Assembly: GCA_024409055.1 (NCBI GenBank)
Contig: JAKSUL010000007.1
Location: forward strand, 1 to 55,209
DNA length: 55,209 nt
DNA from: Bacilli bacterium
GTDB taxonomy: Bacteria > Bacillota_I > Bacilli_A > RFN20 > CAG-826
Direction of reading: 5' to 3'
A program made the position numbers and the translations under genes. This document shows, in pieces, positions 1 through 55,209 of the stretch (its first letter is position 1; every line of letters begins with the position of its first letter). The notes below the pieces were generated by a model that was not told where the DNA came from, did no database searches, and was given only the letters and a program-made list of their open reading frames with translations.

Positions 1-48
1 TTGAAGTAAACCGTCCACTCCAAATGTCTAAAGATCATATGAACGATT

Positions 49-80
49 AAAAAAAAGAACGCTATGATGCGCTCTTTTTA
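49..80 (-). terminator. Intrinsic terminator of the isomerase-metallophosphoesterase operon
   Basis: Read on the minus strand, an 11-bp stem (AAAAAGAGCGC paired with GCGTTCTTTTT, one G-U pair) closes a short loop and ends in a run of T just after the stop codon of the surface phosphoesterase gene. It is the natural end of this two-gene minus-strand operon. Confidence 0.8.
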
Positions 81-85
81 GATGA

Positions 86-3000
86 TTAGATAGAGGGGCA
101 GATGTCGATATATCCAAATGCGGTAGTGCGCGCCCCTTCGACATGAAACAACGTTATCTTTTCTGAGGGGGCCGGCCTATCGCCGACTTCGGTTACCTCG
201 CTTAATTTGAATGAATAGCGATAATATCCATCCGAAAGTTTTTCTGAGGTTACGCCATTATAGGCGCTCGCCATGTGGCCATCGGCGAATATTTTGAAAT
301 ATCCAAAGTACGAATTCCACCCCTCTCCGAGCATGAACGAAACGAAAGTGTCGTCTCCGCTCATGAATTTTATATCGAGGACAAAAGTGTCGGTGGCGAC
401 GTATTTAATCTGATCGCCTTTTAAATCGGTGGAGTTATTTTTACCAGCAGAGAATTCCTTCCCGCGAACAACGTCGCCTGTTTTTGGATTTACTTCGTAA
501 TAGCCAGAAACTGTCGTCCAATCGCCACGGATGTAGACGAGGTTTATTTTTTGGGGATTTCCGCTTTTCTTGTCTATGGCTTGAGGGTTGAAGGTCACTC
601 TTATAAATCCATCGGAGGTGGTACTTGCGTATACGCCGTTATAAATCGTCCCGAATGAATTGGACGAAACATCGAAATAACCGAAATATTCGCCCCAACC
701 GTCTCCGAGCATTAAGGAGGCGTGCCCATCGTCGCTATCGAATTTGAAATCGATGACAAGGGATTCGCTTAACTGGACCGGAGCGATGTCAACCGCGTCT
801 CCGATCCCGGCTTCAAAACGTTTCGCGTGACGTTCTGGCGTTGGCGATTCCTTGAACGTAATGTCGATATTATCGAGCAAGAACGACATTTCATAGCCAT
901 CGCTTTGAGCATCTTCGAGCTTCGCTTTAATGGCGACCATGTAAATTTCGTTTTTGGAAGTTATGCCGAATAGATCGCTTAAGTTCCATTCAAGTTTGGT
1001 CCATTCCCCTGGAGCCGCGCTCTTTTGATACTCTTTTCCGAAGTCCGTTTTCCAGTCTCCGTTTCCATCTACGACGGTAAGGCCCATGACTAGGTTGGAA
1101 GCGTTATTGTTTTTGACGTCCATCGTAACGATTGGGCACACCCCTGTTTGATCTTGTAAAGTCAGGAATTTGCTGCAATCCACATAACCAGCCTCTTTGC
1201 AGATGAGGCGGTTTAATATGGCGCCGTAATTGTAGGTATCCTTGCCACGGTAATAGTATTCGATGGAGGAAGCGGAACCTTCCTCTTTTTCTTGGAAATT
1301 ATTCCTTGTAGTGATGTCCGTGTATGTAAGAGTGGCCTGATAATCGATTGGATCAACGCATTTCTCGGGGTTGTCCGTGGTGGAGATGAGGGTGTTCGTG
1401 CTTGGGTTGTCATAGAAGTCGTAAGCCACAACTTCGACTTCGTAGGAATCCGCTTGAGGAATATCCTCAAGGATGTAGTAATTGTTTTCCCTGCTCTCTG
1501 GGTATTTGTAGTAATTGGAAACCTCGTCATAGATTTTGGTTCCGTTCACTTTGATTTGATAGTGTTCCACAAAATGGTGATCGATGACATCTGGAAAAAG
1601 GACCGTCATCTTCCTGTTTTCTTTGTCGACGCCAAACGTAAGCTCGTCGTTCTCGCCCCAGTCGAGGCCTTCCTTTCCGTATAAAGATTTAGCCGCATCA
1701 ACGCTTTGGAACCTGGCGTTTGTATAGACGAAATTTTCTTTTGATTTTATCGGACGGAAGTTCCATTGTTCGCCAACTTTTCTAGCGTTTCCGCCGGATT
1801 CGGTGAAATATCGGTCGATTGTGTAATATCCGGCATCCGAAACCTCGACCACTTGAATAGTCGGCGTATAGGCTTCTTTGAATTTGATGTTGCCGAACAT
1901 TTTGTCGGCTTTGGACGAAGCGGATCCTCCACCGACGTTATCGAAATCGCTGCATATGACGGCGCTTTCGTCGACCATCCTCGAATATGACGACGTTCCG
2001 AGGTTGATGGTGGTGAAATCGACTTGATTGATGGCTCTTTCGTTGACGCCCGGGAAGTGAGTGTCCCCGGTAAAGACAACGGCGTTCGGAGTGTCTTTAA
2101 GAAGCTCCTCCAATTTGCCGCAATACTCAGAATGGCTTCCTTGTCCGTACGTCATGGAAGTCGTAAGAGGGTAGTGGTATTGAACGAAGATCGGTCCTCC
2201 TTTTTGCACGGATGGCAATGACTTGATATCGTTTAACCAGCCTTGAAGCTCCGCATAGTATTCGTCCCCGATTTCACCCCACGAATTTTCGCCAGAAACG
2301 ACGAGTAGGGGCACGCCATTAATTACTTTGTAATATGAAGGGATGCTGACGTTTGGATTATTGTGATACTTAACTTTGCTTTCAGCAACCAAGTTGCTTG
2401 AATTGATTCTTGCGTATTTTTTGAATAAGGATACGGCATCTCCGCCTTCTTCCTTCTCTGTCGTTCCCCACCACCATTCGTGGTTCCCCATGTTCCAGAC
2501 GAATTCTGGATAGGTCGATTCGTCTTTTCCGTAGACCGATTCTAGGATTTTCTCAAAATACTCATAGTAGTGTTCGTTGGCCTGGTTGGTGATGTCGCCG
2601 TTCATCAAAACAACCTCTATTCCTTGATCTTTTATGTATTGGAGGTGGTTTTTCAAGGCGAGAGGAGCGTTGGCTGTATTACCTTGATTGGTGACGGATT
2701 CTCCTGCGATGGCGGTTTCGCCCGTAAGCTGAACGTCGGCAAATATGGCGAACTTAAGAGCGGTAACTGGTTCTTCTATAGTCACCTGGAAAGACGTCGT
2801 AACTTGCTTTCCTCGATAAGAATAATAGACATCAATAGTTTGCTGACCAACTTGAGTTGAGTCAAAATTTTTAAACTCGCATTTTTCGGTCACGGTTTCG
2901 GTTGTTTCGTCGGAATAAATGGCTCTAATTTCGGGTTTTAGAAGTTCTTCGCCGAATTTATAAGAGGCCTTTGGGGTGCCGACGATTTCAATTTTTTCAC

Positions 3001-3556
3001 AGACGACCGGATCGTTGACGGTGATGGTGTATGTCGCCTTTTTGTTCATGAAGGTAACTGTGACCGTTTGGACTCCAGGAATAGAAGTGTTGTATCCTTC
3101 AAACGTCGAGGAGGTGGTGACGTCTTCCTTTGTCTCGTCGTCATAAACGGCTGTGATTGTCGGCTTAACGAAATCCTCCTCGTATCGATAGATGACTTTG
3201 GCGTCATCCCCTATTTCGATGTGGTCTAATCCGGCCACCCTGGGGGAGACGTTCACCAAGTAGGTGGCTTTCTTCGTTATATCTTTCTCGGTGTATGAAG
3301 CGCTGACCAAATGCTCACCGGAAACAGATGAATCGAAACCGGCGAACACGCATTGGTCGGTCACGGTTTTTGTCGAGGCGTTGTCATAGATGGCTGTTAC
3401 AGTTGGTTTTACGAAATCTTCGTTATACTCATAATCCACCTTTGCATCACTTGCTATTTTTATTTCGTGAAGGGAAGGTCCGGTTTGTTGGCCGCATGAG
3501 GATAAAAGCATCCCAAGTGCAGACGCGACGAATAGGAATTTAATCGATTTTTTCAT
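86..3556 (-). CDS. Large surface metallophosphoesterase lipoprotein with Ig-like and carbohydrate-binding-like modules
   Basis: The 1156-residue product begins with a lipoprotein signal peptide (lipobox LLSSC, Cys21). Three Ig-like repeats of about 75-85 residues follow (about 28-262). A calcineurin-type metallophosphoesterase domain spans about 267-590, with D274-x-Q276, GD at 320-321, GNHE at 357-360, H461 and GDTH at 497-500. A beta domain (about 605-725) is shared with the paralogue at 7196-8653. Then come a jelly-roll-like segment (about 740-900) and two tandem modules (about 910-1030 and 1035-1156) that both carry the pattern ML-G-x-GW-x-x-YFGYF. The active site is atypical: DxQ replaces DxH, and GDTH replaces GHxH. 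Its ATG overlaps the stop of the upstream isomerase gene (ATGA), with GAGG eight bases before it. It probably acts on a phosphomonoester or phosphodiester of a glycan outside the membrane; the substrate is unknown. Confidence 0.85.
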   Translation of the reverse strand: MKKSIKFLFVASALGMLLSSCGQQTGPSLHEIKIASDAKVDYEYNEDFVKPTVTAIYDNASTKTVTDQCVFAGFDSSVSGEHLVSASYTEKDITKKATYLVNVSPRVAGLDHIEIGDDAKVIYRYEEDFVKPTITAVYDDETKEDVTTSSTFEGYNTSIPGVQTVTVTFMNKKATYTITVNDPVVCEKIEIVGTPKASYKFGEELLKPEIRAIYSDETTETVTEKCEFKNFDSTQVGQQTIDVYYSYRGKQVTTSFQVTIEEPVTALKFAIFADVQLTGETAIAGESVTNQGNTANAPLALKNHLQYIKDQGIEVVLMNGDITNQANEHYYEYFEKILESVYGKDESTYPEFVWNMGNHEWWWGTTEKEEGGDAVSLFKKYARINSSNLVAESKVKYHNNPNVSIPSYYKVINGVPLLVVSGENSWGEIGDEYYAELQGWLNDIKSLPSVQKGGPIFVQYHYPLTTSMTYGQGSHSEYCGKLEELLKDTPNAVVFTGDTHFPGVNERAINQVDFTTINLGTSSYSRMVDESAVICSDFDNVGGGSASSKADKMFGNIKFKEAYTPTIQVVEVSDAGYYTIDRYFTESGGNARKVGEQWNFRPIKSKENFVYTNARFQSVDAAKSLYGKEGLDWGENDELTFGVDKENRKMTVLFPDVIDHHFVEHYQIKVNGTKIYDEVSNYYKYPESRENNYYILEDIPQADSYEVEVVAYDFYDNPSTNTLISTTDNPEKCVDPIDYQATLTYTDITTRNNFQEKEEGSASSIEYYYRGKDTYNYGAILNRLICKEAGYVDCSKFLTLQDQTGVCPIVTMDVKNNNASNLVMGLTVVDGNGDWKTDFGKEYQKSAAPGEWTKLEWNLSDLFGITSKNEIYMVAIKAKLEDAQSDGYEMSFLLDNIDITFKESPTPERHAKRFEAGIGDAVDIAPVQLSESLVIDFKFDSDDGHASLMLGDGWGEYFGYFDVSSNSFGTIYNGVYASTTSDGFIRVTFNPQAIDKKSGNPQKINLVYIRGDWTTVSGYYEVNPKTGDVVRGKEFSAGKNNSTDLKGDQIKYVATDTFVLDIKFMSGDDTFVSFMLGEGWNSYFGYFKIFADGHMASAYNGVTSEKLSDGYYRYSFKLSEVTEVGDRPAPSEKITLFHVEGARTTAFGYIDICPSI

Positions 3557-4434
3557 ATGTTTTCCTCACTGTCTAAGTATTTTTGGAAATATCGTCCGAT
3601 TTCTAGCTCCAACCTTAGAAAGGCTGGATAAAGTTCAAACGGGAGAGAAGCGGATGGGTCTTCGCCTCTCCAATAGCATGTTTCTACCTCAAATGTTATA
3701 TCACCTTTATAGTTGACTTCTTTCAAGGCGTCCAAAACGTTTTTGAAATTGATTTTTTGGGTATACGGCATTTGATGAGAATCGCACCATTTGTCGTTAT
3801 CGTGGATGTGAAGACAAGCCACTTTTGGCCCTAGAGCCCTTATCATGTCGACCGCGGTAGTTCCGATTTGATTCATTTCTGCATGCCCGATATCGAGACA
3901 CGCAACGACATTATCGTCTCCAACGTCGTTTAGGAATTTCACTATTCCGGTGGGAGTGGAAGTGCACATTGGCGCGATTTTATCGTTTTCGTTAACGGTC
4001 CAAACGTTTTCTATCGCTATGGATATGCCGAGTTGCTTGGCAAGTGGACATAACTTCTTCACGAATGATATGTTCTCTTCGTAACTATAATCCAACACCG
4101 GATGGACCACTATGTATTTGGCTCCGAACAAGGCCGATATTTTCATATCCTTGCGCATTCGTTCGTCGCGTATCTTGTTTGTATTCGCGTCGTTGCCGTG
4201 GAAGAAGTCACTGTGGGTCATTCGGCATTCCAACCCGAGGGAGTCGGCGTATTCTTTTAACTCTCCGGCTTTTTTAAGAAAATCGTCGCCTTCCCCGATA
4301 TGCTCGACGGTTCCCTTCCAGTAAAGGGAAAGGTCGAAGGCGTCGAATCCTGCGTCCTTAATTAAGCGAAGGACTTTTTTGTCATCCCCCAAACGATAAA
4401 CGGCGCCGGTATTTATGACGATTTTTCGAGCCAT
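3553..4434 (-). CDS. Sugar phosphate isomerase/epimerase, xylose isomerase-like TIM barrel
   Basis: The 293-residue product matches the AP-endonuclease-2/xylose-isomerase-like TIM barrel superfamily that includes ketose 3-epimerases and inosose dehydratases. The putative metal-ligand pattern is visible: IEN near residue 160, CLDIGHAE near 208, HIHDND with a following H near 235-245, and FEVE near 268. There is no signal peptide, so it is cytoplasmic. The start is well supported by GGAGG eight bases upstream. It is first in a two-gene operon and its stop overlaps the start of the surface phosphoesterase gene, so the two are probably translationally coupled. The reaction cannot be named from sequence; isomerisation or epimerisation of a released sugar is the family expectation. 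Confidence 0.8.
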   Translation of the reverse strand: MARKIVINTGAVYRLGDDKKVLRLIKDAGFDAFDLSLYWKGTVEHIGEGDDFLKKAGELKEYADSLGLECRMTHSDFFHGNDANTNKIRDERMRKDMKISALFGAKYIVVHPVLDYSYEENISFVKKLCPLAKQLGISIAIENVWTVNENDKIAPMCTSTPTGIVKFLNDVGDDNVVACLDIGHAEMNQIGTTAVDMIRALGPKVACLHIHDNDKWCDSHQMPYTQKINFKNVLDALKEVNYKGDITFEVETCYWRGEDPSASLPFELYPAFLRLELEIGRYFQKYLDSEENI

Positions 4435-4450
4435 CGATTGCCTCCATTGC

Positions 4451-4465
4451 TTATATCTAATATAA
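4451..4465. promoter_or_regulatory. Candidate operator palindrome in the divergent isomerase/GH37 promoter region
   Basis: TTATAT-CTA-ATATAA is a perfect 6+3+6 inverted repeat 17 bases upstream of the isomerase start codon, inside AT-rich sequence expected to hold its -10 region. It resembles the TTAT...ATAA palindrome between the ROK regulator and the GH36 gene (22691-22709). ROK repressors of the XylR/NagC type are known to bind AT-rich inverted repeats, so common control is plausible. AT-rich palindromes also arise by chance. Confidence 0.35.
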
Positions 4466-4576
4466 ATATAAAGCTATCGTGTTTTGTGCTGTTGACTAAT
4501 ATTGTAATTGCTGGGTAAATGAGAATAAAGTAATTATTAAACTAAGTTGAAAAAAGTTGTATACTATCGTCGGAAA

Positions 4577-5809
4577 ATGAAACTAGAATTTGAAAAAACC
4601 CACGATTTCATAAAAAAGCGGTGGAAGGACGGAGTGAAGGAGAATCACGAAGGCGAATACGCGATTCCGTATCCTTTCGTCCCGCCTTGCATCGATGGCT
4701 TGTTTTTGTGTCTTTTTTATTGGGACACATATTACACGAATAAAGGGCTGATCTTAGACGGGTATGTGGATCTGGCTAAATCTAACACGTCAAATTTACT
4801 TTATTTGTGTAACAAATATGGTCATGTGCCTAATTCGAATTCGTATCCTGGGGTAAAACACAATTCCCAGCCCCCGTATCTCCACTTGATGGTCAAGGAC
4901 ATTTTCGCAGAGACCAAAGACCTCGAATGGCTGCGTTCTGCTTATTTCACTTTGAAAGTGGAATATTCGTTCTGGATGCGCGAAAGAATCACCCCTTGTG
5001 GATTAAACCGTTATCACCATCACGATAAAACCGATCAAGAGTGTATCGATTTTTATGACTATGTCGCCACTAGGCTAGAAATCGACCCTAACGCCTCGCC
5101 AAAAATGAAAATGCACGACGGCAGCGCTTATAACGCCTGCGCCGAGAGCGGGCTTGATTTTTCCCCTCGTTATGGGACTGACGGAAATGAAATATGCCCG
5201 ATCGATCTAAACTGCTTGTTATTTGCCATGGAAGGCAACATGGCCGATTGGGCGGTTTTGTTTGAGCCGGAGATGGAAAAAGAATATAGACTCGCGCGCC
5301 AAAAGAGGAAGAAACTAATAGAAGAGCTTCTTTACTGCAAGGAAGAAGGCGTGTATTTCGATTACAATTTCAAGAAAAACACCTTCGAACGCACCGATTT
5401 ATATTTCACCGGCCAATTCTTCCCTTATATCGTCGGAATCTCCAATGACCGGAAAGGTTGCTCAAAGGTTCTTTCTAAAGTTGAATATGCCTATGGCATA
5501 GCTTCCACCTCTCCTTATGGCGACAAAATATCCTATCAAGCGGCTTATCCTTTTTCTTGGCCGTATGATAACGGGATATGTTTTTGGGGATTATCCGCCC
5601 TCGGCATGAAAGAAAACGCGATGCGAGTCGGAACGAAATATCTTGAGCTTTGCTCAAAATCGTATATGAAAGCCGGTCATTTATGGGAAACATATAACGC
5701 CGTGGTGGATGAGGTCGCCAGTAAGAAAGAATACCCAAATAAAGAAATGATGGGTTGGACGGCCGGCATATATGAATGGATATTCGATTACATTTCGAAA
5801 AACTCATAA
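4577..5809 (+). CDS. Cytoplasmic GH37 (trehalase)-like glycoside hydrolase
   Basis: From the ATG at 4577 the product has 410 residues. It shows the trehalase/GH37-GH63 (alpha/alpha)6-barrel signatures: YWDTYYTNKGL near residue 48, SQPPYL near 97, ESGLDFSPR with putative acid Asp194, PIDLN near 208, ETYNA with putative base Glu371, and GWTAGIYEW near the end. There is no signal peptide, so it acts inside the cell on an imported alpha-linked sugar. It is shorter than typical secreted trehalases (about 500-560), so trehalose should not be assumed. An in-frame TTG at 4547 would add ten residues, but TATACT at 4560-4565 would then lie inside the gene, so the ATG is preferred. No Shine-Dalgarno sequence precedes either start. 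It is followed after 40 bases by the ABC ATPase gene. Confidence 0.75.
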   Translation: MKLEFEKTHDFIKKRWKDGVKENHEGEYAIPYPFVPPCIDGLFLCLFYWDTYYTNKGLILDGYVDLAKSNTSNLLYLCNKYGHVPNSNSYPGVKHNSQPPYLHLMVKDIFAETKDLEWLRSAYFTLKVEYSFWMRERITPCGLNRYHHHDKTDQECIDFYDYVATRLEIDPNASPKMKMHDGSAYNACAESGLDFSPRYGTDGNEICPIDLNCLLFAMEGNMADWAVLFEPEMEKEYRLARQKRKKLIEELLYCKEEGVYFDYNFKKNTFERTDLYFTGQFFPYIVGISNDRKGCSKVLSKVEYAYGIASTSPYGDKISYQAAYPFSWPYDNGICFWGLSALGMKENAMRVGTKYLELCSKSYMKAGHLWETYNAVVDEVASKKEYPNKEMMGWTAGIYEWIFDYISKNS

Positions 5810-5849
5810 TTAAAATTATTCTTTAAGGTCACAATCGGAGGAACAAAGC

Positions 5850-7199
5850 ATGAGATTCCCTTGGCAAAAAGTCAGCAAAGAAGAGATCGAGAAAACGTTT
5901 GAGGACAAAACAAAACCCGGCCCTTATGACGATCAATATGTCGTTCTAAGGGACGTCAACAAGGTCTATGACAACAATTTCCACGCCGTCCACAATTTTA
6001 ATCTCACGGTAAAGAAAAACGAGTTTGTCGTTTTCGTTGGTCCATCCGGATGCGGAAAGTCCACGACGCTGCGAATGATAGCCGGTTTAGAGGACATAAG
6101 TTCGGGCGAACTCTACATCAACGGCGAATATGCCAACAACCTTCTTTCGAAGGAGCGCGACATCGCCATGGTGTTTCAGAATTACGCCCTTTATCCGAAT
6201 ATGACCGTCTATAAAAATATGGCTTTTGCGTTGGGGGTACGTCATTTCTCCAAGGAATTAATTGACGAAAGAGTCCATGTTGCCGCCCAAATATTGGAAA
6301 TAGAAGACCAACTTGACAAAAAACCCAAGGAACTTTCCGGAGGCCAACGTCAGCGTGTCGCTTTAGGGCGCGCCATTGTTCGTAATGCCAGAATCTTCCT
6401 GATGGATGAGCCTCTTTCGAACCTCGATGCTAAGCTGCGCGTCCAAATGAGAGCCGAGATAGCAAGGCTCCACAAAAAATTGAAAGCAACGACAATATAT
6501 GTCACACACGATCAGACCGAGGCTATGACGATGGCTGATCGCATCGTCGTCATGAAAAAGGGCTATGTCCAACAAATCGGGACTCCAATCGAGATATATC
6601 GCGAACCTGCAAACCTTTTCGTCGCCTCTTTCATCGGCTCTCCGGCCATGAACTTAATCAAAGGCGTTTACGGTAAAGGCGTTATCACCTTTCCTGATGG
6701 CGTGACTTATAAACTTAGTCAAGAACAGGTGGAATGCCACGACAAGTTCTATCGAGAACTCTTAATCAAAGAAACGAGAATGCTTCCGGAATATGAAGAA
6801 AAACTCAATAAAGAAAAAGAGGCTTTCTTCAAGCATCGCCATAAGCAAAAAGACGTCGAGGAATTCAATGAGAAGTTCGAGGCTTTCATGCCGAAAAAAC
6901 GCGCCTTCATCGAAAGAATCGATGCAATCGTCCATGGGGGCGAACATGAAATAGTTTTCGGAATTCGTCCCGAAGATATAATCGAGTGCGAACCATCGGA
7001 AAAAGGGTCTATGAATGTGGAAATCAAATTGTCCGAGCTTTTGGGCGATCAATACTACATCCACTTCGATTTCGGCAATAAGGACGTCTTGTCCAAAATA
7101 CAAACCGAGGAACTTCTAAAAACCGGAACCATGATCAACTTGAGAATTAAAGAAAAGAAAGTCCACCTGTTTGATCCGGAAACGGAAAGAAAAATATGA
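5850..7199 (+). CDS. MsmK/UgpC-type ABC transporter ATPase for carbohydrate import
   Basis: The 449-residue ATPase has Walker [10 protein letters not shown] (about 64-72), Q-loop FQNYALYP (about 109), signature LSGGQRQRV (about 162), Walker [12 protein letters not shown] (about 183) and H-loop His220. The C-terminal half is the MOBE/TOBE-type regulatory region of sugar importers. It is interrupted by a charged, helix-prone insert (about 290-360) rich in Glu and Lys, which makes the protein longer than the usual 360-370 residues; there is also an N-terminal extension of about 25 residues. The start has the strong ribosome site GGAGGA. It presumably powers the permeases at 14334-16251. The gene overlaps the next one by ATGA. 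Confidence 0.9.
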
Positions 7200-8653
7200 A
7201 CAAAAGCAAATTGGGGCCGCTGTCATTTTTGACGTTTCTGGTGACCCCTTTTTGCTTTTCCTGCTCAGGAAGCGAATGTAAGCCGACGCGTATAGCCGTT
7301 TTTGCAGACAACCAACTCACTAGTGCCGTTACTTCAGGCGCCACAGAAAATGCGATACCCTTTCTAAAGAGTCATTTTTTATTTTGCAAAGAAAACAACG
7401 TTGATGTCGTCGTGATTTCTGGGGATTTAGTAAACAATGCGGTTTCTTCGTATTATGAAAGGGCCAATTCAATCCTTAAGGAAGTTTATGGAGAAGATGA
7501 AAATCAATATCCAGAATTCGTTTATTCGATGGGAAATCACGAATGGTACACAAACGATGCTTACGAAAAACAAAGCGACCAAGCGATTGCCTTGTTCAAA
7601 AAATACGGGCGAATCAAATCGAAATGTCTCAAAAAAGAAGCAACTTTTAGCGTTGTCGGCCAAACCTCGAAAACCGGAGCCGATTTCTATAAAGTCATAA
7701 ACGGAATACCGTTTCTTTCGATATCGGGATCTGACTCGGGAGGAATGCTTTCTTACCCTGAGGAAACTGAATTAAAGGGCTGGCTAAAGGAGATTTCCGA
7801 ATTGCCGTCCGTTTTAAACGGAGGTCCGATATTTGTGGCCAACCATTATGCGATTAAAGAAGTTAGCTATTCTTTTGGACAAGGGGCTGGCCCTTATAGC
7901 GAATCAATCGATGAATTGCTGAAGCCATATCCCCAAGCTTTCATTTTCACCGGTGATACACATTATTCCGGGGTAAATGAAAGGACTATAAGTCAAGTCG
8001 ACTACACGGCGATCAACATCGGCTCCTCTTCTTATTCCCGCCACGTTTCAAGGTCGGCCTTAATGGGTAGAGGAGAATCTTATTACAATCTTAAAAGCGG
8101 AAGCGGTTCGAAGGACACGTTGATAGGGGAGGTGGCCCAAGGATATAACGCAACCCCTCACATTCAGTTGGTTGACGTAGACGAAAATGGAAACGTTAAA
8201 ATTAATCGTTATTTCTCTGGTGGCTCAAAAGGTTCTAAAAGAATTGGCATGGAATGGAGTTTTCCTCATTCGCCGAAAAAAGATGGTTTTCGTTATACGA
8301 ATAGCCGATTTGGCGACGGTGAGTGGGCCAAAATGCTTTACGGACAAAATGGCTTGTCGTGGAGCAAAGAAGCCAAAGCCGAGTGGACTTTATCGTCGGC
8401 TGAGTTGACTGTCCGTTTCCCCGACGTGGTCGACTTTAATTGCTGCGAAAGGTATAGGATTTCCGTTAATGAAAAACCATTCGATTTCGTTTCCCATTAT
8501 TACAAATACGATGACAATGCCCATCTGATGCATTTCTCAATCGACCGGTCGGATTTGCCGGCGGAAGAGATTTTCCAAATTAAAGTATCTGCATATGATT
8601 TTTTTGATAATGAATCACTAAACTGCTTGTTGGCAGAACGAATCGTTCAATAA
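7196..8653 (+). CDS. Second metallophosphoesterase lipoprotein, short paralogue
   Basis: The 485-residue product has a lipoprotein-like signal peptide (Cys at about 23). Its metallophosphoesterase domain carries D38-x-Q40, GD at 76-77, GNHE at 113-116, H217 and GDTH at 253-256. These are the same two unusual substitutions as in the large minus-strand protein. The following beta domain (about 355-485) also aligns with that paralogue ([27 protein letters not shown]). It lacks the Ig-like repeats and C-terminal modules. The start overlaps the ATPase stop codon (ATGA), so it is probably coupled to the importer ATPase. Presence inside the sugar locus argues for action on the same glycan, but the substrate is unknown. 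Confidence 0.85.
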
Positions 8654-8691
8654 TTTTTCAACAAAGTTTAAAAAATAATTGCAAGGCAACT

Positions 8692-8721
8692 TTAACAAGT
8701 TAATATCTATCTAGATAGAAT
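8692..8721 (+). promoter_or_regulatory. Putative promoter with palindromic operator before the GH123-like gene
   Basis: TTAACA (8692-8697) and TAGAAT (8716-8721) are 18 bases apart. The 14-bp perfect palindrome TCTATCTAGATAGA (8706-8719) fills the end of the spacer and overlaps the -10 box, the usual place for a repressor site. GAGG lies nine bases before the ATG at 8734. There is no clear terminator after the preceding gene, so read-through is also possible. Confidence 0.45.
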
Positions 8722-8733
8722 GAGGTTGAAGCT

Positions 8734-11700
8734 ATGAGAATCAAGAACCGCATACTTTTGTCAGCATCGGCTTTGTCCATTTGCGCCACCGTTCTGACCG
8801 GAGTGTCCATGTTTAGCCAAAAATCCTCGTTTCCGTTTTTTAATGCAGATGCAACCAATCCCAACTCTTTGGTAATCTCCTCTTCCAATCCGTCTATTGG
8901 GGGAGTGGTGAAGACAAATTCTGGAAACGATATTTGGATCAAAGGGGATTCTTCTTCGGGAGTTAATTGGGACAACGGAAGCGGAAAAATCGCCATCTCC
9001 AAAAACGGATATTTGCAAACTTTGACCATCATTCACGGAATCGAAAAAGTGAAAGTGGAGATGGTTTCTGGATCCGTCGATTTATATCATGGCTACGCCG
9101 AGCCAACCGATTTGGAAACTCCAATGTATGGATCCGATGCGACATTTACGTCTAGCGGGGAATACCAATACTCGTCTTCTCGACCGAATAGAATAAGACT
9201 TAGGGCTAATTCGGATTCGATTATTGCGAAAATCACCATTTTCTATGACTGTGTGTCGGCCGACATGGACGTAAACGTGGAAACGCTCGATGAGGGTTTG
9301 GAAAACTCCTATATCGATTCGGGAACGTTGGGTAGATTCGCTACAACTTCTTTTGCCATCGGGGAAGGAAATGTGGCCTCTTCGGGTTCGAAAAGGTCAC
9401 TTAAACTTCGGTTCAATGAAACAACCAATAATTATGTTTCTTTGAATACGGCCAAAAACACAATTACTCACCTTGCCGAAGAAAATCCCAGTTTCGAAAA
9501 AGCGGTCTTAACTCTTAAAGCCAAGTTCTCAGACGATGTGAGCGATAAGACATTGTCCGTTTGCGCAATAGGGTCTACCTGGAAGGACAGCACGTATATT
9601 CCGATGGATAGAAGCTCCTCGTGCGTTGGCGGATGGTATAGCTATCGTCTTGATTTTTCTTCAATCGGGTTCGAAAAATGCGACGATATAATTCGCATAA
9701 ACATTAGGCCGGACGGCATATCTTCGTCCAACAAAGACACAGCTTATGTTCTTTTGGATGATGTCGATTATTCGCTTCACACAATGTCGGAGGAAGCGAC
9801 TGGAGAACCTATGTCAAAAGGGCTCGAAAACATGACGCGTGATGTCGGCATGGAAAACGTCGATGTGACCTTTGACAATAAAACGGTTTTCGGAAGAGTT
9901 TCATCATCCTCTCTCGTCGCAACCCCTCAAAGTTCCAAGAAAAGCTACGCTCATTGGTTCGTCTCATTGAGCCCTCAGCATGAAGAATCCTTCTATCAAT
10001 ACGTTGTGAGCGACTTCTCAAAGGGGCTTTTGACCTTTGACTATAAATTGATTGGATGTTCATCTCCTTCGACGATTTATTTGGAGGTTTGGCAAGATTG
10101 GTCGACCAACTATAGCAGAACTGTCGTTGGGGAGGCCCTTAGAGATGGCTGGTATCGCTTTGCTTTTGATTTTTCCAATCTTTCGATGACCGCCAATCAG
10201 ATTATTAGGCTTAGACTCGGTTTCGATGCTGATAATTCCAAAGCAAGCCAAGCTAAGGCTTATTTTGACAATATAAAGTTTAGGGAAAGTGGCAAGGAAA
10301 CCTACGCTATGGGCTTAGAGAACCTTTCTCAAGACGGCGGAATGTCGGCAGGAGTGGATAGGTATTACGATTATTCATACACCGCAAGCGAATCATCATT
10401 CAATTCTTTAAAAACCGTTTTAAATGGAAACAACACGACTCAAGCATGGCAAAACTCTTATGGAGTGGTTTTTGCCCCAACTGCCGCCCAATCCTCTCAA
10501 ATCGTCATGAATTCCGGTCGATTGGAGGCGAAATTCCTGTTCCAGGGCGATTTCCCGACCAAAAAAGTGGTGCTAAGGTTGTTCGATGGCAATTGGAACG
10601 GGGCTTCGATCAAAGACATAATCACGACGCCGCTTGATAACGGGTGGTGGCAGGCTTCTATCGATTTTTCCCAATTACCGACATGGCCGGGTTCTAAAGA
10701 TGTATCCGCCTCTTTCTCATTTGGCCAATCCCCCATCAGAATCGGATTCGGGTATCAGGATGTAAATGGGGACAACAATTTCGATAAAACCGTCTGGGTG
10801 GATGACGTTTTCTATTACCCCGAGAGAGAGGCCTCATCGTTTGATATGTGGCAGGCTTATGACACCGAAAACATCAGACGTTCCGATTCCACAATAGTCG
10901 GGCGCGAAATAAGCGCGGTGAGTCCTCTTGAATTCAAAGACGGAAGGAACGGAACCGATTCATCGCAGCTTATGATTAAGGCCCGTTCCGAGGTCGCCTC
11001 TTACAATTTTAGGCCCGGCACCCTTAGATCTTCCCAAGGGGACGTTATCACCGCCGCAAATTTCGAAGTCTTGACCGCGCATTACATGAATTGCGTGGAA
11101 ACTAACGAGTCGGGGAAAACGGGCCATATGGGCGATGGTTGGTATCCGGACGCCCTTATCCCCATCGACAAGAGGATAGACGCCGCTGAAAACAATGTGA
11201 CTTTGGGCAATCAGCAAGCCATATGGGTTAACTGTAGAATTCCAAAAGACCAAACGCCCGGCACGTATCTTGGAAATGGAATCTTGACAATTAACGGCGT
11301 TGACTACACCGTGCCGATGAAAGTCACGGTTTACAACGTTCTTTTAAGTGGTGCGAACCACGCCAAGACTTTGTTCTTGAATTGGTATGATCAAGTTAAG
11401 CTTGGCGAAGGCAGCGAATATTACACGGCCAACATGAGAAAGGCTTATTACGACTTCGTCCTTAATAGAGGAATAAGCGCCGACGGAAATTACGATTGGA
11501 ACAAATGGACGATAGGCGATTTGGATAGTTACGATTCCTTCGCCGAGAATTTCGCAACCAAAATTATGCCAGACCAAAGAGTTTCTATTTACAGGATTCC
11601 GTCCGACCGCACGGCCGAAGACATAACAGGTTACCTATCGGCTTTGGTGAGGAGAAACATAGTTGAATGGAATAACGGCAATCATGTGAATTTCTTTGAA

Positions 11701-12567
11701 AAAGCGGCTTTCTATTTAATTGACGAGCCGTCTGAGCCGACGATAACCAATCGCGAGCCGGAAGGATGGAAAAACGCCAAACAAGTTCAGTCTTATATTG
11801 CTAATGCAAAGCAAACTCTATCTCCGCTGGTGGAAGGGTATCCTGTCATTAAGAATGGGCTTGAAAATGTTAGGAACATCATGCCACATGGCTGCGAATA
11901 TAAAACTATCTCTGGCCAAGGGCTATATAAGGATCTCTTAAATAGCACCTATGTAGACATTCCGGCTCCTCAGTTTGGCCTATTAAACGATGCGTCCATA
12001 CTCGCCGATTACCGTAGAAGGTTCGATACTTTGTGGTTCTATGGATGCGTTAGCCCCAAATTGCCTTATCCGTCTTACCACACCGACACCCCGTTGTTAG
12101 GGCAAAGGATCATTCCTTGGATGCAATATGAATATGACATCGAAGGACAATTATATTTTTGCACAGATTTGTTCTCGGTCGACGACCACCAGGTTTTCAC
12201 TCCAAGGGATGTTTGGAATAACCCAAAGAGTGGCTCCAGTGGTCCTTGTGGCGATGGTCAGCTTGTTTATCCGGGTGCCAAATATAACGTTTATGGTCCG
12301 ATTACCACATTAAGACTCGAGAACATTCGCAATTCTTACGAGGACTATGAATTGTTCTATCAGTTAGATCATCATCTCGATGAATACAACGAAAGGACCG
12401 GTTCTTCCATAGAGAGCGCCAAAGATCTCATAAATGAGGAAACCGCCAAGATGTTTGCGGGAATGACTCTGTTGACCAGAGGCCACACATCATCGACTGG
12501 CTATAAGTCATCTCAATTTGAATCGTTTAGGTCACATTTGCTTGAACAACTAGAATATTGTTACTAA
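8734..12567 (+). CDS. Secreted GH123-like (DUF4091) protein with three carbohydrate-binding-like modules
   Basis: The 1277-residue product has a Sec signal peptide without a lipobox, so it is probably released or held non-covalently. After an N-terminal beta segment (about 45-175) come three related modules of about 160-170 residues (about 187-350, 363-520, 527-697). Each opens with the word GLEN and ends with a DD-x-x or FDNI-type strand, as in jelly-roll carbohydrate-binding modules. The C-terminal part (about 703-1277) is the GH123-related DUF4091 region, with FYLIDEPS at 993-1000. The adjacent Asp997-Glu998 corresponds to the Asp-Glu pair used by GH123 beta-N-acetylgalactosaminidases in substrate-assisted catalysis. 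An exo-acting beta-N-acetylhexosaminidase is the best guess. A strong terminator follows. Confidence 0.8.
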   Translation: MRIKNRILLSASALSICATVLTGVSMFSQKSSFPFFNADATNPNSLVISSSNPSIGGVVKTNSGNDIWIKGDSSSGVNWDNGSGKIAISKNGYLQTLTIIHGIEKVKVEMVSGSVDLYHGYAEPTDLETPMYGSDATFTSSGEYQYSSSRPNRIRLRANSDSIIAKITIFYDCVSADMDVNVETLDEGLENSYIDSGTLGRFATTSFAIGEGNVASSGSKRSLKLRFNETTNNYVSLNTAKNTITHLAEENPSFEKAVLTLKAKFSDDVSDKTLSVCAIGSTWKDSTYIPMDRSSSCVGGWYSYRLDFSSIGFEKCDDIIRINIRPDGISSSNKDTAYVLLDDVDYSLHTMSEEATGEPMSKGLENMTRDVGMENVDVTFDNKTVFGRVSSSSLVATPQSSKKSYAHWFVSLSPQHEESFYQYVVSDFSKGLLTFDYKLIGCSSPSTIYLEVWQDWSTNYSRTVVGEALRDGWYRFAFDFSNLSMTANQIIRLRLGFDADNSKASQAKAYFDNIKFRESGKETYAMGLENLSQDGGMSAGVDRYYDYSYTASESSFNSLKTVLNGNNTTQAWQNSYGVVFAPTAAQSSQIVMNSGRLEAKFLFQGDFPTKKVVLRLFDGNWNGASIKDIITTPLDNGWWQASIDFSQLPTWPGSKDVSASFSFGQSPIRIGFGYQDVNGDNNFDKTVWVDDVFYYPEREASSFDMWQAYDTENIRRSDSTIVGREISAVSPLEFKDGRNGTDSSQLMIKARSEVASYNFRPGTLRSSQGDVITAANFEVLTAHYMNCVETNESGKTGHMGDGWYPDALIPIDKRIDAAENNVTLGNQQAIWVNCRIPKDQTPGTYLGNGILTINGVDYTVPMKVTVYNVLLSGANHAKTLFLNWYDQVKLGEGSEYYTANMRKAYYDFVLNRGISADGNYDWNKWTIGDLDSYDSFAENFATKIMPDQRVSIYRIPSDRTAEDITGYLSALVRRNIVEWNNGNHVNFFEKAAFYLIDEPSEPTITNREPEGWKNAKQVQSYIANAKQTLSPLVEGYPVIKNGLENVRNIMPHGCEYKTISGQGLYKDLLNSTYVDIPAPQFGLLNDASILADYRRRFDTLWFYGCVSPKLPYPSYHTDTPLLGQRIIPWMQYEYDIEGQLYFCTDLFSVDDHQVFTPRDVWNNPKSGSSGPCGDGQLVYPGAKYNVYGPITTLRLENIRNSYEDYELFYQLDHHLDEYNERTGSSIESAKDLINEETAKMFAGMTLLTRGHTSSTGYKSSQFESFRSHLLEQLEYCY

Positions 12568-12573
12568 AACAAG

Positions 12574-12599
12574 ACCGTCCTTAGGACGGTTTTCTTTTT
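12574..12599 (+). terminator. Intrinsic terminator after the secreted GH123-like gene
   Basis: ACCGTCC and GGACGGT form a 7-bp GC-rich stem with a short loop, followed by TTCTTTTT. Together with the promoter just downstream it divides the plus-strand sugar genes into two transcription units. Confidence 0.9.
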
Positions 12600-12631
12600 G
12601 AATATATTTTAAACTTAATTGAAAAATAGTT

Positions 12632-12660
12632 TTGTATACTGCCGCACGCACGCTTATAAT
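12632..12660 (+). promoter_or_regulatory. Promoter of the solute-binding protein/permease operon
   Basis: TTGTAT (12632-12637) and a perfect TATAAT (12655-12660) are spaced by 17 bases. The -35 region includes the palindrome GTATAC. A closely similar sequence (TTGAAAAA...TTGTATACT) stands upstream of the GH37 gene at 4547-4565, and TATTTT/AAAATA arms flank this -35 region at about 12605-12628. These may be operator sequences. Confidence 0.7.
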
Positions 12661-12709
12661 GAAAGCACAAATAGACTATTTTGTTTTACAGCTTTGCGGA
12701 GGAAACTTT

Positions 12710-14323
12710 ATGAAAGTTAAAAAAGCGATGTTAGCCGTTGTTTTAGGCACAATTGCAGCGGCGGCTTTGACGTCATGCGGCAAAAAGACCGAGGTTGGTG
12801 GTGATAACACGATACAAATCAGGGTCTACAAAGCCGGATACGGAATTACTTGGCTCGAAAAGATGATAGAAAAATACGAAGCCGCATTCCCTGATAAGAA
12901 GGTCAAAATCGAAGAAGCTTCTGCCAACATGCCGACAAAGGCTAAGCAAGAGATCATGACTCCGAAAACGAACCAGATTGACCTTTATTTCACTTCCAAC
13001 GCCGATCTTCAAACTTTGATCGGCAAATCTCAATCGGTGCTGAGAACCGACAAAAAAGTGCTTCTCGAAGAGCTTAGCTCCATTTTGGATTCCAAAGCCA
13101 TTGGTTCCGATGGACGCGAAGAATCCCAAACAATACGTGAAAGGCTCTTTGCTGGATATGAAGATTCCAGCACCTATCAAGGACTGGTCGAGAAATGGCG
13201 CGGCAATGTATATAAGCTCCCTTGGGCAGATGCGGTAACCGGTCTATTCATGAATAGGTCAATACTCGAGAAATACAATATTGAGGTCCCGCTTACAAGT
13301 AACGAGCTTATTAACGCCATAAAAACAATTAAAACCCATACCGCCGCCGACGGGATTTATCCGTATAGCTGGGCTGGCGGAAACGCCTCTGGTTATTGGT
13401 CGTATTTATACGAAACATGGTTTGCACAATATTCTTCGGCCACTTCTTTCAACAATTTCATGAAATGTCAGCCGGAGTCCGGCACTATCAGGGATAAGGG
13501 CTATCAGGTCTACGAGGATGTCGGAATAAAGAAATCGCTTGAAGCTATGGTTGAGCTTTTGGATTTTGATTACTCCCCCGACGGATCGGCTCAGCTCGAT
13601 CACATGGAAGCCCAAGACGACTTCTTATCGGGAAAAAGCGCCTTTATGGTTGACGGAGATTGGCTTTTGAACGAGATGAAGGGCCAAGATTTTGACAAAG
13701 CAAAAAATGTTGAAATGCTGAGAACCCCGATTCTTTCTTCGATCGGAACCGATAACGGATTAACCGAAGAACAGCTTCACAATTTGGTTAAAGCCATCGA
13801 TGAGAAGAAGGATGAATCTGAAATCAAAGCGATTGTGCCGGCCGCAACCGATCAAGTCATCGCCAAAGTCAAGGAAGCTCGCTCAATTCATGATTGTCTA
13901 GGCGCTTCCCATGACTTGATAATCCCCGAATACGCCGATGCCAAAGAAGCCGCTAAGCACTTTGTCAGGTTTATGTATAGCAATGAAGGGTGCCGTCTCT
14001 TTAGAAACAACGCTTACGCCAACCTCCCGCTTAAATACGACGTTCAGGAAGGCGATACAAATACGAATTTCCAGAAATCAATCGACAATGTCTATGATTT
14101 CGAAAAGGTCAACATGATTACAGGGGAAGGCTGCCCGAACGATATTAGGGCCGCTTCTTCCATGCGCTTATTCAACGTTCCTACTTGGGTGCATCCAACG
14201 ACTTTCTACACGATTATGTTGGACAAGGCTGAAGATAAGAAACTTAATGCCGACTACATCTTCACCAAAGAAAAGGAATACATGACTTCTAACTGGTCGA
14301 CGTATATGAGCTTTATTTATTGA
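12710..14323 (+). CDS. ABC transporter family 1 solute-binding lipoprotein
   Basis: Translation from the ATG at 12710, eight bases after GGAGG, gives 537 residues; longer in-frame starts have no ribosome site and would precede the signal peptide. The signal peptide ends in a lipobox (ALTSC), so the mature protein is membrane-anchored. The body matches extracellular solute-binding proteins of carbohydrate importers (early strand IQIRVYKAGYG, GKSAFMVDGDWLLNEM in the middle, AAKHFVRFMYSNEG near the C-terminus). At 537 residues it is larger than the common 410-450, as seen for binders of oligosaccharides. The two permease genes follow directly. It captures the imported sugar outside the cell. Confidence 0.9.
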   Translation: MKVKKAMLAVVLGTIAAAALTSCGKKTEVGGDNTIQIRVYKAGYGITWLEKMIEKYEAAFPDKKVKIEEASANMPTKAKQEIMTPKTNQIDLYFTSNADLQTLIGKSQSVLRTDKKVLLEELSSILDSKAIGSDGREESQTIRERLFAGYEDSSTYQGLVEKWRGNVYKLPWADAVTGLFMNRSILEKYNIEVPLTSNELINAIKTIKTHTAADGIYPYSWAGGNASGYWSYLYETWFAQYSSATSFNNFMKCQPESGTIRDKGYQVYEDVGIKKSLEAMVELLDFDYSPDGSAQLDHMEAQDDFLSGKSAFMVDGDWLLNEMKGQDFDKAKNVEMLRTPILSSIGTDNGLTEEQLHNLVKAIDEKKDESEIKAIVPAATDQVIAKVKEARSIHDCLGASHDLIIPEYADAKEAAKHFVRFMYSNEGCRLFRNNAYANLPLKYDVQEGDTNTNFQKSIDNVYDFEKVNMITGEGCPNDIRAASSMRLFNVPTWVHPTTFYTIMLDKAEDKKLNADYIFTKEKEYMTSNWSTYMSFIY

Positions 14324-14333
14324 TGAGGTTTTG

Positions 14334-15305
14334 ATGGAAAACGAATTTTCAAGAAACAACCAACCGTTGCCGCTCACTCCCGACAACGCGAAGAAGAGAT
14401 GGATGACTAGGCGCCGGAGCGAAATCATATTTGTGATATTCATGCTCCTTCTCCCGCTTATCCAATTCGCGGTCTTTTGGCTTGTGCCAAATTTTGATTC
14501 AATTGTCATGGGGTTTAGAAACGCCAGTGGTTCTTTCACTCTTGAGAATTTCAGGAAGTTTTTCACCGACCTTACCCAAAACGATGAACTTGGCAGGCAA
14601 AACGAATTGGTTTATTCGATCGTGAATAGTTTGATATATTTCGCGGTCAACATTTTCGTCTGTACGCCCATTGTCGTTTTCTTTTCTTACATTCTTTATA
14701 GAAAAGTCCCTCTAAACGGCGTGTTTAAAGTCGTCTTTTACCTTCCTTCGATCATCGGTGGAACGGTTATGGCCACTCTTTACAAAAAACTCCTTGATTC
14801 CAAAGGCCCGCTGTTTCAGCTCATGAATAGTTGGGGGTGGATTTCTAAAGAGGTCGCTCAACGTGGACTTTTTGCCCACGGAAACACGGCCTTCTTAATG
14901 GTTGTCTTATATTCAATTTGGACTTGCGTCGGCATCAACATGATTATGTTCCATGGCGCCATGAAGCGCATTCCGAACGAGATATTTGAAAGCGCCGACA
15001 TCGATGGAGTGGGATTTTTTAAGCAATTCACCGATATCGTGGTTCCTTTGATTTGGCCGACCGTCTCAACGTTGGTCGTCTTCTCTTTGGCCGGAATATT
15101 CGTAACCTATGGTCCGGTAATGATTTTGGCTCCCGACAAAAAAGAAGCGTCAATGATAGGTTGGTTTATATTGTCGAGAGTGAACCAGGGATCAAACCTC
15201 AATTACCCAGCGGCGGTCGGTTTGATTTTCACGGCTGTGGGTTTGCCGTTTGTTTTGCTTGTCCGTTATCTTTTGAACAAGATCGGCGATAGCGTGGAGT
15301 ATTAA
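14334..15305 (+). CDS. ABC sugar importer permease, MalF/UgpA type
   Basis: The 323-residue integral membrane protein has about six hydrophobic segments. The EAA motif that docks on the ATPase (ESADIDGVGFFKQF...VPLIWP) lies at about residues 219-245. It starts at the ATG at 14334, with GAGG five bases upstream; a TTG immediately before it is in frame but unnecessary. It forms the importer with the second permease, the binding protein and probably the ATPase at 5850-7199. Confidence 0.9.
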   Translation: MENEFSRNNQPLPLTPDNAKKRWMTRRRSEIIFVIFMLLLPLIQFAVFWLVPNFDSIVMGFRNASGSFTLENFRKFFTDLTQNDELGRQNELVYSIVNSLIYFAVNIFVCTPIVVFFSYILYRKVPLNGVFKVVFYLPSIIGGTVMATLYKKLLDSKGPLFQLMNSWGWISKEVAQRGLFAHGNTAFLMVVLYSIWTCVGINMIMFHGAMKRIPNEIFESADIDGVGFFKQFTDIVVPLIWPTVSTLVVFSLAGIFVTYGPVMILAPDKKEASMIGWFILSRVNQGSNLNYPAAVGLIFTAVGLPFVLLVRYLLNKIGDSVEY

Positions 15306-15315
15306 GGAGGGAAAT

Positions 15316-16251
15316 ATGATAAAGGAAAATTTGATCGTTCTCTCTAGAGATACAAAAATAACCAACAAGAAAACAAGTTTTAAAACTTGGTCCCGCAATT
15401 GGAAAAAGAAAACCAAGAGTGAGCGCGTCACCCTTTGGATAATGCTAGTGGTGTTCCTGATCTATGGATTCACGCTGATGTTCCCGCTTTATTGGGCTGT
15501 TATTAATTCGTTCAAGCCTGTCGCCGAATACAAAGCTAACTCATTTGCCTGGCCCTCTGTTTGGACTTTAGAAAACTACCAGGAACTATTCGAAATGATG
15601 GAAACAAGCACTTCGAATATTTTCGAGGCCATTTGGAATTCTGTCTGGATGTCGACGGTGTCGACGCTTCTTGGCCTTATCGCTTCCAGCTTAACGGCTT
15701 ATGTGGTGTCCAAATACCGTTTCAAAATGAGCGGGTTTATTTACGCCGCCGTAATATTGATCCAAGTCATTCCGCTCGTTGGGTCGATTACTGGCATGTA
15801 CCAATTGGTTTGGAGAACCCTCGAGATTGGCGATAAGCCGTTATTGATATGGCCGATCTGGTTTGGCGGTTTCGGTTTTTCGTTCCTCCTCCTTTATTCG
15901 GCTTTCAAATCCGTTCCGTGGAGCTATGCCGAAAGCGCCTTTATCGATGGGGCTGGTCATTTCAAAACATTCGTCAGAATCATGCTTCCCCAAGTTAAAC
16001 CAGTTCTTGCGTCTTTATTCGTGGTTAACTTCATCGGCGCTTGGAATGACTATATGACCGCTTATTTGTATTTGCCGAGCCATCAGACTCTCGCCTTAGC
16101 GGTTTATGAACTTCAAAACGACGCGAGCCGCATCTCGGTTCCGGCTTACTTGGCGGTCGTTGTTATCTCTATCGCCCCAATACTCATCTTGTTCGTTTCT
16201 TTCCAAAAAATAATTATGGAAAACACCAATGCCGGTGGCTTGAAAGGATAA
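15316..16251 (+). CDS. ABC sugar importer permease, MalG/UgpE type
   Basis: The 311-residue integral membrane protein carries the EAA motif YAESAFIDGAGHFKTF...LPQVKP near residues 205-230 and about six membrane segments. It has a basic N-terminal tail of about 45 residues, longer than usual. The ribosome site is AAGGAGGG, six bases before the ATG. It lies ten bases after the first permease gene and four bases before the next gene, in one operon. Confidence 0.9.
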   Translation: MIKENLIVLSRDTKITNKKTSFKTWSRNWKKKTKSERVTLWIMLVVFLIYGFTLMFPLYWAVINSFKPVAEYKANSFAWPSVWTLENYQELFEMMETSTSNIFEAIWNSVWMSTVSTLLGLIASSLTAYVVSKYRFKMSGFIYAAVILIQVIPLVGSITGMYQLVWRTLEIGDKPLLIWPIWFGGFGFSFLLLYSAFKSVPWSYAESAFIDGAGHFKTFVRIMLPQVKPVLASLFVVNFIGAWNDYMTAYLYLPSHQTLALAVYELQNDASRISVPAYLAVVVISIAPILILFVSFQKIIMENTNAGGLKG

Positions 16252-16255
16252 TGAT

Positions 16256-18067
16256 ATGAAAAAAGATTTAATTAAAGTTCTGTCTTTGTCCGCTACGTGT
16301 TTGTCTCTTGTTTCTTGTGGTGCGAAAGATACTCCTTCAACGGATCTTTTTTGGGCGCATTCAACCGAGAATCTTATGTCTGACTGGGACTACAGGGCCG
16401 AGAAGGATGAATACGGCGATGTGATCGAAGAAAATAAGCAATATAGAAATAGGGATTGCACATTAAGATTCAATTGCCTCAAAGGAGAGAATGAAGGCGT
16501 TCAGCTGATGATCAATCCAAAAAGGAACATAAACAGCTTCGATTTTATTCTCCCCGACGTTAGCGATGGAAAAAACGTGATCAAAGCCGAGAATTTCTCT
16601 GTTGCTGCGGCTTGGTACATGGATGTTTTTGGGTCCAATGAAAAAAGCGCGTATTCAGGCTTATATCCAGACGCTCTCATTCCTTTGGATAAATACAAGT
16701 GGCGTAGACAAAACCAGATTAAAAAAGGGATGAACCAATCTTTGTACATCAATCTTTTGACGACGAAAGATATGAAAGCCGGAATATACAAAGGTGAAGG
16801 CACTCTCATTTTGGACGAAGAAAGAACTACAATTCCTTTCGAAATCAAAATCTATGACGCCGTTATGCCGGAAGAGGTCCATAAGCAATCTTGTTATTTG
16901 ATTTGGTACGATCAAATCGGAAATGGCGAGAAGAGAAACGACAGTTTGGAGATGCATGAGAAATATTACGATTTTATTCTGAGCAAAAGAATTTCTCCCG
17001 ACAATCTGCCTGACTCATTTCATTCATCTCCGGAAGTTTTCGCCAATACGATATATGAAAGAGTGGCCAACAATCCAAAAGTCTCATTCTATCGTATGCC
17101 GTTAGTAGGGAACAGTTTCACGGCCGCCAATGTAAAAAACTATCTAAATGCATTGATTGAGAAAAATGTCGAGGTCAGGAAAGCCGGAGATACTGAAACG
17201 GACCTTTTTAAAAAAGTTGTTTTTTATGTAGATGACGAACCTCTTGTTTCTGCTTACGAAAAGGTCAAAGAGCACGATAAATTAATATTCGACACAAAAG
17301 TCGAATTGTCTTCGAAACTCAATGCCTATCCTAATCTTAAGTCTTCATTTTTGAAGATCAAAAACCTCGTTACTACTCCGTACAACGAATCCTTGGTCGC
17401 TACAAACACGACTGGAGGGGTCCAGACATGGTGCCCTCAATACCAAAACTTCCAAACTCCGGCCGGCAGAGAACTCTACGCCGCTAGACAAAAATCGAAC
17501 GATAGAGATGGTGGAGAAAACGTTTGGTGGTATGGGTGTATGGATCCTGTTAGCCCCTATGTGTCATTCCATTTGGACGCCGATCTCCTTAATTCGAGGA
17601 TACTTTCATATATGGAATATTCCTATAACATCGAGGGAAATCTATTCTGGTCCGTTAATTATTTCAGCAAATATTCATGGGCGGGAATAACAAGTGCTAG
17701 AGATATCTGGCACGACCCAATCAGCTGGGCTAATTGCGCAGGGGATGGATATTTGGTCTTTCCTGGCGTTGAATACAACATTAACGGGCCCATTACCACT
17801 TTAAGGCTCGAATCGATTTTGGCATCGAATGAAGAATATGAATATCTATGGATGATCGAACAAAAAGTTAACGAGTATAACTCGTTACGTGGAACCTCTT
17901 ACGTCGCTAGAACCCTTTTGCAAAAATACTTTAATCGCATTTTTAAAAACGTTATAGCAACCGACGATGATGAGGAGTTCGACGCTGTGCGTATTGAACT
18001 TTTGAACCTTTTAGAAGCGTTTGAAGGCAATTTATCGATCGGAATGGGAATTTTATTGGGGGACTAA
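16256..18067 (+). CDS. GH123-like (DUF4091) lipoprotein
   Basis: The 603-residue product has a lipoprotein signal peptide (lipobox SLVSC, Cys21). Its body aligns along its length with the C-terminal GH123-like half of the 1277-residue protein: GLYPDALIPLDKY, LIWYDQIGNGE, VDDEP with Asp327-Glu328, WWYGC, YNIEGNLFW and NGPITTLRLESI. The Asp-Glu pair is the GH123 catalytic signature. It lacks the binding modules of its paralogue and is tethered to the membrane beside the importer, as expected for a final trimming enzyme. Likely a beta-N-acetylhexosaminidase; not proven. Confidence 0.8.
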   Translation: MKKDLIKVLSLSATCLSLVSCGAKDTPSTDLFWAHSTENLMSDWDYRAEKDEYGDVIEENKQYRNRDCTLRFNCLKGENEGVQLMINPKRNINSFDFILPDVSDGKNVIKAENFSVAAAWYMDVFGSNEKSAYSGLYPDALIPLDKYKWRRQNQIKKGMNQSLYINLLTTKDMKAGIYKGEGTLILDEERTTIPFEIKIYDAVMPEEVHKQSCYLIWYDQIGNGEKRNDSLEMHEKYYDFILSKRISPDNLPDSFHSSPEVFANTIYERVANNPKVSFYRMPLVGNSFTAANVKNYLNALIEKNVEVRKAGDTETDLFKKVVFYVDDEPLVSAYEKVKEHDKLIFDTKVELSSKLNAYPNLKSSFLKIKNLVTTPYNESLVATNTTGGVQTWCPQYQNFQTPAGRELYAARQKSNDRDGGENVWWYGCMDPVSPYVSFHLDADLLNSRILSYMEYSYNIEGNLFWSVNYFSKYSWAGITSARDIWHDPISWANCAGDGYLVFPGVEYNINGPITTLRLESILASNEEYEYLWMIEQKVNEYNSLRGTSYVARTLLQKYFNRIFKNVIATDDDEEFDAVRIELLNLLEAFEGNLSIGMGILLGD

Positions 18068-18068
18068 A

Positions 18069-19544
18069 ATGAACAAAAAACTAACCTCTTTATCTTTCTT
18101 CTTCGTCACTCTCGCTTTAAGCGGTTGTTCTTCGTCAACTAATATTTTGGATATAGAGTTCTCCGAGTCCGTCGTCGCCGCCTATGTCGGCGTAGAATAC
18201 GATTTTTCGGACAATATCGTCATGGAAGAGGGCGTTACCTATTCGATAGAAGCGTATTACCAAGATTATTATAAGGGTGTCGAAGTCTCTCTCCCCGTAA
18301 ATGGCTTTGTGTTTACTCCGGTTGAAAAATTCGATGTTTCGGTCGTTGTGACTGGGAAAAAAGGCGATTTGGTCGGAAAAAACACAATAACGGTTCCCGT
18401 GGAGCAAAAAGGGGATCCGATCGATGAGCTTCTTGTTAGTGGTGGATATTCTGGATGGGCTGACGCCGGTTTTAGAAAAGAACTTGTAACTGATGAAGCC
18501 TATTTGAAAGGCGAGAATTCGCATTCTGCTATATCTGTCGTCTACCAAGGAAACAATGCCTTTAGATGGGGTGGATCCGTTCTTTGCATAAACAATTTTA
18601 GATGCCTTGAATGCTGGGAAGACAAAACATGGGATAACGCGATAATCGCGGCTTGGATTTATAATCCCACCGATTACAATCTTGAATTCCAATTACGTAT
18701 CGTCGATACATCCGTCAAAAACGGAGTGGATATCGATTGGGGCCAAAACGGACAGATTCCGCAAATTGCCGAGCCTGGCAAATGGACCCATATCTTTTTC
18801 TCGCTTAAGAAATACGGCATAACTCATACTCTTTTCGAGAACGAAGAAGGGACCAGAAAAGATTCTTTAACTATCAAGACCCAGTGGGCCGGCGCTCCGA
18901 AAGACGAATTCACACCCCCGTATTCTTTCAATTTTTATGTCGACGGCATCGACGTCGTTCCTCATACCAAATACCCCGATATCGATACTCGCTGCCCGGA
19001 TCCGATAGAAAAAGTGGTGGAAACATCTTGGTACGACACCGGTTTCAAACTTATTGAATGTTACGATGCGTCGAAGATAATCGAGGGAGAATCGTCTATT
19101 GAGATTCAATTCAGCTCGAGCGAAAAATATATGGCCGGCGGATGTATCATGTGCCTTAATTCGCCTTCATATCTGCCACTTTGGAAAGATCAAGCATGGG
19201 AGGATGCAGTCCTGACGTTCTGCGTCTTTAACGATTCGCCCGAAGAAATAGAGTTTTCCTTGCGTGTTTATTCGCCGGGGAAAATAGATCTTGATTGGGG
19301 AGAGCCGAACAATCCAGTAGTGGTTGCTCATCCTGGCCAATGGACTCAATTATTCTTCCCGTTGAAGATCATGGGCGTCGATTCTCCTTTATACAAAGAC
19401 GGTGCGGCCAAATTCGATGAGTTCAACGTCAAAGCCCATTACAAGGGCGCTGAAAGCGCGGCGGATCGATATTCGTATCATGCTTATATAGACGGAATCA
19501 ACGTTGTTCCGAGCGGCGATTGCCTAGATGTTCCAAACGAGTAA
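18069..19544 (+). CDS. Lipoprotein with two tandem beta-sandwich modules
   Basis: From the ATG at 18069, one base after the preceding stop and behind a GGGGG ribosome site, the product has 491 residues and a lipobox (ALSGC). After an Ig-like N-terminal segment (about 25-112) it has two related modules (about 117-305 and 315-485). They share the order W-x-D-x-GF, GGxxxCLN, DxAW or DxTW, IDWG/LDWG, PG-x-WT-x-x-FFxLK and Y-x-DGI-x-VVP. The fold looks like a carbohydrate-binding jelly roll; no catalytic signature is visible. It is probably a surface glycan-binding protein of the importer operon. No family name is assigned. Confidence 0.7.
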   Translation: MNKKLTSLSFFFVTLALSGCSSSTNILDIEFSESVVAAYVGVEYDFSDNIVMEEGVTYSIEAYYQDYYKGVEVSLPVNGFVFTPVEKFDVSVVVTGKKGDLVGKNTITVPVEQKGDPIDELLVSGGYSGWADAGFRKELVTDEAYLKGENSHSAISVVYQGNNAFRWGGSVLCINNFRCLECWEDKTWDNAIIAAWIYNPTDYNLEFQLRIVDTSVKNGVDIDWGQNGQIPQIAEPGKWTHIFFSLKKYGITHTLFENEEGTRKDSLTIKTQWAGAPKDEFTPPYSFNFYVDGIDVVPHTKYPDIDTRCPDPIEKVVETSWYDTGFKLIECYDASKIIEGESSIEIQFSSSEKYMAGGCIMCLNSPSYLPLWKDQAWEDAVLTFCVFNDSPEEIEFSLRVYSPGKIDLDWGEPNNPVVVAHPGQWTQLFFPLKIMGVDSPLYKDGAAKFDEFNVKAHYKGAESAADRYSYHAYIDGINVVPSGDCLDVPNE

Positions 19545-19558
19545 AGGTGTTGTTCAAT

Positions 19559-21388
19559 ATGAATTTTGAGATTGCAATAGAAAAAGCCAAAGAAAAACTT
19601 GGAAAAGAGATTTTTGATGGTTTAAATATCGTTTTCGAAGAAACGGAAGACAAATTCTTCCTTTCGGTCAAGAAAAAAGGAAACGATGTCACGATTAAAT
19701 TCGGGCAAAGATCATCTCTTTTTCGCGCCCTGACAATTCTAAAAGAGAAACGTTCGCAAAAAGATCTCGACGTTGTTTGGACCAAACATTTTGCCACCAA
19801 TGGATACATGATCGATTGTTCGAGAAACGGAGTTGTTAAGCTTGACCAACTGAAAGCTTATATATTGACGCTTGCGTTAATGGGCGAAAATCGTTTGCTT
19901 CTTTATACCGAGGACACCTATCAATTAGAAAAATATCCATATTTTGGATATTTAAGGGGCGGATACAGCAAGGAGGACGTCAAGGAGATAGTCGCCTATG
20001 GCGAATGCTTCGGCGTTGAACTTGTCCCTTGTATTCAGACGCTAGGACATCTTCATAGCGTTCTCCGTTGGGAAAAAATGATCCCTCTACGCGATGGTCC
20101 TTCCACCCTTTTGGCCGATGAGGAAAAAGTTTATGAATTTATCGAGGAGATGATCAAATTCTCCAGAGAATGTTTTAAGTCTAAAGACATTCATATCGGC
20201 ATGGATGAGTCGACCGAAATGGGCCTAGGCCGTTATTTGGAAAAGCACCCTTACAAAGACAGGGTCGAATTATTCTCCGAGCACATCAAGCGCGTTATCG
20301 ACATATGTGGCAAATACGATTTTGAACCAATGATTTGGTCGGATATGTTTTTCCGCCTTAATTCGGAAAATGAGGAATATTATCGTGATACTCCTCTCCC
20401 AAAAAGCACTTTAAAGCTAATTCCCGAAGGCATAAAACTCGTTTATTGGGACTACTATCATTGCGAAAAAGAGGTTTATGACCGCATGTTCTCGTATCAT
20501 CAACAGGCGAAAAACCCCATAATTTTTGCCGGTGGCGCCTGGAGGTGGAAGGGATTCGCACCATCCATACAAGGGTCGTTCAGGAACACAATTCCTGCTA
20601 TAGAGTCTTCTTTGGAACATAAAATCAAAGATTTCTTTATAACCGCATGGGGCGATAATGGAAACGAGTGCTCAATCTATACGACTTTGCCGATCCTGGC
20701 GCTTGCTTCTGTCGCCGATTTTATCGGCACATACGACGAGGAGGCGATCGACAGCCTTTTAAAGGCGGTTATTGAAGAGCCTTTAAAGAGAATGTTCCTG
20801 ATGGATGCACCGGACATGCCGGACGGGAAGGTACTCATTCCTCAATATAACCCGTCAAAGATGTTTTTGTACCAGGACGTCATGAATGGTTTATTCGATT
20901 GGCACGTCAAGCCACACTTCGCTAAGCAGTATGCCGAATATGCCAAAGCCCTTTTAAAAGCCTCAGAAGAGAGCGAACAACTTGGCTATGCTTATAAAAC
21001 CCTCTCCCTCCTATGCGACGTCTTAAGCATTAAAGTAGATCTCGGAACAAGAATTAGGAAAGCTTATAAAGCAAACGACAAAGCCGAATTAAAGGCGATT
21101 GTCGATCGTGATGTCGAACCTTTAATGGAGAAACTCGACGCGTTGAACGAAGCTCACAGGTGCCAATGGAATAAAGAGAACAAGCAATTCGGCTTCGATG
21201 TAATAGATGGGCGAATGGGTTTCTTGAAAAACCGCATTTTAACAGCGAGGAAACAAGTCTACGATTACGTTGAAGGGAAGGTCGAAAGGCTCGAAGAACT
21301 CGAAACGGAGATCCGCCCTTATAACGATCATGAATACGAAGTTTGCTGGAATCAGTGGGTGACTACGGTTACCGTGAACTGCTTGTAG
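19559..21388 (+). CDS. Cytoplasmic GH20-type beta-N-acetylhexosaminidase
   Basis: From the ATG at 19559 (AAAGGTG upstream) the product has 609 residues and no signal peptide. The TIM barrel starts with GYMIDCSRNG (about 82). The GH20 hallmark HIGMDE lies at about 212-217, with adjacent Asp216-Glu217 expected to orient the substrate acetamido group and donate the proton. A helical C-terminal region (about 400-609) follows, as in intracellular GcnA-like hexosaminidases. It closes the importer operon and would cut beta-linked GlcNAc or GalNAc from imported oligosaccharides. Confidence 0.8.
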   Translation: MNFEIAIEKAKEKLGKEIFDGLNIVFEETEDKFFLSVKKKGNDVTIKFGQRSSLFRALTILKEKRSQKDLDVVWTKHFATNGYMIDCSRNGVVKLDQLKAYILTLALMGENRLLLYTEDTYQLEKYPYFGYLRGGYSKEDVKEIVAYGECFGVELVPCIQTLGHLHSVLRWEKMIPLRDGPSTLLADEEKVYEFIEEMIKFSRECFKSKDIHIGMDESTEMGLGRYLEKHPYKDRVELFSEHIKRVIDICGKYDFEPMIWSDMFFRLNSENEEYYRDTPLPKSTLKLIPEGIKLVYWDYYHCEKEVYDRMFSYHQQAKNPIIFAGGAWRWKGFAPSIQGSFRNTIPAIESSLEHKIKDFFITAWGDNGNECSIYTTLPILALASVADFIGTYDEEAIDSLLKAVIEEPLKRMFLMDAPDMPDGKVLIPQYNPSKMFLYQDVMNGLFDWHVKPHFAKQYAEYAKALLKASEESEQLGYAYKTLSLLCDVLSIKVDLGTRIRKAYKANDKAELKAIVDRDVEPLMEKLDALNEAHRCQWNKENKQFGFDVIDGRMGFLKNRILTARKQVYDYVEGKVERLEELETEIRPYNDHEYEVCWNQWVTTVTVNCL

Positions 21389-21394
21389 ACAAAG

Positions 21395-21436
21395 AAAACT
21401 GGCTTTCCATTAACGGGCAAGGCCAGTTTTTATATA
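21395..21436. terminator. Shared bidirectional terminator between the GH20 and ROK genes
   Basis: AAAACTGGC and GCCAGTTTT form a perfect 9-bp stem with T runs on both strands between two convergent genes. The ROK stop codon lies within the right edge of the structure. It serves the GH20 gene on the plus strand and the ROK gene on the minus strand. Confidence 0.8.
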
Positions 21437-22668
21437 TCCCTAAAAACCGGATTTATCTTGAAGTCGGGGGAATTAAGGCGTTTTTTGGTGCCCTCTTCCA
21501 AGACATCAATCAAATAAGAGCTGACAGCCTGATAGCAAACACCGAGAATTGACGAATCGATTCCCAATTTTGACGGTACGATTCTAGTCCTTACCTCGTT
21601 AAGCGAGTATTCGAGGATGTATTTTCTTAGTGAGTCAAGGTATTCAGAACCGAACTTAAGCACAGGCCCTTCGATTACGGTGTATTCAAGATCCAGAAGC
21701 GTTGAAAAACCGACTATGGTAATCGCGTTTCTTCTACAGCTTTCATCAACGGCTTGAAGAGTTGCTTTGTCGCCTTTTTTATAATCGTCTACGATTTTGT
21801 CCAAATCGACGCTTTCCTCTGGATCGGGCAATTGCGTCCCTTTCAGTTCGGCGATTTTATTGGCGATTTCCCTTAAAGAGAATAACCTTCCGCTGAATGC
21901 TGATTGGTTGGATATTTCATCGATGTTACGGTACGCAGGAAGTTCTCCCGAGAAACCGTTGGTTCCGCGATATATCTTGCCGTCAAAGACAAGAGCGGAG
22001 CCAGAATCCGCGCCAATATGGGCAAACATCCCGTTAAAAGGGCGGTTTGGGAAGGCACCGAACCTCAGTTCTCCTAAGCACCCGATTCTTACGTCGTTAT
22101 GCATTTCCACTTTGACGTTGAACGCATTGGCGAAGAATAAGACGGGATTGATTTTATCGAAATCCGGGACGCGGAAGGCGGAGGCGTATTCGAATTTATC
22201 CGGCCTGATCAAGCCAGGAGAGGCGATGCAGATGTTTAAAAGTTTTCTTCCGGCCACTTCTTTGGTTTTAAGAAGTTTCTTTATGGATTTCTCTATGTCC
22301 TGAAGGTGAGACACGCCGATGAACCTAGCGTTTTGAACAACGTCTCTAACGATTATTTTGCAATCGAGGGAAGAAATGATGATTTGTATGTCGGAACTCG
22401 AGAGATCAATAGCGCAGACAACCCCTTCTTCGACGTTCATCTCGACGAAGACCGGAATTCTTCCTCTGGAGTTGACCGGCTTCTTTTTTGAAGCGTATCT
22501 CAGGATTCCTTCCTCAATCATTTCTTCGATGATTTTGCTGGCCGCGGTAAAAGAAAGACCCGATCTATTGGCCAAGTCCGTAACGGTGATTTTGCTTTTC
22601 CTTATCAAAGACAACATCTGCAACTGGTTTGCCACTCGTACGTTGTTTCTGTTTTCTAATTGTTTCAT
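21430..22668 (-). CDS. ROK-family transcriptional repressor, XylR/NagC type
   Basis: The 412-residue product has an N-terminal winged helix-turn-helix (about 14-70; TVTDLANRSGLSFTAASKII) followed by a ROK sugar-kinase-like domain, including HIGADSGSALVFDGKIYRG near 218-236 and GFSGELP near 239. The cysteine-rich zinc motif of classical ROK proteins is not evident, so sugar sensing may differ. Its position between the GH20 and GH36 genes makes it the likely local regulator. The ATG has no Shine-Dalgarno sequence, and TATAAT (22684-22679, minus strand) ends ten bases before it, so the message is probably nearly leaderless. The 19-bp palindrome just upstream suggests autoregulation. Confidence 0.85.
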   Translation of the reverse strand: MKQLENRNNVRVANQLQMLSLIRKSKITVTDLANRSGLSFTAASKIIEEMIEEGILRYASKKKPVNSRGRIPVFVEMNVEEGVVCAIDLSSSDIQIIISSLDCKIIVRDVVQNARFIGVSHLQDIEKSIKKLLKTKEVAGRKLLNICIASPGLIRPDKFEYASAFRVPDFDKINPVLFFANAFNVKVEMHNDVRIGCLGELRFGAFPNRPFNGMFAHIGADSGSALVFDGKIYRGTNGFSGELPAYRNIDEISNQSAFSGRLFSLREIANKIAELKGTQLPDPEESVDLDKIVDDYKKGDKATLQAVDESCRRNAITIVGFSTLLDLEYTVIEGPVLKFGSEYLDSLRKYILEYSLNEVRTRIVPSKLGIDSSILGVCYQAVSSYLIDVLEEGTKKRLNSPDFKINPVFRDI

Positions 22669-22690
22669 ATCAATGACTATTATATAGAGT

Positions 22691-22709
22691 TTATTTTATA
22701 GTAAAATAA
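22691..22709. promoter_or_regulatory. Candidate ROK operator between the divergent ROK and GH36 genes
   Basis: TTATTTTA-TAG-TAAAATAA is a perfect 8+3+8 palindrome centred in the 54-base divergent intergenic region. It covers the -35 zone of the ROK gene and the probable promoter core of GH36. ROK repressors such as XylR and NagC bind AT-rich inverted repeats, and the TTAT...ATAA ends fit. Binding is inferred. Confidence 0.6.
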
Positions 22710-22722
22710 TCCCATTGAAATC

Positions 22723-24813
22723 ATGAGAAACAAAACTTTATCTTTTACCTACAACGGGATGAATCTCACTTTTGAAATATCAAAAGAAAAAATTTGCCTT
22801 TTGCATTTCGGATTGAATGAGAGAATCAAAAGAATCAAAGCATCCGATAGACAGTTTTTCCGCTTTGTGGAAGCCGAATATTTGGGTGGCAACGAGAACA
22901 AACATAGAGGCCTAAAATTAAACGACACCAGCTATGGTTTGAGTGCTAAATTCGTCGCCTATGAGGAAAACGAAAGCGACAAAGGCCTCTCGCTGACCAT
23001 CACGACGAAAAACGATGTTTTGGAAATCGAAAGCCATTTTTTGATTTACAAAAACGCCCACGCCGTTTCCTGCTACAACATCGCTAAAAACATTTCGAAT
23101 AAAACGGTCGAACTTCTTTATGTCCCTTCCTTTTTCTTTCAAGGAGTCGCATCGTCCAATAATCCAGGACTCAGTTTATATCAAGCTTCCAACAGCTGGC
23201 ATTGCGAAGCCCAGTGGTCGAAATTCGGCCTTCGAAGTTTAGGCGTCTTTAATGGGAATGATTTCACATCCATGAAACGTTATTGCCTAAACAATACGGG
23301 CACTTGGTCCACGAAAGAGCATCTACCTATGATCGTCCTTGAGGATAGGAGGGGCAAATCCGCAACTTTGGTTCAAATAGAGAATAACGGATCTTGGCAT
23401 ATCGAAATTGGCGATTTTGCCAATTATTTATACCTCGCGGCTTGTGGCCCTGAGTTCTATGATAATTCCTGGTCCAAGAAGCTTAAGAAGGGCGAAACGT
23501 TCCGAACCACGCAAGCTACTTTGTCTTTTGGCGCCGACTTTGAAGAATCGGTCCAAGAAATAACGAAAGCTAGAAGGGCGATGAGGAGAGAATGCCACGA
23601 TTACGAAAGCTTGCCCGTCATTTTCAATGACTATATGCACGCTCTTTGGGATACCCAAACAAAAGAAGCCATTCTACCGTTGGTCGATATCGCCTCAAAA
23701 GTGGGGTGCGACGAGTTTTGCATAGACGCTGGATGGTTTGCAAAAGGCTCTACTTGGTGGAATTCTGTGGGGGAATGGAAAGAGTGCGAAGAAAATTTTC
23801 CAAACGGAGGATTAAAATCGGTCATAGATTATATCCATTCCAAAGGAATGAAAGCTGGCATATGGTTTGAAATTGAGGCCGTTGGCCTAAAATCTTCGCT
23901 GGTTGACAAAGCCGAAGATGGCTGGTTTTTCCAGATCAAAGGAAACAACGTCGTTAACAACGAACGTTTGCAATTGAATTTCGATAACCCCGAAGTTTAC
24001 GCGCATGCCATGAACGTCATCGATAGAGCGATGAAACTATATTCGCTCGACTACATGAAAATCGATTATAACTTCGATGCCGGCGTGGGGAATGATTGGA
24101 ATTCCGATTCTTTGGGAGACGGTCTTTTGAAACACAATCGAGCCTATATCAAATGGCTTAACGAAGTGATGGATAAATACCCTTCTCTCACCATCGAAAA
24201 CTGTGGATCCGGCGGTTGCCGCATGGATTACGAAATACTCAAATATTGCCCTATCCAATCGACTTCCGACCAAACGAATTATAGAAAATACCCATATTTA
24301 TCCGCTAACGTTTTAACCGCCTGTACTCCGGAACAGGCCGCGGTTTGGTCCTACCCAGTTAGCGATTATGAAAAAACGATGCCTAGCGATGAAGTCGTAA
24401 TCATGAACATGTGTAATGCTATGCTTGGTAGGATTCATCTCGCGAGCTTCATCAACAAATTGTCGGATAATCAACTCGAATTAATAAAAGAAGGAATATC
24501 GTTTTATAAGTCTATTGTCGATATGAAAAAAGAATCGGTACCTTTTTTTCCTAAAGGAACGGCCACTTTTTTTGACAAAGAAGTCAGTGGTGGCCTAACG
24601 AGGGAAAAAGACGGGATACTGGGCGTATGGAACACCTCTGGCAAACCTAGAACTGTTAAAGTAAAACTGAGCAAATACGCTATTAAAGAAATCGAGGTCG
24701 GATACCCAAAAAACATTGACACCGATTTTGTGTTTGATAAAGAAAGTGGGGTTCTCCAGGTCAATTTCAAAGAAGGCTATGGGGGACGAATATTCGCCTT
24801 CGAAAAAGAATAG
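22723..24813 (+). CDS. GH36-type alpha-galactosidase or alpha-N-acetylgalactosaminidase
   Basis: The 696-residue cytoplasmic enzyme has an N-terminal beta-supersandwich (about 1-285), a TIM barrel (about 295-600) and a C-terminal beta domain. Barrel motifs are FCIDAGWF (about 332), KIDYN with nucleophile Asp448, ENCGSGG (about 492) and STSDQTNY with acid/base Asp516. No signal peptide is present, so it works on imported sugar. It is divergent from the ROK gene and probably under its control. No clear ribosome site precedes the ATG. GalNAc versus Gal specificity cannot be read from the sequence. Confidence 0.85.
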   Translation: MRNKTLSFTYNGMNLTFEISKEKICLLHFGLNERIKRIKASDRQFFRFVEAEYLGGNENKHRGLKLNDTSYGLSAKFVAYEENESDKGLSLTITTKNDVLEIESHFLIYKNAHAVSCYNIAKNISNKTVELLYVPSFFFQGVASSNNPGLSLYQASNSWHCEAQWSKFGLRSLGVFNGNDFTSMKRYCLNNTGTWSTKEHLPMIVLEDRRGKSATLVQIENNGSWHIEIGDFANYLYLAACGPEFYDNSWSKKLKKGETFRTTQATLSFGADFEESVQEITKARRAMRRECHDYESLPVIFNDYMHALWDTQTKEAILPLVDIASKVGCDEFCIDAGWFAKGSTWWNSVGEWKECEENFPNGGLKSVIDYIHSKGMKAGIWFEIEAVGLKSSLVDKAEDGWFFQIKGNNVVNNERLQLNFDNPEVYAHAMNVIDRAMKLYSLDYMKIDYNFDAGVGNDWNSDSLGDGLLKHNRAYIKWLNEVMDKYPSLTIENCGSGGCRMDYEILKYCPIQSTSDQTNYRKYPYLSANVLTACTPEQAAVWSYPVSDYEKTMPSDEVVIMNMCNAMLGRIHLASFINKLSDNQLELIKEGISFYKSIVDMKKESVPFFPKGTATFFDKEVSGGLTREKDGILGVWNTSGKPRTVKVKLSKYAIKEIEVGYPKNIDTDFVFDKESGVLQVNFKEGYGGRIFAFEKE

Positions 24814-24833
24814 TTTTCGCAAATTTATTTATG

Positions 24834-24861
24834 AAAAAACGCCTTTTGGTGAGTTTTTTAT
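24834..24861 (+). terminator. Probable terminator after the GH36 gene
   Basis: AAAAAACGCC and GGTG-AG-TTTTTT form a stem with a two-base bulge and a TTTT loop, ending in a T run, about 20 bases after the GH36 stop. It is weaker than the other terminators. The rest of 24862-24984 is AT-rich with no gene seen; it contains a small ACGCTTT/AAAGCGT hairpin at about 24905-24920 and the palindrome ATTAAT-ATA-ATTAAT at 24973-24987. Confidence 0.5.
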
Positions 24862-24984
24862 AATGCTTAATAGCCAGCGATTATCTGTGACCGTAGTGGT
24901 GCTAAACGCTTTAAAAGCGTGAGGTAATTTGAAAGATAACTAGTATATAGACAGGTATACAAAAATATGGCTATTAATATAATT

Positions 24985-25017
24985 AATAAAAGCGATCTAT
25001 TTCAATCGCGTTTTATT
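24985..25017. terminator. Bidirectional terminator between GH36 and the 193-residue gene
   Basis: AATAAAAGCGAT and ATCGC-G-TTTTATT form a 12-bp stem with one bulged base around an 8-base loop, with T runs on both strands. It lies about 40 bases after the stop of the minus-strand unknown gene. Confidence 0.75.
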
Positions 25018-25056
25018 GAAGGATTTCGTTTATTCTGCCTTGCGTTTATGCCGAGT

Positions 25057-25638
25057 CTATTCAAATAACTCGTGGGCGTATTTGCCGGCGAAAAGTTCTT
25101 TCTCAAGGATTCCGCAAAGTCCGATTTTGGAATAGTTAAGCGAGACGAATTTGTTGATCGCGGTCTTTAAGGCGACGGAGATCTTTTCTTCTGGCTCCGG
25201 AACGATTTGTGTATCACATTCTTTCAAAGGACGGATGTTTTTCTCGTGAAGGTCGATCTTCATATAAGCCAAAGCCTCAAGCCCAACCATCTTCCATCTT
25301 CCTTGGTCTTCGCTTCTAGCAAAGACGTTGTTGTATGTATTAATTCTAGTTTCTAAGATTTCCGCCATGCGGGCATTGTCGATACCATATAGCTGCTCGC
25401 CATAAGCTTTATAAGCCTCGGCTAAATAAGTGGTGAGGGAATCGACTTGCTTATCGTTATATCCTTTCGCGATGCTATAAGTTCTGAACTCGAAGAACAT
25501 GAGAATGGCGAACTCAAGCGAAATAGAGGCCTTCTGAGCCTCTTCTTTGACTTCGGCGGGAACAACTCCCTTGGAAGCGAGAAATACTTTGTTAATGGCC
25601 CCTAAGAGTTCTTCTAAGGCCTCATTTTGATGTGTCAT
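25057..25638 (-). CDS. Hypothetical protein of 193 residues
   Basis: I do not recognise this family. The product is acidic, mainly helical in appearance, and has no signal peptide, membrane segment or familiar motif. Short features include EFAILMFFEFRTYSIAKGYNDK near residues 37-58 and LNYSKIGLCGILEKELFAGKY near 168-188. It is a single gene divergent from the T-box/valS unit, with its own terminator. GAGGT occurs about 13 bases before the ATG on the minus strand, an unusually long spacing. Codon usage resembles the neighbouring housekeeping genes, so it is probably a real gene. Confidence 0.65.
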   Translation of the reverse strand: MTHQNEALEELLGAINKVFLASKGVVPAEVKEEAQKASISLEFAILMFFEFRTYSIAKGYNDKQVDSLTTYLAEAYKAYGEQLYGIDNARMAEILETRINTYNNVFARSEDQGRWKMVGLEALAYMKIDLHEKNIRPLKECDTQIVPEPEEKISVALKTAINKFVSLNYSKIGLCGILEKELFAGKYAHELFE

Positions 25639-25696
25639 GGCGATATATTACCTCAATTTGGCGTCTATCTCTTTCTTTTTCTTTAGAAATATAGAT

Positions 25697-25915
25697 AATA
25701 ATGGCGTTCCGCTTGAAGGAAAAAGGAACGGATAAGCCTTCGCATAGAAAGCCCCTCGTACTGGAAAAGGGCCGAAGAAACCTCCGCGAGTCAGTTCCCT
25801 AGGAAATCGTCATCCGCGTTAAGGTGTTTAAGATGCGTATCGATAAAAGATACGAAGCAGGGTGGTACCGCGCGCCGCGTCCCTAGCAGGAGGCGGTTTT
25901 ATTTTTATAGGAGGG
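25697..25915 (+). promoter_or_regulatory. Valine T-box riboswitch controlling valS
   Basis: The T-box core AGCAGGGTGGTACCGCG lies at 25857-25872. Its UGGU would pair with the ACCA end of uncharged tRNA-Val. A perfect hairpin CGTATC/GATACG (25836-25854) just upstream is stem III. The antiterminator can form from AGGG and the downstream CCCT. The competing terminator uses CCGC-G-TCC and GGA-G-GCGG followed by TTTTATTTTT (25897-25906). Stem I lies upstream (CGTTCC/GGAACG at about 25704-25730), but I could not assign the specifier codon. Transcription of valS should rise when tRNA-Val is uncharged. The start coordinate is approximate. Confidence 0.93.
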
Positions 25916-25921
25916 TCCATC

Positions 25922-28501
25922 ATGTTAGACACCCATTACGATCACTTTAAGGTCGAACAAGACAAATACGAGAAGTGGAAGGAAGGAAATTACTTCCAAG
26001 CCGGTTTAGATAAATCTAAGCCACCGTTTTCTTTGGTTATCCCTCCGCCAAACGTCACTGGAAAACTTCACCTTGGTCACGTCATGGACACCATTCCGGA
26101 CGATATCATCTGCCGTTATAAGAGAATGAAGGGCTTCGATGTCCTTTGGGTTCCTGGAATGGACCACGCCGGCATCGCCACGCAGGCCAAAGTCGAGCAA
26201 AAGCTTCGCGCCCAAGGAATCTCTAGATATGACCTCGGCCGTGAGAAATTCCTCGAAAAGGCTTGGGAATGGAAAAAAGAATACGCCGACACGATTCATG
26301 AGCAGTGGGCCAAACTCGGCTTAAGCGTTGACTATACCCGCGAAAGATTCACCCTCGACGAAGGTTTGAACAAAGCCGTCCGCCGCGTTTTCGTCACTTT
26401 ATACAATGAAGGCCTAATTTACCAAGGCGAGAAGATCATTAACTGGGATCCAGTTCTTAGAACCGCCTTGTCCAACATCGAAATCATCCATAAGGATGAC
26501 GAAGGCGAATTCTTCTATTTCCTCTACGATGTCGAAGGCACCGATAAACAGTTAGTGGTGGCCACGACCCGTCCGGAGACGATGTTTGGCGATACCGCCG
26601 TCTTCGTCAACCCGAAAGACAAACGCTATAAAGACTTAGTCGGAAAGATGGTTATCAACCCGGCTAACGGCGACCGCATTCCTCTTATGGCCGACCCTTA
26701 TGTCGACATAAGTTTCGGAACTGGCGCCATGAAGTGCACTCCAGCTCACGACCCCAATGACTTTGCTTTAGCAAAGAAATATGGATTCCCCCTTATCAAA
26801 GTCCTCGACGAGACCGCTCATATGAACGAACTCGCCGGCGAATATAAAGGAATGGACCGCTACGAGTGCCGTAAGGCTCTTGTCGAGAAGATCAAAGCCG
26901 AAGGGCACCTTGATCACATTGAGAAGATGGTCCACTCCGTCGGACATAGCGAAAGAAGCGATGCCGTCGTTGAGCCGATGCTTTCTAAGCAGTGGTTCGT
27001 GAAGATGAAACCTCTTGCCGAGCGCGTTTTGGCTCAGCAAAAGGGCGATGACCCGATCGTTTTCTACCCGAAACGTTTCAGCAAGGTCTTGACCCGTTGG
27101 ATGTCCACGATCGAAGACTGGTGCATTTCCCGTCAGCTTTGGTGGGGACACCGTATCCCAGCTTATTACGATAAAGAAACCGGAGAGATCCTCGTCACCG
27201 AAGAAACTCCGGATATGAACAAATACGTCCAGGACGAAGACGTCCTCGACACTTGGTTCTCCAGCGCTTTATGGCCGTTTAGCACCCTTGGCTGGCCGAA
27301 CGTCGAAGCCGAAGACTATAAGAGATATTTCCCGACCTCCGTCCTCAATACCGGCTACGACATCATCTTCTTCTGGGTGTCTAGGATGGTGTTCCAATCA
27401 CTCCATTTCACCGACAAAAACCCATTCGAACGCGTCATCATTCACGGTCTTATCCGCGATGAGCAAGGTCGGAAAATGAGCAAATCTCTCGGAAATGGCG
27501 TCGACCCGATTGACGTCATTCAAAAATATGGTGTTGATGCGATGCGTTATTTTATAACGACTTCCAGCGCGCCTGGCCTTGATATGCGTTATAGCGAAGA
27601 GAAAATCGCTTCCTCTCAGGCTTACTTGAACAAAATTTGGAATGCCGCGAGGTATGTCGAGATGTCCCTTGGCGAAGACTATGTCCCGACCACTTTCGCG
27701 AAGAAGGAATTAGGGACTCTGGAAAGATTCATCATCGCTAGGCTTGAAGAGACCATTAAGAAAGTCGAGTCCAAGATGGAGGTCTACCAGTTCGGTGCCG
27801 CCTCCAGCATCCTCTACGACTTCGTCTACGATGATTTCTGCTCCTATTACCTAGAGATGAGCAAAGTCTCCTTGACCCATAAAGAAAATGAAGCGGTGGT
27901 CAAAGCCGTCCTTTACAAGGTCGTCAAAGAGATCGTCCTCATGATCTATCCTTATGTTCCGTTCATCGCCGAAGAGATTTATATGTCTCTTCCGGGCCAC
28001 AAAGCTTCCATCATGGAAGAAAGCTATCCGGTTTACGACGCTTCCCTCATCGATAGGAAGGCCGAAAAGGCCGGCGCGCTCCTTCGCACGATGATCGGCG
28101 ACATCCGCTCGACCAAATCGGCTAAGAAGATGGCTCCTAATGCCAAAGTTAAGCTCTCTATCTCTCCGAAGGCTCCGTTTAAAGGAATCGAGGAATACCT
28201 CATCCGCTTCGTCTTTGCTTCTAGCGTCACCATCGACAAAGAGGCTCCGAAGGGCGATTCCCTCATCTATTCAGGCACAACCTTGACGATGATTGAGGAC
28301 ATCGACCCATCTCTTCTCAAAGAGAAGCTTTCCAAAGAAGCCGAAGTTCTCAAATCCGAAATCGCTCGTGGCGAGAAGATGCTTTCTAACCCTGGCTTCG
28401 TCGCCAAGGCCCCGAAAGAGAAGCTTGAGCTCGAGAAGAACAAGCTTGAAGCCAACAAGCAAAAGCTCTCCGACGTCGAAGAAAGATTGAAGAATTTGTA
28501 A
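25922..28501 (+). CDS. valS: Valine-tRNA ligase
   Basis: The 859-residue class I aminoacyl-tRNA synthetase has the HIGH-type motif PPNVTGKLHLGHVMD (about 38-52), an editing domain with TTRPETMFGDTA (about 215) and the KMSKS motif GRKMSKSLGNG (about 517-527). A coiled-coil arm ends the protein (about 795-859, rich in Lys and Glu). The start is the ATG at 25922, seven bases after AGGAGGG and just behind the T-box terminator; an upstream in-frame start would lie inside the riboswitch. It charges tRNA-Val in the cytoplasm. Confidence 0.98.
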   Translation: MLDTHYDHFKVEQDKYEKWKEGNYFQAGLDKSKPPFSLVIPPPNVTGKLHLGHVMDTIPDDIICRYKRMKGFDVLWVPGMDHAGIATQAKVEQKLRAQGISRYDLGREKFLEKAWEWKKEYADTIHEQWAKLGLSVDYTRERFTLDEGLNKAVRRVFVTLYNEGLIYQGEKIINWDPVLRTALSNIEIIHKDDEGEFFYFLYDVEGTDKQLVVATTRPETMFGDTAVFVNPKDKRYKDLVGKMVINPANGDRIPLMADPYVDISFGTGAMKCTPAHDPNDFALAKKYGFPLIKVLDETAHMNELAGEYKGMDRYECRKALVEKIKAEGHLDHIEKMVHSVGHSERSDAVVEPMLSKQWFVKMKPLAERVLAQQKGDDPIVFYPKRFSKVLTRWMSTIEDWCISRQLWWGHRIPAYYDKETGEILVTEETPDMNKYVQDEDVLDTWFSSALWPFSTLGWPNVEAEDYKRYFPTSVLNTGYDIIFFWVSRMVFQSLHFTDKNPFERVIIHGLIRDEQGRKMSKSLGNGVDPIDVIQKYGVDAMRYFITTSSAPGLDMRYSEEKIASSQAYLNKIWNAARYVEMSLGEDYVPTTFAKKELGTLERFIIARLEETIKKVESKMEVYQFGAASSILYDFVYDDFCSYYLEMSKVSLTHKENEAVVKAVLYKVVKEIVLMIYPYVPFIAEEIYMSLPGHKASIMEESYPVYDASLIDRKAEKAGALLRTMIGDIRSTKSAKKMAPNAKVKLSISPKAPFKGIEEYLIRFVFASSVTIDKEAPKGDSLIYSGTTLTMIEDIDPSLLKEKLSKEAEVLKSEIARGEKMLSNPGFVAKAPKEKLELEKNKLEANKQKLSDVEERLKNL

Positions 28502-28525
28502 TTTCTTTGCCCCTTTTTCAAAAAA

Positions 28526-28557
28526 GCCTCCTATTGGATAGTAGGAGGTTTTCTTTT
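28526..28557 (+). terminator. valS terminator whose 3' arm is also a ribosome binding site
   Basis: CCTCCTA and TAGGAGG pair around a short loop, followed by TTTTCTTTTT. The arm TAGGAGG (28542-28548) is at the same time a perfect Shine-Dalgarno sequence ten bases before the ATG of the next small gene, so the hairpin could both end valS transcripts and mask the next ribosome site in read-through RNA. Confidence 0.8.
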
Positions 28558-28558
28558 T

Positions 28559-28741
28559 ATGAACAAAATCGAACTGACGAGCGCCGAGCAAGAGGCCATC
28601 GTTCCGGGCGAAGCGATCACCTTAGCGGCCGTCATGGCCATTTTGGCGGTCGCCGTCATGGCGGTGGTGGTATATAAGCTGTTCCGCAGCGATAAGGGAA
28701 GCGCTAAGATTCCAGGCGGCTTCGCTTTCGAGTGGAAGTGA
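28559..28741 (+). CDS. Small single-span membrane protein (60 residues)
   Basis: The product has a polar N-terminus (about 1-16), one hydrophobic helix (about 18-40, Ala/Val rich), a short basic stretch (KLFRSDKGSAK) and an aromatic end PGGFAFEWK. I do not recognise the family and assign no function. The perfect ribosome site TAGGAGG lies in the valS terminator. radC starts one base after its stop codon, so the two are in one operon. A small membrane protein of unknown function is the safest description; a bacteriocin-like or regulatory peptide is possible but unsupported. Confidence 0.7.
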   Translation: MNKIELTSAEQEAIVPGEAITLAAVMAILAVAVMAVVVYKLFRSDKGSAKIPGGFAFEWK

Positions 28742-28742
28742 T

Positions 28743-29420
28743 ATGCCAAAGATCAAAGATCTTCCTCTTGACTCCCGCCCGAGGGAAAAGGCTCTTGCTT
28801 TAGGCGTCGATAAGTTAAGCGACGCCGAGCTTTTAGCCATCCTTATCGGGTCGGGGGTAGCCGGAAGCAGCGCTCTTGATATCGCAAATACCCTTCTTAG
28901 CGATTATAAGGGCCTTTACGGGCTTTCTAACGCCCCATGGCTATCGATATCGCAGATGAAAGGAATAAGCGACGTAAAGGCCTTAAGCCTTGAAGCTTCT
29001 TTCGAACTCGGGAGACGCGTAAGAAGAGTAACGGAAGAAGGGGCTCTTCTTCACGATGACCCTGAATTCATTTATAGCTATTACAAAGCGAGTCTACAGA
29101 AAGATAAAAGAGAATCGCTGATCGTCCTTCTTTTCAATAAAAGACGGCGTCTAATCAAGGAGAAAAAGATGTATATCGGAACGGCTGAAATGGTGCCTTT
29201 TTCTCCGAAAGAGATTTTGGCGGAAGCCTTAATCAACAGCGCTTCGAGCATTATTCTTATCCACAATCACCCAGAAGGATTGTCCGTCCCCAGTGGGGAA
29301 GATGTCCGCTTGACTAGAGAGCTTCAAAAAACAGCGTCAAGTATCGGGCTAAGGCTCAGAGATCACATCATAATAGGCTCAGGCAATTTTTATTCGTTTA
29401 AAGCCAATAAAGTTTTCTGA
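28743..29420 (+). CDS. radC: RadC-family (MPN+/JAB) protein
   Basis: The 225-residue protein has an N-terminal helix-hairpin-helix-like region (DLPLDSRPREKAL, LSDAELLAILIGSG) and a C-terminal JAB/MPN domain with the metal motif HNHPEGLSVPSGED (about residues 175-188). Length is normal. The cellular role of RadC is still uncertain; DNA metabolism is traditionally assumed. It follows the 60-residue membrane protein gene by one base. Confidence 0.93.
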   Translation: MPKIKDLPLDSRPREKALALGVDKLSDAELLAILIGSGVAGSSALDIANTLLSDYKGLYGLSNAPWLSISQMKGISDVKALSLEASFELGRRVRRVTEEGALLHDDPEFIYSYYKASLQKDKRESLIVLLFNKRRRLIKEKKMYIGTAEMVPFSPKEILAEALINSASSIILIHNHPEGLSVPSGEDVRLTRELQKTASSIGLRLRDHIIIGSGNFYSFKANKVF

Positions 29421-29445
29421 TAAATCAAAGATTTAATTAGCCGAA

Positions 29446-29469
29446 AATGTGGTGGAGAAGCCACTTTTT
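29446..29469 (+). terminator. radC terminator
   Basis: GTGGT and GCCAC form a 5-bp stem (one G-U pair) around a six-base loop, followed directly by TTTTT. Confidence 0.65.
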
Positions 29470-29559
29470 CGCTTCGTCAAAAATGAAGCGATTCCGAAAA
29501 AGAGTCCATGTAATGGAAGAATCGGTTACTTTTTTCTTTCCTTATAGGAAGAGAATCGT

Positions 29560-29680
29560 TATACTACACACGTTGTCGCCTCCAGCTTAAGGCGCGCAAC
29601 CGCATAAAAAAGGTCTCCAAGTTCTGAAAAGACACCTTCCTAGCGAGTCTAGATAAGCCAAAAAGAAAAAGGAGGAGTTA
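29560..29680 (+). promoter_or_regulatory. Promoter and structured 5' leader of the rplU operon (L21 leader candidate)
   Basis: A -10 box TATACT lies at 29560-29565; no good -35 is seen. The leader of about 115 bases can form a hairpin GTTG..GCC/GGC..GCAAC (about 29572-29599) and a second AAGGT-CT/AG-ACCTT (about 29611-29639). It ends in AAGGAGGAG before the rplU ATG. Bacillota often place an L21-binding autoregulatory leader here, so that is the likely role, but I could not match the consensus base by base. Confidence 0.45.
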
Positions 29681-29683
29681 GAC

Positions 29684-29992
29684 ATGTACGCTATCATCGA
29701 AACCGGTGGAAAGCAGGTCAAGGTCGCCGTTGGCGATAAGATCTACGTCGAAAAAATCGACGCCGAAGCCGGATCTGAGATCAAGATCGAAAAAGTCTTG
29801 CTCGTCGGCGGAGAATCCACCAAAGTCGGCAATCCCTACATCGAGGGTGCCAATGTTGAGTGCAAAGTCGAGAAGCACGGCCTTTCCAAGAAGATCGTGA
29901 TCTACAAGTACAAGGCCAAAGCCAACGAGCGCAAGAAGCTCGGACACCGTCAGCCTTATACCTGCCTTGTCGTTAAAGCCATCAACGCCTAA
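29684..29992 (+). CDS. rplU: 50S ribosomal protein L21
   Basis: The 102-residue protein starts [14 protein letters not shown] and ends in the conserved [11 protein letters not shown] region, matching bacterial L21 across its full length. It binds 23S rRNA in the large subunit. The ribosome site is GGAGGAG. It heads the conserved rplU-ysxB-rpmA operon, six bases before ysxB. Confidence 0.97.
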
Positions 29993-29998
29993 TCGCTT

Positions 29999-30307
29999 AT
30001 GATCAAAGTAACAATCGTTTACAAAGGGAAAGGTTTCGAGTCTATCGAGATCAAAGGACACGCCAATACTGCCGAATACGGCAAAGACTTGGTCTGTGCC
30101 GCCGTCAGCGCTTGCGCTGTAGGCGCCATTAACGCCCTCTCCGACGAAGGTTATGAGGTCAATCAGGAAGAAGGCAAATTAAGCTGTATAAGCAATGGGG
30201 CCACATCCGAGCACGACTTAACAGTCCTCGAAACCCTCATCGTTCAGCTTAAGACCATCGAGATGTCCAATAAGGGCACCATCGACATCAAAGAAAGGAA
30301 GAAGTAA
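29999..30307 (+). CDS. prp: Ribosomal-processing cysteine protease Prp
   Basis: The 102-residue protein has the Prp signature, with His21 in [12 protein letters not shown] and Cys33 in LVCAAVSA as the catalytic pair. Prp removes the N-terminal extension of ribosomal protein L27 in Bacillota and relatives. The downstream rpmA encodes exactly such an extension. It sits between rplU and rpmA (the ysxB position) with gaps of six and two bases. Confidence 0.95.
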
Positions 30308-30309
30308 CC

Positions 30310-30606
30310 ATGGAATTTAGATTAATTCTCGATCTTCAGCTCTTCGCTTCCAAGAAGGGCGTCGGTTCCACGAAGAACGGCCGTGATTCGGCTGGTCGTC
30401 GTCTCGGCGCTAAAAGGAGCGATGGCGAGATTTGCACCGCCGGTTCAATCCTTTATCGTCAGCGCGGCACCAAAATCATGCCAGGCGCTAACGTCATGAA
30501 GGGCGGCGACGATACCTTGTTCGCCACCATCGACGGCGTCGTCAAATTCGAGCGTGTCGGTAAGAGGGGAACCCGCGTTTCCGTCTATCCGGTCGAAGCC
30601 AAATAA
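30310..30606 (+). CDS. rpmA: 50S ribosomal protein L27 with cleavable N-terminal extension
   Basis: The 98-residue protein starts with [13 protein letters not shown] before the mature-like [14 protein letters not shown]. The LDLQLFA segment matches the Prp cleavage motif known from Bacillota (usually LxLQFFA). The body [12 protein letters not shown]...[15 protein letters not shown] is standard L27, which reaches the peptidyl-transferase centre. The extension is a few residues longer than the common form. A strong terminator follows. Confidence 0.97.
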
Positions 30607-30629
30607 GGTCGACTAAACATCGAAAACTA

Positions 30630-30657
30630 GCCTTGGGAAACCAAGGCTTTTTTCTTA
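30630..30657 (+). terminator. Terminator of the rplU-prp-rpmA operon
   Basis: GCCTTGG-GAAA-CCAAGGC is a perfect 7-bp stem with a GAAA tetraloop, followed by TTTTTTCTT. Confidence 0.95.
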
Positions 30658-30884
30658 TTTTGAAACTATTGGCTTCAGTTGATGCCCGCCGATATTAACG
30701 ACACGTACGACAAAAAAATAAGGCCATTTTAAGGCATTTTTGACACTTTGATTAGGAAAGTCACGAGCGTGATTTTTGCGTCCCTAAAAAAACTACTAAT
30801 TTACTCTGTGCTTATCGATGAGCAAAAACTACTAATTTTCAATTCTTTATATTTATATAAGGATTAAAGGTTTATTCTATTTGC
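30658..30884. other. Intergenic region with direct repeats and AT-rich promoter for yggS
   Basis: No gene is seen. The stretch holds a TCAC-GAGC-GTGA hairpin followed by TTTTT (about 30762-30778) and two direct copies of ACTACTAATTT (30792-30802 and 30828-30838), 36 bases apart and each preceded by a run of A. A related element, with GCGTC before AAAAACTACTAA, recurs near 55016-55032. TATTCT (30873-30878) ends six bases before the next ATG. Confidence 0.55.
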
Positions 30885-31541
30885 ATGAACATATCTCTCA
30901 TCGAAGAAATCAAAAGGGAAAATCCTCAAATTCAAGTGGTGGTCGCCAGCAAATACATAGATTCTGACCACATCAGAGCTTTTTACCATCTCGGCCAAAA
31001 ATGCTTTGGGGAAAATAGGGCGGACGAACTCGCCTCAAAAGCCGAAGAACTTCAAGATTCGAAAGATATCGATTTTCATTTTATCGGCCATCTTCAATCG
31101 AACAAAGCTGACTTAGTGTTGCCTTATATTTCCACGCTTCATTCTTTGGATTCGATTAAACTTGCTGCCCTCATTGAGAGAAAGAGAGCAACCCCTTTAG
31201 ACTGCTATGTTGAACTAAAGATGAGCGATAATCCGAACAAGCACGGCGTCCCTCTTGACCAACTCGATTCTTTTTTGAAAACAATTTCTGAATTTAACAA
31301 AGTTAATGTTGTCGGTTTTATGGCTATGAGTGAGCCCGATATGAGTGATCTTGAAAAGAGGGCCTTATTCGAGGAAGTCGTGGCTTTAGCCAAAGATTAT
31401 GGCTATTCGAAAACATCGATGGGAATGAGCGATGATTATCCTTTGGCAATAGAGGCAGGAACGACCTGCATTCGCCTCGGACGAATCCTTTTTGAGAAGG
31501 AGGAGTGCAAAGCGATATACCAAAGTTATTTCAAAGAATGA
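30885..31541 (+). CDS. YggS-family pyridoxal phosphate homeostasis protein
   Basis: The 218-residue product has the family landmarks: a PLP lysine in VVASKY (about 23), CFGENRADEL (about 40-50), FHFIGHLQSNKADL (about 63-76), the GFMAM segment (about 145) and SMGMSDDYPLAIEAGTTCIRLG (about 176-197). These proteins are PLP-binding TIM barrels without a clear enzymatic reaction that help maintain B6 and amino acid balance. It is slightly shorter than usual (about 220-235). No ribosome site is seen and TATTCT ends six bases before the ATG, suggesting a leaderless message. Confidence 0.92.
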   Translation: MNISLIEEIKRENPQIQVVVASKYIDSDHIRAFYHLGQKCFGENRADELASKAEELQDSKDIDFHFIGHLQSNKADLVLPYISTLHSLDSIKLAALIERKRATPLDCYVELKMSDNPNKHGVPLDQLDSFLKTISEFNKVNVVGFMAMSEPDMSDLEKRALFEEVVALAKDYGYSKTSMGMSDDYPLAIEAGTTCIRLGRILFEKEECKAIYQSYFKE

Positions 31542-31573
31542 GGGCTTTTCTTTCTTTATGAAAGGAAAGACTG

Positions 31574-31579
31574 TATAAT
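31574..31579 (+). promoter_or_regulatory. -10 box of the GT2 gene, leaderless-type
   Basis: A perfect TATAAT ends nine bases before the ATG at 31589, and no Shine-Dalgarno sequence lies between. Transcription would begin within a few bases of the start codon. No good -35 is visible. Confidence 0.6.
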
Positions 31580-31588
31580 TCGCTCGCT

Positions 31589-32338
31589 ATGAAATTATCA
31601 GTTTTGATCCCAGTCCGTAACCAAACGGAGAAATTAATTAGAAACCTTAAGAACGAAATCATCCCTTATTTCGATTCCTGCGGGTGTACTTACGACATCT
31701 TGATTTGCTCTGACCACTCAAGCGAAGAACAGCAAAAAATGCTCGAAGAGGCCGCCAAAGATCTTCCTATGCAAGTTAAGCTTTTGCCTTACGAAGATAT
31801 CGCCGGAAAAGGTTGGGGAGTCAAAAAGTCGATCCTCGCAGCCGATGGGGATTACGTCCTTTTCTTTGATGCCGACCTTTCGACCGATTTGCATGCTTTC
31901 GATATGATCAAGCCTGACCTTGGCAAATATGACGCTTTCATAGCTTCTCGTGACGCCAAAGGGGCGAATATCACGGAAAAGCAGACATTTATCCGTAGGA
32001 TAACCCACTGGGGAGCCAAGACTCTCATCAAAAATAAATTCCACCTAAAAGGCATCACCGACACCCAATGCGGATACAAGATGTTCCGCACCTCGGTCGC
32101 CAAAAAGATGGCTGAAAAGCAGATTATCATGGGCTTTGCCTTTGATGTCGAATACGTCTATTTCCTTTCCTTGAACGGTTTCTCCATCAAAGAGATCCCG
32201 GTTTCCTGGGAAAACGATCCGGACTCCAGCGTTTCGACTGGATCTACGATCAAGAAGTTTTACAAAGACCTCTCGATCATCAAGAAGAACAAAAAGAATT
32301 ACATCCTCACCAAGGAGGAGAAGGAGGCCTTATGCTAA
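31589..32338 (+). CDS. Family 2 glycosyltransferase, dolichyl-phosphate glucosyltransferase-like
   Basis: The 249-residue protein has a GT-A fold: KLSVLIPVRNQTEKL at the N-terminus, FFDADLSTD (about 91-99) as the DxD metal/nucleotide motif, and TDTQCGYKMFR (about 156-166), typical of enzymes that move a sugar from a nucleotide donor to a polyprenyl phosphate. No transmembrane helix is evident. Acceptor and sugar are unknown. Its last bases overlap the obg start (ATGCTAA), so they are probably translated together. Confidence 0.85.
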   Translation: MKLSVLIPVRNQTEKLIRNLKNEIIPYFDSCGCTYDILICSDHSSEEQQKMLEEAAKDLPMQVKLLPYEDIAGKGWGVKKSILAADGDYVLFFDADLSTDLHAFDMIKPDLGKYDAFIASRDAKGANITEKQTFIRRITHWGAKTLIKNKFHLKGITDTQCGYKMFRTSVAKKMAEKQIIMGFAFDVEYVYFLSLNGFSIKEIPVSWENDPDSSVSTGSTIKKFYKDLSIIKKNKKNYILTKEEKEALC

Positions 32339-33609
32339 TCGACCGCGCAGTAGTGGAAGTCCGCTCTGGAAAAGGCGGAAATGGCGCCATCTCTTTCCTT
32401 CAGGAACGTTGCATGCCTAAAGGTGGACCCGATGGCGGCAATGGCGGAAAAGGCGGATCTGTTTATTTGGTCGCTAAACGCAACGTTAACACCCTCCTTG
32501 CATTCCGTCACAGCAAAGTGATTGAAGCCAAAGACGGAGAAAAAGGCGATAAAAAGCTCCGTTATGGCCGCGCCGCAGACGATGTTTTCGTCGAAGTTCC
32601 GGTCGGAACCGTCGTTACTTTAGAGTCCGATGGATCTTTCATCGCCGATTTGAAGCACGAAGACGATATGGTCAGAGTCGCCAAAGGCGGACGTGGGGGA
32701 CGCGGAAACGCAGCTTTCAAATCTTCACGCAACAGAATCCCAAGGGTCGCCGAAAACGGCCTTCCTGGTGAAAGGAAGCGCATTATCCTCGAGCTTAAGC
32801 TCGTCGCGGATGCCGGAATCATCGGTTTGCCCTCAGTTGGAAAATCCACGCTTTTAAACATCGTCACTAGAGCCAACGTCGAAACGGCCGATTACCCATT
32901 CACGACCGTTGTGCCGAACTTAGGCGTCGTCACCTTAAAAGATGGCAATCAATTCGTTTTGGCCGATATGCCAGGGCTTATTGAAGGCGCCCATGAAGGA
33001 AGGGGATTGGGAATCACTTTCTTACGCCACATCGAAAGATGCCGTGTTTTGCTTCACGTCGTCTCCATGGACGGAGAAAGAGATCCATATGAGGATTACG
33101 TCGCCATCAACGAAGAACTAAAGCTCTACGGCAACGATCTCGAAAAGAGGCCTCAGATCGTCGTTTGCTCCAAAATGGATAGCGATAACGCCGAGGAGCT
33201 AAAGGCCGAATTTGAGAAGAAAGCCAAAGTCAAAACCATCGGAATCAGCGCGCTTACAGACCAAGGCGTGGAACTTTTGATGAAGAAAACTTACGAACTT
33301 ATCCAAAAGACTCCGGAATTCAAACTCTTCAAAGAAGAGGAAGAAGGCGGAATGCGCGTTTATGACGCTCATAAAGACAAGAAAGAGGAGATCTTTGTGG
33401 TCAGCAAACCAAGCGATCATCTCTGGGTCATCGATGGCGATCGCCTCATGAGGACATACGCCATCATCAACCTCTCGACCGACGAAGGCGTTGCCAAATT
33501 CTTGGCTTATCTTGATAAGATCGGCCTTGAAGACGAGCTTCGCAAGAGGGGAGCGGAGACCGGTGATACCGTCAGAATCGCCGACTTCGAATTCGAATAC
33601 AGCGAATAA
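32332..33609 (+). CDS. obgE: Obg GTPase
   Basis: The 425-residue protein has the glycine-rich Obg fold (about 1-158), a GTPase domain with G1 GLPSVGKST (about 163-171), G3 DMPGLIEGA (about 210) and G4 CSKMDS (about 282), and a C-terminal OCT domain (about 340-425) as in Bacillus and Erysipelotrichia. It functions in late 50S assembly and stress control. The ATG has the strong site GGAGG and overlaps the end of the glycosyltransferase gene. Confidence 0.97.
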   Translation: MLIDRAVVEVRSGKGGNGAISFLQERCMPKGGPDGGNGGKGGSVYLVAKRNVNTLLAFRHSKVIEAKDGEKGDKKLRYGRAADDVFVEVPVGTVVTLESDGSFIADLKHEDDMVRVAKGGRGGRGNAAFKSSRNRIPRVAENGLPGERKRIILELKLVADAGIIGLPSVGKSTLLNIVTRANVETADYPFTTVVPNLGVVTLKDGNQFVLADMPGLIEGAHEGRGLGITFLRHIERCRVLLHVVSMDGERDPYEDYVAINEELKLYGNDLEKRPQIVVCSKMDSDNAEELKAEFEKKAKVKTIGISALTDQGVELLMKKTYELIQKTPEFKLFKEEEEGGMRVYDAHKDKKEEIFVVSKPSDHLWVIDGDRLMRTYAIINLSTDEGVAKFLAYLDKIGLEDELRKRGAETGDTVRIADFEFEYSE

Positions 33610-33636
33610 AAGTTCTCTACTGAGAAAACATTTATT

Positions 33637-33642
33637 TATAAT
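33637..33642 (+). promoter_or_regulatory. -10 box before the 32-residue peptide and ruvAB, leaderless-type
   Basis: A perfect TATAAT ends six bases before the ATG at 33649. No ribosome site is present. The -35 region is poor. This promoter would drive the small gene and the following ruvA-ruvB. Confidence 0.6.
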
Positions 33643-33648
33643 TAACCC

Positions 33649-33747
33649 ATGAACACGAAGAAAGGACTCGCCATAGCAATGGCTTCTGTGTTGGCCTCGG
33701 CTTTATGCATAGGAGTCCTCATAATCATCGTGATAATCACCAAATGA
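33649..33747 (+). CDS. Very small membrane peptide (32 residues) upstream of ruvA
   Basis: This 33-codon frame encodes MNTKK, a hydrophobic helix (about residues 7-30, ending in an Ile/Val-rich stretch) and a final TK. A perfect TATAAT stands six bases upstream. ruvA has no Shine-Dalgarno sequence and begins one base after this stop codon (TGA-T-ATG), so ruvA translation would depend on ribosomes finishing this frame. That arrangement supports a real coding sequence. The peptide would be a single-span inner-membrane peptide; no function is assigned. Confidence 0.6.
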   Translation: MNTKKGLAIAMASVLASALCIGVLIIIVIITK

Positions 33748-33748
33748 T

Positions 33749-34312
33749 ATGATCTATTCACTCAAAGGAACCATCGTCGAGCTCAATAGCGATTCTCTTG
33801 CCATCGAAACCGGCAATATCGGCTACGAAGTTTTAATTTCGCGTAGCGAAGGATTGTCCGTTGGACAAGAAATCACCATTTATACCCATGAGGTAATTAC
33901 CGAAGATGACCATTATTTGGTTGGTTTTTTGAGCAAACTTGAGAAAGAGGCTTTCAAGTCCCTTATTCAGGTTAAAGGAATTGGCCCGAAAACCGCGATC
34001 ACCGCGTTAGGTGGAACCACGGCCGATGAATTATTTAAAGCGGTGCAGAGCAACAACACTGCTTATTTGAAGCGCCTTCCTGGGATCGGCCCGAAGGCCG
34101 CCGCCCAGATCATTCTCGACCTCAAAGGAAAACTCGTCGAGAGCGATTCCAAAGGAAATCCTCAGCAATATGAGGACGTCCGCCTCGCTCTTAAAGAGAT
34201 GGGCTTTAAAGTCAAAGCCATCGATGATGCCTTGGCCTCAATCAACGAGCCGGGCGCCGATAACCCAACCATCATCCGTTTAGCCCTCAAAAAGCTTAGG
34301 AGCAACAAATGA
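33749..34312 (+). CDS. ruvA: Holliday junction branch migration protein RuvA
   Basis: The 187-residue protein has an N-terminal OB fold ([11 protein letters not shown]), two helix-hairpin-helix motifs (VKGIGPKTA and LPGIGPKAA at about 74 and 109) and a C-terminal RuvB-binding domain (about 140-187). RuvA binds four-way DNA junctions and loads RuvB. It overlaps ruvB by ATGA. No ribosome site precedes it, so coupling to the 32-residue frame just upstream is likely. Confidence 0.97.
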
Positions 34313-35313
34313 GCCGCCTTTTAGATGCCAATAAAGAAGAAGCCGACAGCAACTCGGAATTGACCCTCAGACCTCAACTTTTGAAAGAATACGTTGGTCA
34401 GAGCGAGCTTAAGAAAAACTTAAGCGTTTTTATTGGTGCGGCCAAAAAAAGAGAAGAACCTCTTGATCACGTTTTGCTATACGGCCCGCCAGGACTAGGC
34501 AAGACGACCTTGGCTTATGTTATCGCTAACGAACTTGGATCCAACGTCAAAACCGTAAACGGACCCTCTATTGAAAAAACTGGCGATTTAGCTGCTATTT
34601 TGACCGAACTCGAAGCCGGGGACGTTCTTTTTATCGACGAAATTCACCGTCTTCCTCGCATCGTTGAGGAAGTTCTTTACGGTGCCATGGAAGACTTTAT
34701 GTTGACCGTCGTCATCAATAGGGACGGCACTTCCAAAAACATTTCCATTCCTCTTCCGCCCTTCACTTTGGTCGGTGCGACCACTAGGGCCGGCGACCTT
34801 TCTAGCCCTCTTCGTGCAAGATTTGGTATTTCTTCCAAGATTGATTTTTACCCCGTTTCCGACTTGAAGAAAATAGTCGAAAGGACATCCAAGGTCTACG
34901 AGATGCCGATCGATGATGAAGCGGTGACTCTCATCGCCGAAAGAAGCAGGGGAACCCCGCGTATTGCTAACCGCATTTACAAGAGGGTCCGTGACTTTGC
35001 CGATTTCGAAGGCGCCGAGAAAATCACGACCGAAATAGCCAACAAAGCTCTTGAAGCCCTCAAGATCGATTCCTTGGGCTTGGACGATGTCGATATTAAG
35101 TACTTAACCGCCATAATGGACCGCTTTAGGGGCGGACCGGTCGGTTTAGAGGCGATTGCCTCAGCCACCGGAGAAGAGGTCAACAACCTCGAAGACGTGT
35201 ATGAGCCCTATCTTTTGATGATAGGAATGATAAATCGCACCCCCAGAGGCCGCGTCGCGACGGAGAAGGCTTACAAACATCTCCATAAGTCCCACCAGGG
35301 AAATCTCTTCTAA
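34309..35313 (+). CDS. ruvB: Holliday junction DNA helicase RuvB
   Basis: The 334-residue AAA+ ATPase has Walker [10 protein letters not shown] (about 60-68), Walker B FIDEIHRL (about 105), sensor GATTRAG (about 150), and a winged-helix C-terminus ending SHQGNLF. It drives branch migration with RuvA. The gene overlaps ruvA. Confidence 0.98.
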
Positions 35314-35339
35314 TCTTTGATTAACCTTACAATTCATGA

Positions 35340-35406
35340 TTGCCACCTCTTATTTATAAGAGTATCCTTTACCTTGCGTAGTCGTGCTTTTACGTATGCA
35401 CGATGA
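35340..35406 (+). promoter_or_regulatory. secDF promoter with palindromic spacer and leader hairpin
   Basis: TTGCCA (35340-35345) and TATCCT (35363-35368) are 17 bases apart. The spacer contains CTCTTA-TTTA-TAAGAG, a perfect hairpin that could be an operator or a remnant ruvB terminator. A further stem TCGTGC/GCACGA follows at about 35383-35405, then GGAGGA before the secDF ATG. Confidence 0.55.
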
Positions 35407-35433
35407 CTGACATCCCATTCGGAGGAATAAAAC

Positions 35434-38229
35434 ATGCGCAGACTAATCTCTTATTCCATCTTGTGCGGAGCGATGCTCCTCGGTGTTGCCGCGGCAGTGG
35501 CCCCGACCGTTAAGAAGATGGATAGTGACCTCGCCTTTGAGGGAGGTAAAACCCTCACTTTCCGTCTTAGCGACAAGGAAACCCTTGCTGCCGAAGGCGG
35601 ATACAATCCTGGCGATAACTTCTACAAGCTCAGCGATTTGAGCACCGAGACCGTCGATTCCATCGCCGGAACCATGAAGACCCGCCTTGAAACTTGGGGC
35701 GTTACTGAATACGACCTTAAGACCGTCGGAACCGATACAATCACCGTTTCCTTTAGGGCCAACGACGATAACACCGCCGAATATGGCTATATCGCCCGCT
35801 ATCTCTCTTATTCTGGCGGACATATCGAAATGGACGCTTCTTACGATACTGCCGATCCGAAAGAAGGCTATGCCCACGATGACCTTTGGCAAACGATGCT
35901 CGAAGGCCGTACAGCCCGTATCGAATACATCGAACAACACGGAACTTCCTCCTTCCCGGTTGTCGTTCTTCCGATCGGAAACGAAAAAGAAAACATCGAA
36001 TCCTTCAAAAACCTCGTCAAATACTGCAAAGACAATACGACCGAGGCTAACGAAGAGACCGGAACCCCGGCCGACAACTGCTCAATAGTCCTTTGGGCCA
36101 ACCGCCGTGAGACCGACTTCTACAACAAAGCCGCCGAAAACACCAACGTCGCGACCCGCATCCTCATCAACATGAGCGCGCAAAACGACGCTTGCTGCTG
36201 GTACGCTTCTAACGACGAAGACAAGGAATACCCGTCCTTGCAGCTCGTCCCGAATAGCGCCGCCACCGAAAGCGAAGGCGCCTTCACCAACGCGACCGCC
36301 AAAGCCGCTTACGATGCCGCCCGTTATCTCGTCAATGTTCTTAACGCCGACGAACTTAAGTGCAATGTTACTTATCTCCAGGCCACCGACATCAACGCCA
36401 CCGTTGAGCCGTTGGTCAACCTCGGCGAATGGTTCAAGACCTTAAGCATGAGCAAAACCCTCATCGCTTCCGTCATCGCCCTTGTGGTGGTGGCCGTCAT
36501 CTTGGCCTTGTTCGACCGCCTCCTTGCTCTCTCCATCGTTAGCACCGGAGCCGCGACGACATACTTGACCCTCTTGATCTACATCCTCCTCGGCACCCAG
36601 TTCTCCATCGGTGCCTTGGTCGGGCTCTTGTTAGTCGCTGGACTTTCCACCTTTGGTGGAATCTACTACGGAGCCAAACTTAAGGACGAGCTTTACAAAG
36701 GCCGTACCTTGAAGAAAGCCCACGTCGAAGCCGCTAAAAAGACCGTCTTACCGGTCCTTGATTCCTCAGTTGTCTCCGTTGCCTTAGGATTCTTCTCCTA
36801 CATCTTCGGTGGCGCCATCTGCAAAGGACTTGGCATCTGCCTCGTTGCCGGCGGAATCGTTAACCTCGTCATGAACCTCATCGTCTTCAGGATCGAGAAT
36901 TGGCTCTTATGCAACGATTCGACCGCCGCTAGCGATTTCGGAAAACTCCTCAACGTCAATAAAGACAAAGTTCCGGATTTGCTAAAAGAAGAAAAGCAAA
37001 CTTACTTCGGACCTTATGAGAAGAGCGACTTCTCCAAATCCAAAGGCTGGGTTTATGGAGTGGTGGGCGCCATTATGTGCGCTGGCATCGCTACCATGAT
37101 TGCCTTCGGAATGACCAAAGGAACCGTCTATAACCTCTCTTCCAAGAGCGAATCCAGCGTTGTCTATGTCGAAGCTCGCAGTACCCAAAGCGACTATAAC
37201 GACAACGTCATCCAGAAAGTCTCCAACCTCTATGTCGAAGACCAAAAGGAAGGCGATCCGGTCAACAAAACCAATTATCTCTACTACTTAGAAATCAACG
37301 GACAAAGGGCCAACACCCTTGTTAGCGGCGTCTCTGTCGGTACCGACACCTACAACATCTATGACGAAGATGATGAGGCCACTTATTACTGGTACACCTT
37401 CAGCATCAATCTCAAAGAACACTATGCCCTTGCCGAAGATAACATTACATTCAACACCTACAACCCGGCCGATGGCGCTTTGATCGCCACGTATGAGGGC
37501 TACACCCTCGCCGATGGATTCGATCGTTTCTTCGAAGACGTCTTCGCCGTTAACTTCGATACCGATCACCTCGTTGTCACTCCACGCAACGTCATTAATG
37601 ACGTTACCACCCCGGACCTTGGCCCGATCATGCTTGGTAATGGCATCGCCATCGCCGTCTGCTTCGTCTACATGGCCCTTAGGTATCGCCCGAGCCGCGC
37701 TTTAGCCGCCGCTATCGCCGCCTGCGCCGCCACCTATGGTTCCGTCGCCTTCTTCGCCTTTACCCGCATCGCCACGATGCCGGTCGTCGCCGTTGGCTCT
37801 GTCGGAGTCGCCTTCTTCGCCCTTATTGCTTCCATCTTTGTCTTCGGCAAAGAAAAAGAAGTCATCAAGGATTCTCGTGAAAAAGATAAGAGAGCCCTTG
37901 CTTTCCGCAGCGAAAGCTTAAAGAGCGCTTCCAGCCGTTCCGCTGGTGAACTCATTGTCTTCACCCTCATCATGGCTTATCTTGCCATCGACTTCTTCGG
38001 ATTCGGCGCCAGCAGCTACAGCACGATCTATCTCGCCATGTTGATCGGCATCGCCCTTGCCACCGTCATGGTTCTTGGAATCGTTCCGAGCATGTCCATT
38101 CGCTTTGCGACCTGGCTCTCCAAAGTTCACTTCAAGATGCCGAAGCGCAAGAAGAAAGTCGGACAACTCCAAGCCCAGAAGAAATCTTCTGAGCCTGAAG
38201 AAGCCACCTTCATCGGCATCAACGACTAA
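35434..38229 (+). CDS. secDF: Fused protein translocase subunit SecDF, large and divergent
   Basis: The 931-residue membrane protein begins with a single N-terminal membrane segment, has a long extracytoplasmic domain (about 30-335), a cluster of membrane helices (about 340-500), a second extracytoplasmic domain (about 565-720) and a final helix cluster (about 728-905). This is the SecD-SecF fusion layout of Bacillota, but it is larger than the Bacillus protein (about 740) and the usual membrane motifs are only weakly recognisable. Its position between ruvB and recJ is the classical secDF place. It would use the proton gradient to help secretion. Confidence 0.85.
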   Translation: MRRLISYSILCGAMLLGVAAAVAPTVKKMDSDLAFEGGKTLTFRLSDKETLAAEGGYNPGDNFYKLSDLSTETVDSIAGTMKTRLETWGVTEYDLKTVGTDTITVSFRANDDNTAEYGYIARYLSYSGGHIEMDASYDTADPKEGYAHDDLWQTMLEGRTARIEYIEQHGTSSFPVVVLPIGNEKENIESFKNLVKYCKDNTTEANEETGTPADNCSIVLWANRRETDFYNKAAENTNVATRILINMSAQNDACCWYASNDEDKEYPSLQLVPNSAATESEGAFTNATAKAAYDAARYLVNVLNADELKCNVTYLQATDINATVEPLVNLGEWFKTLSMSKTLIASVIALVVVAVILALFDRLLALSIVSTGAATTYLTLLIYILLGTQFSIGALVGLLLVAGLSTFGGIYYGAKLKDELYKGRTLKKAHVEAAKKTVLPVLDSSVVSVALGFFSYIFGGAICKGLGICLVAGGIVNLVMNLIVFRIENWLLCNDSTAASDFGKLLNVNKDKVPDLLKEEKQTYFGPYEKSDFSKSKGWVYGVVGAIMCAGIATMIAFGMTKGTVYNLSSKSESSVVYVEARSTQSDYNDNVIQKVSNLYVEDQKEGDPVNKTNYLYYLEINGQRANTLVSGVSVGTDTYNIYDEDDEATYYWYTFSINLKEHYALAEDNITFNTYNPADGALIATYEGYTLADGFDRFFEDVFAVNFDTDHLVVTPRNVINDVTTPDLGPIMLGNGIAIAVCFVYMALRYRPSRALAAAIAACAATYGSVAFFAFTRIATMPVVAVGSVGVAFFALIASIFVFGKEKEVIKDSREKDKRALAFRSESLKSASSRSAGELIVFTLIMAYLAIDFFGFGASSYSTIYLAMLIGIALATVMVLGIVPSMSIRFATWLSKVHFKMPKRKKKVGQLQAQKKSSEPEEATFIGIND

Positions 38230-39779
38230 TGCTTATGGACTTGAAAGAGGCTTTATTACAACATTACGGACTATCTTTAGAGGACTATGCGCGTATTACG
38301 CGCGAGCCCTCTTTTTCTAATATTCCCCTCATCGATAGCACGAATGAGGCCAGAGTGGCCAAAAAACGCATTTTAGAGGCGATTACGAGAGGGGAGAAGG
38401 TCATCGTTTACGGCGATTATGATTGCGATGGGGTCATGTCGACTTCCGTCATCGTCAAATCGATTAAGATGCTCGGCGGAAAAGTGGCCGGATATTTGCC
38501 ATGCCGCTACATCGATGGATATGGCATCAATTTGAATAACGCCAAAAGAATAGCAGAGAGCGGATATAACCTTGTTATCTGCGTTGATAATGGTGTCTCC
38601 GCCCACGAAGCTCTTGATTATCTAAAAGAGAGAAAAATCGACGTCCTGATCATTGACCATCATGAGATTTTATCGGATTTGCCGCCTTGCTTAGCTTGCA
38701 TTCACCCGGATACGATCCATTATGGCGAATATCCTGTTTCGGCCGGATATTTATCCGCGATCTTTTCCGTCTATCTTTTAGATAGAAAGGACGATTATTT
38801 GATCACGTTGGGCGCTTTATCGACCTTAAGCGACATGATGCCTTTGAAGGGCCATAACCGCGAAATAGTCCGTTTGGCCATCGATTATATAAACGACAAC
38901 CAATATCAGCAGATATCCGGGTTCGTGGGGAAGCGTCATATCGATGAGAAAACCCTGTCGATGGATTTGATCCCTGCCATAAACGCGATCGGCAGGATGA
39001 GCGAAGATACGTCTATTAATCGCCTAATTCCTTATTTCACCGACGACGATTTAACTAAGATCGAAAGAATCGGCGTTTGGATGAAAGAGGTCAATATGAC
39101 CCGTAAAGAAATGACAAAACAAGCAGGGGAGAATATCGTCATCAACGAAGAAGACCCTGGAATTTTGGCCGTTTCGGACCTTCCAGAAGGATTAAATGGT
39201 CTATTGGCTAATAAACTGATGGAGAAGTACAAACGTCCAACCGTTGTTTTCTCGTCCTGTAAAAGCGATTCTAGCCTCCTTGTGGGCTCGATGAGGAGCA
39301 AGGATGGCTTCTCGGTCGTCAAGGCCTATGAAACGCTTAAAAACTACCTCGTAAAAGGCGGTGGACATGAGTTCGCTGGTGGCTTATCCATCAAAAAAGA
39401 AGATCTTGAATCATTTAAAAAGGAATTCTTCTTCCTTTGCCTGAAGCATAAATTCGAGCCAATCAAAGAAGATTTGATCCCGTTGAGCTATAAAGAGATA
39501 ACCAAGGAAAACTTTGATTTGGTTATGTCTTTTGGACCTTTTGGAATGGAGTGGAAGGAGCCGAAGTTCAGGGTGAATAATATACCCGTTGAAAGCTTAA
39601 CTTTCACAAGAGACGGCAGATTTTTATCGACTCAGTTAAGTGGTGGCATAAGGCTATTTAGTTTCTCATTAGGAACCTCCTATTTTTCTACTAAAAACCT
39701 TGTTGACCTAAAGGTCTCTTTTGCAAGAAGCGAATATAGAGGCGTTCAGGGAATGGACGCTTACGCCGAAGAAATCTGA
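38229..39779 (+). CDS. recJ: Single-stranded-DNA-specific exonuclease RecJ, short form
   Basis: The 516-residue protein has the DHH phosphoesterase motifs YGDYDCDGV (about 61-69), CVDNGVSAHEA (about 118), IDHHE (about 141) and the DHHA1 motif GGGHEFAGGLS (about 377-387), with an OB-fold-like C-terminal part. RecJ degrades 5' single-stranded DNA in recombination and repair. It is at the short end of the family. The start overlaps the secDF stop (TAATG); a second in-frame ATG six bases later is equally possible. Confidence 0.93.
   Translation: MLMDLKEALLQHYGLSLEDYARITREPSFSNIPLIDSTNEARVAKKRILEAITRGEKVIVYGDYDCDGVMSTSVIVKSIKMLGGKVAGYLPCRYIDGYGINLNNAKRIAESGYNLVICVDNGVSAHEALDYLKERKIDVLIIDHHEILSDLPPCLACIHPDTIHYGEYPVSAGYLSAIFSVYLLDRKDDYLITLGALSTLSDMMPLKGHNREIVRLAIDYINDNQYQQISGFVGKRHIDEKTLSMDLIPAINAIGRMSEDTSINRLIPYFTDDDLTKIERIGVWMKEVNMTRKEMTKQAGENIVINEEDPGILAVSDLPEGLNGLLANKLMEKYKRPTVVFSSCKSDSSLLVGSMRSKDGFSVVKAYETLKNYLVKGGGHEFAGGLSIKKEDLESFKKEFFFLCLKHKFEPIKEDLIPLSYKEITKENFDLVMSFGPFGMEWKEPKFRVNNIPVESLTFTRDGRFLSTQLSGGIRLFSFSLGTSYFSTKNLVDLKVSFARSEYRGVQGMDAYAEEI
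38279..38317 (+). terminator. Terminator-like hairpin inside the 5' end of recJ
   Basis: GCGCGT-ATT-ACGCGC (38289-38303) is nested inside AGAGG/CCTCT arms and followed by TTTTTC. It lies in codons about 17-30 of recJ and is the only terminator-like structure after secDF. It may attenuate recJ transcription, or it may be an incidental structure. Confidence 0.4.
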
Positions 39780-39813
39780 ATCCATGATAACGCTTTTATA
39801 GGGCAATATGCGC

Positions 39814-39850
39814 GCCTCTTCTAACAAAGAAGAGGCTTTTGTCTTATAAT
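39814..39850 (+). terminator. recJ terminator overlapping the rel promoter
   Basis: GCCTCTTC and GAAGAGGC form a perfect 8-bp stem (39814-39836) followed by TTTTGTCTT. The T tract runs into TATAAT (39845-39850), the -10 box of the next gene, whose -35 region would fall in the hairpin loop (CTAACA, 39821-39826). Confidence 0.85.
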
Positions 39851-39859
39851 AGCGTAGCT

Positions 39860-42097
39860 ATGGCAAAAGAAGAAGTTAAGAAACTAGTCCCAAACGGCGG
39901 CTACCCAATGCACACCTTTGACGATGTCAAAGATATTTATTACCTATATATTTCCAATCCGGAAGATCGCGCTTTGATCGAAAAAGCCTATCTTTTGGCC
40001 AAAGGAAAACACGAGAATCAGTTCCGTCGTTCCGGCGAACCTTATATCCAACACCCGATTGAGGTTGCTTATATCATCGCCAAGCTTCAAGGCGGCCCGG
40101 CCACAATCGCCTCCGGCTTTTTGCATGACGTGGTGGAAGACACCGATGTCACGATCGAGGAAATCCAAAGAGATTTCGGAGAAGACGTCGCCAAAATCGT
40201 CGATGCTTTGACGAAAATCCAAAGATTGAAGCTTTCCAAGAGAACGGAAGCCGAATTCGAGGCCGAAGACCACAGGAAAATCTTCCTCGGCATGGCCCAA
40301 GACGTCCGCGTCATCATCGTCAAGTTGGCCGATAGGGTCCATAACATGCGCACATTAGACGCGCTTAAGCCGGAAAGGCAAATCGCCTTGGCTCAAGAAA
40401 CTCTCGATGTGTTCGTTCCTATCGCTCACCGCTTAGGTATTAACAACCTCCAAAGCGAGCTTCAGGACTTATCCCTTAAATATTTGGAGCCGGATGCTTA
40501 CAAAGAAATCTTAAAACTCGTCGACGAGAAGTGCGAAAACCGCACCGAATCTCTCTCTTCCCTTAAAAAGAGGGTCGCCGACATCCTCTTTGAGCACAAG
40601 ATCCCGTTCAGGATGGAAAGCCGCGTCAAATCTATATATTCCATATATAAGAAGATGTTCCAAAAAGGCCATTCGTTCGACGATATCTATGACGTCATGG
40701 CGATTAGGATCATCACCGAGACCGAATTAAATTGCTACGAGATATTAGGTATTATCCATAGCACCTACAAGCCGATACCGGGACGCTTCAAGGACTATAT
40801 AGCCATGCCGAAGCCGAACATGTATCAATCCCTCCATACTTCGATCGTTTCGGGGGATGGCCAAATCTATGAGATCCAAATAAGGACCGAAGAGATGGAC
40901 CAAGTCGCCGAGACCGGCATCGCCGCCCACTGGAAATACAAAGAAGGCACGCACTATAACGCCAAGGAAGAGCAGAAGGAAATCGAAGAAAAGCTACATT
41001 GGTTCCGTGATTTCGTCTCCATCTCCTCCAATCAGACCGAAGGTGCCAAAGAATACATGGACACCCTTACCTCCGATATCTTCGGCGCAAACGTCTATGT
41101 CTTCACCCCGTTAGGGCGCGTTATCGACCTTCCAACAGGGGCGACGCCTCTAGACTTCGCCTATAAGATCCACACCAAAGTCGGCGATTCCGCCGTAGGC
41201 GCCATCATCAATGGCATGGGAGTTCCTCTAAATACGGTCTTAAAGACCGGAGATGTCTGCGAAATCAGAACATCCAAGACCGCTCCTGGTCCGAACGCTT
41301 CATGGTTAGAAATCGCCAAGACCGCATCGGCCAAAGGCCACATCAGACGTGCTATCCAAAAGAAGGAAGCCGAGATGATGAGGGAAGAAAACATCAGAAA
41401 CGGCCGTCAGTCAGTGGTGGAATCCTTCAGGGCCCAAGGCATTGAGGAAGACCAAGTCGACGGACTTCTCGATAATAACAACGTCTTGGCCGAATTCGGA
41501 GCGAAGACATTAGAAGACCTCTATGTGGCTGTCGCTGGCAAAAACCCAGCCCCAGGCGCGTTGGTCGATTACCTTGGAATTCGCAAGAAATACGAGCCAG
41601 ACCTGAATAAACTCATCAAAGATCCCTCCAAGATGCGTAAAGACGACGATAAATCGCCGGTCAACGTCGCAGGAGGCGTCACAAATCTCGCCATCGCTTT
41701 GGCTCAATGTTGCAATCCGGTCCCGGGTGACCCGATCGTCGGATACATCACCAAAGGAAAGGGCATTACGGTCCATAGGAAGGAGTGCCCCAATATCTCC
41801 TCGTCCAGCAAACGTTTGATCGACGTCAACTGGAAGGAAGACCTTGGAATAGGCACATATCCGGTCCAAATCGATGTTTATAGCGTCGACAGGCCGAACC
41901 TCCTAAGCGAATTGCTGTCGCTCATCGGCGCCCATAGTCTCACCTTGAGCGGAGTAAACGGAAAGGCGATTCCGCAGAACGGAACCTGTGTTCTCTCGCT
42001 TACGGTTAACGTGCCAAGCGCCAAAACCCTAGAGGATGTCATCCAGTCCTTAAAGGGCGTTAGGGGAGTCACCTCTATCCAAAGGATAGTCCACTGA
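39860..42097 (+). CDS. rel: Bifunctional (p)ppGpp synthetase/hydrolase Rel
   Basis: From the ATG at 39860 the product has 745 residues. It has an HD hydrolase domain (QHPIEVAYI, FLHDVVEDT, about 60-100), a synthetase domain with GRFKDYIAMPKPNMYQSLHT (about 304-323; the RFKD type of bifunctional enzymes), a TGS domain (about 400-460) and a C-terminal ACT domain (about 665-745). It makes and degrades the stringent-response alarmone. The upstream in-frame ATG would precede the -10 box, so it is not used. TATAAT ends nine bases before the ATG with no ribosome site, so the message is probably leaderless. Confidence 0.97.
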   Translation: MAKEEVKKLVPNGGYPMHTFDDVKDIYYLYISNPEDRALIEKAYLLAKGKHENQFRRSGEPYIQHPIEVAYIIAKLQGGPATIASGFLHDVVEDTDVTIEEIQRDFGEDVAKIVDALTKIQRLKLSKRTEAEFEAEDHRKIFLGMAQDVRVIIVKLADRVHNMRTLDALKPERQIALAQETLDVFVPIAHRLGINNLQSELQDLSLKYLEPDAYKEILKLVDEKCENRTESLSSLKKRVADILFEHKIPFRMESRVKSIYSIYKKMFQKGHSFDDIYDVMAIRIITETELNCYEILGIIHSTYKPIPGRFKDYIAMPKPNMYQSLHTSIVSGDGQIYEIQIRTEEMDQVAETGIAAHWKYKEGTHYNAKEEQKEIEEKLHWFRDFVSISSNQTEGAKEYMDTLTSDIFGANVYVFTPLGRVIDLPTGATPLDFAYKIHTKVGDSAVGAIINGMGVPLNTVLKTGDVCEIRTSKTAPGPNASWLEIAKTASAKGHIRRAIQKKEAEMMREENIRNGRQSVVESFRAQGIEEDQVDGLLDNNNVLAEFGAKTLEDLYVAVAGKNPAPGALVDYLGIRKKYEPDLNKLIKDPSKMRKDDDKSPVNVAGGVTNLAIALAQCCNPVPGDPIVGYITKGKGITVHRKECPNISSSSKRLIDVNWKEDLGIGTYPVQIDVYSVDRPNLLSELLSLIGAHSLTLSGVNGKAIPQNGTCVLSLTVNVPSAKTLEDVIQSLKGVRGVTSIQRIVH

Positions 42098-42122
42098 TAA
42101 ATTCTAGAAGAAAGGAAATAAT

Positions 42123-43502
42123 ATGCCTTATATCGCAGTTAAAGGAACCCGCGACATCATCGGCGAGGAAGCCGATGCCTTCAGCGAGGTTGAACAAGTA
42201 TTCAAAGCGGTAGCCGAACTTTATGGTTACAAAGAGTTCCGCACGCCGGTTCTTGAATACACCGAGGTCTTTGACCGTTCAGCCGGAGATAGCAGCGACG
42301 TCGTTCGCAAAGAGATGTACACCTTCATGGATAAGGGAAATCGCTCCGTCACCATGCGTCCGGAATTCACGGCCGGCATGGCCAGGTCGATAGTGGAGAA
42401 GAAACTCTACGCGACCGAAGATCTCCCGATCAAATGCTTCTATTACGGACCGGCCTTCCGTTATGAAAGGCCTCAGCTTGGCCGTTATCGCCAATTCGTG
42501 CAGGCTGGCGTTGAGTGCGTGGGCGTCGATTCGGCACGCTACGACGCGGAATGCATCGTTATGGCCATGCACGTTCTTGGAGTTCTCGGCTTTGAGAACC
42601 TAAGCGTTAAGGTTAATACCTTAGGAGACGCCGAATCTCGTGCCAAATACAAAGAAGCCTTAAAGGCTTACTTCTCGGAGCATATCGATAAGATGTGCCC
42701 TGACTGCCATGACCGTCTCGAGCTCAACCCGATGAGAATCCTCGACTGCAAGGTGCCTGAAGATCAAGAAATCGTTAAAGGCGCTCCGAAGATGAAGGAT
42801 TATCTCAGCGAGGCGAGTGATAAGAGGTTCTACCAAACCCTTTCGATCATCAACGACATGGGCATTAAGTTTGAAATCGACGAAAACCTCGTCCGCGGAC
42901 TTGATTACTATGGCGAAATCGTCTTCGAAGTTCACGCTAAGAGCGCAACGGGCGCCGACTATGGCGCGCTCGTTGGCGGCGGGCACTATGACGGAATGCT
43001 AAAGACATTCGGCGGTCCGGATTATAGTGGTGTAGGATTCGCCTTCGGCGTCGACCGCATCGTCTCACTTATGAAAGACAACGGTCTTCTAGGCAAGAAA
43101 GAAGGCAAATGTGACATTTACGTCATGCCACTTGGAGAAGAAGTCATCGACGAAGCCTTCGCCATCGCCATGAATCTCCGCTATGAAGGATATAAAGTCG
43201 AAATCCCCTTCACGGGCGGAAAAATCGGCGGAATGTTCAAGAAAGCGACCAGAAAAGGAGCCAAATTCGCCCTTATCATCGGCGAAGACGAACTCAATAA
43301 CGGAGTCGCTCAGCTCAAGAACATGGAAACCCAAGAGCAAAGAGCCATTTCCCTCGAAGACCTCGACCTCGAGATCGAAAGCGCGTTTAATCCCGCGCCC
43401 GAAGGAAACGGATGCTGCGGTGGAGAATCATGCTGCTGCGGCGGGGAAGGCGGTCAAGAAGGATGCTGCTGCTCCCAAAAAGAAGAAAAAGAAGGTAAAT
43501 AA
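42123..43502 (+). CDS. hisS: Histidine-tRNA ligase with cysteine-rich C-terminal tail
   Basis: The 459-residue class II synthetase starts MPYIAVKGTRDI and has motif 2 (FYYGPAFRYERPQLGRYRQF, about 106-125), the histidine motif LVRGLDYY (about 257) and the anticodon-binding domain (about 340-425). Beyond the normal end it carries about 33 extra residues with the groups CC, CCC and CCC separated by Gly and Glu, eight cysteines in all. Such a tail is not part of HisRS function and looks metal-binding. It is in frame and ends in a charged KEEKEGK. The ribosome site is AAAGGAA, and aspS follows after three bases. Confidence 0.95.
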   Translation: MPYIAVKGTRDIIGEEADAFSEVEQVFKAVAELYGYKEFRTPVLEYTEVFDRSAGDSSDVVRKEMYTFMDKGNRSVTMRPEFTAGMARSIVEKKLYATEDLPIKCFYYGPAFRYERPQLGRYRQFVQAGVECVGVDSARYDAECIVMAMHVLGVLGFENLSVKVNTLGDAESRAKYKEALKAYFSEHIDKMCPDCHDRLELNPMRILDCKVPEDQEIVKGAPKMKDYLSEASDKRFYQTLSIINDMGIKFEIDENLVRGLDYYGEIVFEVHAKSATGADYGALVGGGHYDGMLKTFGGPDYSGVGFAFGVDRIVSLMKDNGLLGKKEGKCDIYVMPLGEEVIDEAFAIAMNLRYEGYKVEIPFTGGKIGGMFKKATRKGAKFALIIGEDELNNGVAQLKNMETQEQRAISLEDLDLEIESAFNPAPEGNGCCGGESCCCGGEGGQEGCCCSQKEEKEGK

Positions 43503-43505
43503 ACC

Positions 43506-45236
43506 ATGGAAAGAACAAATTACTGCGGAACCCTCCGCAAAGAAGACGCCGGCAAGAAAGTAGTGCTTCTTGGCTGGGTCTCCAATAAGAGAAACCTCGG
43601 CGCCATCATGTTCATCGACCTCCGCGATACCAGCGGAATCGTTCAGCTTACCGCTCCGGAAGCCGATAAAATCCCTGATGTCAGGAACGAATATGTAGTT
43701 CAGGCCTATGGCACCGTCAAGGTCAAAGACGTTCCGAACAAGAACATCCCGACCGGTGAAGTCGAAGTCGTCCTCGACAAGCTTGTTGTTATCAACAAAG
43801 CCGAAACGACCCCGTTCATCATCGCCGATAAGACCGACGCTCTCGAAGATACCCGTCTTCAATATCGTTATCTCGACATCAGAAGGCCGATTCTTCAGAA
43901 GAGGCTAAAACTCCGCGCCAAAGCGGTCCATTGCATCCACGAATATCTCGACGAAAACAACTTTGTTGAGGTCGAAACCCCGATGCTTGGCATCTCTAGC
44001 CCTGAAGGGGCTAAAGAATACCTTGTCCCGTCTAGAGTCCATCCAGGATGCTTCTACGCCCTCCCGCAGAGCCCGCAGCTTTATAAGCAACTTCTTATGA
44101 TCGGCGGAATGGAAAGGTATTACCAAATCGCCAGGTGCTTCCGTGACGAAGACCTCCGCGCCGATAGGCAACCAGACTTCACCCAGGTCGACATCGAAAT
44201 GTCCTTCATGGATCAAGATCAGGTCTTATCCATGGCCGAAGGACTATTGGCCAAGATATTCAAAGAATGCGTCGGATACGATGTTAAGCTCCCGCTTAGA
44301 AGAATGGCTTTCTGGGACGCCATGGACACCTATGGCTCTGATAAGCCGGATACCCGTTATGACCTCCATCTCGTCGATGTGACCAAAGTCATGAAGGAAA
44401 CATCCTTCGAGGGATTTAAAGGCGTTAACTATGTTAAAGCCATCCGTATCCCGCAGGGAACCGCCTATTTAAGCAGAAAGAAGCAAGATGAGATCAATCT
44501 CGACGCTCACAAGTTCGACCTTAAGTCTTATATGACCTTAAAATTCGAAAACGGGGCATTCACAGGCTCTTTCGCCAAGTTCTTGGATGAGAAGTCATCC
44601 GCCGAGCTCGTCGCCCTCATGGGCCTAGAAAACGGCGATGCCATGATGTTTAGCTCCCATAATGACCGCAGAAAGATCGACTTCGGCATGGGCGCTCTCC
44701 GCATCAAGGTCGCTAAAGACCTCAATCTCGTCAAAGAAGGAACTTACGACCTCCTTTGGGTCGTCGACTTCCCGATGTTCGACCCGATCGACGATAAACC
44801 GGGCCAATACGTCGCTGAGCACCATCCGTTCACTCGTCCTAGAGACGAGGACCTCCCAAAACTCGACAACGCCCCTGAAGAAGTCTTGGCTTACGCTTAT
44901 GACATCATCATCAATGGCTACGAAGCCGGTGGTGGAACCCTTAGAATCTATGACCATGATATCCAGTGGAAGATCTTCAAGCTTCTCGGACTTACCGACG
45001 AAGATGTCAACAGAAAGTTCGGCTGGTTCATTGACGCCTTCAAGTATGGAGCTCCGCCACATGGCGGTTTGGCCTTCGGCTTAGATAGGCTCGCCATGAT
45101 CCTCGGTGGAACCGATAACATCCGTGATGTCATCGCCTTCCCGAAGAATCTCCAAGCCAGCGATCCGATGTCGAAAGCCCCGGGCGAAGTCACGCAAGAA
45201 CAGCTTGATGCCGTCCACGTCAAAGTGGTTGACTAA
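43506..45236 (+). CDS. aspS: Aspartate-tRNA ligase
   Basis: The 576-residue bacterial-type AspRS has an N-terminal OB anticodon-binding domain (GWVSNKRNLGAIMFIDLRD), motif 2 (CFRDEDLRADRQPDFTQ, about 214-230), the bacterial GAD insert and motif 3 (GLAFGLDRLAMIL, about 523-535). Whether it is discriminating or charges tRNA-Asn too cannot be judged here. It follows hisS after three bases, the usual pairing in Bacillota. Confidence 0.97.
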   Translation: MERTNYCGTLRKEDAGKKVVLLGWVSNKRNLGAIMFIDLRDTSGIVQLTAPEADKIPDVRNEYVVQAYGTVKVKDVPNKNIPTGEVEVVLDKLVVINKAETTPFIIADKTDALEDTRLQYRYLDIRRPILQKRLKLRAKAVHCIHEYLDENNFVEVETPMLGISSPEGAKEYLVPSRVHPGCFYALPQSPQLYKQLLMIGGMERYYQIARCFRDEDLRADRQPDFTQVDIEMSFMDQDQVLSMAEGLLAKIFKECVGYDVKLPLRRMAFWDAMDTYGSDKPDTRYDLHLVDVTKVMKETSFEGFKGVNYVKAIRIPQGTAYLSRKKQDEINLDAHKFDLKSYMTLKFENGAFTGSFAKFLDEKSSAELVALMGLENGDAMMFSSHNDRRKIDFGMGALRIKVAKDLNLVKEGTYDLLWVVDFPMFDPIDDKPGQYVAEHHPFTRPRDEDLPKLDNAPEEVLAYAYDIIINGYEAGGGTLRIYDHDIQWKIFKLLGLTDEDVNRKFGWFIDAFKYGAPPHGGLAFGLDRLAMILGGTDNIRDVIAFPKNLQASDPMSKAPGEVTQEQLDAVHVKVVD

Positions 45237-45286
45237 TACAGAGTATTAAAATAACCATAAAAATACTAAAAAAGGAGACTAATACA

Positions 45287-47272
45287 ATGAAAGCAAAAGA
45301 GCAGAAGGCCCTCGACAATCTTGCGGTGGCCGCCATCAGGTCGCTTGCGATCGACGAAATCAATAAAGCCAATTCCGGCCACCCTGGAATGGCTCTTGAC
45401 GCCGCTCCGATCGTCTACACCTTATTCAAGAACCACATCGTTAGCGATCCGAAGAATCCAGATTGGATCAACCGCGACCGCTTCGTTCTTAGCGCCGGTC
45501 ACGCTAGCAGCCTCTTATACGCGATGCTACACCTAACCGGATATGGCCTTACCATGGACGACCTTAAGTCCTTCCGCCAAATGGGGTCAAAGACCCCGGG
45601 CCATCCAGAATATGGATGGACAAAAGGAGTGGATGCGACTGCCGGCCCACTTGGCCAGGGCATCACTCAAGCCGTTGGTATGGCTATCGCCGAAGCCAGC
45701 GTCTCCGCTCAATACGAAAATGGAAAGAGTCTCCTTAACCATTACACATATTGCCTTTGCGGCGACGGCTGCTTAGAAGAAGGCGTCTCCCAAGAAGCCA
45801 TCTCCTTAGCCGGCCACATGCGCTTAAACAAACTTATCCTCATCTATGATGAGAACGGCTCGACTCTTGATGGACCGACCTCTAATTCCTTGTCCGAAAA
45901 CATGAAGTTGCGCTTCATGGCCAGCGAATGGAACGTCCTTGAAGTCAAAGACGGAAACGACCTCGCCGCGATCGATAAAGCTATCGCCAAGGCCAAAAAG
46001 TCCGTTTTGTTCCCGACCCTCATCATTGTCCACACCGTCATCGGTTATGGTTCCAAGAAGCAGGGCACCTCGAAAGTCCACGGGGCTCCTTTAGGAGCCG
46101 AAGATGGCGCCTACGCCAAGAAGGTCTACGGATATGAGTATCCGGAATTCACCGTTCCTAGCGAAGTTTATTCTCTCTTTGAGGAAACATTCGCCAAGCG
46201 CGGCGAAGAGGCTAGACAAGCCCATTTAGAGGCTCTAGAGGCCTATAAGGCTTCTAATCCCGAGGCCTATAAGAACTTCATGGCCGCCGCAAACGGAGAT
46301 TTGGCCGCTTATATCCCTGAACGCGGAACCTATCAAGAAGGCTATAGCGAGTCGACCAGAAACGATTCTGGAAAATACCTCGTTAAGCTCCATGCCTCTT
46401 GTCCGTTCGTTTTCGGTGGATCCGCCGACGTTGCCGCTTCAGTCATGACAAACATCCCGACCGATCCGAAATTCTCTTATGAGAATAGGGGCGGTAGAGA
46501 CGTCAACTGGGGTATCCGCGAATTTGCCATGGCAGGTGCCCAAAACGGCATTTTGCTCCATGGCGGTCTTAAGACCTATGTCGGATGCTTCCTCATCTTC
46601 AGCGATTACATGAAATCCGCCATCAGGATGAGCTGCCTTGAAAAGGTCCCGGCCATCTACCTCTTCAGCCACGACTCAATCGCCGTTGGCGAAGACGGAC
46701 CGACCCATGAGCCGATCGAACAGCTCGCTATGCTCCGTAGCATCCCTGGAATCGATGTCATCCGTCCGGCTGACGCTAGAGAAACCGAGGCCGCTTGGGA
46801 ACACGCTCTTTTAAGGAAAGACGGACCGACCGCCATCATCTTGTCCCGTCAAAAACTCCCGCTTTTATCCGCTTCTAGCGTCGAAAACGCCAGCAAAGGC
46901 GCTTATCTTGCTTCAAAAGCCGCCAAAAAAGCCCAGTACACAATCTTGGCTACCGGCTCTGAAGTTAGCTTAGCCATCCAAGTTCAAGCCATCTTGCTCG
47001 AAAAAGAAGTGGACGTCGAAGTCGTCTCCATGCCGAGCTGGGAAGTCTTCGAGGCTCAGGATGAAAAGTATAAGAAGGAAATCCTCCACCTCGCTAAAAA
47101 TAAGCGCATTTCTTTAGAAATGTTGAGCACGTTTGGCTGGGGCAAATATGCTGATATCAATATTGGCCTCGACGAATTCGGCGCCAGCGCTCCGGCCAAA
47201 GACGTCATCGCTCATTTCGGCTTTGACGCCAAGACGGTCGCCGAAAAAATCCTCAAAGCGGTGGAGAAATAA
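45287..47272 (+). CDS. tkt: Transketolase
   Basis: The 661-residue thiamine diphosphate enzyme has GHPGMALDAAPI (about 32-43), the TPP motif GDGCLEEGVSQEA (about 158) and the pyrimidine-domain segments DVNWGIREFAMA (about 404) and HDSIAVGEDGPTHEPIEQ (about 464). It exchanges two-carbon units in the pentose phosphate pathway. Length is standard. The ribosome site is AAAGGAGAC. Its 5' leader contains an inverted repeat AGTATT/AATACT. The stop overlaps the next start (TAATG). Confidence 0.97.
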   Translation: MKAKEQKALDNLAVAAIRSLAIDEINKANSGHPGMALDAAPIVYTLFKNHIVSDPKNPDWINRDRFVLSAGHASSLLYAMLHLTGYGLTMDDLKSFRQMGSKTPGHPEYGWTKGVDATAGPLGQGITQAVGMAIAEASVSAQYENGKSLLNHYTYCLCGDGCLEEGVSQEAISLAGHMRLNKLILIYDENGSTLDGPTSNSLSENMKLRFMASEWNVLEVKDGNDLAAIDKAIAKAKKSVLFPTLIIVHTVIGYGSKKQGTSKVHGAPLGAEDGAYAKKVYGYEYPEFTVPSEVYSLFEETFAKRGEEARQAHLEALEAYKASNPEAYKNFMAAANGDLAAYIPERGTYQEGYSESTRNDSGKYLVKLHASCPFVFGGSADVAASVMTNIPTDPKFSYENRGGRDVNWGIREFAMAGAQNGILLHGGLKTYVGCFLIFSDYMKSAIRMSCLEKVPAIYLFSHDSIAVGEDGPTHEPIEQLAMLRSIPGIDVIRPADARETEAAWEHALLRKDGPTAIILSRQKLPLLSASSVENASKGAYLASKAAKKAQYTILATGSEVSLAIQVQAILLEKEVDVEVVSMPSWEVFEAQDEKYKKEILHLAKNKRISLEMLSTFGWGKYADINIGLDEFGASAPAKDVIAHFGFDAKTVAEKILKAVEK

Positions 47273-47604
47273 TGGAATACGTCGCCGTTTACAATCCGCA
47301 GAAGTTAGGAAAGATCCGCGTTTCAAAGAAAACGATTGAATCGATCGTCTCTCACGCCGTCGGAGAAATCCAGGTTGCAAGCGTCGCTAAAAAAGGCGGA
47401 AACCCTTTCTATCTCTTCTCTCCGGTTCATGCTCACATCCATAAAAGTGGCAAAGTCGACATCTACCTCGAAGTCGAATTGTTAAAGGGCTGCCGCGTTA
47501 AAGACGCCGCCACCAAAGTCCAATCCAAGATTGCCGAAGAAATATCTCAGGCTTTCGACGGAATGCAGTTCGCCATTGCGGTAAAAGTCAAAAAGCTTGT
47601 GTAA
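47272..47604 (+). CDS. Asp23/YloU-family protein
   Basis: The 110-residue product matches the Asp23/Gls24 family: an N-terminal ISKKTIESI-like helix and strands with HIHKSGKVDIYLEVELLKGCRVKDAATKVQSKI in the middle. Family members in Bacillota are cytoplasmic and linked to the cell envelope or to stress; the precise role is unknown. The ATG overlaps the transketolase stop codon, so the two are coupled. A strong terminator follows. Confidence 0.85.
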   Translation: MEYVAVYNPQKLGKIRVSKKTIESIVSHAVGEIQVASVAKKGGNPFYLFSPVHAHIHKSGKVDIYLEVELLKGCRVKDAATKVQSKIAEEISQAFDGMQFAIAVKVKKLV

Positions 47605-47614
47605 AGCCAAATAG

Positions 47615-47642
47615 GAGAGTCCCTTTTAGGGGCTCTCTTTTT
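47615..47642 (+). terminator. Terminator after the tkt-Asp23 operon
   Basis: GAGAGTCCC and GGGGCTCTC form a 9-bp stem with one G-T pair and a TTTTA loop, followed by TTTTTCT. The rest of 47643-47801 has no gene; a weak promoter (TTAACT at 47738-47743, TAAGAT at 47762-47767) and a small GGCTT/AAGCC hairpin are the only features before nusB. Confidence 0.9.
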
Positions 47643-47801
47643 CTATTGCACAGAAAGAAGCCGACATAAAAGCGACTTTTTGTCAAAAGGAGGGTCGATC
47701 CAAGGGATAAGGAAAACGCTAACAAAGGCTCTTTTCTTTAACTCTATTGCTGTAACTATGTTAAGATACTCAAGGCTTAGGAAGCCAAACCCTGATCTTT
47801 T

Positions 47802-48248
47802 ATGGAAAACGTTAACGAAAACAGAAACCAGCCGACCGAAGGCAGCCGCAATCAAAATCAAAAGATTGCCCTTACGGCTTTATACGATGTTTTGATTTAT
47901 CGCGAGATGAATCATCCTATTGACGTTGAATCCATCGTCAGCGGTTTGACCGAGCTTCCATACGAAGAAAGCGATTATTTCATCAAAGCGGTGGTGGTCA
48001 ACGCCATTAAGCATCTCGATGAAGCTATCGCCGATCTTTCTTCCCATATGACCGGTTGGGTTTTCTCTCGCCGCGATATGGTCGAACAGGCTATCCTCCT
48101 TCTAGCCTATACCCATTTCTACTATGTAGAACCAGATGTCGACAAAGGAGTCGTCATCGACATCGCCATCCGTTTCAGCAAAGTTTACGAATACGGCAAC
48201 AACTACAAGTTCGTCAACGCCGTCCTCGATAAAACACTTCAAAGATGA
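47802..48248 (+). CDS. nusB: Transcription antitermination factor NusB
   Basis: The 148-residue all-helical protein matches NusB, with ALTALYDVLIYREM near the N-terminus, HMTGWVFSRRDMVEQAILLLAYTHF in the middle and the conserved AIRFSKVYEYGNNYKFVNAVLDK near the end. It binds boxA in rRNA operons with NusE. The gene overlaps xseA (ATGA), the usual gene order. No clear ribosome site precedes the ATG. Confidence 0.93.
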   Translation: MENVNENRNQPTEGSRNQNQKIALTALYDVLIYREMNHPIDVESIVSGLTELPYEESDYFIKAVVVNAIKHLDEAIADLSSHMTGWVFSRRDMVEQAILLLAYTHFYYVEPDVDKGVVIDIAIRFSKVYEYGNNYKFVNAVLDKTLQR

Positions 48249-49462
48249 ACGATAAAACCACCTATTTATCCGTTTCGGCCTTAAATGATATTTTGAAAGC
48301 GAAGCTCGAGAGCGATCCCGAGCTTTTTTCCATTCACCTTAAAGGTGAGATAAGCGGTTTTAAGATCAATCAGTTCTCTGGCCACGCGTATTTCAACCTG
48401 AAAGACAGCAAATCGGTCATATCGGGCATCATGTGGTCCAACACGGTCGCTAGATTAAGATTCGCTCCGAAAGACGGAGACGAAGTGGTGGTCACCGGAA
48501 GAATCAACGTTTATTCGCCTTCTGGCAAGTATTCCATCGTGTGCTCCACTATGGAATTGGCGGGTCAAGGAGACGCGCTTCTTAAACTTCAAATGCTAGC
48601 CAAGAAGCTACAAGCCGAAGGCTTATTCGATGAATCGAGAAAAAGAAGTCTCCCTCGTTTCCCCAAAACTGTCGGCTTAATAACCGCGAAAGGAAGTGCC
48701 GCCATCAAAGATATGGTGGTCAACATCGAAAACAGGTGGCCGTTATGCGAGATCTATGTCTTCCCGAGTTCAGTCCAAGGCAGCGAGGCTCCAAAAGAAC
48801 TCCTTGAGGCCGTAAATAAAGCCGCGTCTTACCCTCTTGATGTCCTCATAATCGGAAGAGGCGGCGGGAGCAGCGAAGACCTTTGGGCCTTCAATGACGA
48901 AGCCTTGGTAAGGGCTCTTGCTAAAAGCAAGTGTCCAACGATATCTGCAGTTGGCCATGAGATTGATGTGACGCTGACAGACTATGTAGCCGATAAAAGA
49001 GTCTCAACCCCAACCGGAGCGGCTATAGCGGCGGTTCCGGACAAAAACGAGATTTACCAAAGGATCGACGACCGTGCAACCCGCCTAGAAAACGCCATAA
49101 ACGTCATTCTGGAGCGTTTCCGTCAAAAGTTGGAGGACTTATCCACCCGACCCTTCTTCGTTAATCCTAAGGCCATTTATAGCGATAAGCTTGAAGACTT
49201 AAGGGAGATGAAGGAGAGATTGGATGTTTCCTTCGATGCCAAATTCAAGATGACGAAAGAATCCCTTTCTTACAGAAAGAAACATCTAAACGCTTTGTCT
49301 CCATACGGAGTCCTTAGCCGTGGCTACTCGATAACGAGTGACGAAAACGGCAATATTGTAAAATCTGTCGAAGACGTCAAAGACGGCTCAAATATCAAAA
49401 CGACCTTAAGCGATGGTATAATCGTGTCCAAAGTCGAGAAAAAGGAGAAGAACAATGGCTGA
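48245..49462 (+). CDS. xseA: Exodeoxyribonuclease VII large subunit
   Basis: The 405-residue protein starts with the OB fold (YLSVSALNDILK, GEISGFK...GHAYFNLKD) and has the catalytic-domain motifs VGLITAKGSAAIKD (about 140-153), IGRGGGSSEDLWAFNDE (about 202) and AVGHEIDVTLTDYVADKRVSTPTGAA (about 237-262). It is slightly shorter than the 440-450 common in Bacilli. It degrades single-stranded DNA together with XseB. It overlaps nusB by ATGA and xseB by eight bases. Confidence 0.97.
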   Translation: MNDKTTYLSVSALNDILKAKLESDPELFSIHLKGEISGFKINQFSGHAYFNLKDSKSVISGIMWSNTVARLRFAPKDGDEVVVTGRINVYSPSGKYSIVCSTMELAGQGDALLKLQMLAKKLQAEGLFDESRKRSLPRFPKTVGLITAKGSAAIKDMVVNIENRWPLCEIYVFPSSVQGSEAPKELLEAVNKAASYPLDVLIIGRGGGSSEDLWAFNDEALVRALAKSKCPTISAVGHEIDVTLTDYVADKRVSTPTGAAIAAVPDKNEIYQRIDDRATRLENAINVILERFRQKLEDLSTRPFFVNPKAIYSDKLEDLREMKERLDVSFDAKFKMTKESLSYRKKHLNALSPYGVLSRGYSITSDENGNIVKSVEDVKDGSNIKTTLSDGIIVSKVEKKEKNNG

Positions 49463-49658
49463 AAAAGATAATAGTTTCGAAACGAAACTCCAGAGACTCG
49501 ACGAAATCGTCGATCAAATCGAGAACGAAACTCTTCCGTTGGAGAAGTCTATTGCCTTGTATGAAGAAGGGCAGAAGCTTATCAAAGAGCTTGAGAAAGA
49601 GTTGAAAGACGCTGAAGAGAAGATTGGTAAATTTAAGGACACCTCTTTAGAGAAATAA
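49455..49658 (+). CDS. xseB: Exodeoxyribonuclease VII small subunit
   Basis: The 67-residue helical protein has the family core FETKLQRLDEIVDQIEN and LPLEKSIALYEEGQKLIKELE. It assembles in several copies on XseA. The ATG lies inside the end of xseA, with AAAGGAG upstream. Confidence 0.95.
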   Translation: MAEKDNSFETKLQRLDEIVDQIENETLPLEKSIALYEEGQKLIKELEKELKDAEEKIGKFKDTSLEK

Positions 49659-49690
49659 CTAATATAGTTGAAAATTAGTAGATATTTAGA

Positions 49691-51556
49691 ATGAAGAAAA
49701 AACCTCAGCGCATTAACATAAAGGCCATCGAAGGCCCTGATTTTGTAAAAAACCTCTCGCCGGCAGAGACCGATCTTTTGTGCGCCGATATAAGAAAAGA
49801 GCTTATTCGCGTCACTTCATTATATGGAGGGCATCTTTCCAGCAATCTCGGCGCAGTGGAACTCACTGTCGCGATTCATAAATCCTTTTCTTTCCCGAAA
49901 GACAAACTCATCTTTGATGTGGGGCATCAGTGCTACACGCACAAGATATTAACCGGTAGAAGTCTCGAAAATCTCAACTCCAAAGGAGGGATTTCCGGAT
50001 TTCAAAAAATGAAAGAATCCGAATATGACTGCTATGAGTCCGGTCATAGTTCCAATTCCTTAAGTGCGGCAGAGGCTTTTGCCATTAAAAGAGATGCGCT
50101 GAAAGAAAATTACAATGTAATCGCTCTTATTGGCGATGGATCGATCGTGAACGGTCTTTCGTTTGAGGCCCTCAACGATATTTCTTCGAGAAATCACAAA
50201 GTGATCATCATCCTAAACGACAACGACATGTCGATATCTAGACCTGTAGGAGGGATGGGAAACTTCTTCCGCTCCCTCGCTTTAAGCAAAGGCTACAACA
50301 ACTTTAAAACGAAGGCCAAAATCCGCAGCACCAAAAGCAAAATAAGCCGCGGATTCTACAAATTCGGTTCATCGATCAAGAATTGGATAAAATCCAAGCT
50401 TATCCCCTCGACCATGTTCGAAGATATGGGTTTTGCTTATATAGGCGTGGTGGACGGTCACGACATAAAAGATCTTTGCAAAGCATTCGAAAAAGCGAAG
50501 AAGAGTTCCAAGTCTGTTGTCGTCCATGTTCACACCAAAAAGGGAAAAGGCTTTGCCTTAGCCGAAAATGATACCAACGGATATTGGCATGGAGTGGCTC
50601 CGTTCAACATTGAAACAGGCGAACCTCTCGATAAACATGAAGATTCCATCACCTGGAGTCATTTGATGAGCGACTTCGTTACGGATTCCATGGAAAACCG
50701 CGAAGACATCTATTGCGTGGTTCCCGCCATGGTGAAGGGTAGTGAATTGGATGAGTGTTTCTCCAAATTCCCGGAAAGGACGATGGATGTCGGCATAGCC
50801 GAAGAACACGCATTGACTCTCAGCGGAGCTTTGTCCGTCAATGGATATCACCCAGTCGTCGCAGTCTATTCGACCTTCTTACAGAGGGCTTTCGATGAAC
50901 TCTCACATGATTGCGCGAGGATGAAAGCCGACATGACGATCCTCGTCGACAGGGCTGGCCTTATCGGAAAATATGGCGAAACTCACCAGGGCATCTTTGA
51001 TGAAGCTTTCCTTAAAGCGGTGCCGGGGGTGATTCTCACGATGCCCTCTAACGCCGAAGAGGCAAAAGCGCTTTATGAGCAATCGCTTGAGAAGGGGCGT
51101 GGCATCTTCTGCATCCGTTTCCCGAGAGACTATCTCAAAAAGGGCGAAATAAAGCCCGCGAGTTTGGAGTTCGGTAAATGGCTCAAGATTCGCGAAGAAA
51201 CGTCTAAAAAGGCCGTTTGCGTGTCATTTGGACCCCATATCCGTCATCTCGAGGCCTTAGCGAAAGAAGAAAATGCCGATTTCGCCATCTATAACGCTTT
51301 ATACCTAAGCTCGATGGACGAAAAAGCGGTGGAAGACATCGCCGAATTTGAAAACATAGTCATTTATGACCCGTACGGAATCAAGGAAGGCTTTGCCCAA
51401 AGCTTGATGTCCGCTTTAGCGGAACGCGGATATAGCGGCAAGATCCACGTGAGAACTGTTCCTAACGCTTTCGTTCAACATGCAAGCATCACCGAGCAGG
51501 AAGAGGAATACGGCTTAAGACCGTCTCAGGTATTTGACTTAGTCAAATCTCTATAA
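49691..51556 (+). CDS. dxs: 1-deoxy-D-xylulose-5-phosphate synthase
   Basis: The 621-residue thiamine diphosphate enzyme has HLSSNLGAVELTVAIH (about 38-53), FDVGHQCYTHKIL (about 76), the TPP motif GDGSIVNGLSFEALND (about 151) and DRAGLIGKYGETHQGIFDE (about 416-434). It makes the first intermediate of the MEP isoprenoid pathway and a precursor of thiamine and pyridoxal. Following nusB-xseA-xseB is typical, although ispA is absent here. The ATG has no clear ribosome site; an inverted repeat ACTAAT/ATTAGT lies at about 49658-49679 just upstream. Confidence 0.97.
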   Translation: MKKKPQRINIKAIEGPDFVKNLSPAETDLLCADIRKELIRVTSLYGGHLSSNLGAVELTVAIHKSFSFPKDKLIFDVGHQCYTHKILTGRSLENLNSKGGISGFQKMKESEYDCYESGHSSNSLSAAEAFAIKRDALKENYNVIALIGDGSIVNGLSFEALNDISSRNHKVIIILNDNDMSISRPVGGMGNFFRSLALSKGYNNFKTKAKIRSTKSKISRGFYKFGSSIKNWIKSKLIPSTMFEDMGFAYIGVVDGHDIKDLCKAFEKAKKSSKSVVVHVHTKKGKGFALAENDTNGYWHGVAPFNIETGEPLDKHEDSITWSHLMSDFVTDSMENREDIYCVVPAMVKGSELDECFSKFPERTMDVGIAEEHALTLSGALSVNGYHPVVAVYSTFLQRAFDELSHDCARMKADMTILVDRAGLIGKYGETHQGIFDEAFLKAVPGVILTMPSNAEEAKALYEQSLEKGRGIFCIRFPRDYLKKGEIKPASLEFGKWLKIREETSKKAVCVSFGPHIRHLEALAKEENADFAIYNALYLSSMDEKAVEDIAEFENIVIYDPYGIKEGFAQSLMSALAERGYSGKIHVRTVPNAFVQHASITEQEEEYGLRPSQVFDLVKSL

Positions 51557-51563
51557 TATTTAG

Positions 51564-51592
51564 TTAACATAATTTGAAGCGTCCAGTAAAAT
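51564..51592 (+). promoter_or_regulatory. Promoter of dinB-xerD, leaderless type
   Basis: TTAACA (51564-51569) and TAAAAT (51587-51592) are exactly 17 bases apart, and the -10 box ends six bases before the dinB ATG at 51599. Transcription should start at or next to the start codon. No ribosome site is present. Confidence 0.75.
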
Positions 51593-51598
51593 GTAGGC

Positions 51599-52789
51599 AT
51601 GAGTAAAATCATCGCTCACATCGACTTGGACGCTTTTTTCGCGACTTGCGAAGAAATACGCGACCCCAGTTTAATCGGAAAACCGGTTCTTATCGGCCAT
51701 ACCGGCAGAAGCGGGATTGTTTCAACGTGTTCTTATGCCGCTAGGAAATATGGCTGCCATTCTGGCCAGCCGATGTTCCAGGCTTTGCAAAAATGCCCTC
51801 AGGCAATCGTGATCCGCGGCGATCGCGACTATTACTCGATGATGAGCCACAGCTTCTTCGGCTTTATCCACGGATACTCGAAGTATGTTGAAGGCGCATC
51901 TATAGATGAGTGCTACGTCGATATGACGGACGCCCTCAGGAACGTCGATGATCCGGAAGCTTATTTCAGGACGATGCAGAAAGCTTTGCTTGAAAGCACC
52001 GGCTTAAAGATGTCTATCGGAGTTGCGCCGACTCGTTTCTTGGCTAAGATGGCTAGCGACATGCAAAAGCCTTTAGGCTTAACGATCTTAAGGAAGAAAG
52101 ACATCTCCACGATGCTTTATCCTCTTCCGATCGAAAAGTTCTGGGGAATAGGCAAAAAGACTTCTCCTAAACTCAGGAAGATGGGGATTGAGACAATAGG
52201 AGATTTGGCCAAGAGACTAAACGAAGACGATCCAATCCTTAAGGATTCGCTTGGAAAATTCTACGAAACGATAAAAGAATGGGTCAACGGCGGTGGTAGC
52301 GATGAGATCGATTTATCCACCTGGGATCCCAAAAGCGTGTCTCGCGGAGAAACGTTCTCGCATGACGCGGACTTGGAATCGGAAGTGGCTCCTTATATAA
52401 GGAAGCTAGCGAAAGAAGTCAGCGACGCTTTGAAACAAGATAAGAAAGTAGGCAACACAATTACTTTACAAGTAAAAGATACTAATTTCCGACTATATTC
52501 CAAGTCGGTAACAATTAAAGATTCGACAGATGATTCCGATGTGATCGCCTCTAGATGCATCGATTTATACCGTGAGAATTACATTGGAAAGATGCTTCGT
52601 TTTGTTTCGGTTGGAATCTCGAAATTAACAAACCCGGTCAGGCAAAACGTGCAGATGACTTTCTGGAATTATCAGGATTTCGAGGAAAAAGACCAAACGA
52701 AGCTCCTTATCGAAGAACTGAATAGAAAAGCCGATAAGCCTCTCTTTAAGAGAGGGTCTCAGGCCGAAAGCGGGAGGAAGAAGAAATGA
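51599..52789 (+). CDS. dinB: DNA polymerase IV (Y family)
   Basis: The 396-residue protein has the Y-family catalytic motifs HIDLDAFFATCEE (about 7-19), SIDECYVDMT (about 102) and SIGVAPTRFLAKMASDMQKPLG (about 141-162), a helix-hairpin-helix GIGKKTSPKLRKMGI, and the little-finger domain. A C-terminal KPLFKRG might be a weak sliding-clamp site. It bypasses DNA lesions. No ribosome site precedes it. It overlaps the recombinase gene by ATGA. No SOS (LexA) box of the Bacillus type is evident in the promoter. Confidence 0.96.
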   Translation: MSKIIAHIDLDAFFATCEEIRDPSLIGKPVLIGHTGRSGIVSTCSYAARKYGCHSGQPMFQALQKCPQAIVIRGDRDYYSMMSHSFFGFIHGYSKYVEGASIDECYVDMTDALRNVDDPEAYFRTMQKALLESTGLKMSIGVAPTRFLAKMASDMQKPLGLTILRKKDISTMLYPLPIEKFWGIGKKTSPKLRKMGIETIGDLAKRLNEDDPILKDSLGKFYETIKEWVNGGGSDEIDLSTWDPKSVSRGETFSHDADLESEVAPYIRKLAKEVSDALKQDKKVGNTITLQVKDTNFRLYSKSVTIKDSTDDSDVIASRCIDLYRENYIGKMLRFVSVGISKLTNPVRQNVQMTFWNYQDFEEKDQTKLLIEELNRKADKPLFKRGSQAESGRKKK

Positions 52790-53670
52790 ACTTAGACGAA
52801 GCCATGAACTTATATTTTCAATTCCTTCTCGTCGAAAGAGGTGTTTCTGGCAAAACGATAGAGGCCTATAAAGAAGATCTGACCATCTTTTTCGACCGCT
52901 TTCCGGAAAAATTCACGACAGATGACCTTTATCCAAGCGATTTGAATGATTTCATGATGGTAGAAGGCGAAAGAGGCCGCGCTTCATCTACGATCGCTAG
53001 AAGAATCAGCTCCTTGTCCGGTTTTTATACCTTTTTGGAGACAGAGGGGATTTTAAAAGAAAGTCCGCTTAAGGTCGAAAGGCCCAAGCAGGAAAAAAGA
53101 ATACCGATCGTCATTTCGACCGAGCAAATCGAAGATTTGTTGGACGCCCCAAAGATCAACAAGGAATCGGGAGCAAGGGACAAAGCGATGTTAGAGACGA
53201 TGTATGCCTCGGGTTTGCGCGTCAGCGAGCTTTGTGGCCTAAAACTGACCAGCATCAACGTAAGAAACGGCATTTTGACCGTCGATAAAGGAAAAGGGGC
53301 AAAACAAAGAAGCGTCCCAATCGGCGATTTCGCTTTGAAATACTTGACCGATTACATAAATCGTTGGAGAAGCAAGAATCCAGGCTCGAAGGCTCCTTAT
53401 GTTTTCCTTAATAAGGAAGGAAAGCCGATTTCTCGTATCTATTTCTTTAAACAAGTTAAGAAATACGCGCTTGAAGTCGGAATAACGGAGTCCATTTCCC
53501 CGCATACTTTAAGGCATTGCTTCGCCACACATCTTCTGAATAACGGAGCTGAGCTTAGGATGGTTCAAGAAATGCTCGGGCATGCGCATTTATCGACGAC
53601 CCAGATATACACGCACATAAACGAAGACCGCATCATGAGCGCATATCGTTTGGTCTCGGACCGTAAATAA
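52786..53670 (+). CDS. xerD: Site-specific tyrosine recombinase XerD
   Basis: The 294-residue protein has the N-terminal SAM-like core-binding domain and the catalytic set R in YASGLRVSELCGL (about 146), K in GKGAKQRSVPIG, H-x-x-R in SPHTLRHCFATHLLNNG (about 242-245), H in LGHAHLSTT and the nucleophile Tyr in TTQIYTHI (about 277). Xer recombinases resolve chromosome dimers at dif. Being next to deoB, as in Bacillus, supports xerD rather than xerC or a phage integrase. Confidence 0.93.
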   Translation: MNLDEAMNLYFQFLLVERGVSGKTIEAYKEDLTIFFDRFPEKFTTDDLYPSDLNDFMMVEGERGRASSTIARRISSLSGFYTFLETEGILKESPLKVERPKQEKRIPIVISTEQIEDLLDAPKINKESGARDKAMLETMYASGLRVSELCGLKLTSINVRNGILTVDKGKGAKQRSVPIGDFALKYLTDYINRWRSKNPGSKAPYVFLNKEGKPISRIYFFKQVKKYALEVGITESISPHTLRHCFATHLLNNGAELRMVQEMLGHAHLSTTQIYTHINEDRIMSAYRLVSDRK

Positions 53671-53683
53671 AGTATTATTCAAT

Positions 53684-53699
53684 AAGGAACTTGTTCCTT
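53684..53699. promoter_or_regulatory. Perfect hairpin/palindrome before deoB
   Basis: AAGGAAC-TT-GTTCCTT lies in the 43-base gap between xerD and deoB, 15 bases before the deoB ATG and overlapping the start of its ribosome-site region (GAAAGG). There is no T run, so it is not a terminator. It could be an operator of the nucleoside-catabolism genes or a ribosome-site control hairpin. Confidence 0.4.
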
Positions 53700-53713
53700 G
53701 AAAGGCGATATTT

Positions 53714-54916
53714 ATGTCGAAGAAATTCAAAAGAATATTCCTAATCGTCGCTGACTCGGCCGGAGTCGGCGAAGAACCTGACGCCGATAAGTTCGGAGAT
53801 GTCGGCTCTAACACATGGGCCCATACGGCTGAAGCCGTTGGAGGTCTTAATGTCCCCAACATGGAGGCAATGGGAATCGGAGAGCTTGATGATATCAAAG
53901 GCGTAAAGCCGGTCCATAATCATCCGCATGCTTTTAGCATGAGGTGCCGCGAAGCCTCCAATGGCAAAGATACGATGACCGGTCACTGGGAAATGATGGG
54001 CATCAAAACCAGCAAGCCTTTCCAAACCTTCACCGATACCGGATTCCCTGATTCTTTAATCAAGGAACTAGAGAAAAGAACCGGACGAAAGGTCATCGGA
54101 AATTGCTCAGCTTCTGGAACCGAGATCTTAAAAAGGCTCGGAGAAGACGAGATTAAGAACGGACATCTTATCGTATACACCTCCAGCGACTCCGTATTGC
54201 AGATCTGCGGCCACGAACCGACCATGGGCCTAGAGAATCTCTATAGATACTGCGAAATCGCCAGAGAGCTTTGTATGAAGCCCGAATGGTTTGTGGGAAG
54301 AATTATCGCCCGTCCTTACGTCGGAACGTGCGCAGAAGACTTCAAAAGAGTCGTAGGGCACAGAAGAGACTATACCGTTTCCCCAAGTGGCGTCACCGCG
54401 ATGGATATCCTAAAGGATAACGGCGTTATGGTGAGCGCGGTCGGAAAAATCAGTGACATCTTTAATGATGTAGGCATTGTCAAAACCGTTCATACGGTTT
54501 CGAACGAAGATGGCATGGATAAAACCATAGATCAGCTTAAAAACGAGGATTGGGAAGGCTTATGCTTCGTAAACCTCGTTGAATTCGACAGCGAATACGG
54601 ACATAGAAGGAATCCGGAAGGATACGCCAAATGTTTGGAGGCGTTCGACAAAAGAGTAGGGGAATTCATCGCAAACATGCGTGAAGACGACCTCTTGATG
54701 ATTACGGCCGATCACGGAAATGACCCAACTTTCCACGGAACAGATCATACAAGGGAAAAAGTCCCGCTCTTAATTTATTCACCTTCCATCAAAAACGGCC
54801 GCTATTTAGAAGAAAGAGAATGCTTCGCAGACATGGGCGACACCATCTTGACCAACTTTGGCCTAAAGAAGGATCCGAGCATGATCGGAAAGACCATCAC
54901 GGAATTATTCGAATAA
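53714..54916 (+). CDS. deoB: Phosphopentomutase
   Basis: The 400-residue enzyme of the alkaline phosphatase-like superfamily has the metal ligand motif IVADSAGVGEEPDA (about 10-23), the phospho-acceptor Thr in GKDTMTGHWE (about 85-94) and the late metal motif ITADHGNDPTFHGTDHTREK (about 332-351). It interconverts ribose-1- and ribose-5-phosphate (and the deoxy forms) and links nucleoside salvage to the pentose phosphate pathway. A terminator follows. Confidence 0.97.
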   Translation: MSKKFKRIFLIVADSAGVGEEPDADKFGDVGSNTWAHTAEAVGGLNVPNMEAMGIGELDDIKGVKPVHNHPHAFSMRCREASNGKDTMTGHWEMMGIKTSKPFQTFTDTGFPDSLIKELEKRTGRKVIGNCSASGTEILKRLGEDEIKNGHLIVYTSSDSVLQICGHEPTMGLENLYRYCEIARELCMKPEWFVGRIIARPYVGTCAEDFKRVVGHRRDYTVSPSGVTAMDILKDNGVMVSAVGKISDIFNDVGIVKTVHTVSNEDGMDKTIDQLKNEDWEGLCFVNLVEFDSEYGHRRNPEGYAKCLEAFDKRVGEFIANMREDDLLMITADHGNDPTFHGTDHTREKVPLLIYSPSIKNGRYLEERECFADMGDTILTNFGLKKDPSMIGKTITELFE

Positions 54917-54925
54917 CGCAAAATG

Positions 54926-54955
54926 ACCTCAAGCCGAAAAGCCTGAGGTTTTTTG
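54926..54955 (+). terminator. deoB terminator
   Basis: ACCTCA and TGAGGT close a loop of 12 bases and are followed by TTTTTTG, ten bases after the deoB stop. Confidence 0.85.
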
Positions 54956-55209
54956 TTTGGAAAAATAAGAAAAAACCAAGAACGTAAAAGGCTGAATTCG
55001 CGTCGAAAAAGCGAAGCGTCAAAAACTACTAAAAATAAATGAGCAAATATTATTTTTTGATGTCTAAAGTGCATATTCTCAAAGAAAACAGCATATTGAA
55101 TGCCCTCAATTTACGACCATACAAGCGTTGCTGCAGTAGAATTCTATTAGTAGATTTCTAGTTGTGTGCAAAAGTGGATAACTCAAATAAGCAAATAAAG
55201 CATATATTT
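54956..55209. other. Terminal intergenic stretch with recurrent CTACTAA element
   Basis: No convincing gene is present. The stretch contains GCGTC followed by AAAAACTACTAA (about 55016-55032), similar to 30777-30838; a minus-strand CTACTAAT at 55146-55153; a TAGAATTCTA palindrome at about 55138-55147; two copies of GCATATT near 55071 and 55091; and GTGGATAAC (about 55180), an 8-of-9 match to a DnaA box. A 33-codon frame (55060-55161) is possible but weak. Confidence 0.4.

Follow-up and report, generated by a model that had tools for sequence, protein, structure and literature searches.

The dinB–xerD promoter in the DNA analysed here (a window of 55,209 nucleotides from a Bacilli bacterium of an uncultured lineage from gut or rumen) contains a lone copy of the XerD arm of the lineage's dif site, and the −10 hexamer of this promoter ends 6 nt before a dinB start codon that lacks a Shine–Dalgarno (SD) sequence. 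Our explanation as a whole, which we regard as probable, is that the dinB–xerD operon is expressed in a leaderless mode that is used throughout the lineage and that XerD represses the operon from this half-site. On the sequence evidence the leaderless pattern is real and lineage-wide, and it adds one more case to a known kind of expression; less expected is the presence of a XerD half-site in the promoter, and a literature search of partial coverage turned up no description of a xerD promoter containing a dif half-arm.

Organization of the dinB–xerD region

The features of the promoter and of the genes that follow it are listed below.

51563-51573, + strand: XerD half-site GTTAACATAAT, the proposed operator, identical to the XerD arm in the lineage's dif
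51564-51569, + strand: −35 hexamer TTAACA, with a 17-nt spacer to the −10 hexamer; overlaps the XerD half-site
51587-51592, + strand: −10 hexamer TAAAAT, 6 nt 5' of the dinB ATG
51599-51601, + strand: dinB start codon ATG, the predicted transcription start from the geometry and the lack of an SD
51599-52789, + strand: dinB, DNA polymerase IV (NCBIfam PRK01810, 324 bits, under the curated cut-off of 399)
52786-53670, + strand: xerD, tyrosine recombinase (TIGR02225 XerD, 314.8 bits against 279 for the XerC model; cut-off 329.6)
53714-54916, + strand: deoB, phosphopentomutase (PRK05362, 533 bits), between xerD and dif
55155-55209, no strand: 55-bp exact overlap with the reverse complement of contig C48, by sequence identity

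The xerD start overlaps the dinB stop by 4 bp, and one sigma-A-type promoter would drive both genes. The XerD score is slightly under the equivalog cut-off (314.8 versus 329.6), and a separate XerC gene on contig C20 (320 bits), which matches its own model best, is slightly under the cut-off of that model; both XerC and XerD are present in this genome (G000). A putative dif, TTAACATAATGGACATTATGCGAAGT, consists of two inverted arms flanking a 6-bp centre and was found through one copy of TTAACATAAY near dinB that continued into a longer site. We take it to resemble the dif sites of Escherichia coli and Bacillus subtilis. Of the 31 genus genomes, 27 have exactly one copy each, and the reversed control gave no match. 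In G000 the end of contig C48 carries the site (G000:C48:10443-10468) and, because the 55-bp overlap is exact, this contig and the window (contig C67) adjoin, placing dif at about 55274-55299. This predicted position is approximately 65 bp past the window end and 2.5 kb after dinB; across the lineage dif lies about 2.5–7 kb downstream.

A predicted leaderless start at dinB

The original prediction had described the dinB promoter as TTAACA-17-TAAAAT with 6 nt to the ATG and no SD, and its coordinates were exact. Because the −10 hexamer ends 6 nt before the ATG, transcription would start at the A of the AUG, giving a predicted mRNA 5' end at the start codon, and translation of DinB would take place on a leaderless mRNA. 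Of 31 non-redundant clade orthologues, 26 keep the −10 at exactly 6 nt, some of them with GTG starts, and a strict −10 box at this distance was present in 25 of 32 orthologues against 1.4 expected. The sequence between the −10 and the start varies among these orthologues, with the 6-nt spacing kept. The SD is absent at dinB and its clade orthologues; several outgroup orthologues (L017, L149, L150 and L151) carry SD sequences. From these comparisons dinB is the strongest single candidate for leaderless expression.

Leaderless geometry across the genome

Six further sites had been proposed to share the dinB geometry, and all are present in the window at the predicted distances.

4560-4565, + strand: TATACT, 11 nt before ATG 4577 of a GH37 trehalase gene
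22679-22684, − strand: TATAAT, 10 nt before ATG 22668 of a ROK gene
30873-30878, + strand: TATTCT, 6 nt before ATG 30885 of yggS; only 4/6 to consensus
31574-31579, + strand: TATAAT, 9 nt before ATG 31589 of GT2
33637-33642, + strand: TATAAT, 6 nt before ATG 33649 of a putative 32-residue frame
39845-39850, + strand: TATAAT, 9 nt before ATG 39860 of rel

Raw pattern counts in the window did not exceed chance for TATAAT-N6-ATG (1 found, 0.40 expected) or for TAWNNT-N6-ATG (14 found, 14.1 expected), so that a leaderless claim required a larger sample. The window is a contig of a 1.78-Mb genome (97% complete, 87 contigs) that orthologue searches group with 'Bacilli' MAGs, many of rumen or gut origin. 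Stretches of this genome totalling 837 kb and including the window were sampled (769 kb unmasked). Gene calling followed simple rules and used no trained gene finder: genes were non-overlapping ORFs of at least 80 amino acids with the first ATG as start; a strict −10 box was a 5/6 match to TATAAT with A2 and T6, and expected counts came from local shuffles.

Comparison of true starts with background, as the original prediction had suggested, gave a strong excess at 6–11 nt in these approximately 770 kb. Among 158 SD-less first-in-unit genes in the 769 kb, 45 strict boxes were observed at 6–11 nt against 11.0 expected, and 7 against 10.7 at 0–5 nt; the edge at 6 nt was sharp (13 boxes versus 1.8 expected) and counts stayed high through 11 nt. 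The 152 first genes bearing an SD showed no excess at 6–11 nt (4 strict boxes, 4.9 expected) and had theirs at 18–41 nt (77 versus 40.7). Two initiation modes do therefore coexist, as had been predicted, one with an SD and a −10 at 18–41 nt and one that is SD-less with a −10 at 6–11 nt. For the boxes at 6–11 nt, the −35 spacing shows an independent peak at 16–17 (12 of 47), as in leadered promoters, and so these boxes look like real promoters. The leaderless or near-leaderless share, estimated as a ratio of excesses, was 47% (bootstrap 34–60%) of detectable promoters, which is not a share of genes. Boxes 8–11 nt away would imply leaders of approximately 2–5 nt rather than zero. Fractions from an EM fit that left the SD and −10 motifs free were discarded, because its −10 motif moved to a nonspecific TCTATT.

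One explanation would make the enrichment an artefact, caused by AT richness of the upstream DNA or by wrongly called starts, the real leaders being longer. Such an artefact would fit the raw window counts, and the start calls were indeed made without a trained gene finder. However, the excess holds over the local-shuffle control with boxes depleted at 0–5 nt, the −35 spacing peaks where it does in leadered promoters, the SD-bearing genes show the opposite pattern and the exact 6-nt spacing is conserved at dinB; we consider an artefact very unlikely and the leaderless geometry, as read from these patterns, well supported.

Leaderless geometry in orthologues and relatives

The TATAAT 9 nt before the rel ATG is present as originally described, but the geometry is not conserved: some rel orthologues (L288-L317) have TATAAT 7–10 nt from the start and others have an SD instead. 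With such a mixture rel was rejected as a conserved leaderless gene; close relatives apparently use one mode or the other, near-leaderless or SD, for this gene. A conserved leaderless yggS was likewise rejected, with matches in 5 of 30 other genus genomes searched; yggS relatives have apparent stops at or beyond the C-terminal end of the protein and none inside.

Relatives were sampled at approximately 100 kb each, with small outgroup samples. By the same test the leaderless share was 49% (35–65%) in four other genus genomes and 58% (36–88%) in two sister genera. In the small samples from elsewhere, the share was about zero in two other family members, the remaining families of the order gave 10 boxes versus 5.8 expected and Erysipelotrichales-type loci gave 8 versus 3.6, the interval including zero in both of the latter cases. 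Bacillaceae and Paenibacillus gave 4 versus 2.6 expected, a sample too weak for an estimate. We propose a lineage-wide mode, spanning the genus and two sister genera, in which about half of detectable promoters lie 6–11 nt before an SD-less ATG, with the normal SD mode running beside it.

A XerD half-site in the dinB promoter

The XerD arm in the lineage's dif, TTAACATAAT, opens with TTAACA, the dinB −35, and the 10-mer in the dinB promoter is identical to this arm; the genome of 1.78 Mb has a single copy of the extended form GTTAACATAAT. The original prediction was right in naming TTAACA as a −35 hexamer with 17-nt spacing but overlooked this longer XerD/dif half-site. TTAACATAAY is common to most orthologue dinB promoters, at varying distances from the −10. 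The half-site is found in 25 of 31, in a single orientation, and its start slides from −16 to −47 relative to the dinB start, with the spacing from −10 to ATG fixed. It is missing from the other 6 of the 31, in genomes that retain dinB–xerD, and is therefore not essential. A genus-wide pattern search found the motif at background outside the dif/dinB region. The identity, conservation and synteny of the half-site were established by comparing sequences, and support for its presence is strong.

One possibility is that TTAACA is an ordinary −35 and nothing else, the longer TTAACATAAY being incidental or slowly diverging promoter sequence. About half of the orthologues with the half-site do have it in the −35 position, at a distance of 16–18 nt to the −10, and G008 keeps TTAACA as its −35 with the rest of the half-site lost. 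However, this would not explain why several orthologues carry the 9-mer elsewhere, either at −46/−47, where it abuts a separate TTGnnn −35 from just upstream, or, in the remaining orthologues, within the spacer or −10, nor why the motif equals a dif arm and, in the clade genomes sampled, is absent from other promoters. We regard a simple −35 as an unlikely explanation.

Another possibility is that the half-site serves XerD in unloading SMC near dif, the location within the dinB promoter being secondary. In B. subtilis XerD unloads SMC at the terminus (Karaboja 2021, as cited in PMC8242196 and PMC13220808), the site is near dif, and extra half-sites surround dif in some genomes. Against this, no SMC exceeded the family cut-off in 31 genus genomes (weak partial matches only, with 14 of 14 controls positive), in most genomes the dif and dinB sites are the only nearby copies, and the dinB copy stays within the promoter. 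Some of the genomes searched for SMC and LexA are incomplete, and SMC candidates were not all scored in every genome, although all were in G000. The SMC-unloading site was rejected, and we consider it improbable.

dinB is often an SOS gene and the motif is an imperfect palindrome, GTTA-ACA-TAAC, as might be expected if it were an SOS operator making dinB damage-inducible under a LexA-type repressor. Yet LexA was over the family cut-off in none of the 31 genus genomes (one fragment reached E=3e-4), and the motif is essentially specific to dinB and dif and matches the dif arm. The SOS operator is largely refuted and is, of the explanations raised here, the least likely. The lack of LexA and SMC matches over the cut-offs weakens both of these alternatives.

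We note that G009, G010, G014, G015 and G028 (loci L243, L244, L245 and L247) have additional XerD half-sites grouped around dif; at L243-L245 there are 5 exact half-sites in 16 kb against 0 in the reversed control. Several of those near dif have no close gene start, and not every site is therefore promoter-linked. A further TTAACATAAT in G000 (L254, G000:C39:6413-6422) lies approximately 70 bp upstream of a gene with a TetR-like N-terminus.

XerD as a proposed regulator of its own operon

A rigid leaderless start and a mobile, promoter-confined element act as two separate constraints, and together they are best fitted by an operator. We propose that XerD would bind the half-site TTAACATAAY in the dinB–xerD promoter, which in the window doubles as the −35, and that binding would repress its own operon. 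We infer repression, and with it autoregulation, because the half-site always overlaps or abuts the core promoter, and support for a regulatory role is moderate. In the −46/−47 group the half-site is upstream of the −35, repression may be less obvious there and activation is possible. The specific claim that a lone dif half-arm in a leaderless promoter lets XerD regulate transcription of the dinB–xerD operon, to which its gene belongs, in a lineage with LexA and SMC undetected and about half of its promoters leaderless, has in our estimation an even chance of being correct. If it is, the recombinase would also be an autoregulator, tying the levels of XerD and polymerase IV to the DNA-binding site of XerD near dif.

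Leaderless expression is apparently a main mode in one branch of the Bacilli, and in related families no significant signal was seen; close relatives differ, as with the change of mode at rel between species, and the mode switch is thus open to comparison. Gene-start annotation of these gut genomes is affected.

Comparison with known systems

Leaderless transcription has been predicted in 21.6% of bacterial species (PMC9581028), and bacterial leaderless genes are found mostly in Actinobacteria and Deinococcus-Thermus (PMC3160421). The original description of leaderless mRNA as uncommon in classical Bacilli was fair but not absolute, as 56 of 209 Firmicutes genomes have leaderless genes, at a mean of 4.2% of genes (range 2.4–16.6%; PMC3160421). 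The approximately 47% found here refers to detectable promoters and is not directly comparable with these shares of genes (mean 4.2%, maximum 16.6%). The arrangement resembles that of TA-led genes (PMC3160421), of GeneMarkS-2 leaderless genomes (as described in PMC9581028) and of the Deinococcus −10 motif (PMC12340547) in having a −10 approximately 6–11 nt before an SD-less start, beside SD genes; those systems are chiefly from Actinobacteria and Deinococcus-Thermus, whereas the present case is a Bacilli lineage. The leaderless mRNAs of Enterococcus are of the same class, but account for <1% of mRNAs by direct mapping (PMC7724050), against about half of detectable promoters inferred here.

As in the unloading of SMC in B. 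subtilis (Karaboja 2021, via PMC8242196), XerD would have a role beyond recombination near dif, although no SMC was detected in the present genus. The single dif with two arms and a 6-bp centre, and the separate XerC and XerD genes, are those of chromosome dimer resolution by XerCD/dif (PMC3025954; PMC5357621). However, xerC and not xerD is usually the gene near dif (PMC3025954), whereas here it is xerD that adjoins dif, and, in further contrast to those systems (PMC3025954; PMC5357621), an isolated XerD arm lies in the promoter of the xerD operon. XerS/difSL and XerH/difH (PMC2731167; PMC3325230) share the linkage of a recombinase gene to dif, as described for XerS (PMC2731167), but are single-recombinase systems, whereas the present lineage has both XerC and XerD.
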